From: Clostridia bacterium
GTDB taxonomy: Bacteria > Bacillota > Clostridia > Peptostreptococcales > Acidaminobacteraceae
Length of the DNA stretch: 64,000 nucleotides
Direction of reading: 5' to 3'
Assembly: GCA_014859095.1 (NCBI GenBank)
Contig: JACUUV010000001.1
Coordinates: 62,001 to 126,000, forward strand
Shown one piece after another: positions 1-64,000 of this stretch. The notes beneath the pieces are model-generated. The model saw only the letters and a list, made by a program, of their open reading frames with translations. It was not told the origin of the DNA and did no database searches. The position numbers and the translations under genes were made by a program. How positions within the stretch are numbered: position 1 is the first letter of the stretch; each line of letters opens with the position of its first letter.

Positions 1-985
1 GAAGTGAATATTCGTCATCTTCTGCCTCAATATCAGCAGATACAACCAATGCCGATCCATGAGGCCCAAAAACCCGTCCTTTTTCCTTATACGGAAGGTT
101 TAGGTGATGTCCATAATACTTTGCCCTTCCGTCCATGACACCAAGTCCATAGCCTCTAATTTGCTCTGGAAACAACCCTCTGTAATCCAGTTCACCAGAA
201 TCATCTCTATTGGCAGCATCAAAAACAGATAGACAAAGTAAATCGACCGGATCAGAAACGACTGCAAAAATGCCTTTGAAATTTACTTTTCTTGCTTCTT
301 TAGCGTATAGGGCAATTATTTTTGAGTTTTCGTTGAATTGGATCATGCGGACATCTCCGACCTGCTCTCCTACTTTAGGAACATATTTGGATGCACAAAA
401 AACGAAAACATCGGCATCGAAAAGTTGGTCATATGATATAGCCTTGACCCTGATATCGGGATTGGTTGTGATTTGATTCAATTCCATTTCCCACCGTGAC
501 TTTTGATTATCATTCAAATCGAATATTCCTATTTCGCCTATACATTCACCACCAATAAGTTTGAGCCCTATTGACAACATACTTCCAACATCCCCTAAAC
601 CCAGTAGGTTCACTGTCTTTTTTCTTCTGTGAAAATTGACTTGTTCGTTAAGAAAAGTGATCATGTGGTCCCAAATCTCTTCCATAGGCAAATCATGCCG
701 ACTGATCAAATAATTGATGTTTAGAGCGATGGTTTTACCTTTTTTTATGAGTTCCCCAATCACTTCATCCTCTGATGGCGCGGTTTCAGTGTATAGCACT
801 TCCAAGACTTCCATGTCACACTCCGGTCTTTCGAAATGTAAACACGCTTTTGTTGTGCCAAGTGGCGCATGAAATATGATGACATTGTGATCACAGTGTT
901 CATCAAATGCACAAATGAACTGTTCCAAACCCGGCAATGTCTTGAAACTGATCAGTTGCCAGTCCTCTTTTTTGTATATATACAT
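1..985 (-). CDS. Lactate/malate dehydrogenase-fold protein, C-terminus cut by window edge
   Basis: Reading the minus strand from ATG at 985 gives 328 residues with no stop before the window start. Residues 1-120 are an N-terminal region not usual for this family. A Rossmann nucleotide-binding motif GLGDVGS follows at 129-135, then FAVVSDPVD (about 240-248, matching the family NPVD), MDGR (284-287, where LDH/MDH have LDxxRxR) and GPHG (307-310, matching the catalytic-His GxHG). The His is kept but the Asp/Arg spacing is altered, so the substrate is unknown and lactate or malate should not be assumed. The RBS (AGGTGAT) overlaps the stop codon region of the upstream 1625-residue gene, so the two form an operon. 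Confidence 0.8.
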   Translation of the reverse strand, partial: MYIYKKEDWQLISFKTLPGLEQFICAFDEHCDHNVIIFHAPLGTTKACLHFERPECDMEVLEVLYTETAPSEDEVIGELIKKGKTIALNINYLISRHDLPMEEIWDHMITFLNEQVNFHRRKKTVNLLGLGDVGSMLSIGLKLIGGECIGEIGIFDLNDNQKSRWEMELNQITTNPDIRVKAISYDQLFDADVFVFCASKYVPKVGEQVGDVRMIQFNENSKIIALYAKEARKVNFKGIFAVVSDPVDLLCLSVFDAANRDDSGELDYRGLFPEQIRGYGLGVMDGRAKYYGHHLNLPYKEKGRVFGPHGSALVVSADIEAEDDEYSL

Positions 986-994
986 GATTATCAC

Positions 995-3900
995 CTATCC
1001 AATATAAAATGATTTGAGTTTCTTCAGTTGTTCAAGATCATCCTTGATGTACTCTGACGGGCGTATATTGTTGGAATAAAATATATTTTTGCCTTTGTCA
1101 GGATATCTTGGAGTATTGAGCACTTCACCCAAACGGTTGATTGTCAACAAACGGTCATTCATTTTTTCATAAACAGTTTCTACGGCAGTCATGATTTCAA
1201 TGGCATTTGTGAGTGCCACTTCAGAAAGGTTGTAAATGGATTCTTTGGAGGCTCCTTCTATATAGGCGGCAGATGAATAAGGTAGTATCAAGTTGACGGA
1301 GTTGATCAGATTGCTGTCAGGTATACTACCGCGCCAAATGGCATCTCCATCAATAAATGGATACAATTTGCTTTCATAAAACCATACTTTGATTTTTGGA
1401 ATGAAATATGCGGCATCGACGTTGAGGTTCATTGACTCGGCAATTTCCTTACCACTGCCCGACATGATGCCTACTATGAATTTTTGAACCTCCACGTGAT
1501 ATTTCTCAAAAAACGGGACCAATGCCTGAAGTCTATACCCTTTGTTCAAAAGGTCATCCACCAGAATGATCGGTTTGTCATAGGACTTGATCATCTTGAT
1601 TTGATTTTCTATATCGAGATAGTATGGATATTCCTTGATTTGATGTGTCGCCAAATCGGTGGAGAAATACTTTTCAGCATGCAGTGTTTTTGTGATCGTA
1701 TTGGGGAGTATCCATTTTTTGAATACAGCTCCAAAAGGTACACACATGGCATCCCCGAGTAATTTTGGAGTTTGAGGCATTGCGGGAACATTGTTTTCTT
1801 CGCATACTTTTTTGATCAATGTCTCGTAAATCATCGAACGGTCAAAACTCAGGACCAAATTACCAGGATATAACTCAGTCATTGCTTTTTGCAATCTGGT
1901 CCTGGATTTTGCCATGACTGCAGACAATTCCGGCAACGTTTTATAAGGATCCTTGAACTGTGAATGAATGTCGAGGTTTAACGTGCAAGGTGATGACATA
2001 TTCACAGCATAGGCAATCTCATCAGTTTTAACCGATGTAATATTGATAAATCCTTGATGGACCAATGCCTCGTTCATCTCTTTACTGATATGGTCTCTTG
2101 CTGATTCTTTATATACGCAATAAGTGTAATCACGGGATAATGCGTTTGCAAGTGTTTCCGTCAGCATGATCTGCTCAAGATTCTTAAACTCGGTTATTTT
2201 CCTTTTGAATATGCCATCAATGACAAGGATTCGACCGACAGAATTGTTTCTGACGTATTTTATGATTGTGGGGTCCTCAAATTCATAGTGGATATCCGTG
2301 GCTCTCAACCAATGAAATATCGAAATTGCGATAAGCTCTTTGTTTATTTCCAGATTTCTTAAAGCCAAAACCTTCAAACGATCTTGTGAAAAAAGCTTTT
2401 CCATGTCGCTCTGAAACTCACTACCAAAAAAACCTTGAATTTCTTTCTTGAAAGCATCTGAAAGCTCATCGACAATTTCAAGTGACAACGATTTTGTCGT
2501 CATCATGCTCTTGAACATAGGCTCTCTTTGATACAAACCTTTCTCGTAGATGAAATTCTGTGCCAATGGCTCTATAAGCGTTGAAATATCTCTGTTCTCA
2601 TCAATATAATCCCTGATTAGAGTGGAGCTGATCGTCTCGAATGCCTTAGGCAAAGTGAATTTCATACTATGAGGATGCAATCTTTTGATTTTTGAGTTCA
2701 ACACTTCAATTTCAGCCAAAGACGCATCAAGTCCACCCCGCTCGTAAATCAAGTGTGGGATCTCACCTAAAAATCCAAGCTCTTCTTTGTTGTAAGCAGA
2801 AGCGTTCATGACCACATCCGTTCCAACCACTAAAAACACTTCGGATTCAGGAAACAATTTTTTCAATCGTCTCAAATCTTTATCATTGGCTATATTGACG
2901 GTGACGTCACGCGGGAAAGGAAAGACATCGATTTCACCTGCTATGGAACGTTTGATGATGCTGCGTCTAATAAGATTCGGTTGGGTCCGTTTAGACCATG
3001 AAAACTCATCCACGTAAAGCAAGACCTCAAACCCCCGTTTCTTGATGTCATTAGCAATTTGCTTGTGGCTCAAGGTAAAGGGATCGAATGCACCAGGGAA
3101 AAAAGCGATTCTTTTGTTGGGCTTTAGAGGTATTTCGCCAAAGTCATGCCTGAATTCGGAAATAAAATTGTAGATATATTTCAGTGAAGCGGAATTGTTA
3201 TAAAAAATCAGATCGTTGGCTTCGTCGGTATTGACCATCAAGGACATGACTTTTTTAATGGTGAGTTTGTATAGATACTCCTTCTTCTTAAGATTTAAAA
3301 CAGAATCGGAATAAACGTCTTTTGCCACCACACTGAAAGCTGTCTGATTGACAAAACTGGAACTGTGTACGAATCCATTGAATAACACCCCATATAATCT
3401 TAGAATTCGATTTTCATGGGTATCGACGCGTTCCTTGAAAGCATATCTATAATCCGCATAACGTGTGACTGCATAACCGACGGTTTTGACAATCAATGAG
3501 ATAAGTTTTTCGTTGTTCGTACTCATCTTCTTCTCAAAACTTTCAATGATTTCATCCAGTTCCTTAGGTTTCACATGCAAAATGATTTTACCTAAATACG
3601 GAGGTATATATTTTGTGAATTCGAAACTTTCCATTTCGAGTGCTCTAATCAACTCGACCGCAATATCGTTTTTCTGTTCGTAATTCAAATGCGGAATAAT
3701 GTGAAGCAGCATTCTTCCCGCTGTATTCCGCACCGATTCAAGGGCACTTACCTTCAGGAGATTGCACAGGTGCATTGCCATGTAAAAGCTATTGTCATAG
3801 TCATATAATAATGTATTTCTCATTAAAAGTTCAATTTGAAATCTTTTGGCCACATCCAATGTAGCAGATTTAAGATTACTCAAAAAGATATTGGATGTGT

Positions 3901-5872
3901 ATTGCAAATCGTCTATGCAAATGGCTTTGAGATAATCGATTGTGCCTTGATCCATTTTGAGATTTTCGGCCAATTTCAAGCGCGCGTAGTTTTCAGCGGG
4001 ATCACCTGTAGAGGGATTGTCCACTGATACTACCCTTCTGATGCCCGCCTGCACAATTAAAGCCTCATCCGCATACGGTAAAATGGAATAAATCAGATTG
4101 TATGCACGCAATCTCAATTTGAAATCTTCATTGGTCAATAAACTCGAAACAAAATTGAGTATCTTGAATCGCTGTTCGTCGTTAAATTCATTGAATGGCA
4201 ACACTCTGGCTGCTTTGATCAAATAAAATCGAATCTGTTCATCATCGCCATAACGCATAAAATAATTGACGATGCATTCTATGCTCTGAAGTCTTTTTTC
4301 AGTGCCTTCAAGATGTTCAAAATAGGATGAGATCATATCACGGACACTATAACTTATATATTTCTTGTGACGATCGATGACTTTTGTTTCCGGACTCATA
4401 AATTTATCAATGTAATAATCGAACATTCCAAGTGTATCTATTGAGTTGTGATTGGTCACAGCGCTCTTTGGAATTTCTTTCCTTATGACCTCATCGTACG
4501 AAGCCACTATGGTGCCAATGAGTTCAGCACACTGTTTTCTGATATCCTCTTGAGGTAAAGACAGTTTTTCATAAAGAAAACCAATGACGATCTGTTTTTG
4601 TTTTTGAGTCAGATAATTGTAATACTCTTCCAAAATGGCAAGATAACCTCTCAGACTTGTCATGTCCCTACTCGATCGTACTGGCTCAAGAAGTTTGTTC
4701 AGTGATGCCTCATCTCTAAAACGGTACAACAACTCAATATTGTGTTGAATGGATGAATAAACAACATTTTTTGTGATTTCGGGTCCTTGCATAAGTGAAA
4801 AGTATTTTCTTTTTATAGTCGAACCTTTTGTCAAGTCCTCACCCGCATCAGGTTCGGTATTTATGCCAAGATCCATCAGAAAATTTTCAAAATCCAGGAG
4901 TTTGCTATAAACCTTATTGTATCGGTCTTCCTTTGCGGCATCCAGATTGTCCAATTTATTCAAGATGACTTTGAAGGAATCATGGAGGGTATAGATCTTC
5001 ATATAGGACTTGCCGTCCATGAATTCCGCTTTCACCCTAAAATCACTGTAAATCAAAATAAGAGATTCAATTGGAAGCGCTTCAAGCTCCAAGTCCCATG
5101 TGGAATGATTGATTGCGACGTTTCTGATGTAGACTATCTTTCTTTTTTCAAACCACTCGCCTGTATAATGATAATGGAAATAGGCAACTCGACTTGCTTC
5201 GTCCGGCTTGCATCCAAATTTGCCTATATCATGACCGGCAGCGGCACCTGAAACTCTTCCAAGGTCGATTGGAAACCCTAAACATTTGAGTTGCCGGGCT
5301 ATCTTCATTGCGATATGATGCACACCACAAATATGATCCAGCGTCGTATAGCCAATAACGTCTTGGTTCATTTTCATCATTTCATAGACGTATTCATGAT
5401 TGAATGATCTTTGAAAAGTATTGAATTCCTGAGGATCTTCAAGTGCATCCACTTCGTCTTGAGTCAATAGACTCAGTGCGTATTTACTTTGCCAAGTGCC
5501 ATCATTTGACCTTTTTTGGATTTCAGAAAATATCTTCAAAACGCGAAGAAACATCTCAGCCACTTTGTTGCATTCTGTGCCAAGACTTATTGTTACAGCA
5601 TCGGGGAAAGAAAAATTCAAACTATAGAAATAAAAATAATCAAGCCAGTTGTCAGGTTTGTTTTTGACCGGGTAAATATCGATTAGATCCATCATCAGTT
5701 CATAGACATCTTTACTGTCATATTTTTTATCTACAAGCATAAGCTCTATCTGATCTTTGAACTTGGTCGTTGATATGACATCCGAAACAATTTTTCGTTC
5801 TATTCCGAATTTTCTTATGAAATTTCTGTTGAGCAATTCTTTGGCAATTTGACGGAAAGCCTGATCAATCAT
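995..5872 (-). CDS. 1625-aa multidomain protein: HD, helical repeats, NadD-like nucleotidyltransferase, GNAT-like, PRTase-like
   Basis: An HD domain is seen at about 178-300 (H180, H214-D215, then GK). Residues of about 380-910 are rich in amphipathic helices and look like HEAT-type repeats. A cytidylyltransferase/NadD-type domain spans about 918-1115, with GAFDPFTLSH at 927-936 and ISSTLIR at 1081-1087. A weaker GNAT-like fold follows at about 1116-1290. The C-terminal part has a phosphoribosyltransferase PRPP-loop motif, ILVDDLLNKG, with VDD at 1438-1440. RBS GAGGTGA precedes ATG 5872. The family motifs suggest nucleotide or NAD-type chemistry, but no substrate can be assigned. It is translationally tight with the downstream dehydrogenase-fold gene. 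The motifs are seen directly; the repeat and GNAT calls are inference. Confidence 0.85.
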   Translation of the reverse strand: MIDQAFRQIAKELLNRNFIRKFGIERKIVSDVISTTKFKDQIELMLVDKKYDSKDVYELMMDLIDIYPVKNKPDNWLDYFYFYSLNFSFPDAVTISLGTECNKVAEMFLRVLKIFSEIQKRSNDGTWQSKYALSLLTQDEVDALEDPQEFNTFQRSFNHEYVYEMMKMNQDVIGYTTLDHICGVHHIAMKIARQLKCLGFPIDLGRVSGAAAGHDIGKFGCKPDEASRVAYFHYHYTGEWFEKRKIVYIRNVAINHSTWDLELEALPIESLILIYSDFRVKAEFMDGKSYMKIYTLHDSFKVILNKLDNLDAAKEDRYNKVYSKLLDFENFLMDLGINTEPDAGEDLTKGSTIKRKYFSLMQGPEITKNVVYSSIQHNIELLYRFRDEASLNKLLEPVRSSRDMTSLRGYLAILEEYYNYLTQKQKQIVIGFLYEKLSLPQEDIRKQCAELIGTIVASYDEVIRKEIPKSAVTNHNSIDTLGMFDYYIDKFMSPETKVIDRHKKYISYSVRDMISSYFEHLEGTEKRLQSIECIVNYFMRYGDDEQIRFYLIKAARVLPFNEFNDEQRFKILNFVSSLLTNEDFKLRLRAYNLIYSILPYADEALIVQAGIRRVVSVDNPSTGDPAENYARLKLAENLKMDQGTIDYLKAICIDDLQYTSNIFLSNLKSATLDVAKRFQIELLMRNTLLYDYDNSFYMAMHLCNLLKVSALESVRNTAGRMLLHIIPHLNYEQKNDIAVELIRALEMESFEFTKYIPPYLGKIILHVKPKELDEIIESFEKKMSTNNEKLISLIVKTVGYAVTRYADYRYAFKERVDTHENRILRLYGVLFNGFVHSSSFVNQTAFSVVAKDVYSDSVLNLKKKEYLYKLTIKKVMSLMVNTDEANDLIFYNNSASLKYIYNFISEFRHDFGEIPLKPNKRIAFFPGAFDPFTLSHKQIANDIKKRGFEVLLYVDEFSWSKRTQPNLIRRSIIKRSIAGEIDVFPFPRDVTVNIANDKDLRRLKKLFPESEVFLVVGTDVVMNASAYNKEELGFLGEIPHLIYERGGLDASLAEIEVLNSKIKRLHPHSMKFTLPKAFETISSTLIRDYIDENRDISTLIEPLAQNFIYEKGLYQREPMFKSMMTTKSLSLEIVDELSDAFKKEIQGFFGSEFQSDMEKLFSQDRLKVLALRNLEINKELIAISIFHWLRATDIHYEFEDPTIIKYVRNNSVGRILVIDGIFKRKITEFKNLEQIMLTETLANALSRDYTYCVYKESARDHISKEMNEALVHQGFINITSVKTDEIAYAVNMSSPCTLNLDIHSQFKDPYKTLPELSAVMAKSRTRLQKAMTELYPGNLVLSFDRSMIYETLIKKVCEENNVPAMPQTPKLLGDAMCVPFGAVFKKWILPNTITKTLHAEKYFSTDLATHQIKEYPYYLDIENQIKMIKSYDKPIILVDDLLNKGYRLQALVPFFEKYHVEVQKFIVGIMSGSGKEIAESMNLNVDAAYFIPKIKVWFYESKLYPFIDGDAIWRGSIPDSNLINSVNLILPYSSAAYIEGASKESIYNLSEVALTNAIEIMTAVETVYEKMNDRLLTINRLGEVLNTPRYPDKGKNIFYSNNIRPSEYIKDDLEQLKKLKSFYIG

Positions 5873-5996
5873 ACATTCACCTCTTCTTTGACTTCAATAA
5901 TCATATTATCCCATAATGCAGGATTGAATACAATTCCATACTAAATATTTAAGGTGTTTCTGCCGATATACATAGTAGTGAAAGGGGGTTAAGAAA

Positions 5997-6614
5997 ATGT
6001 CCAACATATCCAAATCTCCAACTGTCAGCAATTATAGAAATGTTTCGTCCAGCAAGGTGAAATCAGCGGCAAACACCGAGCCAGTCAAACACGTCTATGG
6101 TAAAGGAGAAGTACATAACAACCCCGACCATCGATCTGGAAATGAACGATACATCATAGATACATTCTACTCTGGAGTCCACAATCTGATGGCATCGTAC
6201 AATCGATTGTCCACACATGAAGATCAGAATCAGTCCGCCGCACAATACTACAAGGCACATAAGAATGAAGTTTTCAAAGGTGCGAGCAGTATGGTGTCAG
6301 GAATCAATTTCCTTGTCAAACAATCCAAAGACTGCGACCAAAGATATGGAACACACTTCAAATTTTTAGTGGAGAGTATCTTGAATGACTTTGTGGATGT
6401 CCTAAAGGCCATCGGTATTCACTACGAAAAGGGAATTCTCTACCTGGACAGAAAACACTTTCTCGTAGAGCTCATAGACAATCCGGAGATATTCACATTC
6501 CTCTTTGCTCCTCAAACCGGTCTGATTGACCGCCTTTCAGCAATCCATTACAAAATCGAACATATATTGCACAGCACTGAATCAGAAGGACAGATCATCG
6601 ATTATAGAACCTGA
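5997..6614 (+). CDS. Hypothetical protein, mainly helical, 205 aa
   Basis: RBS AAAGGGGG lies before ATG 5997. The first 45 residues or so are polar and low in hydrophobics (many S, N, K), suggesting a flexible tail. The rest (about 50-195) is helical, with alternating hydrophobics (SGINFLVKQS, FLVESILNDFVDVL). No signal peptide, membrane segment or catalytic motif is seen. It is divergent from the 1625-aa gene and converges on the YihY gene across a shared terminator. I do not recognise the family; a cytoplasmic structural or adaptor protein would fit but is a guess. Confidence 0.7.
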   Translation: MSNISKSPTVSNYRNVSSSKVKSAANTEPVKHVYGKGEVHNNPDHRSGNERYIIDTFYSGVHNLMASYNRLSTHEDQNQSAAQYYKAHKNEVFKGASSMVSGINFLVKQSKDCDQRYGTHFKFLVESILNDFVDVLKAIGIHYEKGILYLDRKHFLVELIDNPEIFTFLFAPQTGLIDRLSAIHYKIEHILHSTESEGQIIDYRT

Positions 6615-6617
6615 GCA

Positions 6618-6648
6618 TAAAAAAAAGAGGTCAATCCTCTATTTTTTT
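6618..6648. terminator. Bidirectional intrinsic terminator
   Basis: An A-run, the stem AGAGG/CCTCT around a short loop, and a T-run of seven. It sits between the convergent 205-aa gene and yihY and overlaps the last codons of yihY. Confidence 0.75.
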
Positions 6649-7466
6649 GTATTCTCAATTTCAATTGCGTTGATTTCAGCACCAATCATTATGATGGTAC
6701 CTAGTGCATAGAGCCAGATCATGAAAGCGATGATGGCAGACAACGATCCGTATAATAATGAATAATCGGTCAATTTCACAACAACTGTCGAAAATATCCA
6801 ATTGGTGATCAGCGAACCTGTGATAGCAAAAATCGAGCCTTTATAGGTTTCCTCCAGGTGCATTTTCTTATTGGGCAATACTGTATAAATCGATCCGAAA
6901 ACCAAAATATACACCGCGGGCAATATCAGATTTCTGATCCAATAAAACAGTGTGATCCAGTACTGGTCGATCGTGAAATTGAAAAAAGCGGTCATCCATG
7001 CCGCTATCCTGCTCCCGATATTCGGTATCGTCACAGAAAGCACGATCAAAGCGACGAACATGAGCGTGAACATCATGCCTGATAATTTATTGAGCAGGAA
7101 ATTGCCCTTTCCCTCAATGCCGTATGCTGTGTTGATTGCCCTTTGAAGCGCACTCACCGCCCTGGATGCCGAATAGAGCGTAACGATACCCGAAATGGAC
7201 AATACAGCGTTACCTTCCACATAAATTGTGTTCTCAATAAAATCCGTTAGCAGACTGCTGATGTTTGGAGGCAGAAAGTTCTGAAAAGCGTCATAGGCAA
7301 ACTCGAAATTCAAGTTGAGTTTTGAGATGATTGTAAAGACGAAAATCATAAGTGGAAAAATGGAAAGCATGAAAAAATACGCCATTTGGCCACTATAAGC
7401 GGCTATTTGGTGCTTTTTGATCCTGTCTTGTAGTTTTCGAATATACTGCAACGTGTTTTTCAGCAT
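6639..7466 (-). CDS. YihY/BrkB family inner-membrane protein (UPF0761)
   Basis: The 275 residues show about six membrane segments (around 30-50, 90-115, 130-155, 180-205, 210-235 and 240-265) and the family features AYSGQMAYFFMLSIFPLM near the N-terminus, TLYSASRAVSALQRAINTAYG in the middle, and a C-terminal LYALGTIIMIGAEINA segment. Length matches the family. Members were once called ribonuclease BN, a name since withdrawn for this family; the function is unknown, perhaps envelope transport. The RBS before ATG 7466 is weak (TTGGGG). Confidence 0.9.
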   Translation of the reverse strand: MLKNTLQYIRKLQDRIKKHQIAAYSGQMAYFFMLSIFPLMIFVFTIISKLNLNFEFAYDAFQNFLPPNISSLLTDFIENTIYVEGNAVLSISGIVTLYSASRAVSALQRAINTAYGIEGKGNFLLNKLSGMMFTLMFVALIVLSVTIPNIGSRIAAWMTAFFNFTIDQYWITLFYWIRNLILPAVYILVFGSIYTVLPNKKMHLEETYKGSIFAITGSLITNWIFSTVVVKLTDYSLLYGSLSAIIAFMIWLYALGTIIMIGAEINAIEIENTKK

Positions 7467-7623
7467 TGTTTTGCCCCAATCGATATATTTAATACTTATT
7501 TAATGCCCTCATATCTATTTTACGTTTTTTTTAATCAAATGTTAAGTTGTATTTTTAGCCTTAAAAGCATATTATAATATTAGAAACATTGAATGGACAA
7601 CCAGACAAACAGGAGGGTAAAAC

Positions 7624-8559
7624 ATGAAATCCAAGAAAATCCTACTGCTGATCCCCATTATCATCATTATAGCTGCCGCAGTCATGAGCAGTTATTACAC
7701 ACTTGATAATGCCGAGGAAGCAGTAATTGAAAGATTCGGAAAATTGCATCGCGTCAACACCGAAGCCGGACTGCACTTCAAAGTGCCTTTCGTGGACGAA
7801 ATTTTCATAGTGAACACGAATGAAATCATTTCACTGCAGTATGGCTATCGTCCCAAGACAGCTCCCACCACTTCTGAAGCGGCAACTTATCAAGATGTCG
7901 AAAGTGAAGCCATAGTACTCACCAGCGGATCCTATCTGATCAACATCGGTGCAGTCATCCAGTTCAGAATCACAGACCCTGCAGCATATATTTACAATGT
8001 AGATGACCAGGAAGGCACCATTCGTCTGGCTTTTGAAAGTGTTCTAAGAAGCAACATCCAAAACCAGGATTTGGACAATGCACTCATCAACAAAGACAGC
8101 ATTGCAAAGGAAATCATCCCCGATCTCAGCAGAAAACTCGCTGCGTATGACCTTGGGATTTCAATCGCTGAAGTCAGGTTGACAGATGTACTCTTACCTG
8201 GAGATGTCCAGTATGCTTATGACGATGTCAATATCGCGAGCAATGAAAAGGACTCCTACAGATCACAAGCCGAGAAATATTCCAACGAAATGTTGCCTAA
8301 AGCAAGAGCTGAAGCTTATCAGATGATCCAGCAGGCAGAATCTTACAAGGCTGAAAAAGTTGCTCAAGCAAAAGGTGATGTTGTCAACTTCAATCAAGTC
8401 TATGAAAAATACGTCCTCTCACAAGAAGTCACAAAAACAAGACTTTATATTGAAACTATGGAAAAAATCCTTTCCGTCGCCAAGGAGAAGTACATTATCG
8501 ACCTGAACGGTGATGATGTGCTCAAATTCTTGCCACTCGACATCAAAGGAGGTCAATAG
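7624..8559 (+). CDS. hflK: HflK-like SPFH/prohibitin membrane protein
   Basis: One N-terminal membrane anchor (residues 5-26) is followed by an SPFH/band-7 domain (about 27-215: EEAVIERFGKLHRV, AGLHFKVPFVDEI) and an Ala/Glu-rich coiled coil ending in the HflK-like KTRLYIETMEKIL. In the family, HflK and HflC form a membrane cage that controls the FtsH protease. RBS ACAGGAGGG precedes ATG 7624. A TATAAT-type -10 lies at 7573-7578 with no clear -35 box. hflC follows after one base, so translation is coupled. Confidence 0.9.
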   Translation: MKSKKILLLIPIIIIIAAAVMSSYYTLDNAEEAVIERFGKLHRVNTEAGLHFKVPFVDEIFIVNTNEIISLQYGYRPKTAPTTSEAATYQDVESEAIVLTSGSYLINIGAVIQFRITDPAAYIYNVDDQEGTIRLAFESVLRSNIQNQDLDNALINKDSIAKEIIPDLSRKLAAYDLGISIAEVRLTDVLLPGDVQYAYDDVNIASNEKDSYRSQAEKYSNEMLPKARAEAYQMIQQAESYKAEKVAQAKGDVVNFNQVYEKYVLSQEVTKTRLYIETMEKILSVAKEKYIIDLNGDDVLKFLPLDIKGGQ

Positions 8560-8560
8560 T

Positions 8561-9580
8561 ATGAATATCAATCAAGGCGAAAACAGACAAGATGCCAAAG
8601 AGGCATTTGAGCAAAATTATAACCAAGCAAAAAAGGAAATCAAAAAGAACATGCGTTTTGTCGGACTTTTATTCATTGTCGTCATCATCGGTATTTTGCT
8701 CAGCAATTCATTTTATATCGTGAAAGAAGACGAAGTGGCCACAGTCAGGGAATTGGGCGAGATCAAAAAAATCGTCGTTGATTCCACCAATATTGAAGCA
8801 AAACTTCAAAATGAACGCGATCCAAGATTCAAAAATGTCGTCGTTGATACCACAAAAGGATTAAAATTCAAAATTCCATTCATTACCACTGTCGAAAAAG
8901 ACACAAGCAAAATCATCACTTATATATCCAATACAGCAAAAATCAATACTCAAGATAAAATCAAATATGAAATCAACATGTATGCTCAGTGGAAAATCAT
9001 CCATCCTGGTGTTTTTAGAACCTCACTTGGAACCGTGACAAGAGCGAACTCGAAAATTGATGAGATCACATATGCTGTGGTCATTGAAAAAATCAACAGT
9101 TTGATGAGCGTACAATTTTTAGCCAACAAGGAAAATCTGGAAAGTGTCTTGGCCCAAGCAAAAAATGAACTCAACGTGAATTTGGCTACACAGGGCATCA
9201 TGCTCGTGGACATTGACATCTACAGAACGATTTTACCGCCGTCCAATATCGAATCCACCTATAAAAAGATGGTCGCCGAGCGTGAAGCCATCGCACAGCA
9301 AATCCGTTCAGAAGGACTTGAAATCTACCAAAACACGGTAGCTGACACCGATAGAAATGTGGCACAAATAAAGGCAAATGCCATTGAAGAATCTGAAACT
9401 ATTCGTGGTGAGGCAGATGCGACAGCTCTTGAGGTTTATGCAAGTGGATTTACAAAGGATCCTGAATTCTATCAATTCTGGAGAACCATGAAGTCATATG
9501 AAGAAACTTTCGATGCCGATACTGTGCTCTATTTGGATAAAAACAACGCCTATCTCAATTTCTTTTCGAATGGTCAATAA
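8561..9580 (+). CDS. hflC: HflC-like SPFH/prohibitin membrane protein
   Basis: ATG 8561 is chosen because AAAGGAGG (8545-8552) sits eight bases upstream; a reading 51 bases longer would place that RBS inside the gene. The protein has a roughly 30-residue charged cytoplasmic start, one membrane segment (about 30-50), an SPFH domain (VKEDEVATVRELGEI through ILPPSNIESTYKKM) and the HflC C-terminal signature DPEFYQFWRTMKSYEETF. It is the partner of HflK in the HflKC complex that modulates FtsH. A long insertion (FxNVVVDTTKG region) is within family variation. Confidence 0.9.
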   Translation: MNINQGENRQDAKEAFEQNYNQAKKEIKKNMRFVGLLFIVVIIGILLSNSFYIVKEDEVATVRELGEIKKIVVDSTNIEAKLQNERDPRFKNVVVDTTKGLKFKIPFITTVEKDTSKIITYISNTAKINTQDKIKYEINMYAQWKIIHPGVFRTSLGTVTRANSKIDEITYAVVIEKINSLMSVQFLANKENLESVLAQAKNELNVNLATQGIMLVDIDIYRTILPPSNIESTYKKMVAEREAIAQQIRSEGLEIYQNTVADTDRNVAQIKANAIEESETIRGEADATALEVYASGFTKDPEFYQFWRTMKSYEETFDADTVLYLDKNNAYLNFFSNGQ

Positions 9581-9582
9581 AT

Positions 9583-9613
9583 AAAAGCCCAGAGTGCTTG
9601 CACTCTGGGCTTT
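9583..9613. terminator. Bidirectional terminator between hflC and aroF
   Basis: AAAGCCCAGAGTG and CACTCTGGGCTTT form a 13-bp perfect stem with a four-base loop. It serves hflC on the plus strand and aroF on the minus strand; the aroF stop codon lies at its edge. Confidence 0.9.
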
Positions 9614-10391
9614 ATTTGGATATCATTCTATTCATATTTGTTATGATCTCTCCGAGTTCTTCCATATCCACAGTTTGCGCCTTGTCCGAAATAGAAAGTT
9701 CCGGATGGGTGTGTGCCTCAATCATCAGCCCATCCGCTCCAACGGCAATGGCAGCCATGGACATGACCCCAACCAAACTTCTTATTCCTGTTCCATGGCT
9801 TGGATCTACGACCACAGGGAGCCCAGTCTCTCTTTTCATAATTGGGACAGCTGACAAATCAAGTGTGTTTCTCGTATAGGAATCAAAAGATCGGATGCCT
9901 CTTTCGCAAAGTATGATTCTGTTGTTTCCACCTTTGGCGATATGCTCTGCGGCGTAAATCCATTCTTTGATTGTCGCACTGAATCCACGCTTGAGCAAGA
10001 CTGGCTTACCCGTCTCTCCCACCGCTTTTAGCAGTGAATAATTGTACATGTTTCTTGAACCGATCTGAATGATGTCCACCTGTTCAACAAATCGATTCAA
10101 ATAAGTCGTGTCCATAAGTTCTGTTATGATAGGCATACCCGTGATTGCCTTTGCCTCAAGCATGAATTCGAGCGCTTCGAGACCAATACCTTGAAAATCA
10201 TATGGGCTGGTTCTGGGCTTGAATATACCGCCTCTGAGTATGTTGGCACCTTTTTTTTTAGCTTCCACAGCAATTGCAATAATTTGCTCACGGCTTTCCA
10301 CTGAACATGGCCCCGCTATGATGATGGGGATTCCCGCCCCAAATGAATAAGGTTCAACTTCAACGTTGTTCCCTTCCTTAAGAAGTCTCAT
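9612..10391 (-). CDS. aroF: 3-deoxy-7-phosphoheptulonate synthase (DAHP synthase, type I-beta)
   Basis: This enzyme condenses phosphoenolpyruvate and erythrose 4-phosphate, the first step of the shikimate pathway. The 259 residues are a compact TIM barrel with [14 protein letters not shown] near residue 30, [16 protein letters not shown] at about 53-68, [19 protein letters not shown] and the C-terminal [11 protein letters not shown] metal-site motif. The short length without an ACT or chorismate-mutase domain is the unregulated core form. RBS AGAGG precedes ATG 10391. It lies 28 bases behind the UPF0316 gene and probably shares its promoter. Confidence 0.93.
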
Positions 10392-10419
10392 TCAAATTCC
10401 TCTTTCCATTCTCTTAATA

Positions 10420-10938
10420 TTACTTTCTAAGTGTTCCAAATCCACCGTAAAGGCTTTTTTTATCTGAAATGGTCACAACTGCATTTTCTTCTACGGTTTT
10501 GACGATATTCGCAATGCTTTTGATTTTTTTTCTAGGCACATACATCAATAGAATGCTTCTCGGAAAATTTTTACCTTCTCCTCGCATAACGGTTACCGCA
10601 TATCCCTGATCTCTTAGCATACAGGCCAATTTGCCGCCTTTGTCTTCTTTCACGATCACTTGCATTTCAGATAAACCGATGCCGATTTTTTCTTCGACAA
10701 GACTTCCCAAATAATTACCGCAAGCAAAACCGAAGGCATAAGCTACTATTTTTAAAGGATCTTCCATGATATTGTCCAGAACCGTACTGACAAGGACTAC
10801 CCAAATAGAAACTTCAAAAAATGCTATAATCGCACCGATCTTACGTTCTCCTTTTGTTATGAGCACCATTCTTATGGTAGCAAGGGATACTTCAAAAATC
10901 TTTGCAATTACAATAAGCAAGTACATCATCGTCTTCAC
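10420..10938 (-). CDS. UPF0316 (DUF2179/DUF5698) membrane protein
   Basis: The 172 residues have three membrane segments in the first 85 (LLIVIAKIFEVSLATIRMVL, IGAIIAFFEVSIWVVLVS, IVAYAFGFACGNYLGS), then a soluble DUF2179 domain (about 95-165: VIVKEDKGGKLACMLRDQGY, VPRKKIKSIANIVK). DUF2179 occurs in several membrane proteins and is thought to bind a small ligand; the role here is unknown. It is the first gene of a pair with aroF. Confidence 0.88.
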   Translation of the reverse strand: MKTMMYLLIVIAKIFEVSLATIRMVLITKGERKIGAIIAFFEVSIWVVLVSTVLDNIMEDPLKIVAYAFGFACGNYLGSLVEEKIGIGLSEMQVIVKEDKGGKLACMLRDQGYAVTVMRGEGKNFPRSILLMYVPRKKIKSIANIVKTVEENAVVTISDKKSLYGGFGTLRK

Positions 10939-10967
10939 CTTCTTTGTCCATTGGTTTTATCAAGACT

Positions 10968-10997
10968 ATTGTATCAATTAAATTTGAATTTGTAAAA
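10968..10997 (-). promoter_or_regulatory. Promoter for UPF0316-aroF
   Basis: On the minus strand, TTTACA (10992-10997) and TACAAT (10968-10973) are separated by 18 bases, about 30 bases before the UPF0316 start. Confidence 0.6.
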
Positions 10998-11085
10998 GCA
11001 ATTACAATGATTTAATTTAACTGACTTTTTGAAGGTCAATATGGTATATTATAATTAATATTTTACAATCAAAGAGGACAAAAAC

Positions 11086-11700
11086 ATGCTTAGAGATATT
11101 GAAAACATTATTGGTTCATATAAAGCGAACTCAACTGGTGTCAAAAAACAGTCATCTGTATTAATGCCGCTTATTCTACACAATAAAACTTGGCATCTAT
11201 TATTTGAAAGACGTGCGCTTACACTCAATTCTCAACCGGGCGAAATTTGTTTTCCAGGAGGAATCATTGAAAAGGATGAGCATCCCAAAGTTGCTGCTAT
11301 TAGAGAAACCTGTGAAGAACTCAATCTCTCTGAAGAACAAATCCGCTTGATTGGTCAAATCGATTCGGTGATGACCAGTTTTGACATGCTGATTCATTGC
11401 TATGTTGGTGTTCTTGAAATTGAGTTTTTTCAAATAAACCATTCGATCAGTGAAGTTGACGAATTGATTTTAGTTCCACTGGATTATTTTCTGAGTGTAC
11501 AACCGGAAACCTACAAGATTTCCTCCAAATTTGATTTGGACATCGATTTTCCATTTGAGGCAATCCCAAATGGAAAAAACTATAATTTCAAGAATACACA
11601 TTATCCGATTGTATTTTACAATTATGAATCCATTACCATCTGGGGATTGACTGCTCGCATGATCCTCAACCTGATTGATCTGCTCAAAGGCAAAAATTAA
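11086..11700 (+). CDS. Nudix hydrolase, CoA pyrophosphatase-like
   Basis: The 204 residues contain a Nudix box at about 63-86 (GGIIEKDEHPKVAAIRETCEEL; G, E and REXXEE all kept), preceded by SQPGEICFPGG. The SQPGEICFPGG-type start to the box is typical of the YeaB/NudL group that cleaves CoA and its derivatives to phosphopantetheine products; the exact substrate is inferred. RBS AAAGAGGA precedes ATG 11086. A TATAAT at 11050-11055 is a likely -10. It is divergent from the UPF0316 gene. Confidence 0.85.
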   Translation: MLRDIENIIGSYKANSTGVKKQSSVLMPLILHNKTWHLLFERRALTLNSQPGEICFPGGIIEKDEHPKVAAIRETCEELNLSEEQIRLIGQIDSVMTSFDMLIHCYVGVLEIEFFQINHSISEVDELILVPLDYFLSVQPETYKISSKFDLDIDFPFEAIPNGKNYNFKNTHYPIVFYNYESITIWGLTARMILNLIDLLKGKN

Positions 11701-12042
11701 AATGGACCCTCACTAAATTTATTGATAGTGAAAGTCCATTCATCTGGTTTCGGCACGTAAGTTTTTCTTATATTCAATTGTCATACGAAATTCAACTGCG
11801 ATAAGCATTCCTCCTAACAGAACATTTTTAACAATTAGAAAAGAACCTTACAATTTTTTTGCATGGTGTTGCGCTTTCATTTTATGAGTCTCAAACCCAT
11901 ATATGACGTCCCGATCAACCAATCTATAAAAAAACCTTTCGGTTTATTTATATTCATATCTTACCCAGTCCAGTGTAAAAATAAACATTTTTTTGCATTT
12001 GTTTGTGTTATAATAACAATATAATAGTTATGGGGTGAAAAC
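11701..12042. other. Intergenic region, 342 bp, with a possible minus-strand small transcript
   Basis: No clear gene. On the minus strand there are, in order, a small hairpin with a T-run (around 11924-11945), a promoter-like pair TTGTAA (11848-11853) / TAAAAA (11825-11830) with 17-bp spacing, an AGGAGG at 11810-11815, a 22-codon reading frame from ATG 11808 to TGA 11740, and a long hairpin with a T-rich tail (about 11696-11740). The AGGAGG is only one base from that ATG, too close for normal initiation, so it may be an sRNA, a leader or chance. On the plus strand, the same hairpin could end the Nudix transcript, and TATAAT at 12009-12014 is a likely -10 for the PilZ gene. Confidence 0.3.
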
Positions 12043-13137
12043 ATGGAACTGAAAAAAATACTGTTGCCCGCCCACTCGATTGAAATCTCTGTGGAAGAAA
12101 AAGATGAGAGCGGAAACTCTAACGTCAAATTGCTGAAAACCGTCGTTGAAACAGGTTATGAAGATGGAAACTTTCGTGTGGTCGCACCGATTCTACACGG
12201 ATATATCTATAATTTTCATCCTGGAGATCTGATTGATGTGCTCTTCTTGTTAAAGGATGAGAACAAAGGCATCTTTACCATTTCATGCAGAGTTACAGAA
12301 CGATCATTTGAAGACGATTTATCAATCATTTCTTTGGCTGTTTTATCAGAACCCAAAAAAATCCAAAGGCGACAAGCCTTCAGAGTCAATATCTTCAACA
12401 CTTATGTTTTTAAGTATCGGGGCAGCGAAAGGGTGCTGGTTTCCAAAGATATCAGTTCCACAGGCATGCTTGCACTGACGAATTCATATATGAAACCCTC
12501 GGATACCTTCGAACTTCTATTCGACGCCAACATTTCCGGATCCGATCATGAGAACAGTCCGGATAAAATATTCAGAATCAAATGCAGGGTTTTGGAAAGT
12601 ACTGCCGAACCTGAAATCAGACGATATTCCAATCGAATCAGGTTTGAAGGCATGTCTCCCACAGAATCAAAATATCTGCTTCAATACCTTTACGCGAAAC
12701 AGACTGAAATTATTCAAAGCATGCCGGAATATGAGAACTACCTCGACAAACTTTTCAGTGACAAATCTTCTGATCGTAGAAAGAATATGGATCGCATTCA
12801 AAAAAGGGTTCATATAATCGGCTTTTTAAATTTGTTTATCATTTTTTTGGCATTCGTGTTTCTCTTGTTCGCCCAACCTGCCCCCATCTACGGTCTCGAT
12901 CGTTTTTTTGATTATTATCGACCCAAAGTATGGAACATAGGATATCTAAGAGCCGCCCTTGGCAGCGCCTCACTTGCCGTACTGATGGGATTGGCTGGTA
13001 TTATGATGAATGCGACGCGACTCAAAAGAAAAAATGACACCTTGAATTCAGGTATCATAGTATCACTTATATTGGGCATTGTCATTATAGGATTCATGTT
13101 GTATTTCATTGTAGTGAATGATCTTATAATTTTTTAG
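12043..13137 (+). CDS. PilZ-domain protein with YcgR-like N-domain and C-terminal membrane segments
   Basis: The 364 residues have an N-terminal YcgR-type (PilZN) beta domain at about 1-105, then a PilZ c-di-GMP-binding domain with RRQAFR at about 108-113 and the D-x-S-x-x-G motif DISSTG. The tail holds three membrane helices (about 262-285, 300-325, 337-362). PilZ domains bind cyclic di-GMP, which in YcgR slows flagella; the membrane tail here is unlike YcgR and suggests signalling at the membrane. RBS GGGGTGA precedes ATG 12043. The 3' end overlaps the convergent radical SAM gene by 14 bases. Confidence 0.85.
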   Translation: MELKKILLPAHSIEISVEEKDESGNSNVKLLKTVVETGYEDGNFRVVAPILHGYIYNFHPGDLIDVLFLLKDENKGIFTISCRVTERSFEDDLSIISLAVLSEPKKIQRRQAFRVNIFNTYVFKYRGSERVLVSKDISSTGMLALTNSYMKPSDTFELLFDANISGSDHENSPDKIFRIKCRVLESTAEPEIRRYSNRIRFEGMSPTESKYLLQYLYAKQTEIIQSMPEYENYLDKLFSDKSSDRRKNMDRIQKRVHIIGFLNLFIIFLAFVFLLFAQPAPIYGLDRFFDYYRPKVWNIGYLRAALGSASLAVLMGLAGIMMNATRLKRKNDTLNSGIIVSLILGIVIIGFMLYFIVVNDLIIF

Positions 13138-14059
13138 AGCCTTGTGAGACGTTACGTCTTGCAAGGTTTTTTTCTATGCCGTTGAGAACACTTCTTTTAT
13201 TCTTGATCCACATGGGAGCGATAACCGCATCATGGGCTCCGTCACCTGTCATTCTATGGATGACGATCGATTCATCCAAGACCTCTATGGCATCTGTGAC
13301 CCACTCGATATAGTCCTCCAAATCAAGCAAATCAAAACAACGGTTTATATAATCTTGTTCAAGTGCAGTGTCCTTTAAAACATTGAGCATATGAAGTTTA
13401 ACACCAAAAGGCTTTAAATTTGAAATGTATTCCACGGATGCTATAAAATCGTCATGGGTTTCATCTGGAAGACCCACTATGAGATGGACGACAACAGGAA
13501 TATCTGCACTCTTCAATCTCATGAATGTTTGGTGAAATTGATCAAGTGTATAATGGGTCTTGAGCCAATTCATACTTTTTTCATGTATGCTTTGAAGACC
13601 CAGTTCCACCCACAAAACGCCATTTTGCCTATATTTTTTCAAAAGTTCAATTTTTTCATCATCCAAGCAATCAGGCCTGGTCGCTATTGCCAATCCTTCA
13701 ATACCATCAAAGGCAAGGGCTTCATCATAAAGTTTTGATAAAACGTCCACATTGGCATAGGTGTTGGTGAAATTTTGAAAATACGCAATATATCCTGTGG
13801 ACTTCCATTTATCAGCCAACAATTTCTTTTGACTTTCAATCTGACTGTGAATGGAATAAGTATGATTAGGGTCACAATTTTCTCCCACAACACCTGCGAA
13901 TTCTCCTGAACCCTTCTCACTGCAAAATATGCATCCTGAACTGGCTAATGTCCCATCTCTGTTGGGACATGTAAATCCTGCATCAATTGCCAACTTGACC
14001 ATTTTTTTACCATATTGGTTTTTAAAATAGTCACCAAGTGCATTGTATCTCTTAATCAT
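13124..14059 (-). CDS. TIGR01212-type radical SAM protein (YtqA-like)
   Basis: The 311 residues begin with the family pattern for cluster binding: KLAIDAGFTCPNRDGT, then SSGCIFC, giving C-x(9-10)-C-x2-C around residues 30-42. Later family features are AYFQNFTNTYAN and VHLIVGLPDETHDD. Members are radical SAM enzymes related to the Elp3 group; the reaction is not established. It is the last gene of the hyd run: its start overlaps the hydF stop by four bases. The last 16 codons or so contain the terminator of the convergent PilZ gene. Confidence 0.88.
   Translation of the reverse strand: MIKRYNALGDYFKNQYGKKMVKLAIDAGFTCPNRDGTLASSGCIFCSEKGSGEFAGVVGENCDPNHTYSIHSQIESQKKLLADKWKSTGYIAYFQNFTNTYANVDVLSKLYDEALAFDGIEGLAIATRPDCLDDEKIELLKKYRQNGVLWVELGLQSIHEKSMNWLKTHYTLDQFHQTFMRLKSADIPVVVHLIVGLPDETHDDFIASVEYISNLKPFGVKLHMLNVLKDTALEQDYINRCFDLLDLEDYIEWVTDAIEVLDESIVIHRMTGDGAHDAVIAPMWIKNKRSVLNGIEKNLARRNVSQGSKKL
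13139..13172 (+). terminator. Terminator for the PilZ gene, inside the convergent gene
   Basis: CCTTGTGAGACG and CGTCTTGCAAGG form a 12-bp stem (two G-U pairs in RNA) with a three-base loop, then seven Ts. It lies wholly within the coding end of the minus-strand radical SAM gene. Confidence 0.85.
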
Positions 14060-15255
14060 CTGCCCTCACACCCTAATATTTCTATACTCCGATTCAAAAT
14101 ACCAGTAAAATAGGCCAATGTCAATCCGTAATTGGTTATTGGAACAAATTGCAGAGAAGATTTACGAATTCTGCTTTCCATCGTTTTTCGGTTGACCATG
14201 CATGCACCGCAATGTATGATCAAATCATATTGATCCAATTGAACGGGAAAATCCTGTCCCATTGAAAATTCAATCTGAATGTCTTCAGAAATATTTTTTT
14301 TGATCAAACTGGGAATTTTGACCCTTCCTATATCTTCATGTGAATGATTGTGGGTACAACTTTCAGAGATTAAAATTTTTGATTTGCCATCCATTCTCTC
14401 AAATGCTCTTATACCTTCCAGCAAAGAATGAATATCCCCCTTTTGTCTGGCCAGCAAAATTGAAAAACTCGTCAATTTGATACTTCGTGGCACCAATGCA
14501 CTCACTGCTGCGAAAGCTTGAGAATCCGTTATGACGAGATCGATTCGAGGCAGTTCAGCAAGAGTTTGCTCAAGTTCGGTATCTCTCACGACATGGCATT
14601 TGATGCCATGATCCAAACAATCTCTGATCACTTGTACCTGCGGCAAAATAATTCTTCCTTTGGGTGCTTCTGAATCAATGGGCACCACAAGGACCACAGT
14701 ACTGCCATAAGATAATAGATCACCAACGAGAGGCATATCTTCTTCCAGTTTTTCAAGTCTTGATTGTATGTCATCAATCAAACCATAAACACTGTCCTGA
14801 TTTTTTGTGGATACATACGTGACTTCATTGAGGTTGGAATCGATTTCCATTTTTTCAGATTGTCCGAGCAGCTCCATTTTGTTGACAACAATCATATGTG
14901 GTATATTGAAGCGTTTGAACAACTTTGCCGTTTCCTTATAACCACAATAATCTGGCGAGGTTCCATCCACAAGGTAAATAGCGAAATCTGTTCGATCCAT
15001 CATCTGTTTTGTCTTCTCGATTCGTAGTGAACCCAGTGAACCAATATCATCAAGTCCTGCGGTATCCAGCCATACGACTGGACCAAAAGGAATCAATTCC
15101 ATTGCTTTTAAAACCGGATCTGTCGTCGTTCCGCTCGTATCTGATACAATTGAAATCTCTTGTCCGATAATTGCATTGAACAGCGAGGATTTTCCTGCAT
15201 TTCTATTGCCATAAATACCGATGTGGACCCTGTTTGAATTTGGAGTTTTATTCAT
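14056..15255 (-). CDS. hydF: [FeFe]-hydrogenase maturation GTPase HydF
   Basis: HydF is the scaffold that assembles the two-iron subcluster and delivers it to apo-hydrogenase. The 399 residues contain an N-terminal GTPase domain (P-loop GNRNAGKSS at 15-23; LDTAGLDD; VNKMEL), a middle dimerisation domain, and a C-terminal iron-sulfur domain with CTHNHSHED and HCGACM, matching the Cys-x-His ... His-Cys-x-x-Cys cluster site. It follows hydG by nine bases in one operon. hydE and the hydrogenase genes are not in this window. Confidence 0.96.
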   Translation of the reverse strand: MNKTPNSNRVHIGIYGNRNAGKSSLFNAIIGQEISIVSDTSGTTTDPVLKAMELIPFGPVVWLDTAGLDDIGSLGSLRIEKTKQMMDRTDFAIYLVDGTSPDYCGYKETAKLFKRFNIPHMIVVNKMELLGQSEKMEIDSNLNEVTYVSTKNQDSVYGLIDDIQSRLEKLEEDMPLVGDLLSYGSTVVLVVPIDSEAPKGRIILPQVQVIRDCLDHGIKCHVVRDTELEQTLAELPRIDLVITDSQAFAAVSALVPRSIKLTSFSILLARQKGDIHSLLEGIRAFERMDGKSKILISESCTHNHSHEDIGRVKIPSLIKKNISEDIQIEFSMGQDFPVQLDQYDLIIHCGACMVNRKTMESRIRKSSLQFVPITNYGLTLAYFTGILNRSIEILGCEGR

Positions 15256-15264
15256 ATCGTTCTC

Positions 15265-16677
15265 CTATAGGTAAATGTCTCTTTTTCCGTCAGTCAAATC
15301 CGATAATCCTTGGATGACTTTCAATTTGATGTCATCTCTTTGAATTTTCTCAATTTGGCTATCGATAAATCCATCCACCGTTGCCCTCAATTCATCATCC
15401 CCATAATCCAGTGCGTATTCCTTAAGTGTCATCAAGGCATTGGGTTGACAAACATGCTGAATCGCTCCAGTTTTTGCGAGACTCATAAATCGATCTCCGG
15501 TACGGCCCATTCGATAGCAGGAGGTGCAATGGCTTGGAATGAATCCATCATTGATCAGTCCTTTGATCACTTCAAGTGGAGAACGCTCATCCGATATGGT
15601 AAATTGCTTGATTTCTTCTTCCATATCTTTCTCTTTGTACCCGCCTACACCTGTACATGAACCCGCGCTGAGTTGTGAGACTCCATGGTGCAGTAACTCA
15701 TTACGGATTTCCTTCGTTTCACGTGTGGACAATATAATGCCTGTAAAAGGGACCGCAATTCTAAGAATAGCCACAATTTTTTTGAATGTATCATCATCGA
15801 TCAAGTAATCATAGTCTTTAAGTTCCATGCCTTCCGCTTTTTTTAAGCGAGGTACTGAAATTGTATGGAAACCGACGCCATGATTCGATTCCAAATGGGC
15901 ATTGTGCATCATTAATGCCAACACTTCGAAACGATAATCGGATAATCCGAAAAGCACCCCCGCGCCCACATCATCAACGCCGGCTTGCATCGCTCTGTCA
16001 AAAGCTGTGAGGTGGTACTCATAATCGCCTTTTAGCGATTTTGGATGCATGATCTCATAGGTCGGTTTATGATAGGTTTCTTGGAACAATATATAAGTAC
16101 CAATATCAGCGGCTTTCAATTTCGCATAATTCTCAATGGTTGTTGAAGCTATATTGACATTTACTCGTCTGATATTGCTGTTTTCAGATACTTCATCGTA
16201 GATGATTCGAAGTGTGTCGACGATATAATCGATATCACAGTTCACCGGATCTTCTCCAGCTTCAAGTGCGATGCGTTTATGTCCCATACTTTCAAGGATT
16301 CTCACTTCTTCGCGAATTTCAGGCTCAGTAAGCTTTCTTCTGGCAAATGTATTGTCACGTTTGTATCCGCAATAGACGCAATTGTTCACACAAAAATTGC
16401 TGACATAAAGCGGTGCGAATAATACGACTCTATTGCCATAGATGGATTGCTTGATTTCAGCCGCCAAATTATAAATCATTTTCAGTTGATCCTGGCTTGT
16501 AGCCTGAAGCATGATTGCTATATCCTCATAAGAAAGCCCATTTCTGAGTTTTGCTTTCTCTATCACCGTTGCAATTTGAGTTTCAGTAACCACCTTAGTT
16601 TTTGTTAATATTTCCCCAATTAAATCATGATCGATAAAATTAGCTTCCTTATAGTTGTGATCTCCATACTTTGGCAT
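15265..16677 (-). CDS. hydG: [FeFe]-hydrogenase H-cluster radical SAM maturase HydG
   Basis: HydG cleaves tyrosine to give the CO and CN ligands of the H-cluster. It shows the radical SAM motif CVNNCVYC (C-x3-C-x2-C, near residue 90) and the C-terminal auxiliary cluster motif CTSC with a third Cys 22 residues on (HVCQPNAL). ATG 16677 is chosen because GGAGG stands five bases upstream; an in-frame ATG 12 bases earlier would put that RBS within the gene. Length (about 470 aa) is normal. It lies just downstream of the TM1266-type regulator. Confidence 0.96.
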   Translation of the reverse strand: MPKYGDHNYKEANFIDHDLIGEILTKTKVVTETQIATVIEKAKLRNGLSYEDIAIMLQATSQDQLKMIYNLAAEIKQSIYGNRVVLFAPLYVSNFCVNNCVYCGYKRDNTFARRKLTEPEIREEVRILESMGHKRIALEAGEDPVNCDIDYIVDTLRIIYDEVSENSNIRRVNVNIASTTIENYAKLKAADIGTYILFQETYHKPTYEIMHPKSLKGDYEYHLTAFDRAMQAGVDDVGAGVLFGLSDYRFEVLALMMHNAHLESNHGVGFHTISVPRLKKAEGMELKDYDYLIDDDTFKKIVAILRIAVPFTGIILSTRETKEIRNELLHHGVSQLSAGSCTGVGGYKEKDMEEEIKQFTISDERSPLEVIKGLINDGFIPSHCTSCYRMGRTGDRFMSLAKTGAIQHVCQPNALMTLKEYALDYGDDELRATVDGFIDSQIEKIQRDDIKLKVIQGLSDLTDGKRDIYL

Positions 16678-16695
16678 AAAATCCTCCATTAATTT

Positions 16696-16956
16696 TTATT
16701 CGTTTATTGTCTTTTTTGATACAGATGTCTTCACCAAAACGCTTTGCAAATTACCGAGTTTACCCGTCAATCCATTGATTTGATCCATCGTTCCAATCAC
16801 AATTATTGTTATGACCGATACACCATATTGATCGAACGGTATGCCTGTGCGGCCTTTTACAATTCCCTTGAACTCAGAGATGATTTGATTAAACTGACTT
16901 TGCACCAATTGCGGTTCTTCGAGAATCGCACTTATAACAGCAATTTTCTTATCCAT
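16696..16956 (-). CDS. TM1266-type iron-only hydrogenase system regulator
   Basis: The 86 residues form a small ferredoxin-like ACT-type fold (MDKKIAVISAILEEP, then FKGIVKGRTGIPF, VSVITIIVIGTMDQINGLTGKLG), as in the putative regulators found with hydEFG. ATG 16956 is chosen because GGAGG (16962-16966) is ideally placed; a TTG-start reading 96 bases longer would run through the leader hairpin. It is the first gene of the operon with hydG, hydF and the radical SAM gene. Confidence 0.88.
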   Translation of the reverse strand: MDKKIAVISAILEEPQLVQSQFNQIISEFKGIVKGRTGIPFDQYGVSVITIIVIGTMDQINGLTGKLGNLQSVLVKTSVSKKTINE

Positions 16957-16968
16957 GATTACCTCCAT

Positions 16969-16994
16969 AAAAAAAGCCTTCTCTATGAGAAGGC
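16969..16994 (-). terminator. Intrinsic terminator-like hairpin in the hyd leader
   Basis: On the minus strand, GCCTTCTC and GAGAAGGC form an 8-bp stem with a three-base loop, followed at once by seven or more Ts and then the GGAGG of the first gene. It is downstream of the hyd promoter, so it is a candidate attenuator rather than an end-of-operon terminator. Confidence 0.7.
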
Positions 16995-17100
16995 AGCATA
17001 ATAAAATCATAAACATCCATTGTTTACGAATGATTTGCTTACTTCCTTTCAAATCAGATCGCTCTTTTTTGTTAGGTGGTAAAGATCACTGTTTGTTAAT

Positions 17101-17129
17101 ATATTATCAATTCGGCGCGTCAGTGTCAA
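17101..17129 (-). promoter_or_regulatory. Promoter of the hyd maturation operon
   Basis: TTGACA (17124-17129) and TAATAT (17101-17106) with exactly 17 bases between, minus strand. The predicted transcript begins near 17094 and has a leader of about 137 bases before the TM1266-type gene. Confidence 0.8.
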
Positions 17130-17147
17130 GTATTATTTTAGACACTG
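17121..17147. promoter_or_regulatory. Inverted repeat at the hyd promoter (candidate operator)
   Basis: CAGTGTC (17121-17127) and GACACTG (17141-17147), 13 bases apart. One arm covers most of the -35 box, as expected for a repressor site. The binding protein is unknown; the adjacent Crp/Fnr gene and the TM1266-type protein are candidates. It is also just past the crp-like stop codon, so a weak terminator role is possible. Confidence 0.45.
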
Positions 17148-17154
17148 CATAAAG

Positions 17155-17856
17155 CTATAATGAATCTTTCATTTTTTCATAATCCAGTATTTTAAAGGAT
17201 GATTTATGAAAATCAATCAGTCCCTCTTCCTTCATTTTGCTAAGCTCCCTTGATACGGAAGGTCTGGCAACATTGAAAAAATCCGCCAGTTCGTCACGGT
17301 TCATGGTCAGTGTGAAAATGTTTTTTTCAGTAATTTTATGCTGCTCAAGGAAAAAGGCACAGAGCTTTCCTCTGAGACTTCTTATAGACAAATACTCCAC
17401 TTTCCGGTTCAGCATCAATGCTTTTTTGGACATGATCTTCAGTAAATTCTCTATGAGTTGCCTATGACTGTCGCACATCTTGTTGCACATGGAAATCACT
17501 TTTTCCGGTGAAACAAAAATGACCGTGCAATCGGCTTGTGCTGAAACAGTAGCCGGCCATACTTTCTTTTCCGAAAAACTGACCATTTCGCCAAACATAT
17601 CTCCTTTTTTAAGCACCGTCATGACAGTTCGATCTCCGGCCATACTTTCTTTGGCGATCAGCACTTCACCTTCAACGACAATTCCTATGCCTTGAAACGG
17701 GTCATGACTGTTCACAATTGTCTCTGATTTGGAATATTTCAATATTCTGGGATTCAGACAATGCAACATTTTTTGGAGTTCATGGTGCTCTATATTTTTA
17801 AACATAGGTGTAGATTCAAGTATTGAAATGACATTGCTTTCTATCCGAGTAATCAT
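17155..17856 (-). CDS. Crp/Fnr family transcription regulator
   Basis: The 233 residues carry an N-terminal cyclic-nucleotide-binding-type beta roll (about 15-125; GIGVVVEGEVLIAKES, GDMFGEMVSFSEKKVWPATVSAQ), a dimer helix and a winged helix with LTMNRDELADFFNVARPSVSRELSKMKEEGLIDF at about 180-213. No N-terminal Cys cluster like that of FNR is seen; C97-type cysteines are scattered. RBS GAGGTAA precedes ATG 17856; a TATAAT -10 lies near 17890. It stands immediately upstream of the hyd promoter. Confidence 0.9.
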   Translation of the reverse strand: MITRIESNVISILESTPMFKNIEHHELQKMLHCLNPRILKYSKSETIVNSHDPFQGIGIVVEGEVLIAKESMAGDRTVMTVLKKGDMFGEMVSFSEKKVWPATVSAQADCTVIFVSPEKVISMCNKMCDSHRQLIENLLKIMSKKALMLNRKVEYLSIRSLRGKLCAFFLEQHKITEKNIFTLTMNRDELADFFNVARPSVSRELSKMKEEGLIDFHKSSFKILDYEKMKDSL

Positions 17857-17897
17857 TTTGAGTTACCTCTGTTTCATATGATACTATTATTATACAC

Positions 17898-17945
17898 GAA
17901 AAAAAGATTGCCTTCAAAGAATTCAAATTCTCTGAAGGCAATCTT
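17898..17945 (-). terminator. Terminator after nhaC
   Basis: AAGATTGCCTTCA and TGAAGGCAATCTT form a 13-bp stem with further pairing in the loop (GAGAATTTGAATTCT), followed by a T-run on the minus strand. Confidence 0.9.
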
Positions 17946-17960
17946 AAAAGTTTGTTCACA

Positions 17961-19349
17961 TTATGCTTTTGTTTTGTCCAATTTTTCCATTGTGATTCCA
18001 GTGAAACCATAGAATATGGAAACAAGTGGATTGGTAAGATTTAAAATGCTGTATGGGATATAAGTCCATGGTGCCAAACCTAATGTGGCGATCATGAACG
18101 CACCGCAAGTATTCCATGGAATAAGTGGCGACGTAAGAGTACCTGAATCTTCAAGAACCCTCGAGAGGTTTTTAGGATGCAGATTTCTTTCAGCATACGC
18201 ATCTTTGAACATTCTGCCAGGAATAACGATAGCAAGATACTGGTCACCGGCAATGATGTTCATACCGAATGCAGTAAGAATTGTTGCGACAACCAATAAT
18301 CCTGTAGTTTTAGCAATTTTAAGGATTTCGGAAGCAAGTGCATGAAGCATACCTGTTTTTTCCATTACACCACCGAAAATCATAGCGCAAAGAATCAAAG
18401 AAATAGTCCACATCATACTGTCAAGTCCGCCTCTTGAAAGAAGATCGTCAACACTGCCAACACCTGTGTCAGCAGCAAAACCATAGTGAAGTGCATCTAC
18501 AACATCGCCAATAGCTGAACCTTGAACCATCATAGCAGCGATACCACCTAAGATTGCTCCACCGAACAATCCAGGAATAGCTGGAACTTTCATAACAACA
18601 ATTCCGATTACGATTACTGGAACGAGTAAAAGTAATGGGCTGAGAGTGAATGTCGCTTCAAGGGCACCATTCATTTCATTGATCAATGTCAAATCCAGTA
18701 CGTTTCCTGAGTATCTCATTCCTAGGAAAAGGAAGAAAATAATCGAGATAATGTACGAAGGACCTGTAGTGAAAATCATGTGTTTGATATGCTCGAACAA
18801 AGTTGCGCCCGCCATAGCTGGTGCGAGGTTCGTCGTATCGGAAAGCGGTGACATCTTATCACCAAAATAAGCTCCAGAAATGATGGCACCACCAATCATC
18901 GGAGAAGGAATTCCAAGACCCATACCGACACCCATAAGTGCGATACCAACCGTTCCAGCTGTTGTCCATGAAGAACCAGTCGCCAATGAGACGATAGAAC
19001 ACATTAAGAGTGTAGCCGCTAAAAATATCTTAGGTGATAGAATTTGCAATCCGTAGTAAATCATGGTCGGAACGATACCAGACAACATCCAAGTACCAAT
19101 AACCATACCGATGATCATCAAGATAATGATTGCTCCCATTGACATTTTGATAGTATCTACGATACCTTCTTCAATTTCCGCCCAGGTCATTTTCAAAACG
19201 AACATTCCAATCAACGCAGCGAATATCGCTGAAGTAAATAATGGAATATGCGGATCCGCACCTAAGAATCTCAATGAGACCGCTAAAGTAGTTATCAAGA
19301 ATAATACTGGAATGAGTGCAATCCATGGTGAAACTTTTCTTGTTTCCAT
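17961..19349 (-). CDS. nhaC: Na+/H+ antiporter, NhaC family
   Basis: The 462 residues have about 11-12 membrane segments and NhaC features: MTWAEIEEGI near residue 55, CSIVSLATGSSWTTAGTVGIALMGVG, ISGAYFGDKMSPLSDTTNLAPAMAG and NTCGAFMIATLG. The family exchanges sodium for protons, sometimes malate/lactate or other organic ions. RBS GGGGGG precedes ATG 19349; a TATAAT-type -10 is near 19415. It has its own terminator and is probably monocistronic. Confidence 0.92.
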   Translation of the reverse strand: METRKVSPWIALIPVLFLITTLAVSLRFLGADPHIPLFTSAIFAALIGMFVLKMTWAEIEEGIVDTIKMSMGAIIILMIIGMVIGTWMLSGIVPTMIYYGLQILSPKIFLAATLLMCSIVSLATGSSWTTAGTVGIALMGVGMGLGIPSPMIGGAIISGAYFGDKMSPLSDTTNLAPAMAGATLFEHIKHMIFTTGPSYIISIIFFLFLGMRYSGNVLDLTLINEMNGALEATFTLSPLLLLVPVIVIGIVVMKVPAIPGLFGGAILGGIAAMMVQGSAIGDVVDALHYGFAADTGVGSVDDLLSRGGLDSMMWTISLILCAMIFGGVMEKTGMLHALASEILKIAKTTGLLVVATILTAFGMNIIAGDQYLAIVIPGRMFKDAYAERNLHPKNLSRVLEDSGTLTSPLIPWNTCGAFMIATLGLAPWTYIPYSILNLTNPLVSIFYGFTGITMEKLDKTKA

Positions 19350-19486
19350 AAATTTGTGCCCCCCTATAAATTTTTTGAACGCCTCTTTTTTTAAACGTTC
19401 GATGTGTTAATTATAGGTAATGACTACAGAAAAATTCTTAATAAATCAAAATAATACAAATATATTTCCATAAAGTTATTTTTTTA

Positions 19487-20341
19487 TTACATTTCTTCTG
19501 CAATCAGCAGCAAATTGTCCAAAAACTTTTTGATATTGATCTTGCCACCGCTTGTTTTCTTGCCTCTAACACATTCCATCTCCAGTCTGACCTGGTCAAA
19601 ATCGAATAGTGTGTTCGAGTAATTGACGAACGTTTCATTCAAATAATCCTCAATACCCAGATTTGCGACGTTTGAAAGCCCTTTGTTGATTGTCCTCCTA
19701 ATTCTCTGTTCCATCGCCTTTGGATTATCTGAAAGTTCACTAGTAAGGTCCATCAACCTAAGATGATTGTTGGATGAGCCATTATTTTTCATGTAATTGC
19801 AAATTTTGATGATTTCATCGCAACCGGATTCACCAAGTATACCCAGTTTGGAAAAGATCATCTTGTACTTCTTGTCGTCTTCAGAATGCTCGTGAAACCT
19901 TATTTCTTGCTTAATAGAAAGAAGTCCATCATCCGTCAGAAACACTTTTTTTATTCTATTCAGACTGTTTTCCATTTTAATCTGATTGCCGATATTTCGG
20001 ATCACTTGAGTCAACTCTTTCTTGTTGACGGGTTTGCTGATGAAAAATGTGATTCCCTTTTCATAGGCATCTCCAACAATCTTCTTTGACGATACTTGAG
20101 AAATCATTATACTTTTTGTACCTGGGCTTCTAATCAAAAGCCTCTCCACAAAAGTTATGCCATCGAGATCCGGCATAAGCAAATCCACCAGAACCAAATC
20201 GGGTTTCAATAAACAAACCTCTTCAAGAGCATTGAGACTATTCGAACTCATTCCGACAATTTCTCCCAAAGTGTTGTCCAGAATTATTTCTTCTATCATT
20301 TTGATGACTGTCGAATCATCATCCACTAAATAGAGTTTCAT
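19487..20341 (-). CDS. Response regulator with YcbB (GlnL-like) output domain
   Basis: A receiver domain covers about 1-120: LVDDD at the start, phospho-acceptor Asp in LVLVDLLMPDLDG, SQVSS and FISKPVNK. A helical YcbB domain follows (about 140-280; GESGCDEIIKICNYMKNN, IRRTINKGLSNVANLG). In Bacillus, YcbB/GlnL with GlnK responds to glutamine. ATG 20341 is preferred (GAGGTGA eight bases upstream) over a GTG nine bases earlier. It is the third gene behind DUF2161 and its kinase. Confidence 0.9.
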   Translation of the reverse strand: MKLYLVDDDSTVIKMIEEIILDNTLGEIVGMSSNSLNALEEVCLLKPDLVLVDLLMPDLDGITFVERLLIRSPGTKSIMISQVSSKKIVGDAYEKGITFFISKPVNKKELTQVIRNIGNQIKMENSLNRIKKVFLTDDGLLSIKQEIRFHEHSEDDKKYKMIFSKLGILGESGCDEIIKICNYMKNNGSSNNHLRLMDLTSELSDNPKAMEQRIRRTINKGLSNVANLGIEDYLNETFVNYSNTLFDFDQVRLEMECVRGKKTSGGKINIKKFLDNLLLIAEEM

Positions 20342-20351
20342 AAAAATCACC

Positions 20352-21626
20352 TCATAAACTGTTTTTTGGTATCATGACGATAAATTCAGTACCGGTACCG
20401 GTTTCGGATTTGACTTCGATGCTTCCACCGAAGTAATTTTCAACGATATCCTTTACCAGTGTAAGTCCTATGCCTCTATTTGAATTGCCTGTGATTTCGT
20501 CGTATTTTGTCGAATATCCAGGATTGAATATATAATTTAATTTTTCTTTAGATATCCCTCTACCGGAATCTTTTACATGAAAAAAGTGATGTTCGGAATC
20601 CGAAATGTGCATAAAATGAACTTGTCCGTCATATTCAATGGACTCAATGGCATTGACAATCAGGTTTCTAAGCACCGACATCAGCATGCTGTGCTCATGA
20701 ACCATCGAAGCATCCTCCACTTCAAAATGAAGTTCAATCGGCATTTGGTTCTTGACGAGATTTCTTTGTGTGGACAAATAGATCATTTTTGATATATCGG
20801 AAAGAGAAACGTGATCAAAGGGCTTCTCCTTGTTGATGATGTCGTCGATGCCTTCAACCGCTCTGAAATAGTTCTTCTTGATTTCATGCACATTCTTGGC
20901 GATGCTGAGCGCTTTGTTTCTCTTTTCATTCGGTTCGAGAATGTCGTATTCCCTATATAGACTGAATGATTCGTCCATGACTTGCTCAACATAATCCATG
21001 TTGTTTTTGAGAAAATAAATCTCCCCCCGCAATTCGGAGATCAAATCCATTTGCATTCGATAACGTTCATCGTGTTCTTCTTTCCTGAGAAAAGAATTGT
21101 AATAATTGAGCGCGCTGATCAGGAAAACAGCCACAGTAGCTCTGATGACAGCGACTGCAAGCAATGTCGCCATAACACTGTTCGAAAAATACTCCTCAAT
21201 TCCAAATCGGGAAATAAATTCTGCGGCATTTCCAAAAAAATCTCCTGCCATAGCGGCAAAAAACAAGACATAGAGTGTCTGTTTGTCATTTTTATAGAAC
21301 AAAAAATAAAAGATTGTGCCATAAATCAAGTCGAAATAAAGAAAATTCAAATCCGCACTGAAAGCATTCTGAAAACTGCCATAATAATAATAGCCTGTAA
21401 TTGTCCTGAATGCGAGCCCAATGATCGCTATATGGACCCCTGTGATGACAGGATGCAAACGTCTGTCCATGAAATAATAGATCGGTAAGATCACCACAGC
21501 CAAATTGATGGTGTAATCAAATGGAAATATTTTCAGATAAAATCCCGCCAAGATGGCATCCACAAATGCAATCAGAATCATTTTACGTTCCTGCATTCCA
21601 TTCATATTATACTTAATTCGTTCCAT
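20352..21626 (-). CDS. GlnK-like membrane histidine kinase
   Basis: The 424 residues show about six membrane segments in the first 190, a coiled stretch, a likely phospho-acceptor His in VHEIKKNYFRAVEG, and an ATPase domain with N box (LRNLIVNAIESI), G1 box (DSGRGISKEKL) and G2 box (GIGLTLVKDIVENYFGG). The organisation matches kinases paired with YcbB-type regulators. Its ATG shares one base with the stop codon of the DUF2161 gene, and the regulator follows closely, so signal input and output are co-expressed. The signal is unknown. Confidence 0.9.
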   Translation of the reverse strand: MERIKYNMNGMQERKMILIAFVDAILAGFYLKIFPFDYTINLAVVILPIYYFMDRRLHPVITGVHIAIIGLAFRTITGYYYYGSFQNAFSADLNFLYFDLIYGTIFYFLFYKNDKQTLYVLFFAAMAGDFFGNAAEFISRFGIEEYFSNSVMATLLAVAVIRATVAVFLISALNYYNSFLRKEEHDERYRMQMDLISELRGEIYFLKNNMDYVEQVMDESFSLYREYDILEPNEKRNKALSIAKNVHEIKKNYFRAVEGIDDIINKEKPFDHVSLSDISKMIYLSTQRNLVKNQMPIELHFEVEDASMVHEHSMLMSVLRNLIVNAIESIEYDGQVHFMHISDSEHHFFHVKDSGRGISKEKLNYIFNPGYSTKYDEITGNSNRGIGLTLVKDIVENYFGGSIEVKSETGTGTEFIVMIPKNSL

Positions 21627-22342
21627 CAGTTCTCCGATCTTTCAAAAAAGCTCACAATACCTGCATATTCTTCAAGTGCTTTCTCGCCTTGCTCTGTGAT
21701 CTGATAAGTTCCTCTTGAAACTCGCTTATACCATTTGAAAAAGTTCTGATTCAACAGACTTGTGGTTTTCGTGCAACTAGGGAATAGGTTTCTGATTTCC
21801 TTGGTGGTGAGTATTCCATTTTGTTTCAACAACCATGTGATTTTAAGACACTCTTCCCTGTAACCAGTCATTATCTTGGTCTTCGTGGATCCGCCGTTGT
21901 TATAATCACCAGACCTTCTATGAAACTCCTTGATCAACCTTCCTTTAGCTTTCTTCGCACTATTTATGCTTTTGCTTCTATCAAAAGGTGCCGCTTCAAG
22001 TATTACATATATTTCTGGTTCAATCGCTCTGAAATTGATTGTCAAAAGTCCGATTTCCAGTCTTCGGAGAGTGTTTAACGTATCTTGAAACCTTTTGGAA
22101 TCATATGTTTTAAAATCATGTTCCACAGCAATGTAAGTGAAATCTGCGATTTTTTGCCTTAAAACAGCCTGATTGATGACTTCGAGGTTCAGTTTTTTCT
22201 TGAGTTCCACAGCAATTATACTGCCACAATCCATCATCCCCACTACATCCAGATCATGAATTTCCGCCTTGACTGTGCAGCCATTTGATTCCAACCATAT
22301 TTTAACGGGTTTATATAGGTCTGTCTCTTTAATGCTGTGCAT
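21626..22342 (-). CDS. DUF2161 family protein, probable PD-(D/E)xK nuclease fold
   Basis: ATG 22342 is preferred because GAGGTGGG lies just upstream; it gives 238 residues beginning MHSIKETDLY. DUF2161 features are YKPVKIWLESNGCTVKAEIHDLDVVG near the start, then IIAVELKKKLNLEVINQAVLRQ, resembling the D...ExK site of PD-(D/E)xK nucleases. A winged-helix-like tail (TTKEIRNLFPSCTKTTSLL, GTYQITEQGEKAL) suggests DNA contact. The function is unknown. It is the first gene of the operon with the kinase and YcbB regulator. Confidence 0.8.
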   Translation of the reverse strand: MHSIKETDLYKPVKIWLESNGCTVKAEIHDLDVVGMMDCGSIIAVELKKKLNLEVINQAVLRQKIADFTYIAVEHDFKTYDSKRFQDTLNTLRRLEIGLLTINFRAIEPEIYVILEAAPFDRSKSINSAKKAKGRLIKEFHRRSGDYNNGGSTKTKIMTGYREECLKITWLLKQNGILTTKEIRNLFPSCTKTTSLLNQNFFKWYKRVSRGTYQITEQGEKALEEYAGIVSFFERSEN

Positions 22343-22401
22343 TACCCACCTCATACTGTTTAGTACTTTAATTCTATTAGATTTCAGAGCTTCTGTCCAC
22401 G

Positions 22402-22440
22402 AAAAAAGACATAATAAATCCATTGCGGATCATTATGTCT
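22402..22440 (-). terminator. Terminator after kynU
   Basis: AGACATAAT and ATTATGTCT form a 9-bp stem around a 16-base loop (with inner GATCC/GGATT pairing), then six Ts, on the minus strand. Confidence 0.85.
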
Positions 22441-22446
22441 CCAGTA

Positions 22447-23730
22447 TTACAATACAGTCACTCGGTCAAGTGAATAGGCTTCATATATTTTATCGTGCAT
22501 AATCTTTTCAATGATTTCAATCACCCTATAAGTCTCCTCGAAACCGATATAAAGTGGCACAGGTGCCAAACGGATGACATTAGGTTCACGGTAATCCGGA
22601 ATAACACCAAGATCTCTCAGTGCCAAACTGATTCTATAGGCTTCATCATGCTCAAGTGCGACATGGCCGCCCCGTTTATCGTCCTCTCGCGGATTTCCGA
22701 CTGAGAATCCATATCCAGAAAGTCTTTCATCAATCAGAAACATCATGTAATTAGTAAGTTCAAGTGATTTTTTTCTAAGTGCCTGAATACCCGCTTCATT
22801 AAAATGCTTAAGAGATCCAAGCAGCGGAGCCATGGAAAAGATATTTGGAGTGCCCTGAAGCAGTCCTTCAGCAGTCAAGTCTTGATCAAAAATATGGTCC
22901 ATTGCAAATTGTGATGAATCCTTGTTGCCAAACCAACCTTTAAGTCCCGTGCTGATTCCGAAATGCTTTTTATTGATATACATTCCCGCAGTTGCACCAG
23001 GGCCACCATTCAAATATTTATAGGAACACCAAACTGCGAAATCAGGCTGTATGCTCTTGAAATCATGTGGAACAGCCCCAATGGAATGTGCCAAATCCCA
23101 CCCGATCAAAATACCTTTTTCATGAGCGGCTTTAGTGATCCGTTTCATATCAAAAAGTTGTGAGCTTCTATAAAGCACACTCGGTAGAAGAATCAAAGCG
23201 ACATCATCGCCCATGGCTTCTATTACAGCCTCTTCTGAAATGGTTCTACCATCTTCACTCTTGATTTCCACCAGCACATCCTCTTCATGCATTCCCTTTA
23301 AGGCAATTATACTCTTTACAGCATAAATATCTGTAGGGAAATTGAGCTCATCCACTATAATCTTATACCTCGATGCATCGGGTTTATAAAAAGTTGCCAA
23401 AGCTTGATGGATGTTGGTTGTTATGCTTCCCATAACTGCAATCTCGTCCACATCCGCATTGATCAATGGGGCAATTTGCGCTGCTATCGTTTTAGAGTAT
23501 TTAAAGTACTTTCCATTCTCAGTTCCCCAGATTTGGATGCCTTCATCTTTCCAAGTCTCATACGCTTCATCCAATGCGACTTTTGCATCTATAGATGAAA
23601 GTCCTAATGAGTTGCCATCCATGTAAATCTGATTTTCTTTGATGTCGAACCTTGATTTGTAAGCTCCCAGAACATCTTTGTCGTCCATGTTTTTTGCAAA
23701 ATTCAAATCAAACTTGTAATCTCTATTCAT
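22447..23730 (-). CDS. kynU: Kynureninase
   Basis: Kynureninase cleaves kynurenine to anthranilate and alanine using PLP. The 427 residues include IYMDGNSLGLSS (36-47), WDLAHSIGAVP (211-221) and the PLP-lysine site SYKYLNGGPG with K238, all typical of the family rather than cysteine desulfurases. RBS GGAGGT precedes ATG 23730. It lies 11 bases after the GNAT gene. No tryptophan dioxygenase or formamidase is present here, and those oxygen-dependent steps would not be expected in an anaerobe, so the kynurenine is probably taken up or the substrate differs. Confidence 0.92.
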   Translation of the reverse strand: MNRDYKFDLNFAKNMDDKDVLGAYKSRFDIKENQIYMDGNSLGLSSIDAKVALDEAYETWKDEGIQIWGTENGKYFKYSKTIAAQIAPLINADVDEIAVMGSITTNIHQALATFYKPDASRYKIIVDELNFPTDIYAVKSIIALKGMHEEDVLVEIKSEDGRTISEEAVIEAMGDDVALILLPSVLYRSSQLFDMKRITKAAHEKGILIGWDLAHSIGAVPHDFKSIQPDFAVWCSYKYLNGGPGATAGMYINKKHFGISTGLKGWFGNKDSSQFAMDHIFDQDLTAEGLLQGTPNIFSMAPLLGSLKHFNEAGIQALRKKSLELTNYMMFLIDERLSGYGFSVGNPREDDKRGGHVALEHDEAYRISLALRDLGVIPDYREPNVIRLAPVPLYIGFEETYRVIEIIEKIMHDKIYEAYSLDRVTVL

Positions 23731-23741
23731 AGGTTGACCTC

Positions 23742-24305
23742 CTACATCCGTTTTCTATCATTAAATTCAGTTGTCCGCTTAGTCAATTTAAAGTTCTGAA
23801 TCACCTTTATTCTCCACCAAATGCTTCCCTGACCATATTTATATCTTGCCATGCCACATTTTCTTAGTACAGCTTGTGAAGATAGGTTGTCCCATTCTGT
23901 TTCTGCTTTGATGTATTTGACCAGACCGAGTTCTGGCGTATATTCGATCATTCCCATCAATGCTTCTGTAGCTATTCCTTTGTTCCAATAAAGCTCATCC
24001 ACATCATAACCTATCTCGACAGTTCTGTTAAAATCGGGGGCCCCTTTGAAACACAGGTTCCCGACAATTGTACGATCCGTCTTAAGGATAATGATCCAAG
24101 GGGTCAGCCAAAATCTTAATTCCGGATTTTTGATTATTTTTTTTAGTGCGATATTAAACAAATAACGAAATTCCTTATCTATGGACTCTCTTTGGGATGT
24201 AAGATTCATTATTAATTTGAATCCATCAAAATCATCCAGATACAATCTCAGTTCTTCGACATCCAGTGCTATGACTGTCAATCGTTCAGTAGAATACCGA
24301 TCCGT
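23742..24305 (-). CDS. GNAT acetyltransferase (RimJ/RimL type), probable ACG start
   Basis: The protein has RimJ/L features: TERLTVIALDVEELRLYL at the N-terminus, GNLCFKGAP, EIGYDVDELYWNKGIATEAL (the acetyl-CoA loop) and NLSSQAVLRKCGM. No ATG, GTG or TTG lies between the RBS AAAAGGAGG (about 24311-24319) and the conserved TERL; an ACG at 24303-24305 is seven bases behind the RBS. A TTG at 24281 is the first ordinary start but would remove TERL. I therefore infer the ACG start. Substrate unknown. The gene sits between a terminator and kynU. Confidence 0.8.
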   Translation of the reverse strand, partial: TDRYSTERLTVIALDVEELRLYLDDFDGFKLIMNLTSQRESIDKEFRYLFNIALKKIIKNPELRFWLTPWIIILKTDRTIVGNLCFKGAPDFNRTVEIGYDVDELYWNKGIATEALMGMIEYTPELGLVKYIKAETEWDNLSSQAVLRKCGMARYKYGQGSIWWRIKVIQNFKLTKRTTEFNDRKRM

Positions 24306-24326
24306 AAAGACACCTCCTTTTGCAGT

Positions 24327-24350
24327 AAAAACCTCGCTGCAAGGCGAGGT
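24327..24350 (-). terminator. Terminator after the rubrerythrin-like gene
   Basis: ACCTCGC/GCGAGGT, 7-bp stem with a short T-tract (TTTTAC) on the minus strand. It ends only a few bases before the RBS of the GNAT gene, so GNAT-kynU expression would depend on readthrough. Confidence 0.7.
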
Positions 24351-24356
24351 TCATTA

Positions 24357-24848
24357 TTAAAATGGTGCGAATTCCTGATCTGACCACCAGTCTTTCATGA
24401 CAGCGTCATATGCTGCTGAAAATTGGTCAAGATGTACCTTTTCCCATTTTGAAAGGACCTTGAAGAGCTGTTTGGCCGCTGCATAAGGAGTGCTTTCACT
24501 GGCTTCATCGTAAAATTTCACTGATGCGCGTTCCATTTCAATTCCAATGCCAAATACTGATACTGCAAGATTCGCGTTTTTGATTTGAAGCTTTTCCCAT
24601 CTGAATATTTCTGGACTTGGTGGATTTTGAAGGTCCGCAAGTGTCGATTGATCTTCAGGGTCGCCACTTAATTTCTTAAATGCGTCTCTCAGCCACTCAA
24701 TGTGTTTCAATTCTTCATTTGCCAAATTAAGGAATGCGTTTTTTGCTTCCTCTTCATCGGTATTGTGTGCGGCCATCTTGTAGAATTCATAGCCTTCAAC
24801 TTCGTTCAGTATTGCCTGTTTGAAAATCTCAATGTCTTTTGTAATCAT
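24357..24848 (-). CDS. Rubrerythrin/ferritin-like diiron protein without rubredoxin domain
   Basis: The 163 residues form a four-helix bundle with diiron ligands: EVEGYEFY (17-24), NEELKHIEW (43-51), ERASVKFY in the middle, and a final KWEKVHLDQF, giving the Glu...Glu-x-x-His pattern twice. No C-terminal rubredoxin Cys pairs. Such proteins handle peroxide or iron in anaerobes; the exact activity is not shown. It is the last gene of the asp/gat/pepA run, 12 bases after pepA. Confidence 0.85.
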   Translation of the reverse strand: MITKDIEIFKQAILNEVEGYEFYKMAAHNTDEEEAKNAFLNLANEELKHIEWLRDAFKKLSGDPEDQSTLADLQNPPSPEIFRWEKLQIKNANLAVSVFGIGIEMERASVKFYDEASESTPYAAAKQLFKVLSKWEKVHLDQFSAAYDAVMKDWWSDQEFAPF

Positions 24849-24860
24849 GTTTTCACCCCG

Positions 24861-26324
24861 TTATTTACTCAATTTTTTAGCGAGGAAATAGAGCGGTCTT
24901 ACACCGGCTCCAGTTCCACCTTTGGAATAGATTCCTTCTTGCTTTTCTCTAAAGGCTGTTCCCGCTATATCGATATGTACCCAGGGAATATCCTTTACAA
25001 ACGCTTCAATAAACATTCCTGCGGTAATTGTTCCGGGTGAACCTGCTGAATTCGTCAAATCTGCTTGCTCATGTTTGATCAATGCCTTGTATTCGTCAAA
25101 TATTGGCATTCTCCATTGATTCTCATCCGCCTTTTTAAAGGCATTTTCAACAATGGAGTAGAATGTGTCGTCATTGGATAAAATAGGGCTGGCATCCACT
25201 CCAAGACAGTGAATTGCTGCACCGGTAAGAGTGGCTATATCGAGGATCATATCGACATTTTCATGGTTTTGAATATAAGTTACCGCATCCACAAGAGTCA
25301 ATCGACCTTCAGCATCAGTGTTACCTATGAATATGCTCTTTCCACCCATGGATGATATGATGTCACCTGGCTTGTAACTGTGGCCTGAGATCATATTCTC
25401 ACACGCGGCCACAACCGCCGTCACGTTGGTTTTAATTCCCATTTTAGCAATTGCTCCCATGGCGCCGATTACTGCGCTTGCGCCTCCCATATCGTCTTTC
25501 ATGTTCACCATTCCAGCCGTTGGTTTAATGGATAGTCCACCAGAGTCGTAAGTGAGCCCTTTTCCGACGAGTCCCAATCTTTCATCTGACTTTTCATTGC
25601 CATTATATCGCATCACAATCAGTTTTGGGGGCTCAGTCGAACCTTTGGCGACTGATAGGAATGCCTCCATATTCAGTGCAGTTATTTCATTGAGGTTTTT
25701 GATCTCAACATCGAATCCGCATGTCTTTCCGTACTCCAACGTCATGTTTGCAAGTTTTGTTGGCGTCAAAGCATTGGCTGGCATATTTGTGAGACTTCTC
25801 GCAAACACATTTGACTTTCCAAGGATTTCCCCCTCATCAAGTGCATCTTGATCATATGGCAAACCCTTGAGCAACACCGTTTTGAGTTCATGATTTTTTT
25901 TGTCCGACTTATAGTCATCAAACGCATAATCACTCATCACAAGCGTTTCAGACAAAAGTCTGGAAACAAAATTTGGTTCATCATAAATTTCTTTAAGAGA
26001 TTCCATGTCTAGTCCAAGTGTTTTGATTTTCTTCTTCTTAAGTGCTCTGAAAGCATCTCCGATTTCAGCTCTGAACTTGTTTCTGGTAAAACGCTCAGAA
26101 TCACCCAATCCGATAAATATCAGTTCTATCCATTCAGTATCATTCATCCATGTCATTGAATAACTCTCATCGATTTTTCCTTGAAAAAGTTCTTTTTCCT
26201 TCAATTGCTTGAGCACTTCTCTCAGTCGTTCAGGAACAAGGTTTAAATCAAAGCTTTGACTTATGCCGATTATTGCTCCATCCACTTCGCTCATTTTCCA
26301 GTTTTCATCAATTCTCATTTGCAT
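24861..26324 (-). CDS. pepA: Leucyl aminopeptidase, M17 family
   Basis: A cytosolic dizinc exopeptidase that removes N-terminal residues. Of 487 residues, the C-terminal catalytic domain shows VGKGLTYDSGGLSIKP (metal ligands K and D), KDDMGGASAVIGAM, the signature NTDAEGRLTLVDA and ATLTGA. The N-terminal third is the macro-like domain of M17. RBS GGAGGTAA precedes ATG 26324. It lies 38 bases after gatB with no terminator between, so it may be read from the aspS promoter. Confidence 0.95.
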   Translation of the reverse strand: MQMRIDENWKMSEVDGAIIGISQSFDLNLVPERLREVLKQLKEKELFQGKIDESYSMTWMNDTEWIELIFIGLGDSERFTRNKFRAEIGDAFRALKKKKIKTLGLDMESLKEIYDEPNFVSRLLSETLVMSDYAFDDYKSDKKNHELKTVLLKGLPYDQDALDEGEILGKSNVFARSLTNMPANALTPTKLANMTLEYGKTCGFDVEIKNLNEITALNMEAFLSVAKGSTEPPKLIVMRYNGNEKSDERLGLVGKGLTYDSGGLSIKPTAGMVNMKDDMGGASAVIGAMGAIAKMGIKTNVTAVVAACENMISGHSYKPGDIISSMGGKSIFIGNTDAEGRLTLVDAVTYIQNHENVDMILDIATLTGAAIHCLGVDASPILSNDDTFYSIVENAFKKADENQWRMPIFDEYKALIKHEQADLTNSAGSPGTITAGMFIEAFVKDIPWVHIDIAGTAFREKQEGIYSKGGTGAGVRPLYFLAKKLSK

Positions 26325-26362
26325 TTTGTTACCTCCAAACTATTTCGAGTCCCTTAATGATA

Positions 26363-27790
26363 TCACATTTTTTTGAGCAAATCATCAAAGATTTCTTCAG
26401 AAATATTGGGGTCTGCTTTGCCACTTGTCTCTTTCATCATCAAACCTAGGTAGGCACTTTTGGCTTTGATCTTACCCGATTTATAGTCCTCCACAATTTT
26501 GGGATTCGAATCCAGTAATTGAATTGCCATTTTTGTGAGTGCATCCACTGAAGTAATCGGCCACAAATCGTGAATTTCTATGATTTGAGTCGGCATTTCA
26601 CCAGATTTCATCATAAATTCAAAGACTTTCTTCGCAATCCCCGAGTTGATTTTTCCGGAATCGAGAAGATGGATCAATTCAATCATTTGTTCCACGTTGA
26701 TTTCAAGGCTTGAATCATCGATGACGACATTGGTGATCAAATTGCCGAAGAGTTCGGCATTTGACACCTTACCAATGGTCTCCATAGTGAAATCTGCAAC
26801 ATTTTTGTTTGAGATGATTTGTTCGGCCAATGAGTATTTTAGACCGAATTTTTTTGTCAAAATGTTCAAGTACTCATCGGGAAGCATTGGCATATCGTCG
26901 TTGATACGGTCAACTTCATGTTGATCAAGAATCACAGGCATCAAGTCCGGATCAGGAAAATATCTGTAATCATGTGCATCTTCCTTGGACCTCATAGCAA
27001 ATGAGGCTTTCTTGGCGGGGTCCCACCTTCTTGTTTCTTGAGTGATCGTTCCACCTTTTTCCAGCACATCGATTTGTCTCTTCATCTCTACTTCAATTGC
27101 TTTGGTGACAAAGGCGAATGAGTTCAGATTTTTCATCTCTGTCCTGGTTCCAAGTGTCTGAACGCCTTTTTTTCTGACCGAAAGATTGACGTCGCACCTA
27201 AAAGCACCTTCATTCATCTTTCCGGTCGTGATTCCAAGATAAATGACAATCGCCCGCAATTTTTGTAGAAAGGATTTTACTTCATCCGCCGACCTCATAT
27301 CAGGTTCCGATACAATCTCAATCAGAGGCACTCCACATCTGTTATAGTCAATCAAGGTGCCTTTTGTGTCGTCATGAATCAACTTTCCCGCATCTTCTTC
27401 CATATGAATTCTCGTGATTCCGATTCGTTTTAAACCTTCGCCACTTAATACGTCCAAATGGCCATTGATCGCAATTGGATCACTGTTTTGTGAAATTTGA
27501 AAAGCTTTGGGCGAATCGGGATAAAAATAGTTTTTCCTGTCCATCTGGCTGTAAAGATTGATTTCGCAGTTTGTGGCCAGTCCAGCTTTTATGGCATATT
27601 CCACTACGCTGTCATTCAGGACCGGCAAAGTTCCCGGAAGTCCCATGCACACCGGGCAACAATCCGTGTTGGGTTCACCACCAAATGCAGTACTGCAGCC
27701 ACAGAATATTTTGGAAGCTGTGCTCAGTTCTACATGGACTTCAACGCCTATCACAGATTCATACTCATCATAAATGCTGATTTTCTTCAT
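26363..27790 (-). CDS. gatB: Asp-tRNA(Asn)/Glu-tRNA(Gln) amidotransferase subunit B
   Basis: GatB binds the mischarged tRNA and activates its Asp/Glu. Features in order: IGVEVHVELSTASKIFCGC (zinc Cys pair with TDCCPVCMGLPG), NYFYPDSPKAFQISQ, GITRIHMEEDAGKLIHD, YNRCGVPLIEIVSEPD, RCDVNLSVR and the tail YqeY-like domain. At 475 residues it is full length. The start overlaps the gatA stop by four bases (ATGA type). Confidence 0.96.
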   Translation of the reverse strand: MKKISIYDEYESVIGVEVHVELSTASKIFCGCSTAFGGEPNTDCCPVCMGLPGTLPVLNDSVVEYAIKAGLATNCEINLYSQMDRKNYFYPDSPKAFQISQNSDPIAINGHLDVLSGEGLKRIGITRIHMEEDAGKLIHDDTKGTLIDYNRCGVPLIEIVSEPDMRSADEVKSFLQKLRAIVIYLGITTGKMNEGAFRCDVNLSVRKKGVQTLGTRTEMKNLNSFAFVTKAIEVEMKRQIDVLEKGGTITQETRRWDPAKKASFAMRSKEDAHDYRYFPDPDLMPVILDQHEVDRINDDMPMLPDEYLNILTKKFGLKYSLAEQIISNKNVADFTMETIGKVSNAELFGNLITNVVIDDSSLEINVEQMIELIHLLDSGKINSGIAKKVFEFMMKSGEMPTQIIEIHDLWPITSVDALTKMAIQLLDSNPKIVEDYKSGKIKAKSAYLGLMMKETSGKADPNISEEIFDDLLKKM

Positions 27791-29244
27791 AACACGACCT
27801 CCTTTTTAGCAAATTCCTTTTCGAATGCCAGCCCAAGCGACAAAATCACTTTCTCTGAAAACGCCTTACCTATGAGTTGCATTCCTATGGGCATCTCATC
27901 ATCATCGAATCCGCAGTTTGTGCTGAGTGCGGGTAAACCGGCAATGTTGACCGGCACTGTATAGATGTCTCCAAGGTACATCTCGACTGGATTTTTGGAG
28001 TGCTCACCGAACTTGTATGCTGTTGTCGGTGCAACTGGAGTCAAAATCACATCAAAGCTTTCGAACAATTTGTCAAACGTTTCCTTGACCATTTGTCTTG
28101 CTCTTAAAGCATTCAGATAATACGCGTCATAATAGCCTGAGCTCAAAGCATAGGTACCGAGTAGAATACGACGTTTGACTTCGGTTCCGAATCCGAATCC
28201 CCTTGATTGGTTATATAAACTTCCTATGCTGTCAAATCCACTGTGACGATAGCCATACTGGATGCCATCAAATTTCGCCAGATTGGATGATGCTTCAGCT
28301 GATGAGAGGAGATAATAGGCCGGCAAAGCATATTCCATGTTTTCAATTTCCACAGGTTCAACTGTGACCCCTATGGACTCAAAGGTTTTTGCAGCCTCTA
28401 AAACAGCATCTTTCACCTCTTTTTGAATGCCTTCCCTTAAATAGTTCATCGGCAATGCAACTCTTAGCTTTTCAATGTTTTCACCAATGAGGGCATCTTT
28501 ATTCTCAACCATCCTTTCAGAACTGGTGCTGTCCATCGGATCATGCCCAGCCAAAGCGGTATAGACAAAGGCGAGGTCTTCGACATTTTTCGCAATAGGT
28601 CCAATTTGATCAAGCGATGAGGCAAATGCGATCAAACCGCTCCTTGATATCGTGCCATATGTGGGTTTCAATCCAGATACCCCACAAAAAGCAGCGGGTT
28701 GTCTTATCGATCCACCTGTATCCGATCCGAGTGTGTATGCCGCCTCAAAAGCTGCTACAGCAGCCGCAGGACCTCCCGAACTTCCACCCGGAACTCTGCC
28801 CATATCCACTGGGTTTCTGGTTTTTTTGAAGTAAGATGTCTCGGTTGAAGCGCCCATGGCGAATTCATCCATATTCAGTTTGCCCAGAATGATGGCATCG
28901 TTTGCTCTCAATTTTTTTACGACGTGCGCATCAAATGGCGACATATAGCCTTCAAGCATTTTTGAAGCGCATGTCGTCGGCATATCTGAGGTGCAAATGT
29001 TGTCCTTGATAGCCATAGGGATTCCCGAAATGGGTGACAAGATTTGTTTTTTTTGTCTTTTCAAATCAATTGCAATCGCTCTTTCTATCGCCAATACCGG
29101 GTCAAAATGCAAATAGGCTCCGATGCTGTCATCTAGCTTCTCTATTTGGTCAACAAAGGCTCTCGTCAATTCCTCACTGGAAATCTCACTGGCACAGAGT
29201 TTTTTTGATAATTCACCTATGGACTCATAAATCAATGCTTTCAT
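27787..29244 (-). CDS. gatA: Asp-tRNA(Asn)/Glu-tRNA(Gln) amidotransferase subunit A
   Basis: GatA is the glutaminase that supplies ammonia. The amidase signature is clear: PMAIKDNICT (catalytic Lys), GRVPGGSSGGPAAAVAAFEAAYTLGSDTGGSIRQPAAFCG with the cis-Ser and nucleophile Ser of the Ser-cisSer-Lys triad. 485 residues, full length. It overlaps the aspS-gatC fusion upstream and gatB downstream by four bases each, so all three are translationally coupled. Confidence 0.96.
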   Translation of the reverse strand: MKALIYESIGELSKKLCASEISSEELTRAFVDQIEKLDDSIGAYLHFDPVLAIERAIAIDLKRQKKQILSPISGIPMAIKDNICTSDMPTTCASKMLEGYMSPFDAHVVKKLRANDAIILGKLNMDEFAMGASTETSYFKKTRNPVDMGRVPGGSSGGPAAAVAAFEAAYTLGSDTGGSIRQPAAFCGVSGLKPTYGTISRSGLIAFASSLDQIGPIAKNVEDLAFVYTALAGHDPMDSTSSERMVENKDALIGENIEKLRVALPMNYLREGIQKEVKDAVLEAAKTFESIGVTVEPVEIENMEYALPAYYLLSSAEASSNLAKFDGIQYGYRHSGFDSIGSLYNQSRGFGFGTEVKRRILLGTYALSSGYYDAYYLNALRARQMVKETFDKLFESFDVILTPVAPTTAYKFGEHSKNPVEMYLGDIYTVPVNIAGLPALSTNCGFDDDEMPIGMQLIGKAFSEKVILSLGLAFEKEFAKKEVVL

Positions 29245-31331
29245 GACTTTTCACCTTCCTTTTCCACTGTTCTTGGCACATGAATATAATTTTCTATTTT
29301 AGATGGTGCGTTCTTCAGCAGAGACTCGACATCCGTAGACTTGACCCACTTGTCTTTTCTTCTGGAGTGGGTCCCGGTCACCACATGTGTCAGCGGTTCA
29401 TAACCGCTAAGGTCCAAACCGTTCAATTGGTCGGCGAACGCTATGATGTCCGCTAAATCCCTCGAAAAGGATTTGCGTTCTTTTTCTGTAAGTTCAATCC
29501 GTGCCAGGTTCGCCACATAATCAATACGTTCCAAAGACTCTTTTTCAACCTTCGGCGATTCCTGTGTTTGAGTCATCAATCCGATGGAAAGCTCTTCAAG
29601 TTGCTCAGGGTCTACCTCTGATGGTGAGTCTGTCATCGCACAGGAACCGTCACGCATTTTTGGAAAAGGTATGACCTCTCGAATACTGGCTGATCCGGAG
29701 AGCAACATCAAAAGTCGATCGAGGCCAAAAGCGAAACCGCCATGAGGGGGTACGCCATATTCGAATGCATCCATCAGAAATCCAAATCGCGCATCGATGA
29801 TGACCTGAGTCATTCCTAGAGCTTCAAACATCTTTTGTTGAATTTTGGGGTTGTGTATTCTTATGCTTCCACTGCCGAGTTCCACACCGTTCAGTACTAT
29901 ATCATATGCCTTTGCCCTCATCTCGAGAGGTGCGTCTGTGAACTTGTCAATATCTTCCTCCACTGGCATTGTAAATGGATGATGCATGGCAACCAATCGT
30001 TTGGAAGTGGTGTCGTATTCAAACAACGGGAACTCAGTGACCACCACAAAGGCAAATTTGTCTTTGGGTCTCAGATCGAGCATGTCGCCGACATCAAGCC
30101 TCAAGTTGCCAAGTACAGATTGCGCTTTTTGAGCGGGTTCAGCACAAAATACTATGAGATCCCCATTTTGTGCATCTGCAGTCTTGATCAACTCCTCCAT
30201 TTGTTCATCAGTAAAATATTTGGTCAAAACCGATTTGAGTTGTCCGTCAGTTCCAATAGCGATCCAAGCCATACCACTTCCACCATGTTCAAATGCTCTC
30301 TTGGTCAGATAATCGATCTGTGAACGGGTGATCTCATCTCCACCCTTTATTGTGAGGGCTTTCACTACAGCTCCATTTGCTATGGCTTTTGTGAAGATTC
30401 CAAACTCGCTTTGTGCCACGATTTTTGTCAAATCGACAATTGGCATCTCAAATCTAAGGTCGGGCTTGTCCGTTCCATAGAGAGTCATGGCTTCTTTATA
30501 GGTCAATCTCTTGAATGGTTGATCGATTATGATCTGGTGTGATTCTTTGAGCAAATCTTTAAAGAGCTGCTCAAGAAGGCTAATGACATCCTCATCGTCA
30601 ACAAAAGAGAGTTCCATGTCAACTTGTGTGAATTCAGGCTGCCGATCCGCCCTGAGGTCCTCATCCCGGAAACATTTTGCGACTTGAAAATATTTGTCAA
30701 TCCCGCCTACCATCAAAAGTTGTTTGTAAATTTGAGGGGATTGTGGCAATGCATAGAATTTTTCCTTTTTGATTCGACTTGGAACCAGAAAATCCCTTGC
30801 GCCTTCCGGAGTGCTTTTGGTAAGTATGGGAGTTTCCATTTCAAGGAAGCCTTTATTTAAAAGACTGGTCCTGATGGCTTGGGTGACCTTTTGTCTCATC
30901 TTTAGGTTTTCAAGGACTTTAGGGTTACGCATGTCCAAATATCTATATTTTAGCCTGAGATCTTCTCTGACGTTCATGGATTCTTCAATTCCGAATGGTG
31001 TATTTTTGGATTCTGAGTAAATCACGAGCGAACTTGCTCTCACATCGATATCTCCGGTCGGAATGCTGAGGTTGATTGTATCAGGACTTCTCTTTTCGAC
31101 AATCCCTTTGACTGCGATGACGTATTCATTTCTAAATTTCTCAGCGAGTATGAAATCATGCGCGCTCAATTTTGAAGCGTCGATCACCACTTGACAGATG
31201 CCTTCACGATCACGAAGATCAATGAAAATAACACCTCCCAAATCTCGTCTTCTTTGAACCCAACCCATGATGACGACTTCCTTCTCTAATTCATCTTTGG
31301 TCAACAGACCACAATAATGTGTTCGTTTCAT
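29241..31331 (-). CDS. aspS: Aspartyl-tRNA synthetase fused to GatC
   Basis: Residues 1 to about 585 are a bacterial-type class II AspRS: OB-fold anticodon domain (VIMGWVQRRRDLGGVIFIDLRD), motif 2 region (FRDEDLRADRQPEFTQVDMELSF), GAD insertion, and motif 3 (GGFAFGLDRLLMLL) near 540. Residues of about 600-690 are a complete GatC: ERIDYVANLARIELTEKE, DIIAFADQLNGLD, EPLTHV, and a final LLKNAPSKIENYIHVPRTVE. There is no separate gatC and no strong RBS before the internal Met586. AspRS charges tRNA(Asn) as well as tRNA(Asp) when non-discriminating, and GatCAB then amidates it. RBS GGGGAGG precedes ATG 31331, behind a T-box. Confidence 0.95.
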   Translation of the reverse strand: MKRTHYCGLLTKDELEKEVVIMGWVQRRRDLGGVIFIDLRDREGICQVVIDASKLSAHDFILAEKFRNEYVIAVKGIVEKRSPDTINLSIPTGDIDVRASSLVIYSESKNTPFGIEESMNVREDLRLKYRYLDMRNPKVLENLKMRQKVTQAIRTSLLNKGFLEMETPILTKSTPEGARDFLVPSRIKKEKFYALPQSPQIYKQLLMVGGIDKYFQVAKCFRDEDLRADRQPEFTQVDMELSFVDDEDVISLLEQLFKDLLKESHQIIIDQPFKRLTYKEAMTLYGTDKPDLRFEMPIVDLTKIVAQSEFGIFTKAIANGAVVKALTIKGGDEITRSQIDYLTKRAFEHGGSGMAWIAIGTDGQLKSVLTKYFTDEQMEELIKTADAQNGDLIVFCAEPAQKAQSVLGNLRLDVGDMLDLRPKDKFAFVVVTEFPLFEYDTTSKRLVAMHHPFTMPVEEDIDKFTDAPLEMRAKAYDIVLNGVELGSGSIRIHNPKIQQKMFEALGMTQVIIDARFGFLMDAFEYGVPPHGGFAFGLDRLLMLLSGSASIREVIPFPKMRDGSCAMTDSPSEVDPEQLEELSIGLMTQTQESPKVEKESLERIDYVANLARIELTEKERKSFSRDLADIIAFADQLNGLDLSGYEPLTHVVTGTHSRRKDKWVKSTDVESLLKNAPSKIENYIHVPRTVEKEGEKS

Positions 31332-31353
31332 TCTAACGCCTCCCCTTTTATGG

Positions 31354-31636
31354 CAATAAAAAAAGCTCTCATCCCTATATATAATAGGGACGAAAGCTTA
31401 TGTTCCGCGGTACCACCCAGTTTGATCCTAAGATCCACTTTGAATCGATACGGACAATGAAATTGTCGATATCTACTGGCTGTAACGTGCCAGACACGTC
31501 TAATCCTACTCACTTTCGCTTCGGTTAGCAACTCGGAGATGTTTTTCATCTTTAACTCTGTACCAATCTTCCACCGTCATTGGCTCGCTGTAACTTTGTA
31601 CCAGATTACTCTTCTCTTCATCGTCTTTTGTTATTG
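31354..31636 (-). promoter_or_regulatory. T-box riboswitch upstream of aspS-gatC
   Basis: On the minus strand, the T-box core GGGTGGTACCGCGG (31405-31418) can pair with an uncharged tRNA 3' end. It is followed by a long terminator stem (AAGCTTTCGTCCCTAT / TATAGGGATGAGAGCTT) and seven Ts (31354-31401). Stem I lies at about 31625-31535, with the distal loop GCCAAT...GGTGGAAG...ATTGG and an AGUA/GAA pair bordering a specifier loop. The likely specifier triplet is AAC (Asn), read from GAAAAACATCTCC; this is by eye and AAA or GAA cannot be excluded. Confidence 0.92.
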
Positions 31637-31642
31637 TTCTCG

Positions 31643-31671
31643 ATTATAGACGTCATTTGGACGTCTGTCAA
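31643..31671 (-). promoter_or_regulatory. Consensus promoter of the aspS-gatC-gatA-gatB operon
   Basis: TTGACA (31666-31671), 17 bases, TATAAT (31643-31648), minus strand: a perfect sigma-A promoter. The spacer contains the inverted repeat AGACGTC-CAAAT-GACGTCT. The -35 box begins three bases after the DUF2156 stop codon. Confidence 0.92.
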
Positions 31672-31674
31672 GCC

Positions 31675-32631
31675 CTATTTGAAAATTATTTCAAATTTTT
31701 CCACAAACCTAGCCGGATGATAGGACATTTTGGATTTCCTGAGTCCTTCAATTCCAAGGTCTTGCTCTCTGTTGATCCACAGAAGCGCATCGTTATAGGC
31801 CATACTATAAAATTCGTAACCAAGCATTTGATAAATACCAGGAAAATCAGCGTTTGCCTTCTCGACATGAATCAGCAACATATTTCCAGATACGATTTCG
31901 CCGAGTATGAACCCTTGAAGCTCTTCCTCGATAAACAAAAGTCCCATCAATAGATGGTCCACTGAAGATTTTTCCAAATATTGCATAACACCGTCAAATT
32001 CGTACTGCAAGTTGCTGTCGTTATCGCAATCCCGTTCCACACACCATTTTTCCATCAATTGCTTGACCAGTTCGAAATCGTTGGATTCATAAGGTCTGAA
32101 ATAATAGTTTTCAACAGTTTTAATAAACTTGTTCACTTGATTTTTTTTCTTGTGGTATTTGTTGCCCGCAAGTGTTCTCATAGGCTCATAATCGTAAATA
32201 TAATCAGATTCATCCCTGCTTGAGATCACTTCGATTTCAAAATCACTTGTTTGCTCCAAAAGCTTTACGAAGGCTTCACTCGACTTTTTGATCACCAGTG
32301 GGATTCCACATGTTTCTAAAGTTTTTTTCAAAGATTTTAACACTTCACACACTCGACCGCCATCATCATAAGCGCCAACGGGACTACTGAAATACATGCG
32401 GTCAGGTTCGATATTCACAATGAAAACATAAGAGTCCATGATAAAAAAGTAAAAGTTGTACTTGTTTGTCCATAGGAGCACATTGGTGAGCGATGTATCG
32501 GAAATTTCACTATCAAACACCTCATAATAAGGTCTGAGCAAAGATTGGCTTAATAGTGTGACCTTGTTCATTTTGAGTATTTGCTTGGCTTGTTCTATCT
32601 GATTTTTTGACAGCCTCATTTTTTCATGCAT
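31675..32631 (-). CDS. DUF2156 (phosphatidylglycerol lysyltransferase C-domain-like) protein
   Basis: The 318 residues match DUF2156, a tandem GNAT-type fold (first half about 1-150, second about 165-318). Seen are LSQSLLRPYYEVFDSEISDTSLTNVLLWTNKYN, RTLAGNKYHKKKNQVNKF, LQGFILGEI and DLGIEGLRKSKMSYHPARFVEKF. MprF-type enzymes carry the same fold and transfer aminoacyl groups from tRNA to lipid, but this soluble form has no membrane part and its substrate is unknown. It overlaps the M24 peptidase gene by eight bases. Confidence 0.9.
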   Translation of the reverse strand: MHEKMRLSKNQIEQAKQILKMNKVTLLSQSLLRPYYEVFDSEISDTSLTNVLLWTNKYNFYFFIMDSYVFIVNIEPDRMYFSSPVGAYDDGGRVCEVLKSLKKTLETCGIPLVIKKSSEAFVKLLEQTSDFEIEVISSRDESDYIYDYEPMRTLAGNKYHKKKNQVNKFIKTVENYYFRPYESNDFELVKQLMEKWCVERDCDNDSNLQYEFDGVMQYLEKSSVDHLLMGLLFIEEELQGFILGEIVSGNMLLIHVEKANADFPGIYQMLGYEFYSMAYNDALLWINREQDLGIEGLRKSKMSYHPARFVEKFEIIFK

Positions 32632-33874
32632 TTGTTCCCCTTTTCATTATTGTTTCAATAGCCTCGACTGTTTTTGGTATGCCAAGGGATAAGACTTCAT
32701 TTCCATTTTCAGTGACCAAAACATCTTCTTCAATTCTGATGCCAATGCTTTCATCCTCAATATAAAGACCAGGTTCAACAGTAAGCACCATTCCAGGCTT
32801 AAGTTCTGTATTCCTGAGACCCAAATCGTGCACATCCAGTCCAAGATGATGGCTGACACCATGGTAGTAATACTTTGTAAGTTCACTCTCATCGGCAATC
32901 AATCCAATAGTGATGAGTTCTTCAGTCAATGTTTTTTTACATATAGTGTTTAATTCCTCAAAATGCATTCCAGGTTTGATTGCTTCAATTACAGCTTCTT
33001 GAGCTTTGAGTACGATGTTATATAACGTCTTTTGACGCTCAGAAAATTTTCCGCTGACAGGATATGTTCTCGTGATGTCCGCCGCATATTCGTTATACTG
33101 CGCTCCGAGATCAAGCAAGACCAAATCCCCGTCGTTCAAGACTTTGTCATTCTCGACATAGTGCAAAATGACAGCGTCCTTTCCTGATGCCGCAATGGTT
33201 GGAAATGAGTTGCCGTCCGCTCCATTCATTCTGATGGCATGTGAAAACGTCGCCTCAAGTTGATATTCGAACATCCCCGGTTTGAGCACCGCCAGAATGG
33301 CATCCAGGCCTACTTGTGTCAACTCGACCGCATGTTTGATCTGTTGAATTTCGTAATCATCTTTGATCATTCTCAGGTCAACTTCAATCTGGTGCAACGT
33401 CTTTATACCTATCTGTGGATATCGATTTTTGAAATCAGAGGAAAACTCGTCTGTGACACTATATTTCTCATCCCAATCCAGTCGTTCAAGATCAAGATTC
33501 AAATTACTGATTCTACCCAACTGGATCCATTTGTTCAATGAACTGTGAAAAGTATCGATGTATTGGATTTCCTCAATCCCAGAGATTTCTTTTGCCACCT
33601 CTTTTGTCATTTTTCTACCGATCCATTTTTCTATATCATAATCGGGTTTTTCTATGAACAATGTGGTTTCCAAACCCTTTTCAGTCTTTAATAGGGTCCA
33701 TATGAAATGTTCACTGGTACATCCTGTGAAATAGAAAAAATTCTTGTTTGGCATAAACGAATAATGGGCATCCGCTGTGCTTTTGGGTGCCTTTCCAGAA
33801 AATAAAATCGCCAAATCGCCTACATCCATGCGGGCACCAAGTTTATTGCGATTGTTTTGAAAAAAAGTGTTCAT
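32624..33874 (-). CDS. M24 family Xaa-Pro aminopeptidase
   Basis: The 416 residues have an N-terminal creatinase-type AMP_N domain (about 1-165) and a C-terminal pita-bread metallopeptidase domain with the dimetal ligands in LLDLGAQYNEYAADITRT (two Asp), HHLGLDVHD (His), LTVEPGLYIED (Glu) and GIRIEEDVLV (Glu). It cleaves N-terminal residues before proline in the cytosol. RBS GGGAGG precedes ATG 33874. Likely in one run with the fusion gene before it and DUF2156 after it. Confidence 0.93.
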   Translation of the reverse strand: MNTFFQNNRNKLGARMDVGDLAILFSGKAPKSTADAHYSFMPNKNFFYFTGCTSEHFIWTLLKTEKGLETTLFIEKPDYDIEKWIGRKMTKEVAKEISGIEEIQYIDTFHSSLNKWIQLGRISNLNLDLERLDWDEKYSVTDEFSSDFKNRYPQIGIKTLHQIEVDLRMIKDDYEIQQIKHAVELTQVGLDAILAVLKPGMFEYQLEATFSHAIRMNGADGNSFPTIAASGKDAVILHYVENDKVLNDGDLVLLDLGAQYNEYAADITRTYPVSGKFSERQKTLYNIVLKAQEAVIEAIKPGMHFEELNTICKKTLTEELITIGLIADESELTKYYYHGVSHHLGLDVHDLGLRNTELKPGMVLTVEPGLYIEDESIGIRIEEDVLVTENGNEVLSLGIPKTVEAIETIMKRGTNA

Positions 33875-33924
33875 AGTGATTGCCTCCCACTTGCATTAGT
33901 TGATATCATTTTATCATATCTGCT

Positions 33925-35139
33925 TTAACCTTTATACAGCATCCTGTTGTAGGTATGGACAAATCCAAGTTTTTCGTATAACTTTTTAGCGCCTTTGTTG
34001 TCCAGGTCCACATGCAGTGATAGATTTCCATCAGTGAGCTCAATCGCCTTTTGCATAAGTTCGGTTCCAAGTCCTCTGCCCTTGCTCGTGGATCTTGTTC
34101 CTATATAAGCCAGATGATATGTCGGAATGAATCTTTCAAATCCCAGATTGACGACGATACAAACGCCCTCATACTCCCCGTTTCTCGAAGCAAGTAATAT
34201 AAATCCGCGATCGTTGGCGTTATCAATGGCATCCTCAGTCTCTCCGAATGAGTCCGCATATTGTGCCAACCACTCTCTGGTATATGCGACAAGTTGCTTC
34301 TTGGACACATCATCAAAATCATTCAAGTTATCTATTTTGACTTCGGTTTTTGCATCTTTTAAAATGATGACGTGAACACCTTTCTCGACAAGACCGTTTT
34401 TAGCACTTTGATAAAACGCACCAAAAGCAAGTGATTCCGTTGATTTAAGTTTGAGATGCACTTGGCTGCGCAACAATCTGGTCGCTTCTTTCAAACATTC
34501 CTCGCCCACATTGATTTCAGTATCGGCTTCATACTGATGATTTCCTTTGACGGATTGCGCAGTGAATAGAGCAGGTGGAAATGGAATTTTCCCCTCGATC
34601 CAATGCTTGTATATGCTCCATCTGGCCGTTTCCACATTGAAACCTGAGCCACCTTGAATATAAATGTTGTCCACTTTGCTATGCAATCTTTGCAGAATTT
34701 CAGTCATAATTTCATCGGTTGTGATTTCAGCGAAAATTCCAGTGGTCATACCCTCATAAGCCAAATAAGCTTTTGACTCTTCAGAAATTCTCCTGAGCAA
34801 TTCATAGGGTGGCACTGTATATTCTTCTCTGAAATCCAAATAATTTTCTTTACCTAACTTTGGAATTTTCCACTTCTCGTTCTTGAAAATTGGAATAATA
34901 GGTTTCAATTCCGCCAATTCGACATAATACTTCAAGATAGCTGTAAAATTTTGTGACCCCATGATGAGGACTTCTTTTGCGCCCTGACTTTCAGCTTCCA
35001 TGACAATCATTTCCGATACACGGTCCAATATATGACCTTGTGGATTGGCGCCCTCGAGCTTTATGTAAATTTCACCCACATCAAATAATTGCTCTAATTT
35101 TCTCGCCCTGAATAAAGGCGTTTTTCCGCTTCTTCTCAA
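33925..35139 (-). CDS. Fold-type II PLP-enzyme-like domain fused to GNAT; PLP lysine replaced
   Basis: The first 260 residues or so resemble threonine/cysteine synthase-type enzymes: RRSGKTPLFRARKLE (2-16) and KLEGANPQGHILDR (27-40). Active relatives have GSFKDR where this has GHILDR, so the Schiff-base Lys is Leu38. The SSGN loop is also altered (MGSQNFTA), while a phosphate-loop-like QGGSGFN is kept. From about 265 to the end is a GNAT domain with TSKGRGLGTELMQKA and a final KLYEKLGFVHTYNRML. A TTG start at 35139 is chosen because AAAGGAGC lies five bases upstream; a longer frame would include the RBS. Function unknown. Confidence 0.82.
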   Translation of the reverse strand: MRRSGKTPLFRARKLEQLFDVGEIYIKLEGANPQGHILDRVSEMIVMEAESQGAKEVLIMGSQNFTAILKYYVELAELKPIIPIFKNEKWKIPKLGKENYLDFREEYTVPPYELLRRISEESKAYLAYEGMTTGIFAEITTDEIMTEILQRLHSKVDNIYIQGGSGFNVETARWSIYKHWIEGKIPFPPALFTAQSVKGNHQYEADTEINVGEECLKEATRLLRSQVHLKLKSTESLAFGAFYQSAKNGLVEKGVHVIILKDAKTEVKIDNLNDFDDVSKKQLVAYTREWLAQYADSFGETEDAIDNANDRGFILLASRNGEYEGVCIVVNLGFERFIPTYHLAYIGTRSTSKGRGLGTELMQKAIELTDGNLSLHVDLDNKGAKKLYEKLGFVHTYNRMLYKG

Positions 35140-35162
35140 ATCTTGCTCCTTTCTAAAACAAA

Positions 35163-35188
35163 AGCATCTCAACAATTGTTGAAATGCT
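35163..35188 (-). terminator. Hairpin with T-rich tail in the leader of the PLP/GNAT fusion gene
   Basis: AGCATTTCAACAA / TTGTTGAGATGCT is a nearly perfect palindrome (one mismatch) followed by TTTTGTTTT, then the RBS. It lies between promoter and start codon, so it is a candidate attenuator. Confidence 0.6.
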
Positions 35189-35210
35189 CCACTGGTTAAC
35201 TACTGACCAT

Positions 35211-35239
35211 ATTATAACATTTTTGGGCGCAAGCGTCAA
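35211..35239 (-). promoter_or_regulatory. Promoter of the PLP/GNAT fusion gene
   Basis: TTGACG (35234-35239), 17 bases, TATAAT (35211-35216) on the minus strand, just after the methyltransferase stop. Confidence 0.8.
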
Positions 35240-35251
35240 ATCCGGAAAAGC

Positions 35252-36028
35252 TCACGCTTTGGTTACCTTTAACAAAAATGTCTTTGGTATGCCTTGATCA
35301 AAAACTTCTGAGGACTGGTTCGGAAGTTCTTCAAGTTTTGTGATGACAAGACCGGATTCTGCCGCAGCGGTCACGATTTCACCTAAAGTCCATCTTCTTA
35401 AAAAGACTTTTTCAACTTCATTACCTTCGATAAATTTGCCATATGCCACATCATGTTCGATCAGTTCCTCGCTGAAATAGTCTCCATCCACTTTGTGTTT
35501 TCTCACTTTGGCTGTAGATCCCCTTGAAGAGATCAATTTGGTGCTGATTGGATGAAAGTCTTTTATGATTGCCGTCCCTCCACGAGTCATAAGGTCATAA
35601 ATCAATTTGAAGAATGGCATCAAATCTGAAAAGTAATGCAGAATTCCCATCTCGGCGAATACCAACTCAAACTGTTCCCGAAATTCGTCGACCTCTAGCC
35701 TCAAAACATCCGAGACAATGTATCTTATACTCACATCGCAAGCCTCCGCAAGTTCAAGCGCATATCTTTCGTTGCCCTCCGAATAGTCGACAACGGTGAC
35801 GTTTGCACCGAGCATCGCCAATGCGACTGCTTTGTTGCCGTTTGACCCCATCAGATTCATGATTTTTATATCCGAAAAATCCGTTGGGTTGTCTATAAGT
35901 CCTCTGATCAAATGCCCGGGGTCCTTCTTGATTTTTATTGCATATGTTTCCGGAGTTCCAAATCTGGAAACCCATGCATTATAACTTTCTTTGTTCCATG
36001 CGTCTTTGTTTTGGTTTGTTTTTTCCAT
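35252..36028 (-). CDS. Class I SAM-dependent methyltransferase
   Basis: The 258 residues carry a Rossmann-type methyltransferase core at about 45-160: motif I IKIMNLMGSNGNKAVALAMLGANVTVVDYS, then FELVFAEMGILHYFSDL and GGTAIIKDFHPI. The G-x-G of motif I is GSNGN, a known variant. The tail (about 170-255) may bind substrate. It is a ubiquitin/biotin-like small-molecule methyltransferase by pattern only; the substrate is unknown. RBS AGGTGAGGG precedes ATG 36028. Single gene, divergent from prfC. Confidence 0.88.
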   Translation of the reverse strand: MEKTNQNKDAWNKESYNAWVSRFGTPETYAIKIKKDPGHLIRGLIDNPTDFSDIKIMNLMGSNGNKAVALAMLGANVTVVDYSEGNERYALELAEACDVSIRYIVSDVLRLEVDEFREQFELVFAEMGILHYFSDLMPFFKLIYDLMTRGGTAIIKDFHPISTKLISSRGSTAKVRKHKVDGDYFSEELIEHDVAYGKFIEGNEVEKVFLRRWTLGEIVTAAAESGLVITKLEELPNQSSEVFDQGIPKTFLLKVTKA

Positions 36029-36092
36029 TTTGCCCTCACCTATAAATTATAATTATATATTATATCATTTATTTTAAGATTTTCCGGATTTA

Positions 36093-36121
36093 TTGACTTT
36101 AGTGTGAAATAAAGGTATAAT
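36093..36121 (+). promoter_or_regulatory. Promoter of prfC
   Basis: TTGACT (36093-36098), 17 bases, TATAAT (36116-36121), 64 bases before the start codon. Confidence 0.8.
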
Positions 36122-36184
36122 TTTAGGGTTGTCGTTGTATCTTTACAACTCATATGATCGGATTAATATAGAAGGATGAATCAA

Positions 36185-37789
36185 ATGTCAGAAATGAAAA
36201 AAATCATTGCAAGCGAAGTGCAGAAGCGAAGAACTTTTGCAATTATTTCTCACCCGGATGCAGGCAAGACCACGCTCACTGAGAAATTGCTGCTTTATGG
36301 AGGTGCCATTCGTGAAGCCGGCACAGTCAAATCCAGAAAATCACAAAAACATGCTGTATCAGACTGGATGGAAATCGAAAAACAAAGAGGTATTTCAGTG
36401 ACCTCCAGTGTGCTTCAATTTAATTATAGCGGCTATTGCATCAATATTTTGGATACACCTGGACACCAGGATTTCAGTGAGGACACCTATCGTACATTGA
36501 TGGCAGCCGACAGTGCGGTCATGGTCGTTGACAGTTCGAAAGGTGTTGAGGCTCAAACGAAAAAATTGTTCAAAGTGTGTAAAATGCGAGGCATTCCAAT
36601 TTTTACATTCATCAACAAGCTTGATCGAGAGGGTCAAGATCCATACGAACTTCTTGAAGATATTGAAAACAACCTTGGAATCCGTTCGTATCCAATGAAC
36701 TGGCCAATCGGTATGGGAAAACACTTCAAAGGTGTTTACGACCGGTCATTAGATCAAATCGAACTCTTCACCGAGGGCAACCATGGGCAATCCAAACTCA
36801 GCACAGTCACCGGAGATATCAATGACCCCAAATTCAAGTCACTTCTCAGTTCTGACCTGCATCAGAAGTTGATCAACGACCTTGAGCTTTTGGAGCACGC
36901 CGGTGATCCTTATGATTTGGAGAAAATCGTCGCCGGTGAACTTACCCCGGTGTTTTTCGGTAGTGCACTTACCAATTTCGGTGTCGAAACATTCTTGAAG
37001 TCCTTTATAGAGTTGACTCCGCCGCCTACCCCAAGATCAAGTGACCAAGGGTATATCGACCCTGTCACAGAAAATTTCACCGGATTCATATTCAAAATTC
37101 AAGCCAACATGAATCCGACACACAGGGACCGTATCGCTTTTTTAAGAATATGTTCAGGAAAATTTGAAAAGGGCATGCAAGTCAATCATGTTCAAGAGAA
37201 TAAAAAGGTTCGACTCGCTCAACCACAGCAGTTCATGGCACAAGATCGCGTTGTGGTGGAAACCGCATTCCCCGGGGACATCATCGGAATCCATGATCCT
37301 GGAATTTTTAAAATCGGTGATACGCTTTGTGAAGACAACTCAAAAATTGCCTATGACGGCATTCCAGTATTCGCACCTGAGCATTTTGCAAAAGTGTTCA
37401 CAAAGAACGCAATGAAACGCAAACAGTTTATAAAAGGAATTGCTCAATTGGCTGAAGAAGGTAGTATCCAAGTCTTCAGACGTCCAAATATCGGAGTTGA
37501 GGAACTGATCATCGGTGTTGTAGGCATTCTTCAGTTTGAGGTGCTCGAATACAGATTGAAGAACGAATATGGCGTTGATGTCATCATCGAAAATCAGCCT
37601 TATCGACATGTCAGATGGATCAAATCCGATCAGTTCGACCCTAAAAAGTTCTCCATAACAATGGATACTATGCTCGTTGAAGACCACGATGAAAATCCTG
37701 TTCTGATTTTCCAGAACGAGTGGTCCATCAAGCAAGTCGAAGATCGAAATAAAAATATCACTCTTCACGAAATCTCCATCAGAAAATAA
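36185..37789 (+). CDS. prfC: Peptide chain release factor 3
   Basis: RF3 is a translational GTPase that recycles RF1/RF2 from the ribosome. G motifs: G1 SHPDAGKTTLTE, G2 region KQRGISVTSSVLQF, G3 DTPGHQDFSEDTYR, G4 NKLDRE; then domain II and the C-terminal RF3 domain (QVFRRPNIGVEELIIGVVGILQFEVLEYRL). ATG 36185 is chosen because GAAGG stands nine bases upstream; an ATG at 36176 touches that RBS directly. 534 residues, full length. Monocistronic with its own promoter and terminator. Confidence 0.95.
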   Translation: MSEMKKIIASEVQKRRTFAIISHPDAGKTTLTEKLLLYGGAIREAGTVKSRKSQKHAVSDWMEIEKQRGISVTSSVLQFNYSGYCINILDTPGHQDFSEDTYRTLMAADSAVMVVDSSKGVEAQTKKLFKVCKMRGIPIFTFINKLDREGQDPYELLEDIENNLGIRSYPMNWPIGMGKHFKGVYDRSLDQIELFTEGNHGQSKLSTVTGDINDPKFKSLLSSDLHQKLINDLELLEHAGDPYDLEKIVAGELTPVFFGSALTNFGVETFLKSFIELTPPPTPRSSDQGYIDPVTENFTGFIFKIQANMNPTHRDRIAFLRICSGKFEKGMQVNHVQENKKVRLAQPQQFMAQDRVVVETAFPGDIIGIHDPGIFKIGDTLCEDNSKIAYDGIPVFAPEHFAKVFTKNAMKRKQFIKGIAQLAEEGSIQVFRRPNIGVEELIIGVVGILQFEVLEYRLKNEYGVDVIIENQPYRHVRWIKSDQFDPKKFSITMDTMLVEDHDENPVLIFQNEWSIKQVEDRNKNITLHEISIRK

Positions 37790-37790
37790 G

Positions 37791-37838
37791 AAAACGTATG
37801 ACCCATGCTTTAATGCACAGGTCATACGTTTATTTTTT
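37791..37838. terminator. Bidirectional terminator between prfC and ftsX
   Basis: AAACGTATGACC and GGTCATACGTTT form a 12-bp stem with a 16-base loop, then ATTTTTTT on the plus strand and an A-run on the other side. Confidence 0.88.
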
Positions 37839-38720
37839 TACACTGACCAACTTGAGTCCAAAAGCACTGGCTATCACACCCAGGGCTACCGCCAAAAGAG
37901 TCATGGATGCCCACAACATCAACGTCATCGATGTCACGTCGAGCACTGGTAAAAATTGAACAGTACCTCCGAAAGCATTACTCAGACTCCCTGAAAAGAC
38001 ATTGAATGAAAGTCCGGCTATAAAAGCTGAAAAACCCGCAATCAAAACGCCTTCGACTACAAAGGGAAAGTTGATGAACCACGATGGAGCTCCAAGCAAC
38101 CTCAGTGTCCTAATGTGCTCTCGATTGCTGTGAATGCCTTCTCTGATGATGTGAGATGTGATAATAAAAGTGGTTATAGTCACAGAGATTCCCACCACAA
38201 TGCCTATGATTTCAATAAAATCAATAATGTTCTCCAGTTGATTAAGAACATCCTGATTGTCCCTGACAAAACTCACATTTTTGACGCCATTCAGTTTAGA
38301 GACAACATTTAAACGATTTTCGAAATCAAAACTGAGTTCAAAATAAGGGTCAAACGGATTTTCTGTGAAGGATTCAAGAACTTTCGCATCACTGCCCAGT
38401 ATTTTCTCCATATCATTATAGGCTTCTTCAGCATCAACGAGCCTCATGGCATTGACTCCTTCGATTTTTCCTAGTGTGTCTCTGAGTTCATCGAGTGCGT
38501 ACGGATTCAATCCACTGACATAATAAACACTGATCTCGGCCTCATCCTTGATCAACTCCATCCACCTGGTGCTCATCCACCAACCTGAGACAGTCAACAT
38601 CAATATGAAGAATATCATGGTCAAACTCACCAAAGAAAGCATTGAAGAAACTTTGTTCAACATGAAAATGGTTTTGATTTCTCTTAAAAAATAACCACTG
38701 TTTTTTATGAATTTCGACAT
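37830..38720 (-). CDS. ftsX: Cell-division ABC transporter-like permease FtsX
   Basis: The 296 residues have four membrane segments (about 28-50, 178-202, 226-248, 268-292), with the large extracellular loop between the first two (about 52-172: EISVYYVSGLNPYALDELRDTLGKIEGV). FtsX signature: TFIITSHIIREGIHSNREHIRTLRLLGAPSWFI. It is the membrane half of FtsEX, which turns on cell-wall hydrolases at the septum through its external loop. It begins directly after the ftsE stop codon. Confidence 0.95.
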   Translation of the reverse strand: MSKFIKNSGYFLREIKTIFMLNKVSSMLSLVSLTMIFFILMLTVSGWWMSTRWMELIKDEAEISVYYVSGLNPYALDELRDTLGKIEGVNAMRLVDAEEAYNDMEKILGSDAKVLESFTENPFDPYFELSFDFENRLNVVSKLNGVKNVSFVRDNQDVLNQLENIIDFIEIIGIVVGISVTITTFIITSHIIREGIHSNREHIRTLRLLGAPSWFINFPFVVEGVLIAGFSAFIAGLSFNVFSGSLSNAFGGTVQFLPVLDVTSMTLMLWASMTLLAVALGVIASAFGLKLVSVKK

Positions 38721-39389
38721 TTAAATCCGCCTTTCGATCAACATTTCACCCGCATTCATTTTTATAAAGACTCCACTTTGCTTATCTTCAATCAAATGAG
38801 TGGCGTGTGTGGTTATAATCACTGTTGTGTCTGTATCAGTAAATGATGTCAACAGATCCAAAATATTAATGGCGTTTTCTTTGTCCAAATTTCCAGTTGG
38901 CTCATCCGCAATGATCAACACCGGTTTTCTCGCTACTGCTCTAGCAATGCTGACCCTTTGGCATTCGCCCCATGAGAGTCTATCCACCGTGTGTTTCAAT
39001 TTATGGCCGAGTCCGACTCTTTCGATGCTTTCCATGGCGTTGTTTTTTATGACATGAAGAGGCAAATCCAGAAACCTCATGCCGAGCATTACATTTTCCA
39101 GGACCGTTCTGCCCTCGAGCAATCTGAATTCTTGAAAAACCGGCCCCATCATCCTTCTGATTCTTTGAATTTTATCACTGTTATCGGGCTCTATGTTTTC
39201 CCCAAGCACTCTGAACATACCCTGAGTCGGAAACTCCATACCCGTGATCAACTTCAGCAGACTCGTCTTCCCCGAACCACTAGGGCCCGTTATGAACACA
39301 AGTTCCCCCTTTTCTATATGAAAATCAAATGTCTTCAGGGCTTCGGTGCCATCGGGATAAAACAATCCCACATTATTTGCTACAATCAT
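38721..39389 (-). CDS. ftsE: Cell-division ATP-binding protein FtsE
   Basis: The 222 residues are an ABC ATPase with Walker A GPSGSGKTSLLK, signature LSWGECQRVSIARA (LSxGE form with W), Walker B PVLIIADEPTGNLD and the switch His in TTHAT. N-terminal LFYPDGTEALKTFDF is FtsE-like. RBS GAGGTGA precedes ATG 39389. The middle gene of the coiled-coil protein / ftsE / ftsX operon. Confidence 0.95.
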   Translation of the reverse strand: MIVANNVGLFYPDGTEALKTFDFHIEKGELVFITGPSGSGKTSLLKLITGMEFPTQGMFRVLGENIEPDNSDKIQRIRRMMGPVFQEFRLLEGRTVLENVMLGMRFLDLPLHVIKNNAMESIERVGLGHKLKHTVDRLSWGECQRVSIARAVARKPVLIIADEPTGNLDKENAINILDLLTSFTDTDTTVIITTHATHLIEDKQSGVFIKMNAGEMLIERRI

Positions 39390-39397
39390 AATTCACC

Positions 39398-40507
39398 TCA
39401 AAATAGTTTTATATTGATCAACAATTCCAGTATTTTGTCTTTCATAGTGATGTTCCTGATGGTATTCTTACCTAGAATCGACTGAAGCCTAAAGCTCAGT
39501 TCGCCTTCGCTGAACAAATCTTTAATGGCGCTTCCACTGAGTGGCAGACCGTAGAATGATCCTGATAACACCAAAAATTCCACTGTTTGAGGATCAATCA
39601 GCTCAAATTGGCCTTGAAGCTCCAGCTTGTAACTGGGGAATTCAAGATCGACCCTGTTTTCTTTAAAAATGAATTTCAGTTCAGGCAAATCTTTTCGGGA
39701 GGAAAGTATTGTGTTGAATTTATCCTGGTGGATAGTTCCAATCGCCGAGAGCAGAGAGAGTCTCACCTCAATAGTGTCTTCTGGCAAATCACCTTTTTCA
39801 ATAATTGTATTGAATGCCTTAACCGTTTCAGAAAACATCGGTTTCAAACTTTTCCAAACGTCTTCGATTGAGTTCAGATACTCCTGATAATATGCTTTAT
39901 CCGCTTCCAGACTATCCAAATACGCCTCGAGGGCATCAGCGGCTTTTTCTTTTGATGACAAAGTCTCTTCAAGTGTTTTCTGTGCGTTTTCCATTTCACC
40001 GATCAGAGCTTCCAGCTCCATTTTTTCTCTTTCCAGTATGTTCTTGCTCACATCGATTTCGTCCATCAATCTGACTGTGTTTTTAGATAGGTCACGGATC
40101 AGATTCAGACGATTGAGGAAGTCGCTGATGTTTTCTGACCCCAAAATCATTTGCAGATAAGAACCTACACCCGATTTCTGTTGGTGTTTAAGGATTTTTA
40201 TCAGACTTTCTTGGATGATTTTGAAATTTTTATTCTCAATCTCAATCATGTCAGACTTATGGAGACTGTCCAGATTCAATTGTTCGATATCCAACTGAAG
40301 TTTGGCCATTTCAGTGTTCAACAATTCGATTTCAGATGATATAATGAAAAGCGCTTCAACCGTTTCCTTCTCTGTCTCACTTATGGCTTCCAATTTTTCT
40401 TTTGCCTCATCCATAGGCTGATTGTCGGTTTCGGATGTGTATCCAAAGCCACCCAAAATCACAACTGATATCATAACAACCAAAAATATTTTAACGCTTT
40501 TCGTCAT
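39398..40507 (-). CDS. Exported coiled-coil protein, probable FtsX partner without a hydrolase domain
   Basis: ATG 40507 is chosen because AGGAGG lies six bases upstream; it gives a signal-peptide start (MTKSVKIFLVVMISVVILGG). Residues of about 30-230 are two long coiled-coil stretches (TEKETVEALFIISSEIELLNTEMAKLQLDIEQL; NILEREKMELEALIGEMENAQKTLEETLSSKEKAAD), with a GSYLQMILGSENISDFLNRLNLIRDL segment like that of PcsB/CwlO-type proteins. The C-terminal part of about 130 residues has no NlpC/P60, CHAP, M23 or LytM motif. Position before ftsE suggests it is the external partner of FtsX. The role is inference. Confidence 0.82.
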   Translation of the reverse strand: MTKSVKIFLVVMISVVILGGFGYTSETDNQPMDEAKEKLEAISETEKETVEALFIISSEIELLNTEMAKLQLDIEQLNLDSLHKSDMIEIENKNFKIIQESLIKILKHQQKSGVGSYLQMILGSENISDFLNRLNLIRDLSKNTVRLMDEIDVSKNILEREKMELEALIGEMENAQKTLEETLSSKEKAADALEAYLDSLEADKAYYQEYLNSIEDVWKSLKPMFSETVKAFNTIIEKGDLPEDTIEVRLSLLSAIGTIHQDKFNTILSSRKDLPELKFIFKENRVDLEFPSYKLELQGQFELIDPQTVEFLVLSGSFYGLPLSGSAIKDLFSEGELSFRLQSILGKNTIRNITMKDKILELLINIKLF

Positions 40508-40642
40508 GCCTACCTCCTGCATTTCAGTCTGAAGATACCGATTATTAATTTTATCAGATTTTTTCATATGAAACCATAAAATCTCAAAAACAATTGTGTT
40601 ATAATACTAGAACATGCTAAAAACTTTCAAGTGAGGTGTTCG

Positions 40643-41611
40643 ATGTGCCCTAGAACGGTATCCACTGTAATCTACACCATGACATCATTATTTCTGATAA
40701 CAGTCATGTTCGCATCACATATATATTTTTCCCATATTATCGTTGTTTTTATTCTTTTGCTTCTTACACTAACAACCTTGATTCAAACCTCACTGTTTAT
40801 CCACTTGGACTTGAAATCGGATTGTGTCAAGATGACCGATCGGATCTTTGAAGACTTTTACATGCTCGTCGCAGGCGCACTTTTGACATTCATTTTGGTC
40901 AAAGTCGGGCTTTCAGCCGTTCTTGCCTCTGCACTGGTAGGCGTTGCAGGCAGCTTGTTCATGAAAAAATCCGCTTTGGCCATCTTTACCGGTTCTTTTG
41001 TCGGTATGACCTCAATTCACATATTTACAGATTTGGATTTGCTCATCGCTGCAATCATCGCTGGACTTTTGTTTTCATTCGGCAAAGAAGCTTTTCCCGG
41101 CATTGGAGGGAAACTTGGAACAACAGCGTTCTTCGGTGCTTTACCAGTCCTCATGGTCCGTTACCCGTCCACTTTTGACTTCATCAACAATGGTATAGAT
41201 GTCACACATTTGGATTATTCGACTGGATTTGTCGTCTTATTGATAACACTGAGTGCGGTCGGAGCTTATCTGACCTATTACCTCTCCGATCGATGGCTTA
41301 AAAATATCGTTTTGAGTTCAAGTTTGGTAGCCATTTTCGCTGAGTTGACGCTACATTTCCTCATGGTCCAAAATGCGGGTCTGTTGTCAGGTGCAATATA
41401 TTGCGCAACTTTCGCTGGTATGAGCACAAAAAAAAGACTACATCCAGAGTCGGTATTCTTGTTGGCTGGGGCTCTCAGTGGTTTTATCTTCTTTAACTCC
41501 AGCCCTATATTCGTTGGCATAGGTGGAAAAATGGGTACATCGGGATTTATTGCATCCATGGCGGCGAAAATGATTACGGATTATAGCAATAAACTGAAAA
41601 ATATCATATAA
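40643..41611 (+). CDS. Multi-pass membrane protein with an internal duplication
   Basis: ATG 40643 follows GAGGTG by four bases. About nine or ten membrane segments are seen in 322 residues. Two copies of a module end in matching motifs: FPGIGGKLGTTAFFGA near the middle and FVGIGGKMGTSGFIAS near the C-terminus, each preceded by a small-residue-rich helix pair with a KKSA/KKRL turn. The pattern looks like an inverted or tandem repeat of a transporter or channel fold. I do not recognise the family. TATAAT at 40600-40605 is a likely -10. It is divergent from the ftsEX operon and followed by the GerMN gene. Confidence 0.8.
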   Translation: MCPRTVSTVIYTMTSLFLITVMFASHIYFSHIIVVFILLLLTLTTLIQTSLFIHLDLKSDCVKMTDRIFEDFYMLVAGALLTFILVKVGLSAVLASALVGVAGSLFMKKSALAIFTGSFVGMTSIHIFTDLDLLIAAIIAGLLFSFGKEAFPGIGGKLGTTAFFGALPVLMVRYPSTFDFINNGIDVTHLDYSTGFVVLLITLSAVGAYLTYYLSDRWLKNIVLSSSLVAIFAELTLHFLMVQNAGLLSGAIYCATFAGMSTKKRLHPESVFLLAGALSGFIFFNSSPIFVGIGGKMGTSGFIASMAAKMITDYSNKLKNII

Positions 41612-41645
41612 TATAGATGATTCATTTAGAATAGGAGGCGTTAAA

Positions 41646-42983
41646 ATGCTCAAATTTGCAACAAATATCATGTTTATACTCATAATTTTCGTTCTTGCAA
41701 CATCATTGCCTTTGAGTACTGATATTTTAACACTCAATTTGTCACAACCCATAATCGAAAATCCAGATGAGACCTCAGTGGAAGTCATTTCGAACATAAT
41801 CATCGAACCCATCAGTGACTATTTGATCACTGACGGAAAATTTTCATTTTCACTAACAAATTCAACTGACCAGTTTCCAGAAAATATACTGAGTCATTAC
41901 ACTTTGAATCTGATCGGTAGTAAAAGCCAAGGTTCCAGTCATCCATTGGATCGGCTCACCCAAATGCAACCTCAAACTGTCACTTCTGTTCGTGAATATA
42001 CTGTGGACCTCGGTTCAATCCTCGATTTACTGCCTGAAGACTATTTTCAGGTTAAAATTGTTTCCGACATGGAATACGCTCCGACACAAAATAGTGAAGA
42101 CCTGGAGTTCTTGACCTCCACTTACGATTTCGGATTCAATTATAATGGAGCTTCGCATTCTGTACCTGCCAGACTCATGGGCATGACGCTATACTTCCCG
42201 ACTCCTGATTATGATATGTTGGTGCCCGTCACAAGATTCGTGCCCACACCTGACAACAGATGGAGAAGTTTGTACACGCAGTTGGCAAACGGACCCAAAC
42301 CTGGTCTGGGGTTAATTGAAGGCACACAGATTATCCCGCATTCTCCGAACATAAGAATCTCAAACGGCATAGCGAATGTATATCTTTACAGTCAAAGTCT
42401 TACTGGTTTTGAAGACAAATTTTCCATCATCACGGAAGCAATTGCGAAATCAATGTTGTCCATGGGCTTCATCACTGATGTCAACTTTCTTGTCAATGAC
42501 AACAACACCGGCACTTTCGGCGATGTAGATTTGGCTAAATCCTATACCTATGACAATACCTTGACCGGATATGTCGGTTATAACTCGGATTCAGAATTTG
42601 CATTTTTAATGCCTCTCACTATTGATATTGGACCAGAAATTCCAATGGACGATCAGATTGAAAAGCTTTGGAACGTACTAAAGTTCTCCGATACCAAAAT
42701 CACTTATGGTGAGGATTGGATCCAACTTGTTCCACCCTATATTGAAATTATTGATTATAGTATTGAAGGCGAGTTGCTCACTTTGAATTTCAACGATGCT
42801 CTCGAGACATTCACCAGTACCGAGTCCGTTGAATACAAATTGCTGATTGACAGTCTTGTATATTCTTTCACTTCCATACCTGAAGTCAATCGCATTAAAA
42901 TAACCGTGGAAGGCGATATCCCATCCAATGCTGAGTTATCAACCGATCTGGCACCTGCTCCATATATCAACCTGGAACCTTAA
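41646..42983 (+). CDS. Exported protein with GerMN-type domains
   Basis: The 445 residues have an N-terminal membrane or signal segment (4-22) and then beta-rich extracellular parts. Residues of about 180-290 fit a GerMN domain: LYFPTPDYDMLVPVTRFV, LYTQLANGPKPGLGLIEGTQI, ISNGIANVYLYSQSLTGF and AIAKSMLSMGFI. A second copy is at about 315-440 (IEGELLTLNFNDALETF, LLIDSLVYSFTSIPEVNRIKITVEG). GerMN occurs in spore germination protein GerM and in LpqB-type lipoproteins. RBS AGGAGGCG precedes ATG 41646. It lies 34 bases after the membrane protein gene, so the two are probably co-transcribed. Confidence 0.85.
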   Translation: MLKFATNIMFILIIFVLATSLPLSTDILTLNLSQPIIENPDETSVEVISNIIIEPISDYLITDGKFSFSLTNSTDQFPENILSHYTLNLIGSKSQGSSHPLDRLTQMQPQTVTSVREYTVDLGSILDLLPEDYFQVKIVSDMEYAPTQNSEDLEFLTSTYDFGFNYNGASHSVPARLMGMTLYFPTPDYDMLVPVTRFVPTPDNRWRSLYTQLANGPKPGLGLIEGTQIIPHSPNIRISNGIANVYLYSQSLTGFEDKFSIITEAIAKSMLSMGFITDVNFLVNDNNTGTFGDVDLAKSYTYDNTLTGYVGYNSDSEFAFLMPLTIDIGPEIPMDDQIEKLWNVLKFSDTKITYGEDWIQLVPPYIEIIDYSIEGELLTLNFNDALETFTSTESVEYKLLIDSLVYSFTSIPEVNRIKITVEGDIPSNAELSTDLAPAPYINLEP

Positions 42984-42987
42984 ACAA

Positions 42988-43014
42988 TAAAAACGCCTAT
43001 TGATGGCGTTTTTT
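42988..43014. terminator. Bidirectional terminator
   Basis: AAAACGCC/GGCGTTTT stem with a seven-base loop and a T-run, between the GerMN gene and the convergent Crp/Fnr gene. Confidence 0.85.
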
Positions 43015-43020
43015 CTGTGC

Positions 43021-43722
43021 CTATAGTAGGTTATAAATATGCCCCGCGAGCTTATTTAAAGCTTTAGGGTCGGACACCTTGATCGTTCTGTATGTCTTGA
43101 CGATTATCCCTTCATCTTCAAGTTGTTGAAAAGCACGATGCAGTTGTCGGTATGTCGTGCCTATGAATTCCGAGATTTCTTGAAAAGAATCCAAGAGTTC
43201 AAGACAGTTCCCCTCGCCCAAATGTGCTTTGAGATAACTGGACAATCTATTTTTCACAGGATTCAACAGGTTGTAGGAATGATGTTGGTCCGCTATGATC
43301 AGTTTGTTGGATAGTGATTGAATCACATACCTTAAAAATGGCGGGTGATCCTTCGCATATAATCGCATCGAATCAAATGGGATTCTTATGAGTTCTGAAT
43401 CCTTGACCGCTACCACCGAGCACGTGGTCAACACATCATTCATGAATTCCACTTCACCGAGTGAATCGAACCCAGAATAAAATTGTATCAAAAGTGATCT
43501 TCCGTTCTCATGTACCTGAAAAATTTTAAGTTTGCCACTAATGAAGAAATAAAAGTAATTCATTACCTCATTGGCTGTCAATATGGATTCGCCTTGCTCG
43601 TATAAACACAGTTCAGCGACCTCAATCAATGCATCTGGCAATATTTCATCAAGATTATATTTCGTTACATGATCGAGTAGCAATTGTCTATTTTCGATTA
43701 GTTGCATATCACACCTCTTCAA
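43021..43722 (-). CDS. Crp/Fnr family transcription regulator (YeiL-like)
   Basis: The 233 residues have a cyclic-nucleotide-binding-type domain (about 15-135; YFFISGKLKIFQVHENGRSLLIQFYSGFDSLGEVEFM) and a C-terminal winged helix (about 180-225; QEISEFIGTTYRQLHRAFQQLEDEGII). No N-terminal Cys cluster. It is divergent from the two-gene YdcZ-type transporter, with a 14-bp palindrome between them, so it probably controls that operon. Confidence 0.9.
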   Translation of the reverse strand: MKRCDMQLIENRQLLLDHVTKYNLDEILPDALIEVAELCLYEQGESILTANEVMNYFYFFISGKLKIFQVHENGRSLLIQFYSGFDSLGEVEFMNDVLTTCSVVAVKDSELIRIPFDSMRLYAKDHPPFLRYVIQSLSNKLIIADQHHSYNLLNPVKNRLSSYLKAHLGEGNCLELLDSFQEISEFIGTTYRQLHRAFQQLEDEGIIVKTYRTIKVSDPKALNKLAGHIYNLL

Positions 43723-43762
43723 TTATGATTTTAACATAAAACTGTAAAAAAACCATAATAAC

Positions 43763-43776
43763 ATGACATATGTCAT
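43763..43776. promoter_or_regulatory. Perfect 14-bp palindrome, candidate Crp/Fnr operator
   Basis: ATGACATATGTCAT reads the same on both strands. Its centre (43769.5) is 41.5 bases before the expected transcript start near 43811, given the -10 box TATAAT at 43799-43804. The -35 box (TATTTT) is poor. This is the geometry of a class II Crp/Fnr activator site. Confidence 0.7.
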
Positions 43777-43798
43777 ATTTTTATTAGAGAGCGTTCTT

Positions 43799-43804
43799 TA
43801 TAAT
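43799..43804 (+). promoter_or_regulatory. -10 box of the YdcZ-type transporter operon
   Basis: TATAAT, 28 bases before ATG 43833, with a weak -35 overlapping the edge of the palindrome. Confidence 0.65.
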
Positions 43805-43832
43805 AATCCTATAGATTGCATAGGAGAAAAAA

Positions 43833-44249
43833 ATGTCAAAATGGTTAGCATATTTTACAGGTCTGATCTTGTCCTTGATGATTTATTTCAATGGACAACT
43901 GAGCTTGGTCACAACAACATATATCAGTAATGTCGTCTATCACGGCATTGGAGTTTTGTTTTTTGGAATCACATTGTTCGTATTTGGCAGGAACAAGAGT
44001 TCAACCCCGTTCAAATGGCACTACATATTGCCTGGAGTCATGGGTTCATTAACAATCATCATCAACAATTTTGTCATGGCTGAAATTGGAGTCACTCTCA
44101 TGATTGCACTCACAATGCTTGGTCAGGTCGTGACCTCTCTGACCATTGACCGTTTTGGTCTATTGGGAAAATCCGTCTCGAAAATACATTACAAACAATG
44201 GATAGGAGTTGGAGTTATGTCCATGGGCCTTTGGATCATGTTATTTTAA
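43833..44249 (+). CDS. DMT/YdcZ (DUF606)-type transporter subunit, first of a pair
   Basis: The 138 residues form four or five membrane helices, the size of a half-transporter of the YdcZ type, with ILPGVMGSLTIIINNFVMAEIGVTLMIALTMLGQVVTSLTIDRFGLLGK typical of that family. RBS AGGAGAA precedes ATG 43833. Paired small DUF606 proteins are thought to work as heterodimers. The substrate is unknown. Divergent Crp/Fnr regulator next door. Confidence 0.88.
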   Translation: MSKWLAYFTGLILSLMIYFNGQLSLVTTTYISNVVYHGIGVLFFGITLFVFGRNKSSTPFKWHYILPGVMGSLTIIINNFVMAEIGVTLMIALTMLGQVVTSLTIDRFGLLGKSVSKIHYKQWIGVGVMSMGLWIMLF

Positions 44250-44259
44250 GGAGACAACT

Positions 44260-44685
44260 ATGGTACTTATTTATTTTTTAGCGATTTTCATCGGTTTTCT
44301 AGTCACTGTCACGCCAATTATGAATGGCAGAAACAGCCTCGTTTTAGGAACGATCAAAACTTCCTTCTATCATTATTTTTTTGCATCGGTTACAGGGATG
44401 ATTTTGATGATACTGCTCTCTCCCATGGTTACAGGCATTGAATTTGATGACATTTCCTTAAAATATTTCATGGGTGGAATACTTGGGCTTTCCATAATAG
44501 TTATGATGAATTATTACACCGTTAGAATCAAGGCGATTCATATCGCCATACTCCCTTTTTTAGGTCAGATGACTATGGGCTTTTTTCTGGATTACTTGCT
44601 GTTTGGAAATCTTGATCTCAAAACCATACTCGGTATGGTTGTTGTTCTTTTGGGATTGTTTATACAATCTTCCGGTAAAAACTGA
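44260..44685 (+). CDS. DMT/YdcZ (DUF606)-type transporter subunit, second of a pair
   Basis: ATG 44260 follows AAGGAG by five bases. The 141 residues hold about five membrane helices and carry the family TPIMNGRNSLVLGTIKTSFYHYFFASVTGM and LPFLGQMTMGFFLDYLLFG. It starts ten bases after the first subunit ends. The two differ in sequence, which suggests a heteromeric, antiparallel transporter. Confidence 0.88.
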   Translation: MVLIYFLAIFIGFLVTVTPIMNGRNSLVLGTIKTSFYHYFFASVTGMILMILLSPMVTGIEFDDISLKYFMGGILGLSIIVMMNYYTVRIKAIHIAILPFLGQMTMGFFLDYLLFGNLDLKTILGMVVVLLGLFIQSSGKN

Positions 44686-44695
44686 AATTCCAATT

Positions 44696-44738
44696 AAAAA
44701 AATCCACAGTGTCCATTTTGGATGCACTGTGGATTTTT
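44696..44738. terminator. Bidirectional terminator
   Basis: AATCCACAGTG/CACTGTGGATT, 11-bp stem, T-run on each strand, between the transporter pair and the convergent aldo/keto reductase. Confidence 0.88.
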
Positions 44739-44741
44739 GGT

Positions 44742-45767
44742 CTATACATTTTTATATGTTTCAAACTGCTCCGTCACATTCCTCAACATCTTTCTGATCG
44801 GCAGATCATAAGGACACTTCGGTTCGCATTCTCCGCATTCGATGCAATCGTCTGACTTGATATCCATAGCAAAATATCGCTCTATTGCCCATGTTTTGAG
44901 ATTGTATCGTGTCAGATAGCCTTCCAGAAGAAATTGGGTGGGAATGTCAATCCCTTGTACACAAGGAAGACAATAACCACATCTTCTACAAAATGTATCA
45001 CCGAGTGATGCTCTTATGCTTTCTATTTCTTCTATCTCGGAATCGGATAACGCCAAATCCATCTTACCCACATTTGAGTTCTCATAAACTTGAGAAACTT
45101 TATCCATCCCTGGGATCACCACTGAGACATTTGGATTGTTGAGTATGAATTTCAAGCTGAGTTCTCCGTTTTCAAGAGCTCCACCAGCAAGAGGCTTCAT
45201 CACAATCACTCCAATCCCCCTTTGCGAAGCCTTCTGAAAGAGTTCTTCAGCTTGACGCTCTATGATATTGTAAGGAAATTGAATCGTTTCAAAAGGCATA
45301 TCCTCAATGATCTCATTCAGCAGATCCACACTATGTGAAGTGATACCGATGTGTCCAATTTTCCCAGCTGCCTTGGCTTCAACGAGTGCTTTGTAGGCAC
45401 CGTTTTCCGACAGGATTTGTCTGTATTGGTCCATTTCCTTGACCAGATGGCATTGATACAAATCGATATAGTCTGTCTTAAGGTTGCTCAAACTTGTATT
45501 TATGTCAGCATTCATTTGCTCATAATCTTTGGCAGGTGATTTTGTTGCAATTATGAAATTACTGCGTTTGCCAGCCCCAAGGGCGTTGCCGATCAACGCT
45601 TCACTCACCGTGTATCCCCTCGCGGTATCGATAAAATTGATGCCGGACTTAATCATGGCCTCAATAATTGCATTGACTGCATCTTGCTCAACTCTCTGAA
45701 TCGGTATTCCCCCGAAGCCGACAGCTTTGACATCAAGACCTGTATTTCCAAGTTTTCTGCTGACCAT
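44742..45767 (-). CDS. Aldo/keto reductase with C-terminal 2x[4Fe-4S]-type domain
   Basis: ATG 45767 (MVSRKLGNTG) follows GAGAGG; a frame 174 bases longer runs back into pyk and is not used. The barrel shows VKAVGFGGIPIQR, FIDTARGYTVSEALIG (catalytic Asp and Tyr), DYIDLYQCHLV and VIVMKPLAGGAL. The tail has CRRCGYCLPCVQGIDIP and CIECGECEPKCPYDLPI, ferredoxin-like Cys sets. It belongs to the oxidoreductases with a 4Fe-4S tail common in anaerobes; substrate unknown. It follows pyk by 16 bases. Confidence 0.92.
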   Translation of the reverse strand: MVSRKLGNTGLDVKAVGFGGIPIQRVEQDAVNAIIEAMIKSGINFIDTARGYTVSEALIGNALGAGKRSNFIIATKSPAKDYEQMNADINTSLSNLKTDYIDLYQCHLVKEMDQYRQILSENGAYKALVEAKAAGKIGHIGITSHSVDLLNEIIEDMPFETIQFPYNIIERQAEELFQKASQRGIGVIVMKPLAGGALENGELSLKFILNNPNVSVVIPGMDKVSQVYENSNVGKMDLALSDSEIEEIESIRASLGDTFCRRCGYCLPCVQGIDIPTQFLLEGYLTRYNLKTWAIERYFAMDIKSDDCIECGECEPKCPYDLPIRKMLRNVTEQFETYKNV

Positions 45768-45783
45768 TGACCTCTCCCTTATC

Positions 45784-47544
45784 TTAAAGCATACGTGCTT
45801 TGCCTGCGTAGACAATACCTTTTGTTGAATCCAGTGTAATCTCCATACCATCTTTAAGAAGTTCTGTCGCATTGTTGGCACCGACCACACAAGGTTTCTT
45901 GAGGCTGAGTGAGACGATTGCTCCATGGGAAGTATAACCACCCTCTTCTACAATAAATCCTGATGAGCGCTCAATATAAGGCACCAAATCCTTGTCAGTA
46001 TATGAAGCGACAATGATGTCACCATCTTTGAACTTGCCTTCCAAATCTTCCGCAGTGTTTCCCAGACATACTGTTCCTCTGATATAATCTTTCACAAGTC
46101 CTGTACCTTTGATCAATACTTCACCGACCAAATGAATTTTCATGATGTTTGTAGCACCCGATACGCCAACTGGCACGCCTGCTGTTATGACAACAAGATC
46201 GCCATCGGTGATAAATCCGTTTTGCTTTGCTTTTTCAACGGAAATCTCGAAAATTTTGTCCGTAGACGTCGCATCACCAATAACAAGTGGGAATACACCC
46301 CAAACCAATGATAATTTTCTACAGACCGCATCTGAAATGGTACATGCGATTATTGGAGATTTTGGTTTGAGCATGGAAACTTTCTTTGCTGTATATCCTG
46401 ATGAAGTCGCAGTGATGATCGCTGCCGCATCCAGTTCTAGAGCCGAGGTTGCGGTAGCATGACTGACCGCATATGTGACTCCATAATCTTTGGAATATAA
46501 GATTCTTTTTTGAAGCATTTCTCTGTAATTCAACGCCTTTTCGGCTTCATGGGCTATTTTTGCCATTGTGACGACCGACTCTATTGGGTACTTGCCCGCA
46601 GCAGTTTCTCCTGAAAGCATGACTGCATCCGTACCATCGAAAATCGCGTTGGCAACGTCTGTCGCTTCAGCTCTGGTAGGTCTCGGGTTTCTCATCATGG
46701 AATCTAACATTTGAGTGGCTGTAATGACAGGTTTACCTTCGCGATTACAAAGCTCAATCATATGTTTTTGTACAATTGGAACCATCTCTGTAGGTATTTC
46801 AACGCCCAAGTCACCCCTTGCAACCATAAGACCATCAGATACTTCCAAAATTTCCTCAAGATTATCCACGCCTTCCTGATTCTCAATTTTGGATATGATA
46901 TGAATCTCATGCGCCTTGTTCTCTTCGAGCACTCTTCTGATTTCGAAAACATCTGCAGCTTTTCTGATAAATGACGCCGCAATGAAATCGATGCCATTCT
47001 CGATACCAAAAATTATATCATTGATATCCTTTTGAGTGATGGCAGGTAAATTGATGCTCACACCAGGAACATTGACACCTTTGTTATTTTTGACATCGCC
47101 ACCGTTAAGTACTTTCGTTCGAATTGTCGTTTCAGTTTTATCTAGAACTTCAAGCTCAATCAAACCGTCATCGATCAAAATTTTGTTTCCCGCAACAACA
47201 TCTTTTGGCAAACCCATGTATGAAATTTGGCAACCGTTTTGGTCCCCTACCATGTCTTCGATTGTCAGTAAAAATTCTTGTCCTTCAACCAATGTGTGAA
47301 CTGGCTCTAGAAACTTTCCAGTTCTAATTTCAGGTCCTTTTGTATCCAAAAGGATCGCGACCGGCATACCAAGCTCTTCACGAACTTCTTTGATCATGTC
47401 GATTCTTGCCAGATGCTCTTGATGGTCACCATGAGAAAAATTCAATCGGGCGACATTCAATCCATTCTTGACCAACTCCTTAAAAATTTCTTTCCCTTCA
47501 CTGGCTGGGCCAATGGTACATACGATTTTCGTTTTTCTTAACAT
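45784..47544 (-). CDS. pyk: Pyruvate kinase with C-terminal PEP-utiliser domain
   Basis: Pyruvate kinase makes ATP and pyruvate from PEP. The 586 residues show KIVCTIGPAS at the start, LLDTKGPEIRTG, MVARGDLGVEIP and ITATQMLDSMMRNPRPTRAE, then the C-domain to about 475, and an extra PEP-utiliser/swivel domain (about 485-586; GGYTSHGAIVSLSLKKPCVVG), as in Bacillus-type enzymes. RBS AGGAGG precedes ATG 47544. It follows pfkA by 38 bases. Confidence 0.96.
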   Translation of the reverse strand: MLRKTKIVCTIGPASEGKEIFKELVKNGLNVARLNFSHGDHQEHLARIDMIKEVREELGMPVAILLDTKGPEIRTGKFLEPVHTLVEGQEFLLTIEDMVGDQNGCQISYMGLPKDVVAGNKILIDDGLIELEVLDKTETTIRTKVLNGGDVKNNKGVNVPGVSINLPAITQKDINDIIFGIENGIDFIAASFIRKAADVFEIRRVLEENKAHEIHIISKIENQEGVDNLEEILEVSDGLMVARGDLGVEIPTEMVPIVQKHMIELCNREGKPVITATQMLDSMMRNPRPTRAEATDVANAIFDGTDAVMLSGETAAGKYPIESVVTMAKIAHEAEKALNYREMLQKRILYSKDYGVTYAVSHATATSALELDAAAIITATSSGYTAKKVSMLKPKSPIIACTISDAVCRKLSLVWGVFPLVIGDATSTDKIFEISVEKAKQNGFITDGDLVVITAGVPVGVSGATNIMKIHLVGEVLIKGTGLVKDYIRGTVCLGNTAEDLEGKFKDGDIIVASYTDKDLVPYIERSSGFIVEEGGYTSHGAIVSLSLKKPCVVGANNATELLKDGMEITLDSTKGIVYAGKARML

Positions 47545-47582
47545 ATAATCCTCCTAAGATTAAATAATAATATTGGTTTATG

Positions 47583-48551
47583 TCATATGGCCAAGATTCG
47601 TGCCAATTCATAAATATTTCGATTATAATCCTTCTTCATGTCCAGTGCTTCGTCAAAACTGATGTCTATCATTTGATTGCCTTTGATGCCCACTGCTCTG
47701 CCGAACCGTCCTTGTAAGAGAAGATCCACAGCATAAGCACCCATTCTGCTCCCTAAAATTCGATCGCTTGGGCTCGGAGTACCACCCCTTTGAAGGTAAC
47801 CGATGACACTGACTTTGACATCTGAATCGGTTTTTCTTTTGATTTCCTCAGCCAACTCATAGGGTTTTCCGACACCTTCTGCCAGCAAAATGATGCTGTG
47901 AAGTTTTCCTCGCTTTTTTCCGTGAATGATTGTTCTGCATAGAGCGTCGACATCGTTTGGAATCTCTGGTATTATAACAGCTTCCGCACCGCCTGCAAGT
48001 CCTGCATATAGTGCGATATCTCCGCAATCCCTTCCCATGACTTCAATTATATTTACTGTTCCATGAGAAGATGATGTATCTCTGATATTGCCAATCGCAC
48101 TCACAACCGTCGTAAGGGCTGTATCAAATCCCAATGTGAAATCCGTATAAGCCAAATCATTGTCTATGGTACCAGGTATTCCAACTGTTGGAAAACCTGC
48201 ATCAGCCAAACGCTTTGCACCATTAAACGAACCATCGCCACCAATCACCACTAAACCATCCAATTTGAACATACGTAACATATCGAGACCTTTATTGAAT
48301 CCCTCCTCGGATTTGAACGGTTCACATCTTGCGGTTCTGAGCATCGTGCCGCCACGGTGAATGATGTCGCCGACCGAGGTGATTTTCAAATCTTCAATAT
48401 CGCCTTGAATCAGTCCTTGATACCCCTGATAGATTCCAGCGACATCAAGACCATGATAAATGGCTGTTCTCACTACCGATCGAATAGCGGCATTCATCCC
48501 TGGTGAATCCCCTCCACTGGTTAATACTCCAATTTTTTTCAAATCTTTCAC
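47583..48551 (-). CDS. pfkA: ATP-dependent 6-phosphofructokinase
   Basis: The 322 residues have GVLTSGGDSPGMNAAIRSVVR, GGDGSFNGAKRL, the catalytic PGTIDNDLAYTDFTLGFDTA and EVMGRDCGDIA, all of the bacterial allosteric PFK. The ATP-type residues (GGDGS) are present. It phosphorylates fructose 6-phosphate. It sits between dnaE and pyk, the usual clostridial and bacillar order, 12 bases after dnaE. Confidence 0.96.
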   Translation of the reverse strand: MKDLKKIGVLTSGGDSPGMNAAIRSVVRTAIYHGLDVAGIYQGYQGLIQGDIEDLKITSVGDIIHRGGTMLRTARCEPFKSEEGFNKGLDMLRMFKLDGLVVIGGDGSFNGAKRLADAGFPTVGIPGTIDNDLAYTDFTLGFDTALTTVVSAIGNIRDTSSSHGTVNIIEVMGRDCGDIALYAGLAGGAEAVIIPEIPNDVDALCRTIIHGKKRGKLHSIILLAEGVGKPYELAEEIKRKTDSDVKVSVIGYLQRGGTPSPSDRILGSRMGAYAVDLLLQGRFGRAVGIKGNQMIDISFDEALDMKKDYNRNIYELARILAI

Positions 48552-48563
48552 TCCTATTCTTGA

Positions 48564-51500
48564 CTATCGGATCTTGATATTGTCTTTTCCAACTATTTTT
48601 CCAAGGCTGTCCAACAAATCATGTGTGACTGCAACCAGACCCTCAACCTTGTACTTTTCTTTGGTGGACTCTATATAAATAATCACTTCCATCATTTGAG
48701 CACTTCTCACAGGATCCTTAGCCTTAGTTTTTAGTGTCAAATCGATCTTATTGAGCAGAACAGGATTTTTTTCATCAAACCTGATATACAATTTTCTGGA
48801 CTTGTTGTTTTTGATCCCTTCATCGATACTGATGATTTGATCGGCTATGATTTTAGGATCTTCATCTTCCTTGATGGTGATCCTTCCTTTGACTAAAACA
48901 ACTTGATCCTTGATCAAAAGCGTCTTGTATTGCTCATAAATCCTTGGAAAAATGATGATTTCTATTTGTTCAAAAAGATCTTCAACTGTTATAAATGCCA
49001 TGTGTTGATTGTTTCTTGTGATCTTTGTCGTGATGTTCAGAATCATTCCACCGACTGAAATATTTTCCCCGTCTTTTACCAGTGGCGTTTCATCATCGTT
49101 GACCGATTCTTTGATTTCACTCAAGTTCGCTGCTGTCAATCCAGCCAGTGCATCTTTGTATTGATCCAGCGGATGTCCACTGAGATAAATCCCCAACATT
49201 TCCTTCTCGAATTGCAGCAATGTCGATGGTCTTAGCTCTGGAATCATCGGTAATGTGTTTCCGACATCCTCGGTGGATATGCTGGCGTTCTCAAGATTGA
49301 AAATTGAAAACTGTCCTTCAGCACCTCTTCTTTTCATGGAATGCATTCCGTCAATCGTTCGTTCAAAAACAGCGAGCAGTTGAGATCTTTTGTGACCTAG
49401 GCTATCAAAAGCACCTGCCTTGATCAGACTTTCCACAGCTTTTTTGTTCAGTTCGGAAGCATCCACCCGTTCACAAAAATCAAAGAAACCTAAAAATGCA
49501 CCAGTTTCACGAGCATTCACAATTGCATCGATATTTCCTTTACCCACATTTTTGATCGCATTGAGTCCATAGCGGATACTTGCACTTTCAACACTGAAAC
49601 TGCCGATACTATGATTGACGCTTGGCGGCAATATTGAAATGCCATGATCTTTGGCATCCTGAATATACACACCGAGTTTTGAATGATTTCCCATGACACT
49701 GGTCATCAACGCAGCCAAAAACGCAACTGGATATCTCTTTTTCAAGAATGCGGTCTGATATGCTATGATGGCATACCCCGCTGCGTGTGATTTGTTGAAA
49801 GCATATTTGGCAAAATCGATCATCTCATCAAAAATGGCGTTGGCTGCCGTTTCACTGACTCCGTTTCTCAAACACCCCTCCAGCTCCACTTCACCTTGAT
49901 CATTCAATTTGCCGTTGATAAAAAAGTTGCGTTCCCTTTCCATGACATCCATTTTCTTTTTGCTCATCGCGCGTCTGACGATATCGCTTCTTCCATAGCT
50001 ATATCCTGCGAGTTCACGTACGATGCGCATGACTTGTTCCTGATAAACCAGACACCCATAGGTGACTTCGAGAATGGATTTTAGTCTCGGATCCTTAAAG
50101 ACAACCAACGATCGGTCGTTCTTGTTTCTGATATAAACTGGGATGGAATCCATTGGTCCCGGCCGGTACAAAGATATCCCGGCTATGATATCTTCAAACA
50201 CGGTTGGTTTCAATTCGCGCATAAAGCGCCTGAATCCAGCCGATTCAAGTTGGAAGAGCCCCAGTGTATCACCTTGAGCTATCATGTCATACACTTCAGA
50301 ATCATCATATGGAATTTTTAAAAGATTAATCTTTATGTTTTCTGTCTTCTCAATTAATTGTAAAGCATTTTTGATAACTGTCAATGTCCTTAAGCCTAAA
50401 AAATCCATTTTTAACAAACCGAGTTCCTCAAGCAAATTCATATTGAACTGGGTTGAAATATTGCCCTCTTGCAAATAAAGCGGAACATATTCATCTATAG
50501 TCTTTTTTGAGATGACAATTCCGGCCGCATGTGTGGAAGCATGCCTTGGTACACCCTGGAGTTTGATCGCCGAAGACATCAACATCTTGTTCTCTTCGGA
50601 ACTTTGCACGAGTTCCACCAGTTTTGGATTGACAGTCAATGCTTTTTCAAGCGTCATACCGATTTCCATTGGAATTTCTTTGGCCATTCGATCAACTTCC
50701 TGATAAGGCAGATCCATGACGCGTCCGACATCACGAATAGCGGCTCTGGCCGCCATTGTTCCAAAGGTGATGATTTGTGCGACTCTATCTTTGCCGTACT
50801 TTCGCACCACATAATCAATGACTTCCGAACGCCTGTCGTCCTCAAAATCAATATCTATATCCGGCATGGTTATTCTTTCCGGATTTAAAAATCGTTCAAA
50901 AATCAAATCGTATTTGATCGGATCCACTTCCGTTATATCCAGGACATAGGCAACAATACTGCCTCCGCAGCTCCCTCGTCCAGGTCCGACATAAATGCCT
51001 TGTTCCTTGGCAAATTTGATGAAATCCCAGACTATAAGAAAATAATCATCATACCCCATCGTATGAATCGTTTCAAGTTCATATTCCAGGCGATCCAGAT
51101 GCAACTGCTTCACATCGTATTTTTTTGAGATGCCCTCCATGCAAAGCTTTCTGAGATAAACATCAGGAGGCTCTGAAATGCCGTTGTACTCAGGCAAATG
51201 TGTGGTGTTGAAATCAAAGTCGAATTGACATTTTTCCGCTATTTTAACTGTGTTGAACAATGCATCTTCTCTTGATCCAAATAGCTCAGCCATCTCGGAA
51301 GGGGATTTCAGATAAAACTCTTTCCCTGGAAATTTCATGCGTTCACGATCAGACAAGGTCTTTCCCGTTTGGATGCAAAGCAGGATATCATGTGTATCCG
51401 CATCCTCTTTGTCAAGATAATGCACATCATTGGTAGCCACGAGTTCAATGCCTGTTTTTTTTGAAAGTTCAATAAGCCGTCTGTTGACTATTTGCTGCTC

Positions 51501-52049
51501 TTTGATACCGTGGTCTTGTAATTCCAGATAGAAATCACCGGGATCAAACATGTCTTTCAGACTTAAAGCCAATTTTTCAGCCCCATCCATATTTCCATCA
51601 AACAATAACCTTTGGACATCCCCTGCGAGACAGGCACTTAGTGCAATCAGGCCTTCGCTGTGGTTTCCAAGCAGTTCATAATCGATTCTAGGCTTATGGT
51701 AGAATCCCTCTGTATAGCCTGCTGAAACCATCTTGATCAAATTTTTATATCCAGTCTCATTCTTCACCAGCAAAACCAAATGACCAGCGTTTTTATCCAC
51801 ACCGGGTTCCTTGTCAAATCTGCTTCTCGGAGCGACATATACTTCACATCCTATAATCGGTTTGATGCCATGCTTTTTTGCCGCTTTATAAAAATCAACC
51901 ACACCAAACATAACACCATGGTCTGTAATCGCAACCGCTTCCATTCCAAGCATTTTGGCTTTCTCAAAAAGTTTATCGATTCTAGTGAATCCATCCAGCA
52001 AACTGAATTCTGTATGCAAATGCAAATGGACAAATGGGATTGTTGACAT
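48564..52049 (-). CDS. dnaE: DNA polymerase III alpha subunit, DnaE type
   Basis: The 1161 residues contain an N-terminal PHP domain (VHLHLHTEFSLLDG, AITDHGVMFG), the polymerase core with catalytic Asps in TMPDIDIDFEDDRR and YQEQVMRIVRELAGYSYGRSDIVRRAMSKKK, a helix-hairpin-helix region (YGLNAIKNVGKGNIDAIV) at about 830 and an OB fold near 990-1060 (ISVGGMILNITTKITRNNQHMAFITVEDL). It lacks the internal proofreading domain of PolC, as expected. It starts 16 bases after the lipoprotein gene. Confidence 0.96.
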   Translation of the reverse strand: MSTIPFVHLHLHTEFSLLDGFTRIDKLFEKAKMLGMEAVAITDHGVMFGVVDFYKAAKKHGIKPIIGCEVYVAPRSRFDKEPGVDKNAGHLVLLVKNETGYKNLIKMVSAGYTEGFYHKPRIDYELLGNHSEGLIALSACLAGDVQRLLFDGNMDGAEKLALSLKDMFDPGDFYLELQDHGIKEQQIVNRRLIELSKKTGIELVATNDVHYLDKEDADTHDILLCIQTGKTLSDRERMKFPGKEFYLKSPSEMAELFGSREDALFNTVKIAEKCQFDFDFNTTHLPEYNGISEPPDVYLRKLCMEGISKKYDVKQLHLDRLEYELETIHTMGYDDYFLIVWDFIKFAKEQGIYVGPGRGSCGGSIVAYVLDITEVDPIKYDLIFERFLNPERITMPDIDIDFEDDRRSEVIDYVVRKYGKDRVAQIITFGTMAARAAIRDVGRVMDLPYQEVDRMAKEIPMEIGMTLEKALTVNPKLVELVQSSEENKMLMSSAIKLQGVPRHASTHAAGIVISKKTIDEYVPLYLQEGNISTQFNMNLLEELGLLKMDFLGLRTLTVIKNALQLIEKTENIKINLLKIPYDDSEVYDMIAQGDTLGLFQLESAGFRRFMRELKPTVFEDIIAGISLYRPGPMDSIPVYIRNKNDRSLVVFKDPRLKSILEVTYGCLVYQEQVMRIVRELAGYSYGRSDIVRRAMSKKKMDVMERERNFFINGKLNDQGEVELEGCLRNGVSETAANAIFDEMIDFAKYAFNKSHAAGYAIIAYQTAFLKKRYPVAFLAALMTSVMGNHSKLGVYIQDAKDHGISILPPSVNHSIGSFSVESASIRYGLNAIKNVGKGNIDAIVNARETGAFLGFFDFCERVDASELNKKAVESLIKAGAFDSLGHKRSQLLAVFERTIDGMHSMKRRGAEGQFSIFNLENASISTEDVGNTLPMIPELRPSTLLQFEKEMLGIYLSGHPLDQYKDALAGLTAANLSEIKESVNDDETPLVKDGENISVGGMILNITTKITRNNQHMAFITVEDLFEQIEIIIFPRIYEQYKTLLIKDQVVLVKGRITIKEDEDPKIIADQIISIDEGIKNNKSRKLYIRFDEKNPVLLNKIDLTLKTKAKDPVRSAQMMEVIIYIESTKEKYKVEGLVAVTHDLLDSLGKIVGKDNIKIR

Positions 52050-52065
52050 AGCAGCTCCTCTTATT

Positions 52066-53310
52066 TCAATCTCCGATTGGTGGATTTAAAACGTGTTCGC
52101 TCCAAAGCTCGACGATAATCTCTCTGACGGCTTCAGGCACTTCAGGCCTCCTTGATCCAAGTAAAGCATCATGCTTAAGTGATGTCGATTTCATTTTAAC
52201 ACTTTTTATGACATCATATGCCTCGGAATCGGCATATCCGGGATCATATACAGGCAGATTGCCCCAGTTTCTCGGTTCATACTTTGAGCCTTGCATCTCA
52301 GGGGACAATAGCGCATTGACTGCTGCCATGGCACCCGATTTGTTGGGAGCGTTGTAAGGAATGCCAATCCACTCATTGAGTCCCATAGTCCCTTCTTGAA
52401 TGATAAATGCGGATGCACCCTCCGGATACTCGTAGTCCTTCAACTTGTTGGTCACATACTCAAAATCCAAATTCATTGAAAAGACCAGCTCGCCTTGAGC
52501 GAACAATTCATCCATTTCCTCAGTGGAGGTCGGGTAATAAGCTCCTTTAAGATACATATGAGGTTCGAGTTCGTTTAGAAAATCAAGTCCATTTCCGATG
52601 ATCGCATATACAGCTTCCTTATTGGGTTCAACAGTCATCAAACGATCCATGTCCGCTGCTCTGGTAGCCACTCCTACAACAAAAAGTTCCCCTTCTATCG
52701 AGGTTCGCGGGTCCGGATAGACAAATGCATTTTTATATTCTTTGACGTATTCCAATAGTTCATCGTACGTTGCCGGGGTTTCATAAAAAATGTCCTGATC
52801 GTATGCAAAATACAACTGTTTACGCCCATAAGGCGCCAAACTGTCTTTCACTTCGATACCATCTTTATATTTAAATTCAACATTTCCAGAATCGACGTAT
52901 GCCCTCATATTCGGTATCTTGTCTGTGAATGGCATGTATAAAAGCCCTCTTTCCGCTGCTCGCTTAAATCCCCCAACCTCAAATACAATCAGATCATAGC
53001 GTCCGATTTCCAGTTCATTCCTTAGATCGTCTTCCAGTACTTCCATCGTTTTTGCCAGTGTTTGCTCGACGACAATAAGCTTCATGCCATATTCGGATTC
53101 AAGGTAGGTCGCATAATTTTTCTTGAACCATTCCACAGCCATCGGATTGGAATGTTGCAAAGCCATTGTCACAGTGCTGTTCTTGGCACTGGACTTGATA
53201 AGTTCCCAATTTTTGACTTCAGGATCATTGCTCTTGAACAGATCTGGTCCAAGACTACAAGAAGTGGATATCATAACAATAGCAATGTATAATAAAATCA
53301 TTTTTTTCAT
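52066..53310 (-). CDS. Solute-binding lipoprotein, orphan
   Basis: The 414 residues start with a lipoprotein signal (MKKMILLYIAIVMISTSC, lipobox Cys18). The rest looks like an ABC-type periplasmic-binding fold: TVTMALQHSNPMAVEWFKKNYATYLES, YDLIVFEVGGFKRAAERGLL, LYFAYDQDIFYETPATYDELLEYVKEY, and WIGIPYNAPNKSGAMAAVNALLSP. This resembles iron/thiamine-type or YnjB-like binding proteins; the ligand is unknown. No permease or ATPase gene is adjacent. It overlaps whiA by four bases (ATGA) and precedes dnaE. Confidence 0.88.
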   Translation of the reverse strand: MKKMILLYIAIVMISTSCSLGPDLFKSNDPEVKNWELIKSSAKNSTVTMALQHSNPMAVEWFKKNYATYLESEYGMKLIVVEQTLAKTMEVLEDDLRNELEIGRYDLIVFEVGGFKRAAERGLLYMPFTDKIPNMRAYVDSGNVEFKYKDGIEVKDSLAPYGRKQLYFAYDQDIFYETPATYDELLEYVKEYKNAFVYPDPRTSIEGELFVVGVATRAADMDRLMTVEPNKEAVYAIIGNGLDFLNELEPHMYLKGAYYPTSTEEMDELFAQGELVFSMNLDFEYVTNKLKDYEYPEGASAFIIQEGTMGLNEWIGIPYNAPNKSGAMAAVNALLSPEMQGSKYEPRNWGNLPVYDPGYADSEAYDVIKSVKMKSTSLKHDALLGSRRPEVPEAVREIIVELWSEHVLNPPIGD

Positions 53311-54260
53311 AGGCTTCCTCTTCTTCTTTGGATATTTTCAGCAATTTCCATAATTTTCTTCAATCGATGGTTGACGCCAGATTTCCCAATAGGAGGACTG
53401 GCCATTTCACCAAGTTCCCTGAGGGATGCATCAGGGTTTTCCAGTCTGAGATATGCAATATCCTGAAGTCTTTCAGGCAACGACTCCAACCCCTCATAAT
53501 CGTCAATAGATTTTATGGCATTGATTTGAACGTAAGAGGCATCTATTGTCTTTGTGAGATTTGCCGTTTCGCAATTGACAACACGATTGACGTTGTTTCT
53601 CATTTGTTTGATGATCCTTACGTTCTCATATTCCAGCAAGGTCTGATGCGCACCAATCACATTGAGAAAATCAACAATTTTCTCACTTTCTTTAATATAA
53701 ACGATGTAGTTCTTTTTTCTGATGGTGGATTTGGAACCCAAATCATAATTGGAATTCATGAATACCACAAGTTGCTCAGCGAATTGTGGATTGTGAGTAA
53801 TCAGTTCAAGATGATAACTTTTTTCCGGAGCGCTCAAGGAGCCTCCTCCCAAGTAAATGCCCCTTAAATAGGCTTTTTTACAGCACTGTTTTTTTAAGAG
53901 GCTTTCAGGCAAATCATCATTGAGTTCATACCCGTCCTCAGTCAAACGCAGTATGTCGAGATCCGTCAAAATGGCATTGGCATTCTCAATATAGATTTCA
54001 TAGGAATGATGCTTGTTGAGGTTTCTGTTTTCTTTCATGATCAATTCACTATGTTGTTTGTAAATTTTTTTGAACAGTATGAAAACCAATCTGGCAACAG
54101 CCGGATTCTCAGTGGTGATTCTGAGGTCCATTCGATTTCTTCCACCGAACTCAAGAACCCCACTGACTCTGACAATGCCCGACAGTTCAGCTCTATTGCA
54201 ACATTTGCCCTCAGTCCTGATCATAGCGAGCTCATTTTTTGCTTTTGATGAAAATGACAT
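53307..54260 (-). CDS. whiA: Sporulation/division transcription factor WhiA
   Basis: The 317 residues hold a LAGLIDADG-endonuclease-like N-domain (SFSSKAKNELA, CCKKAYLRGIYLGGGSLSAPEKSYHLEL) and a C-terminal helix-turn-helix (YLRLENPDASLRELGEMASPPIGKSGVNHRLKKI). WhiA is a DNA-binding regulator linked to growth and division. RBS GAGGGTGAG precedes ATG 54260, right at the stop codon of the Nudix gene. Normally next to yvcK; here a Nudix gene and tnaA intervene. Confidence 0.95.
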   Translation of the reverse strand: MSFSSKAKNELAMIRTEGKCCNRAELSGIVRVSGVLEFGGRNRMDLRITTENPAVARLVFILFKKIYKQHSELIMKENRNLNKHHSYEIYIENANAILTDLDILRLTEDGYELNDDLPESLLKKQCCKKAYLRGIYLGGGSLSAPEKSYHLELITHNPQFAEQLVVFMNSNYDLGSKSTIRKKNYIVYIKESEKIVDFLNVIGAHQTLLEYENVRIIKQMRNNVNRVVNCETANLTKTIDASYVQINAIKSIDDYEGLESLPERLQDIAYLRLENPDASLRELGEMASPPIGKSGVNHRLKKIMEIAENIQRRRGSL

Positions 54261-54683
54261 TTACTCACCCTCTATCGATTGAATAATTTCAAGCGCTTTC
54301 ACTAAAATATCGCGTTCATCGTCATATTTTGCGAGCTGAACAACACTTCCGACATGTATGAACTTGGCATCCACAAAACCTTCCTCTCTTTGAGGATGGG
54401 TATTCGTAGTTACAGCTCTCATAAGATACCAGACCACGCTTTTCTCAATGACGTGATTATTGGACCAATAGTTTTTAAACCGATAGGACGTTTCTCCGAT
54501 CGGGCTGACGATTCTGGCCTTGATGCCAGCTTCCTCTCTAACCTCTCGAACTGATGTAAGTTCGGAAGTCTCATTCTTTTCGATTTTCCCTTTGGGAAGT
54601 ACCCAATCTCCATTTATCTTCTGTAGCATAAGTACGCTATTTCCTATAAAAACAACGCCTCCAGCACTGTAAACTCTTTTCAA
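54261..54683 (-). CDS. Nudix hydrolase, small
   Basis: The 140 residues show the Nudix box PKGKIEKNETSELTSVREVREEAG, all G, E, RE and EE positions kept, near residues 30-54. The substrate is unknown, of MutT/Ap4A-hydrolase-like type. It starts with TTG at 54683, with AGGTGATG just upstream. It leads the operon Nudix-whiA-lipoprotein-dnaE-pfkA-pyk-AKR; a TATACT-type -10 is near 54720, immediately after the tnaA terminator. Confidence 0.88.
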   Translation of the reverse strand: MKRVYSAGGVVFIGNSVLMLQKINGDWVLPKGKIEKNETSELTSVREVREEAGIKARIVSPIGETSYRFKNYWSNNHVIEKSVVWYLMRAVTTNTHPQREEGFVDAKFIHVGSVVQLAKYDDERDILVKALEIIQSIEGE

Positions 54684-54726
54684 GACATCACCTGCTTAGC
54701 ACATTAATTATTTTAATAGTATACCA

Positions 54727-54787
54727 TAAAAAAAGACGCATTACCAAACGAGCCCTCATTATTAGGGTGTTTTTTAATGCGTCTTTT
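54727..54787 (-). terminator. Terminator after tnaA
   Basis: AAAAGACGCATTA and TAATGCGTCTTTT pair over 13 bp, with an inner hairpin CCCTAATAATGAGGG in the loop, then T7 on the minus strand. Confidence 0.85.
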
Positions 54788-54800
54788 GATAACTATCGTC

Positions 54801-56183
54801 TTATTTTACGGGCTTCAATTTTGCTGTGAAATGTCTTAATACTTTTGGCTCGTAGTCAAACTCAAAACCTTTTAAAGTCTTGGCATATTCTGCGACTTTG
54901 ATCACCGCATCAGCGACGTAATCCATGTGGTCGTTCGTGTAGACACGTCTTGGAATTGTAAGTCTCATCAATTCAAGTGGCGATTCTAATGGTTCTCCTG
55001 TCTCATCATCTCTTCCAAGCAAGAAAGATCCGATTTCAACAGGTCTCACTCCACTTTCGATATAGACGGCGTTACAGACAGCTTGGGCAGGGAACTCATA
55101 GTAAGGAATTTGAGGACATAATTTTTTGCAATCCACAAATACCGCATGACCACCCGTTGGGTATTGGATCGGCACGCCAGCTTCTCTGAGTCGATCGCCC
55201 AAGTATTTGACTTGTGAGATTCTATAATCCAAATAACTGTAATCCAATCCTTCTTCAAGACCAACCGCAAGTGCCTGCATATCACGTCCAGCCAATCCGC
55301 CATAAGTCGGGAAACCTTCCATTGGTACTACTGTTGAACGGCATATGTTGTAAAAGTCTTCATCCTCTTTGATGGCAATCAAACCACCCATATTGACGAT
55401 ACCGTCTTTTTTAGCACTCATCATCATACCGTCGGCATAACTGAACATTTCTTGAGCAATTTCAAGAACCGATTTGTCTTCATAACCTTTTTCTCTTGTT
55501 TTGATGAAGTATGCATTCTCTGCATATCTTGCTGCGTCAATCCATACGGATAAACCGTGACGATGGGCGATTTCGCTCGCGCCCTTGATGTTTTCCATAG
55601 AAATTGGCTGTCCACCGGATGAATTGCAAGTCACTGTGATAATCAAAGCGGAAATGTTCTCTGCTCCATGTTCACTTATAAAAGCTTCCAATTGGCCGAG
55701 ATCGAAATCACCTTTAAAATCATCATATTTATCTGTGTCAAATGCTTTGTCATCTATTAGGTTGATCGGTTTGCCACCCGCCAAAAGCACGTGTCCCATA
55801 GTTGTATCAAAATGCATGTTGTTGAGGACATATTGTCCTTTATGCTTCACCAAATTCGGCAAAACAACTTGCTCCGCTCCACGACCTTGATGTGTTGGTA
55901 TGATATATTTGTAACCAGTGATTTTTTGAACGACCTCTTCAAGCGCATAGAAAGATCTGCTGCCCGCATAGGATTCGTCTCCAATCATAATGGCCGCCCA
56001 TTGACGGTCACTCATCGCTCCAGTTCCACTATCTGTGAGCAAATCGATATATATATCTTCAGCTCTTAGTGAAAATGGGTTGTAACCTGCTTCAACCAAT
56101 CTTTTTTCTCTTTCCTCTTTGGGAATGATGCTGATCCTTTCGACCATTTTAATTTTAAATGGTTCCGGTACTCTTTTTGCCAT
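54801..56183 (-). CDS. tnaA: Tryptophanase
   Basis: Tryptophanase splits tryptophan to indole, pyruvate and ammonia with PLP. The 460 residues have [27 protein letters not shown], the PLP-lysine site [10 protein letters not shown] (K258/K259), [13 protein letters not shown] and [10 protein letters not shown]. Residues that separate it from tyrosine phenol-lyase favour tryptophanase: FDTT (D126, where the lyase has FTTT) and [11 protein letters not shown] (where the lyase has an Arg). RBS GGAGG precedes ATG 56183. It has its own leader and terminator inside the yvcK-whiA cluster. Confidence 0.92.
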
Positions 56184-56278
56184 AAAAAACGCCTCCTCAG
56201 TTTTTTTTGAAGGTGAATTTTTTAAAAGATAAGAGCATTACCTTTGCAAATCACACTGTCAATGCTACTCAGTCAACA

Positions 56279-56309
56279 CTAAAAAATTTTATGGCTTAAA
56301 ATTTTTTAG
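56279..56309. repeat. Perfect 13-bp inverted repeat at the tnaA transcript start
   Basis: CTAAAAAATTTTA (56279-56291) and TAAAATTTTTTAG (56297-56309), five bases apart. It lies just after the -10 TATAAT (56318-56323, minus strand), so it is either an operator at +1 or a 5' stem-loop of the mRNA. Confidence 0.6.
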
Positions 56310-56329
56310 CTATTTCCATTATACAACAA

Positions 56330-56367
56330 AAGAAAGCCGCAAAGGATAAATATTTTCCAAGCGGCCA
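56330..56367 (-). terminator. Terminator after yvcK
   Basis: GCCGC and GCGGC with inner GGA/TCC pairing, then TTTCTTTT on the minus strand; next to the tnaA promoter. Confidence 0.6.
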
Positions 56368-56387
56368 TATAATTTTTTTTATTCATT

Positions 56388-57365
56388 TTATCCACGGTCA
56401 TAAACTTTTTCAATGTAAGCAAGCAGTTCTTTACTGATTACAGATGCGTTGTGACGCACATAGCCTTTCTTGACATCTATGAAATCTCCTTCAATCAAAC
56501 CAATCTCGTTTTCAATGAGGTAACGCTTATCATCAGCAGTTGTTTTGACCATCTCAGCAGATTCATTGACATATCTTGAGACGATATCATCACTGGCGAT
56601 GCCTTTGTTGGCCACCAGATAATCAACACGATTGAGTCTCGTATGTTTGAAAATCAACTTAAGATGTTCTCCTGCACTAAGTCCGTCTGTTTCTCCAGGT
56701 TGAGTCATGATATTGGATATATAAAATATTGATGCACTACTTTCATTGATCGCATCTACCACCTGATGGATCAACAAATTGGGAATGATGCTGGTATATA
56801 GGCTGCCAGGACCAAGTACAATCATATCCGCCTTCTTGATTCGATCAACTACTTGCCTGCTGGTCCTGGCATCTGTGGGTTCAATCCAAATCCGTTCGAT
56901 TTTGGACTTACGTTTGATCACTTCATACGGTATGTTGGATTCACCTGCGACAATGGTACCACCTGCAAGTTCCGCAAATAAGGTCAAATCTTCCTCAGAA
57001 ACCGGAAAAACTTCACCGGTTATTGCAAATATATCTGATATTTTGCGAATGGCCATCTCAAAATTATCCGAGATTCCAACCATGGCAGCAATCATCAAGT
57101 TTCCAAAATTCTGTCCTTTGAGACGACCTTCATTAAATCTGTATTGGAAAAGATCCTGCAGAATCGGTTCTTTGTTGGCCAGTGCCAAGATACAGTTTCT
57201 GACGTCTCCAGGTGGCAACATGCCAAGATCCTCACGCAAAACTCCTGATCCGCCGCCATCGTCTGCCACAGTGACCACCGCAGTGATATTGCTGGATATT
57301 TCTTTGAGTCCACGCAAAATTATGGATAATCCTGTTCCTCCTCCAAGGGCCACAACATTTACCAT
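56388..57365 (-). CDS. yvcK: Gluconeogenesis factor YvcK (GlmR)
   Basis: The 325 residues begin with the signature VVALGGGTGLSIILRGLKE and VVTVADDGGGSGVLR, followed by LPPGDVRNCILAL and VLGPGSLYTSIIPNLL. YvcK/GlmR binds UDP-GlcNAc and steers carbon to cell-wall precursors. RBS AGTGTAACGGAG precedes ATG 57365. It follows rapZ by six bases. Confidence 0.95.
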   Translation of the reverse strand: MVNVVALGGGTGLSIILRGLKEISSNITAVVTVADDGGGSGVLREDLGMLPPGDVRNCILALANKEPILQDLFQYRFNEGRLKGQNFGNLMIAAMVGISDNFEMAIRKISDIFAITGEVFPVSEEDLTLFAELAGGTIVAGESNIPYEVIKRKSKIERIWIEPTDARTSRQVVDRIKKADMIVLGPGSLYTSIIPNLLIHQVVDAINESSASIFYISNIMTQPGETDGLSAGEHLKLIFKHTRLNRVDYLVANKGIASDDIVSRYVNESAEMVKTTADDKRYLIENEIGLIEGDFIDVKKGYVRHNASVISKELLAYIEKVYDRG

Positions 57366-57371
57366 ACTCCG

Positions 57372-58232
57372 TTACACTTCCCTTTTGATGTCACGATGCA
57401 CTATTTTGATGTTGTAACCGTGATTGTCGAAATGTTTTGCAAGTTCGTTGATAAATGTCACAGAACGATGCTGCCCACCCGTACATCCTAAGGAAACCAC
57501 CAATTGCATTCTCCCATCTTTTTTGAAACAGGAAAGCGAGTAGTCCAGCAAGTTCTTGATATGCTCCAGCATTTTTTTGCTCTCTTCAAATCCCATCACA
57601 AAATCACTGACCGCCTGATCATTTCCGGTCATTCCCCTCAATGTTTCAATATAGAACGGATTGGGCAGAAATCTGACATCAAACAAAAAATCAGAATCGA
57701 GTGGGATGCCTTTTTTGAAACCAAATGAGATGAGCGTCAAAGAAACCGTTTTTTTTGTCTCATCGATCTCGAGGTGTCTGGAAATCTCATTCTTCAATTC
57801 GGCTTGATTGGTGGTGCTTGTGTTTATGACATAATCGGCTTTGTTTTTCAGCGTCTCCAGCAGATCCTTCTCAGCGATGATGGCATCCTCGATTCTACCG
57901 CTGGGATCGAGTGGATGCGTTCTTCGAGTCTCTTTGAATCTCTTTAAGATCACATCGTCATTGGCCTCAAAATAGAATATCTTATATGGATACTCTTTGC
58001 TTTTCAACAGTTCCAGATTATTTTCCAGATCTTTAAAAAATTTACCGCCTCTGATATCGATGACGAGTGCGATATTGGAAATGTTTTCTGAGCTTTGCTC
58101 CAAAAGTTCAATGAAACTTGGAATCAAAGACGGTGGAAGATTATCCACACAATAAAATCCGAGATCTTCAAACACTTTTTTTGCCTGACTCTTCCCTGCA
58201 CCTGATTGACCAGATATTATAATGAAATTCAT
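57372..58232 (-). CDS. rapZ: RNase adapter/nucleotide-binding protein RapZ (YvcJ)
   Basis: The 286 residues have an N-terminal P-loop (SGQSGAGKSQAKKVFEDLGFYCVDNLP), then LVIDIRGG, and a C-terminal half with SFGFKKGIP, DVRFLPNPF and VSLGCTGGQHRSVTF, all diagnostic. RapZ-type proteins sense GlcN6P-derived wall precursors. It overlaps in function with YvcK next door. RBS GGAGGC precedes ATG 58232. Confidence 0.95.
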   Translation of the reverse strand: MNFIIISGQSGAGKSQAKKVFEDLGFYCVDNLPPSLIPSFIELLEQSSENISNIALVIDIRGGKFFKDLENNLELLKSKEYPYKIFYFEANDDVILKRFKETRRTHPLDPSGRIEDAIIAEKDLLETLKNKADYVINTSTTNQAELKNEISRHLEIDETKKTVSLTLISFGFKKGIPLDSDFLFDVRFLPNPFYIETLRGMTGNDQAVSDFVMGFEESKKMLEHIKNLLDYSLSCFKKDGRMQLVVSLGCTGGQHRSVTFINELAKHFDNHGYNIKIVHRDIKREV

Positions 58233-58246
58233 GATGCCTCCTCCGA

Positions 58247-58975
58247 CTATTCTTCTATGATGTTATATACTCTTTTGGGATCCAGTCCCGCTTCTATCAC
58301 TCTTGAAATGGAATCCTCGACTTTGCCGATATCCTCAATCTTATGGGCATCACTGTTGAGCACGAATTTTACAGGAAACTGCATAGCGATAACAATCTCA
58401 TCAGTGGTCAAATGACCATGGCTGTTATTGATTTCAAGCATGGTACCTGTTTCAGCTGCTGCCTTGGCGACAGCGGCGATATCAATCGGTCCTTTTGCGC
58501 CGGGATGAGTGATCATATTGATCTTATTATTTCTCATAGCTGAGATCATGGCCTCAGTATTTGTTTTTAAAGCACGATTATGGATTTTCTTTGAAAATTT
58601 GCTGAAAATGTTGTCCAAATGAATTTTGTAATCCATTTTCAAATTGCTTCCAAAATGGTATCCTGCATTCACCCAATCATTCATCCCGCGCATCTCCTCA
58701 TCGAGGTCTATTCTTCCATCGACACCGAGAATATTCGCTTCAAGGCCTAAAAGAACTTTGATTTGGGGATATTTTTCGTTCAAATGATCAATTTCTCTTC
58801 TAAGAACACCGTATTCAATTCTTTTTATTCCATATCCGTTGTGGCTTGGACCATGATCTGTTATCGCAATTTCCTCTAGACCGATTTCAATGGCCCTTTG
58901 AACAATGGCTTCAAGATCGTTGTTGCTGTCTCCGCTGTATCTCGAATGCATATGATAATCACCTCTGATTCTCAT
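58247..58975 (-). CDS. PHP-domain phosphoesterase (HisJ/YcdX-like)
   Basis: ATG 58975 (MRIRGDYHMHSRYSGD) is favoured because TAGGTG lies six bases upstream. The 242 residues carry PHP metal motifs DYHMHSRYSGDS, AITDHGPSHNGYG, GLEANI, THPGAKGPIDI and LNSDAHKIEDIG. PHP enzymes hydrolyse phosphate esters; histidinol-phosphate is one option but no his genes are near. Conserved position between murB and rapZ. Confidence 0.92.
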   Translation of the reverse strand: MRIRGDYHMHSRYSGDSNNDLEAIVQRAIEIGLEEIAITDHGPSHNGYGIKRIEYGVLRREIDHLNEKYPQIKVLLGLEANILGVDGRIDLDEEMRGMNDWVNAGYHFGSNLKMDYKIHLDNIFSKFSKKIHNRALKTNTEAMISAMRNNKINMITHPGAKGPIDIAAVAKAAAETGTMLEINNSHGHLTTDEIVIAMQFPVKFVLNSDAHKIEDIGKVEDSISRVIEAGLDPKRVYNIIEE

Positions 58976-59047
58976 GCACATCACCTACTTTCATTTATTA
59001 TTATATTCTATTATACCAATTTTTTGCTCAATAAAATCATTCATTCA

Positions 59048-59075
59048 ATAAAAAAGCGCTCAATAATGAGCGCTC
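59048..59075 (-). terminator. Terminator after murB
   Basis: AGCGCTC/GAGCGCT, 7-bp stem (each arm nearly self-complementary), then T6 on the minus strand. Confidence 0.85.
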
Positions 59076-59082
59076 AAAGATA

Positions 59083-59985
59083 CTATTCTTTTCCAAATAT
59101 ACGGACTTCTCTTTCAAGATCAACATCAAAAGTGTCTTTTACAACCTTTTGGATCACTCGAATCAAATCCATGACTTCATTGCATGTGGCATTCCCCACA
59201 TTGATCACGAAACCGCAGTGTTTTTCAGAAACTTGTGCATCGCCATGACGCAAACCTCTCAAGCCTGCATCTTCAATAAGCTGACCCGCATAAAATCCCG
59301 GAGGTCTTTTGAAAGTGCTTCCCGCACTTGGATATTCAAGTGGTTGCCTTGAGACTCTTTTGTAAGTGAGCTCATTTATGATCTCTTGAATGATCATCGG
59401 ATCACCTTTTTCAAGTTTTATGGCACATCGCAAAACAATGTACCCCTTGTCCCTCACAACACTTGTCCGATAATCAAAGGCAAGTGCTTTGGAATCAAAT
59501 CTAACGATCTCATCTTCAGGGGTTATGACTTCCACCCACTCGATGACATCTTTGATTTCACCATCATATGCACCTGCGTTCATGAAAATGGCTCCGCCCA
59601 GTGTTCCTGGAATTCCCGATGCGAATTCAAATCCCTTCAAAGAAGCCCTTTGAATCATTTTAGACAGTTTGGAGAGCAATACACCCGCTTCTGCTATAAC
59701 GGTATCTCCATCAAACTCAACAGAACTCATCTGTTCGGAAATTTTTATGATCAAAGCATCTATTCCTTTATCTTCGACCAAGATGTTGGATCCGTTACCC
59801 ATGATCAAATACGGCTGGTCCATAGCTTTACACAATCTGATTGTATTGACAATCTGATCGGAATTTTCCGGTAAAACGAGGATCTTTGCTGGACCGCCAA
59901 TCCTAAACGAGGTGTGCTTCGCCATCGGTTCATTCAACAAAATCTGATGTTCTCTATATATTTTTCTTAAAGATTCCAATACCAT
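59083..59985 (-). CDS. murB: UDP-N-acetylenolpyruvoylglucosamine reductase
   Basis: MurB reduces UDP-GlcNAc-enolpyruvate to UDP-MurNAc with NADPH and FAD. The 300 residues show MAKHTSFRIGGPAKILVLPE, ILVEDKGIDALIIK, the FAD motif GFEFASGIPGTLGGAIFMNAGAYDGEI, YPSAGSTFKRP (proton-donor Ser) and EKHCGFVINVGNAT (catalytic Glu). This is the shorter type without the Y-loop. RBS GGAGTAA precedes ATG 59985. Confidence 0.96.
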   Translation of the reverse strand: MVLESLRKIYREHQILLNEPMAKHTSFRIGGPAKILVLPENSDQIVNTIRLCKAMDQPYLIMGNGSNILVEDKGIDALIIKISEQMSSVEFDGDTVIAEAGVLLSKLSKMIQRASLKGFEFASGIPGTLGGAIFMNAGAYDGEIKDVIEWVEVITPEDEIVRFDSKALAFDYRTSVVRDKGYIVLRCAIKLEKGDPMIIQEIINELTYKRVSRQPLEYPSAGSTFKRPPGFYAGQLIEDAGLRGLRHGDAQVSEKHCGFVINVGNATCNEVMDLIRVIQKVVKDTFDVDLEREVRIFGKE

Positions 59986-60026
59986 TATTTACTCCAATCA
60001 AATGTCTTGTGTAAAACCCTAAAACA

Positions 60027-60055
60027 TTCTAACACAAAACCTTTGTAGTGACAAC
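60027..60055 (-). promoter_or_regulatory. Promoter of murB
   Basis: TTGTCA (60050-60055), 17 bases, TAGAAT (60027-60032) on the minus strand, 42 bases before the murB start. Confidence 0.7.
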
Positions 60056-60061
60056 TTTCAT

Positions 60062-60445
60062 TTATTTGATTTCCCCATGTTTTTCTTCATGGGTGATTTC
60101 AACAATCTTGTTGTTGGAATCCAAAAAGACGACATCAGGTTCAAATGTTTTTGCTTCTTCTCTATTCAAAATACAATAAGCGATGATGATGACTACATCT
60201 CCCGGTTGAACCAAACGCGCAGCTGCGCCGTTTAAGCAGACGATTCCACTTCCTCGCTCGCCGCATATGGTGTAGGTTTCGAGCCTGGCGCCATTGTTAT
60301 TGTTCACAATTTGCACTTTTTCTCCCGGCAATATTCCAGCCGCATCGAGCAAATCCTGATCAATGGTGATGCTTCCGACGTAGTTTAGATTGGCCTCAGT
60401 AACTGTAGCCCTATGAATTTTACTTTTATACATATGCAACAACAT
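60062..60445 (-). CDS. panD: Aspartate 1-decarboxylase
   Basis: PanD makes beta-alanine from aspartate and is self-processed to give a pyruvoyl group. The 127 residues have [21 protein letters not shown] with the cleavage site between G24 and S25, then [20 protein letters not shown] and the conserved [11 protein letters not shown] tail. RBS GGAGGAAA precedes ATG 60445. Third of the panB-panC-panD order, last gene of the operon. Confidence 0.96.
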
Positions 60446-60466
60446 ATTTTCCTCCTGTATATCCTT

Positions 60467-61315
60467 TCAGATAGTCATTCTCATATTGTCGATCAATCTG
60501 GTCTTTCCAATTCTAACAGCCACAGCAAACAGCACATCACCGACAACGGTATCAATATCCGACAAATTATCATTTTCTACAATTTGAACATAATCAATCA
60601 CTGCACTGGAAGCTGTCATAATATGGGCCTTCATTTGCTCAATGATTTTATTTGAATTTCTCTCGCCATCTTGGATGAGACTCGAAGCGATTTTCAGTGA
60701 CTCACTCAGCACCAGAGCTTCTTTTCGCTCAATAGCATTCAGGTATACATTTCTTGAACTCATTGCCAAACCATCATTTTCTCTCATGATCGGACATGGT
60801 ATGATTTTGAGGTTCATATTCAAATCTCTGACCATTTTGTCAAGTACGGCTACTTGTTGTGCGTCTTTTTGTCCGAAAAATGCAAGATCGGGTTCGACGA
60901 TATTGAATAATTTATTGACAACCGATGTGACCCCTTTGAAATGTCCTGGTCTGCTTGCCCCACATAGCGTATGAGTGATTCCACCCTCACACTCCACAAA
61001 AGTGGAATATCCTGCCGGGTACATCTCGCTTACTTCGGGAGTGAACACATAATGCACACCAAGTTCCTCACATAGTTTCAAATCTCTTTCCATATTTCTA
61101 GGGTAGGATTCAAAATCCTCGCCGGGGCCAAATTGAGTCGGATTGACGAATATACTTACCACCACACAATCCGTTTCATTTATCGCTTCTTTCATGAGAG
61201 ACATATGTCCGTCGTGGAAGAACCCCATCGTTGGAACAAATCCTATTTTTTTCCCATCTTTCCTCTCTATGGAAAGTGCATGTTTGAGTGCATTGATCTC
61301 ATTGAATACTTGCAT
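60467..61315 (-). CDS. panC: Pantothenate synthetase
   Basis: PanC joins pantoate and beta-alanine using ATP. The 282 residues have FVPTMGFFHDGHMSLM (the HxGH ATP-binding motif), FVNPTQFGPGEDFESYPR, TPEVSEMYPAGYSTFVE, FFGQKDAQQVAVLDKMVRDLN and MSSRNVYL. RBS AGGTGT precedes ATG 61315. It follows panB by 17 bases. Confidence 0.96.
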   Translation of the reverse strand: MQVFNEINALKHALSIERKDGKKIGFVPTMGFFHDGHMSLMKEAINETDCVVVSIFVNPTQFGPGEDFESYPRNMERDLKLCEELGVHYVFTPEVSEMYPAGYSTFVECEGGITHTLCGASRPGHFKGVTSVVNKLFNIVEPDLAFFGQKDAQQVAVLDKMVRDLNMNLKIIPCPIMRENDGLAMSSRNVYLNAIERKEALVLSESLKIASSLIQDGERNSNKIIEQMKAHIMTASSAVIDYVQIVENDNLSDIDTVVGDVLFAVAVRIGKTRLIDNMRMTI

Positions 61316-61332
61316 CCGACACCTCTTGTCAT

Positions 61333-62163
61333 TTAATATAATCGATTTAAAATATCTTCACTGATTTTGAACGTATGCTTTATTTCAGGAAACTCTCCGG
61401 ATTTGACCTCTTCACAATACAATTTCACGGCGTCTGCTATGGCGATGTTGAGTTCAGCATAAGCTTTAACGAATTTCGGTCTGAAATCATTATACATGCC
61501 AAGCATATCCTGAATGACCAACACTTGGCCATCACACCCCGCACCGGCGCCAATGCCAATGGTCGGAATATCCAATTGTTCGGAAATGATGGTTGCGAGT
61601 TTTTCAGGAATACATTCCAAAACTATGGAAAAACATCCCAATGCTTCGAGTACTTTTGCTTCTTCAATCAATTTCTTGGCTTGATTCTCAGATTTTCCCT
61701 GAACTTTGAATCCACCCATCATATTGACAGATTGAGGCGTCAATCCCAGGTGACCCATAACAGGAATTTTTGCTGCGATTATGGCCTCAATCTGTTTCGA
61801 GATTTCACTGCCACCCTCCAATTTGACGGCGTGCGATCCTGTTTCCTTTATGATTCTACCTGCGTTTCTAACCGCATCCTCCACACTGACATGATAGGAC
61901 ATGAACGGCATGTCACAAACCACAAGCGCATTCTCTGTACCACGCTTCACTGCTTTGGCATGATGAATCATGTCCTCCATGGTCACTGCAAGAGTATCCT
62001 CATAGCCAAGCATGGTCATTCCAAGTGAATCACCCACCAAAAGACAGTCCACACCGGCGCGATCAAGTGTCTTGGCCATCGAATAATCATATGCGGTTAA
62101 AACAGTTATTTTTTCTTTTTTCACTTTCATTTCTTGAAAACTTGCAACAGTGGTCTTAGCCAT
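61333..62163 (-). CDS. panB: 3-methyl-2-oxobutanoate hydroxymethyltransferase
   Basis: PanB makes ketopantoate using methylene-tetrahydrofolate. The 276 residues have [80 protein letters not shown] and [21 protein letters not shown]. It overlaps the DUF2520 gene by eight bases, so the two are coupled. Confidence 0.96.
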
Positions 62164-63013
62164 GGTTTTCCTCCTTCAAACGCGTTGAGATACCCTTTGC
62201 GATTTCCTTGTCCAATCCTTTTTCAAGGGCGATTTCAACCGTATATTCCCCTAATTTCGAGTAAAGTTCCCGTTCCAATCCCGATAGGACCGACAGATGG
62301 TTGTCAATGGTCTTTAAATCGCCTCTTACAATGGGACCGGTCATTGCTTTGACCGTACCAAATTGCCTGACGTTGTTTATCGTGCCTTCAACCAATGGCC
62401 ATAGCGCTTTTAGCGCAAATTCTTTCGTATATCCAAGGGATTCAAATTGCTTGGTTCCAAAATCAAGTGTTGCCACCAGATAGTTGGATACCGCGACCGC
62501 AGCCAAATGGTATTTGACCTTGTTCTCTTTGTCGATTTTGAAATATTTGATTTTATGATTGTTAAGCCAATTCATCATTTTTTCGTCCAAATCACCTTCG
62601 ATACTGAAATAGGTGCTTGGAATCGACTTTTGTGCCTCATCGGGATCTGCGAAAGATTGAAGTGGATGAACACTCAATATTTTCGCTCCTTTTGACCGTA
62701 ATGGCGCCAATACCTCAGAGGTGTGGACACCACTCGTGTGTAGTATGTACTTACGTGATAAAGATTCTGAAGCATTGGACAAATCCCTTACAACGACTTC
62801 AATGGCATCATCATTTACAGCTATAATAATCAAATCACTGTTTAAAATCAAATCCTTCAGAGAGTCATATGCTATCGCATTGATTTTTTCAGCGGCGTAG
62901 ATTGTATGGGCCATCGTCTTGCTGTAATAACCGGATACGGACTGGTCCACCCCATTGAAATACATCCCAAGAGACTTGCCGACAGCGCCTGCGCCTATAA
63001 TACCAATCATCAT
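62156..63013 (-). CDS. Rossmann/DUF2520 protein, ketopantoate-reductase-like
   Basis: The 285 residues have an N-terminal Rossmann motif [18 protein letters not shown] and a C-terminal DUF2520 (about 130-285; [53 protein letters not shown]). Genes of this type often lie next to panB and may stand in for PanE in reducing ketopantoate; that role is inferred. First gene of the pan operon, behind the structured leader. RBS AGGAAGTG precedes the tandem ATG at 63013/63010. Confidence 0.9.
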
Positions 63014-63174
63014 AGTGTGTCACTTCCTTTTTTTGCAACAAAAAAACTCTTTCTGCACAAGACAAAAAGAGTTATATCACATAACCTTTATTTCAGTCTC
63101 GGGCAAGTTTGCTCAGAGCCGTAATGGATTCAAAACATGGATCAATCGGAATGTATGGTCCTTTCGGTACCATC
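63014..63174 (-). promoter_or_regulatory. Structured leader of the pan operon (candidate pan-type riboregulator)
   Basis: The predicted transcript starts near 63174. A first hairpin (63155-63173) is ATGGT-A-CC / GG-ACCAT with a GAAA loop and one bulged A. A second (63097-63118) is CTCTGAGCA / TGCCCGAG with a bulged A and one mismatch. An intrinsic terminator (63039-63073: AACTCTTT/AAAGAGTT then T7) ends just before the RBS. The layout recalls the pan motif described upstream of panB in Firmicutes, but I could not compare it with that model. Confidence 0.5.
63039..63073 (-). terminator. Intrinsic terminator in the pan leader
   Basis: AACTCTTT (63066-63073 on the minus strand as read) pairs with AAAGAGTT (63045-63052), then T7. 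It is between the promoter and the first gene, so a regulated terminator. Confidence 0.75.
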
Positions 63175-63180
63175 AGTATA

Positions 63181-63189
63181 ATTATATCA
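63181..63189 (-). promoter_or_regulatory. Extended -10 promoter of the pan operon
   Basis: TGATATAAT, i.e. TG-n-TATAAT, on the minus strand. No good -35 box: the place where it should be lies inside the inverted-repeat element. Confidence 0.65.
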
Positions 63190-63194
63190 CAAAA

Positions 63195-63620
63195 AAAATA
63201 AGAATAGTGCGCTTTTTTTTTCAATGTTTTGTGAAACGAAACATTGGGCGTAGGTATGGTTCTCGCGAAGCGAAACTATACTAGCCTATGTCTTTATGTT
63301 CTAAATAGTACAAAAAGGAAACTTACCTACGCGTAAAATAAGAATAGTGCGCTTTCGCGCACTAATGGTGACTGAAATAGAATAAGTTTTCTTCAGTAAC
63401 ATCTTTAAATGTCAACTGAGACGCTAATAAGTTTCCTTCGGAAACTTACCTACGCGTAAAATAAGAATAGTGCGCTTTCGCGCACTAATGGTGACTGAAA
63501 TAGAATAAGTTTTCTTCAGTAACATCTTTAAATGTCAACTGAGACGCTAATAAGTTTCCTTCGGAAACTTACCTACGCGTAAAATAAGAATAGTGCGCTT
63601 TCGCGCACTATTCTTATTTT
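63195..63620. mobile_element. MITE-like element, 426 bp, with 18-bp terminal inverted repeats
   Basis: AAAATAAGAATAGTGCGC (63195-63212) and GCGCACTATTCTTATTTT (63603-63620) are perfect inverted repeats. Between them are several hairpins (e.g. CAATGTTT/AAACATTG at 63222-63246) and a 123-bp tandem array. No reading frame of gene length is seen. It could be a miniature transposable element or a repeat-palindrome cluster. No clear target-site duplication was found. Confidence 0.55.
63318..63610. repeat. 123-bp tandem repeat, 2.4 copies
   Basis: Copies begin at 63318, 63441 and 63564 (GAAACTTACCTACGCGT...). The third stops after 47 bases. Each unit holds the perfect hairpin AGTGCGC-TTTC-GCGCACT (63346-63363, 63469-63486, 63592-63609), an ACTGAA/TTCAGT arm pair and TAAGTTTCC/GGAAACTTA across the unit junction. 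The two full copies look identical by eye. Confidence 0.92.
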
Positions 63621-63621
63621 A

Positions 63622-63780
63622 TTAATGTTCCCTAGTTTTGGTCTCATACATCATCGAATATTCGTGGTCGACTTCAGATTGACAAGTTTTACAAAGACTA
63701 TATTTATTCACTTTTTTCTCATCACCACATCGTTTGCAAAATTTCACTTCAAATTGATTACCTCTGATCGCATCTTTCAT
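63622..63780 (-). CDS. Small zinc-ribbon protein, 52 aa
   Basis: From ATG 63780 (GGAGG at 63788-63792, seven bases upstream) to TAA 63622. It has two CxxC pairs, FCKRCGDE (C15, C18) and LCKTCQSE (C30, C33), a treble-clef/zinc-ribbon spacing. Length and charge suggest a small nucleic-acid- or protein-binding factor; the role is unknown. The stop codon is one base from the inverted-repeat element, whose terminal hairpin probably ends this transcript. Confidence 0.75.
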   Translation of the reverse strand: MKDAIRGNQFEVKFCKRCGDEKKVNKYSLCKTCQSEVDHEYSMMYETKTREH

Positions 63781-63925
63781 AAACTCGCCTCCCTATACGT
63801 TTTGGTATTATTGTATACAATTATCCTCTTGTGAATATTGTACATGGGAATTATGCAAAATGCAACAATATTATTCAAAATAAGCTATTAAAATGATTTT
63901 TTTGATGTTTATTCCGTCATTTTCG
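63781..63925. other. Intergenic region before the zinc-ribbon gene
   Basis: Holds the RBS and probable promoter of the 52-aa gene (minus strand; a TTGTATACAA palindrome at about 63812-63821). No other feature seen. Confidence 0.4.
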
Positions 63926-64000
63926 CTATGTCTTTAATATTTTTATCCATTCAGAAAGATCTGATGGTCTTTCATTTGGAATGATTGCTCCAAGGTTTTC
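63926..64000 (-). CDS. C-terminal end of an unknown gene, cut by window edge
   Basis: Reading the minus strand from the window end gives 24 residues (ENLGAIIPNERPSDLSEWIK and four more) ending at TAG 63926. Codon use and composition look protein-like and somewhat like the C-terminus of a glycosyltransferase, but this is too short to assign. Confidence 0.35.
   Translation of the reverse strand, partial: ENLGAIIPNERPSDLSEWIKILKT

Follow-up and report, generated by a model that had tools for sequence, protein, structure and literature searches.

The 1625-aa protein encoded in our window, the 64,000-nucleotide stretch of Clostridia DNA that was analysed, joins an HD hydrolase, a HEAT-type scaffold, a NadD-type nucleotidyltransferase, a GNAT-fold domain and a phosphoribosyltransferase (PRTase)-fold domain in a single chain. 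Our preferred reading, to which we assign a probability of roughly 45%, is that it is a bifunctional enzyme that would both write and erase an NAD-like dinucleotide, with the product serving two redox partners from the same operon.

The gene is a single complete frame on the minus strand, a point that the sequence-only reading does not mention, and its ATG start is preceded by a good ribosome-binding site (AAGAGGTGAATGT-ATG). Since full-length relatives sharing 33–93% identity are found in dozens of genomes, a chance origin of such a long frame is excluded. When the chain was scanned as a single sequence against Pfam, it scored above cut-off for the NadD-type domain only (CTP_transf_like, residues 924-1087, E 2.7e-6), with weak matches to HD (178-220) and Pribosyltran (1428-1471). 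An alignment of 59 full-length relatives was used as input for two AlphaFold2 models, which cover residues 1-915 (pLDDT 89.7, pTM 0.85) and 1115-1625 (pLDDT 90.4, pTM 0.90). Evidence from profiles, structure models and alignment bears out the five domains that a sequence-only reading of this DNA had assigned (HD, helical repeats, NadD-like, GNAT-like and PRTase-like), and the residue numbers given there for H214-D215, GAFDPFTLSH (927-936), ISSTLIR (1081-1087) and VDD (1438-1440) are all exact. The chain is built as follows.

995-5872, minus strand: whole gene, HD-HEAT-NadD-GNAT-PRTase chain (open reading frame and full-length relatives)
5426-5872, minus strand: N-terminal all-helical region, residues 1-149 (AlphaFold2 model)
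4838-5425, minus strand: HD phosphohydrolase, residues 150-345 (weak Pfam match, ligand set, YqeK profile match)
3128-4735, minus strand: HEAT/TOG-type helical repeat scaffold, residues 380-915 (AlphaFold2 model and structure search)
2525-3127, minus strand: NadD-type domain, residues 916-1116, with GAFDPFTLSH, GTD (1017-1019), Y1027 and ISSTLIR (Pfam, NCBIfam, profile-profile comparison, alignment)
1985-2494, minus strand: GNAT-fold domain, residues 1127-1296 (AlphaFold2 model, structure search, alignment)
1163-1984, minus strand: type I PRTase-fold domain, APRT/XPRT/PurR-like, residues 1297-1570 (weak Pfam and NCBIfam matches, model, Foldseek, alignment)
995-1162, minus strand: C-terminal helices, residues 1571-1625, and stop codon (open reading frame and model)

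The N-terminal region, for which no family match was found, is the least conserved part of the chain, with a mean pairwise identity of 25%.

The profile searches that the sequence-only reading had called for place the central domain within the NadD fold. Besides Pfam, it matches the NCBIfam NadD model TIGR00482 (E 2e-8; 34.5 bits in the protein scan and 39 bits in the genome scan), and profile–profile comparison aligns it to genuine NadD over 192 columns with an E of 1.5e-18. These bit scores are far below the curated NadD cut-off of 112 bits, which makes it unsafe to transfer the NadD substrate to the chain. G927, D930, P931, H936, K961, R969, G1017, D1019, Y1027, S1083 and R1087 are kept in 64/64 ordinary chains, which are related rows rather than independent events; the (T/H)xxH and ISSTxIR signatures are thus both represented, H936, S1083 and R1087 being invariant, and the exceptions are S1082, which is R in two chains, and T1084, which is S in nine. 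In NadD, the base-binding part of the pocket is formed by PPHK, YTxDTL and a ring-stacking Trp. The profile alignment shows SKRT in place of PPHK, NIANxxDL in place of YTxDTL and, at the ring-stacking position, an invariant Tyr (Y1027) in place of the Trp, and these nicotinate-facing differences are conserved within the chain family.

Towards the N terminus, six HD ligands (H180, H214, D215, H233, H256 and D277) are invariant in all 71 distinct chains that were aligned, which again are related rows and not independent events. They spell H..HD..H..H..D, the extended ligand motif of dinuclear YqeK-type HD phosphatases (PMC8177086). By single sequence the domain is weak (Pfam E 0.026), and the YqeK model TIGR00488 does not appear among the NCBIfam matches of the chain up to an E of 1; profile–profile comparison with YqeK gives an E of 1.4e-4. 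Since a structure search with the 1-915 model returned a list filled by HEAT proteins, it is the invariant ligands, together with the profile match, that make the HD assignment firm, and no fold comparison enters into it.

The window's genome also encodes a canonical NadD-YqeK fusion of 393 aa, which is above the cut-offs of both families (G000:C96:60338-61456; L119:1459-2640). The cell therefore has another NadD besides the 1625-aa protein, for which ordinary NAD synthesis is not likely to be the sole task. Within this genus NadD and YqeK form one frame; of 41 relatives, 39 have YqeK, and open frames of 400-419 aa over YqeK occur among relatives. Fusions of this type have been described mainly from mycoplasmas. 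In the mycoplasma protein, YqeK cleaves what a promiscuous NadD makes in error (PMC9426524), and by analogy this fusion is the closest functional precedent for the chain. It also lends some weight to the notion that the chain serves ordinary NAD metabolism as a back-up or for repair, in which the NadD-type domain would make NaAD (or NAD from NMN), the HD domain would remove misincorporated or damaged dinucleotides and the extra domains would sense PRPP and nucleotides. The full-length profile match to NadD fits this notion, and the redox partners would then be NAD users. We nevertheless regard it as unlikely, given that a complete fusion is already encoded in the genome, with YqeK nearly universal among the relatives, and that the residues facing nicotinate differ in a conserved manner.

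The redox partners are the two genes that follow the chain gene on the same strand at nearly all loci, forming a three-gene unit in which the chain gene comes first. In the window's genome they are located as follows.

1-994, minus strand: second operon gene, LDH/malate-dehydrogenase-like, cut by the left edge of the window (full length 425 aa; first base at 994 or 985)
G000:C17:60680-61735, beyond the left edge of the window: third operon gene, FMN-reductase-like

The spacing between the chain gene and the LDH-like gene is -41 to +26 bases at nearly all loci, with frequent overlaps, and the same holds between the LDH-like and flavoprotein genes. A few genes separate the chain gene from the dehydrogenase/flavoprotein pair in two genomes, and in one genome the flavoprotein is on another contig. 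Co-occurrence was quantified in a sample of 391 genomes of the class. The flavoprotein is present in 30 of the 32 chain-bearing genomes, the two others being assemblies that are only 82-84% complete, and no genome without the chain has a match above 30 bits (the next best match is at 29 bits).

The LDH-like protein is about 420 aa across loci (Ldh_1_N, E 5e-10), the one of the window having about 125 extra N-terminal residues, and the solved structures nearest to it are L-lactate dehydrogenases. Lactate dehydrogenases rely on a catalytic His-Asp pair and a substrate-binding Arg. Equivalents of the His and the Arg are kept, without the invariant Asp partner, and SDPVD is found for SNPVD; with these two departures, the protein may not be an ordinary dehydrogenase. 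The FMN-reductase-like protein is about 350 aa (E 5e-18) and has four invariant Cys arranged in a CX2CX4CX8C cluster, from which we infer that this flavoprotein probably has an Fe-S cluster. Upstream of the chain gene, an operator for the NADH sensor Rex scored no better than in shuffled sequences. The five stretches that were scanned with Rfam showed no leader near the chain gene, only a T-box far away.

Elsewhere in the window, a T-box leader (31383-31630, minus strand) lies upstream of a 696-aa frame (29241-31331), and frames at 13124-16689 (minus strand) resemble, as judged by eye, a radical-SAM protein, HydF and HydG, which would be [FeFe]-hydrogenase maturation genes. A divergent 205-aa gene with no Pfam match (5997-6614, plus strand; cluster 11) is conserved beside the chain in the closest relatives only.

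How the two active sites relate to each other is best seen in paralogues. Some genomes carry a second full-length copy, which is outside the operon and adjoins a gene for an APH-family kinase. When chains of 1400 aa or more are considered, both active sites are kept in all 67 dehydrogenase-linked copies, which once more are related rows and not independent events. In the kinase-linked copies, the HD site is kept throughout and the NadD site has decayed in all but one; two of the rows, L157 and L162, are one and the same gene. The tree requires NadD to have been lost independently at least twice and the neighbourhood to have changed three times; as the trees are quick ones with long branches among the decayed paralogues, the count of losses (two or more) can be trusted further than the sequence in which they happened. 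The reciprocal case is found in two genera (g6 and g20), where the operon copy has lost HD (1075-1201 aa) and kept NadD and PRTase, and where the genomes also have a further copy, whose HD domain survives and whose NadD site has decayed. Each activity is thus kept somewhere in every genome of these genera, which fits two functional activities that are separable and coupled. The simplest reading of this pattern is that synthesis and hydrolysis would be separable activities, both of which need to be retained.

These same copies bear on the idea that the HD domain is the main effector, a hydrolase of an alarmone (ApnA-like or other) for which NadD, GNAT and PRTase would be mainly sensors or scaffolds. 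HD is indeed the most conserved domain of the chain (59% mean pairwise identity), and of the active sites it alone is present in every kinase-linked paralogue; against this, every operon copy retains the NadD residues, and in one subclade the operon copy has dropped HD but not NadD, which leaves this idea very unlikely.

The neighbourhoods of the paralogues have recurrent genes of their own. APH-family kinase genes beside the mostly NadD-decayed copies are found at L047:7039-7974, L032:6292-7245 and L033:6726-7655, and also at L064, L065, L147, L149 and L162, spread over three distinct regions of the tree. In the two genera, the HD-type split paralogues (L038, L039, L040 and L055) have a conserved set of upstream genes (clusters 17, 18 and 25, encoding about 170-208, 189-224 and 212-217 aa, respectively), which also occurs near the ordinary copy of genome G013. 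The HD-less operon copies (L034, L035, L041 and L042) have clusters 22, 23 and 24 upstream, cluster 24 being a conserved gene of 161-163 aa immediately adjacent to them.

The remaining domains are recognized largely by fold. HEAT/TOG repeat proteins match the model over residues 380-915, with a best Z of 14.7. GNAT proteins match residues 14-179 of the 1115-1625 model (Z 14.4, rmsd 3.1 over 149 residues), and in all members inspected the R/QxxGxG/A acetyl-CoA loop is absent between the fourth strand and the next helix. For the PRTase part, sequence searches are weak, Pfam Pribosyltran being found in 22/59 members at E up to 0.05 and NCBIfam giving weak APRT/HPT matches for the chain, and Foldseek with the C-terminal model finds adenine and xanthine phosphoribosyltransferases and PurR at E of about 1e-4. 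The flexible loop is APRT-like, with K1395, H1398 and E1400 conserved in most members. The equivalent of the PRPP loop (ILVDDLLNKGYR, residues 1436-1447) keeps the acidic pair and the G and reads DDxxxKGxR, not DDxxxTGxT, both T being replaced (K1444 and R1447). In several distant members (L138, L140, L141 and L142), E1400, D1439 and the PRPP loop have decayed, and NadD, HD and the operon are kept; conversely, PRTase is intact in paralogues with a dead NadD. A loss of catalytic residues across homologues, which the sequence-only reading had named as grounds for rejecting its proposal, is seen in the PRTase of distant members and not in the NadD domain of ordinary ones.

This uneven conservation matters for two proposals. 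The first, that PRTase and adenylyltransferase chemistry together amount to NAD salvage, came from the sequence-only reading; the PRTase fold and the NadD-type domain on which it was built are both real, and the salvage itself is weakened by the presence of a canonical NadD-YqeK protein, by the different NadD base pocket, by the atypical PRPP loop and by PRTase residues that vary where HD and NadD are intact and stay where NadD is dead. The second is an assembly line for a new dinucleotide, in which PRTase would join a base to PRPP, NadD would add AMP, HD would recycle the product and the GNAT fold would bind an intermediate, the product being a dedicated redox cofactor for the operon pair. 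The APRT-like flexible loop and the fixed linkage to two redox genes suit such a scheme; the substituted PRPP loop, its decay in members that keep everything else and the intact PRTase of NadD-dead copies all count against it, and we consider it quite unlikely.

Our preferred reading, a writer and eraser of an NAD-like dinucleotide, would work as follows. The NadD-type domain would transfer AMP (or another NMP) from an NTP onto an NaMN-like mononucleotide, with release of pyrophosphate, to give the dinucleotide. The dinuclear HD domain would hydrolyse the dinucleotide itself or molecules of it that are faulty or in surplus, in the manner of YqeK in the mycoplasma fusion. The HEAT scaffold would keep the two active sites apart and probably make contacts between chains, and the GNAT-like and PRTase-like domains would bind ligands, PRPP or a nucleotide being the obvious candidate, and so set the balance between synthesis and hydrolysis. 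The product would then serve both operon partners, the LDH-like dehydrogenase and what is probably an Fe-S flavoprotein. With the NadD and HD residues kept and redox partners alongside, the broad class first suggested for this protein, an enzyme that makes or repairs a nucleotide cofactor or signals with it, is still the best one. Two points tell against opposed activities and a product-using pair: the HD domain might act on an unrelated nucleotide, and the dehydrogenase and flavoprotein might supply the substrate rather than use the product. It is conceivable, although somewhat doubtful, that a large group of anaerobic bacteria uses the chain to make a dinucleotide distinct from NAD, NADP, NaAD and ApnA, which would act as a dedicated redox cofactor or redox signal for the operon partners and be destroyed by the chain's own HD domain. 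Bacterial redox metabolism would then gain a further cofactor or second messenger; a chain that acts on NAD itself would be a very large device for proofreading or controlling NAD synthesis. Paralogues in which just one of the two sites is still alive amount to an experiment done by nature, through which both roles can be tested directly.

A genomic survey of the domain order, as the sequence-only reading had suggested, found the same chain, its domains in the same order, in many families of Clostridia as well as in other classes of the phylum. Among the 61 nearest genomes, 48 have a match (31 of 39 genera), a few of these matches being to the ordinary NadD only. Full-length relatives occur in several families of the 391-genome class sample, with Fusibacter, Acidaminobacter and Acetoanaerobium among the named carriers, and in other classes in 8 of 398 genomes in all. 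Length is mostly 1570-1680 aa, and in the 398 genomes of the phylum the GNAT-PRTase part was never found separate or shuffled, always as part of the full chain. A phage or plasmid origin was rejected, as neither phage records nor viral contigs nor PHROGs gave a match, and the sole match in the plasmid collection is a 2.6-Mb replicon of Acetoanaerobium. A role in anti-phage defence was likewise rejected, none of the three operon proteins having a PADLOC match. While the domains are individually known, as is the pairing of NadD with HD, no description of the five-domain chain and its operon was found in the literature that could be searched.

Comparison with known systems shows both what is shared and what is particular to the chain. 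With NadD (nicotinate-nucleotide adenylyltransferase, TIGR00482) it shares the full-length fold, (T/H)xxH, ISSTxIR, GxD, an aromatic residue at the ring-stacking position and a C-terminal LY tail, but it is far under the family cut-off and departs from it in PPHK, YTxDTL and the Trp. With YqeK (Ap4A hydrolase family, TIGR00488) it has the extended H..HD..H..H..D set in common, whereas profile similarity is weak and the spacing and surroundings are different. APRT, XPRT and PurR, as type I phosphoribosyltransferases, share with it the fold, the acidic pair and the flexible loop; in the chain, K-G-x-R stands for T-G-x-T and is poorly kept in distant members. The NadD-YqeK fusions, both mycoplasma JCVISYN3A_0380 and the 393-aa protein of the window's genome, likewise combine a NadD-type adenylyltransferase and a dinuclear HD in one polypeptide. 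In those fusions, however, NadD is directly followed by YqeK and both are genuine members of their families, whereas the chain has HD first, about 530 residues of HEAT in between, extra GNAT and PRTase domains, an altered NadD base pocket and a redox operon, and it coexists with an ordinary fusion. Finally, in the way it may work, the chain is reminiscent of RelA/SpoT-type synthetase-hydrolases, where an N-terminal HD, a nucleotide-transferring synthetase and C-terminal regulatory domains are also found in one long chain, although the synthetase here has a NadD-type fold and is not of the RelA type.

Follow-up and report, generated by a model that had tools for sequence, protein, structure and literature searches.

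A T-box leader that probably reads asparagine precedes an AspRS-GatC transamidation operon in a Clostridia bacterium

The window analysed here, a stretch of 64 kb (64,000 nucleotides) from the genome of a Clostridia bacterium, carries a T-box leader ahead of an operon of aspS-gatC, gatA and gatB. Very probably this leader is a transcriptional riboswitch for uncharged tRNA-Asn, which it would recognize by an AAC codon and by which it would drive the three genes. Since its specifier loop, GAAAAACA, and its UGGU bulge are identical to those of T-boxes ahead of asnS and asnA in related genomes, we consider a T-box for tRNA-Asn alone to be the best reading. As a T-box it is of an ordinary type; what makes it valuable are the single-base differences that nature provides between its relatives.

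In the mechanism we envisage, the anticodon GUU of uncharged tRNA-Asn would pair with the AAC of Stem I, while the GCCA end of the tRNA would pair with the UGGU bulge, its discriminator base entering a G-U wobble. The tRNA paired in this way would stabilize the antiterminator and allow RNA polymerase to read through; with charged tRNA-Asn, the terminator would form. More AspRS-GatC, GatA and GatB would then be made, the AspRS part of the fusion misacylating tRNA-Asn to Asp-tRNA(Asn), which would subsequently be amidated to Asn-tRNA(Asn). The fusion of the two proteins may also serve to channel the product.

Results and Discussion

The leader and its operon

The leader lies on the minus strand, where the Rfam T-box model (RF00230) matches it from end to end at 31630-31383 (model positions 1-219 of 219), covering Stem I, Stem II, IIA/B, Stem III and the antiterminator. 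The match scores 116.5 bits against a gathering score of 93 (E-value 4.2e-25), and no other Rfam match in the window reaches gathering level. The 5' side of the specifier loop, AGAGTA (31607-31612), forms the S-turn strand, whose AGTA recurs in 25 of 25 aligned relatives. On the 3' side, the Rfam alignment and the sequence delimit the eight bases GAAAAACA (31547-31540), with AAC at 31543-31541 and the basal strand TCTC directly following. In addition to scoring above the curated cut-off, the leader thus has the AGUA/GAA specifier loop of T-boxes and, within it, a codon that matches its genes. The antiterminator bulge region, GGGTGGTACCGCG (31418-31406, minus strand), includes TGGT (31412-31415; UGGU in the RNA), a UGGN bulge predicted from the Rfam alignment and the sequence to pair with the NCCA 3' end of the tRNA. 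Further downstream, folding and sequence reveal an intrinsic terminator at 31399-31363, a hairpin of 16 pairs followed by a T run (-24.3 kcal/mol, z -7.4; none of 200 shuffles was equally stable). Because the antiterminator's 3' strand lies within the 5' strand of the terminator, only one of the two structures can form at a time. The first-pass annotation had described a clear T-box core and terminator at 31354-31636, an interval that indeed spans both, and had located AAC on the 3' side of Stem I just before the basal stem, exactly where we find it.

Upstream, a putative promoter at 31671-31643 (minus strand) combines TTGACA (31671-31666), a 17-base spacer and TATAAT (31648-31643), agreeing with the consensus in 12 of 12 positions. 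Its spacer (31648-31672, minus strand) harbors an inverted repeat, AGACGTC-CAAAT-GACGTCT; as this repeat is imperfect in a second genome of the genus (G502, locus L262), it is probably not an operator. Directly upstream of the promoter, a gene with an LPG_synthase_C domain (PF09924) occupies 31675-32631 of the minus strand, and a similar reading frame apparently precedes the T-box of G502 (L262) as well, as judged from DNA likeness only.

The first gene of the operon, at 29241-31331 of the minus strand, encodes a protein of 696 residues in which a bacterial-type AspRS with a GAD domain is followed by a C-terminal GatC (PF00152, PF02938, PF01336, PF02686; NF001750, TIGR00135). It is followed, on the same strand, by gatA (27787-29244; TIGR00132, 588.9 bits) and gatB (26363-27790; NF004012, 580.5 bits), which, with one PF02934 match in the genome, is its only GatB gene. 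GatC, GatA and GatB, as needed for tRNA-dependent asparagine synthesis, are thus encoded together. The aspS-gat operon that had been proposed for this locus therefore holds with regard to gatA and gatB, but it contains no separate aspS, this gene being the AspRS-GatC fusion.

The genome also encodes a separate housekeeping AspRS (L051), an AsnRS (L054), a GlnRS (L057) and a GluRS (L058). With AsnRS and GlnRS present, neither Asn-tRNA nor Gln-tRNA depends on GatCAB, and the operon must be seen as a regulated second route. The earlier proposal that tRNA-Asn controls indirect Asn-tRNA synthesis is accordingly to be narrowed: the Asn reading on which it builds appears well founded in the sequence, but the route so controlled is not the sole source of Asn-tRNA. 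The distribution of the fusion is patchy, as seen from a genome of the same genus (G073, 96% completeness) that has the housekeeping AspRS only. Two relatives, G112 and G117, possess three AspRS genes each, including an archaeal-type AspRS (L336 and L309; PRK05159, above cut-off in both) with an upstream T-box of its own.

The codon frame

The T-box database TBDB takes as first-choice specifier the three bases 2-4 from the end of the specifier bulge (as given in the excerpted text of PMC7778990), and this slot holds AAC in the window T-box. We calibrated it on the 19 further T-boxes that this genome contains, taking their loops from Rfam alignments and naming the downstream genes from their sequences. 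In 16 of them, the expected codon stood at loop positions 5-7 (pheS UUC, metG AUG, leuS CUC, serS UCC, leuA CUC, ileS AUC, valS GUC, cysK UGC, argS AGA, alaS GCA, trpB UGG, glyS GGC, cysS UGC, ilvH-ilvC CUC, tyrS UAC and lysS AAG). The ACU codon of the thrS T-box fits only one base further 5', and the remaining two, ahead of an amino-acid ABC transporter and argG, do not fit (L013:1501-1739 and L016:1501-1737, contigs C46 and C92). In these two, Stem I lacks the AGUA/GAA S-turn and has UGAGAACUUUUUC beside a seven-pair basal helix; the covariance frame yields AAC, yet AGA (Arg) suits the genes. This speaks against the Asn reading of the window in so far as the alignment can put AAC into the slot of T-boxes whose genes require an Arg codon. 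Taken by itself, a covariance alignment can thus mislead, but here it does so only with an atypical Stem I, and that of the window is typical.

Ten other genomes provided a background, in which the expected codon occupied the slot in 28 of 34 confidently parsed, gene-labelled T-boxes and the frame was shifted in six. This set derives from 99 regions (59 + 40) out of 157 T-box matches. Of these regions, 46 were dropped for a score below 23 or the lack of a core; among the 53 parsed, 19 could not be assigned a gene at ≥50% identity. The helices flanking the specifier loop yield further evidence. In 25 of the 26 T-boxes that we found on fusion genes (see below), 93.6% of the helix cells were paired, compared to 35-47% with the partner strand slid, and we counted 46 two-sided changes, compared to 14.1 in shuffles (L103, whose core fell outside the search pattern, was left out). 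This covariation fixes the edges of the loop and thereby the codon frame. The alignment to the covariance model, which the first-pass annotation had named as a check, places AAC and not GAC (Asp) in the specifier position.

Some T-boxes of relatives stand ahead of unusual genes. Four whose loop includes a Gln-like CAA or CAG and whose bulge is UGGC (L293 in G112, L310 in G102, L331 in G155, L332 in G318) lie upstream of a class I synthetase homologue; the product of L331 matches MetRS weakly (NF001100, 207.6 bits, cut-off 587) and NCBIfam yielded no match for that of L293 at 1e-60. Two Phe-type T-boxes (UUC; L313 in G085, L324 in G177) precede phenylacetate-CoA-ligase-like genes, L313 being assigned with TIGR02155 (617 bits, cut-off 646) and L324 solely by resemblance in its opening residues.

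T-boxes on AspRS-GatC fusion genes

Searching 118, 391 and 41 genomes (overlapping sets), together with one scan of named genomes, gave us 33 distinct AspRS-GatC fusion loci, including that of the window. The scan returned 80 loci, mostly of housekeeping AspRS, with L103 and L104 as the only fusions; L104 equals L187 in its upstream and C-terminal sequence, and the two were counted once. A T-box lies directly upstream of the fusion gene in 26 loci. None was found at the other seven, L073 and L216 from one genus and L184 and L187-L190 from one family, as judged by sequence pattern only for L216 and also by Rfam for the rest. A partial fusion match at a contig edge (G145) was excluded from the T-box count.

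AAC occupies the slot in every one of these 26 T-boxes, as placed by Rfam alignment in 12 and by sequence in 14 (the loop of L191 was read from Rfam, those of L193 and L195 by eye). The same loop as in the window, exactly GAAAAACA, also occurs in the T-boxes of asnS (L333 in G085; NF003037, 672 bits) and asnA (L278 in G102; TIGR00669, 340 bits), each with a UGGU bulge. Thus, with AAC in the calibrated slot and a loop of the asnS/asnA type, the window leader has the features of an Asn-specific T-box, and the Asn specifier that had been suggested from its sequence is upheld.

The fusion-gene T-boxes differ in the base before AAC. In 23 of the 26 this is a G, creating GAAGAAC, where a Glu codon (GAA) and the Asn codon (AAC) overlap. 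In the other three, from the window, the same-genus genome G502 and G505, it is an A and the overlapping Glu codon is gone; the window and G502 share the loop GAAAAACA. In a tree of 32 fusion proteins, with housekeeping AspRS as the outgroup, these T-boxes require two G-to-A changes, because G505 groups with G102 and G506, both having G, and the window with G117, G112, G500 and G501, likewise with G (support 80/70 for the latter branch). G102 contains both forms of the loop, GAAGAACC on its transamidation operon and GAAAAACA on asnA. It had been noted beforehand that GAA and AAC occur in the window without overlapping as they do in Clostridium acetobutylicum; our comparison agrees and locates the loss of the overlap in the window's genus.

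We had at first taken the G that is conserved ahead of AAC for a mark of two-codon T-boxes, but dropped this view, since the lineages with a UGGC bulge keep the G too, as do the pheS T-boxes (five of five labelled cases), in which it creates no second codon of sense. In the background, G precedes the slot in 10 of 22 labelled eight-base non-Asn loops.

The bulge and the discriminator base

Of the 26 fusion-gene T-boxes, 18 have UGGU as their bulge and eight UGGC, with four changes on the tree, which holds 25 of them. In tRNA-Asn, G73 and A72 were present in all 18 matches (from 13 of 26 genomes searched, the same genus included); in tRNA-Glu, A73 was present in all 15 matches (from 11 of 26 genomes searched, including the window's own, where it lies at C16:13-55 near the contig start). 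Our tRNA searches found no tRNA-Asn in the assembly of the window, for which G73 is taken from a genome of the same genus. Given these discriminator bases, UGGU can pair with both tRNAs, with Glu through U-A and with Asn through a U-G wobble, whereas UGGC can pair with Asn only. The A72 of the relatives' tRNA-Asn is in line with the U1-A72 pair that is mentioned together with GatCAB in the excerpted text of PMC4206432.

The wobble is the second point against the Asn reading, as A73 of tRNA-Glu or tRNA-Lys would fit UGGU better than G73 of tRNA-Asn. In the same genome, all 16 other T-boxes whose tRNA is present in the assembly match it with a Watson-Crick pair at the bulge, and the T-box of the window is the exception. 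However, UGGU is also the bulge of the family's asnS and asnA T-boxes, and G-U-type wobbles are reported by TBDB for 46% of Trp T-boxes (excerpted text of PMC7778990); we therefore take the wobble to be a habit of Asn T-boxes. Because of the same asnS and asnA T-boxes, we also no longer read the U in UGGU as a hint of a second tRNA, tRNA-Glu.

Other readings of the leader

One alternative to our reading is that the leader senses tRNA-Glu in addition to tRNA-Asn, as reported for C. acetobutylicum. It would agree with the overlapping codons of most fusion-gene T-boxes, with the Watson-Crick pair that UGGU would form with A73 of the genome's own tRNA-Glu, and with the T-box of this kind that a review describes for the transamidation operon in C. 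acetobutylicum (excerpted text of PMC4052509). Yet A precedes AAC in the window and in its same-genus relative, and the GAA that remains in the window occupies loop positions 1-3, which belong to the S-turn strand conserved in most T-boxes, whatever their codon. Further, the overlapping GAA persists in G071, G155 and G318 in spite of a UGGC bulge that is unable to pair with A73 of their tRNA-Glu; the overlap therefore does not imply tRNA-Glu sensing there, unless a C-A mismatch is tolerated. The G of the pheS T-boxes also weakens the argument from the overlap. Since the overlapping GAA is missing from the window copy, we expect it to respond to tRNA-Asn only and consider sensing of both tRNAs improbable for this leader.

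Two further readings would replace Asn altogether. Shifting the frame by one base in the 5' direction gives AAA at loop positions 4-6, which tRNA-Lys(UUU), whose discriminator base is A73, could read while matching UGGU in Watson-Crick fashion. However, the operon has no link to lysine, the base after AAA is C instead of the usual purine, and the identical loop is found ahead of asnS and asnA; moreover, in most relatives this frame holds GAA and thus no Lys codon. We regard a lysine reading as very unlikely. An aspartate reading would suit the first gene, an AspRS, and an Asp T-box does exist in the family, ahead of the archaeal-type AspRS of G112 (L336), where the Rfam alignment shows GAC in the codon slot, the loop GAAAGACA and a UGGU bulge. 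This is the form that an Asp T-box takes in the family, but the window loop contains neither GAC nor GAU, which makes sensing of tRNA-Asp extremely improbable.

The variation among the relatives of our Asn T-box could reflect an evolutionary succession, which we offer tentatively and think rather doubtful. The T-boxes of fusion operons might ancestrally have been sensors of two tRNAs, with GAAC for Glu and Asn; a single G-to-A change before AAC might have made them Asn-only at least twice, in the window's genus and in the lineage of G505, and other lineages might have closed the Glu input at the bulge, through a change from UGGU to UGGC.

Comparison with known systems

T-box leaders of the RF00230 type mediate tRNA-specific transcription antitermination, and the window leader, with all parts of the model and a competing terminator, shows no structural difference to them. 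In its 3' loop and UGGU bulge it is the same as the T-boxes of asnS (L333, G085) and asnA (L278, G102), but these control the direct charging of tRNA-Asn or the synthesis of free asparagine, whereas that of the window precedes a transamidation operon. The fusion protein has the domain order of the bifunctional AspRS/GatC family (PRK12820 / NF009460), aligning to model positions 24-719 of 723, yet with 635.1 bits against a curated cut-off of 1379 it falls outside that equivalog.

Our literature search, which covered few subscription papers, returned nothing that deals with the T-boxes of AspRS-GatC fusion operons or with a loss of overlapping codons, and none of the papers it listed treats, to judge by the listing, a bacterial AspRS-GatC fusion. 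Within the operon family, nature has varied a single base at the codon overlap (GAAC/AAAC) and a single base at the bulge (U/C) in otherwise similar leaders. Such variants could show whether it is the overlap or the bulge that determines the sensing of one or two tRNAs, and also why genomes with AsnRS retain a regulated second route.

According to the excerpted text of a 2008 survey (PMC2494555), no T-box was found upstream of amidotransferase genes; the work on C. acetobutylicum, as cited in the excerpts of PMC4206432 and PMC4052509, later described one on such an operon. This two-codon T-box, which C. acetobutylicum has on its transamidation operon (Saad et al. 2013, via excerpts of PMC4052509, PMC4206432 and PMC7778990), is among the nearest known counterparts of ours. 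As far as these excerpts describe it, the two have in common a leader on an AspRS/GatCAB operon and an Asn codon, and in both genomes there is an AsnRS and a second AspRS (PMC4206432, PMC4052509). They differ in that the window has AAAC instead of GAAC and therefore no overlapping Glu codon, and in that its AspRS and GatC are fused.
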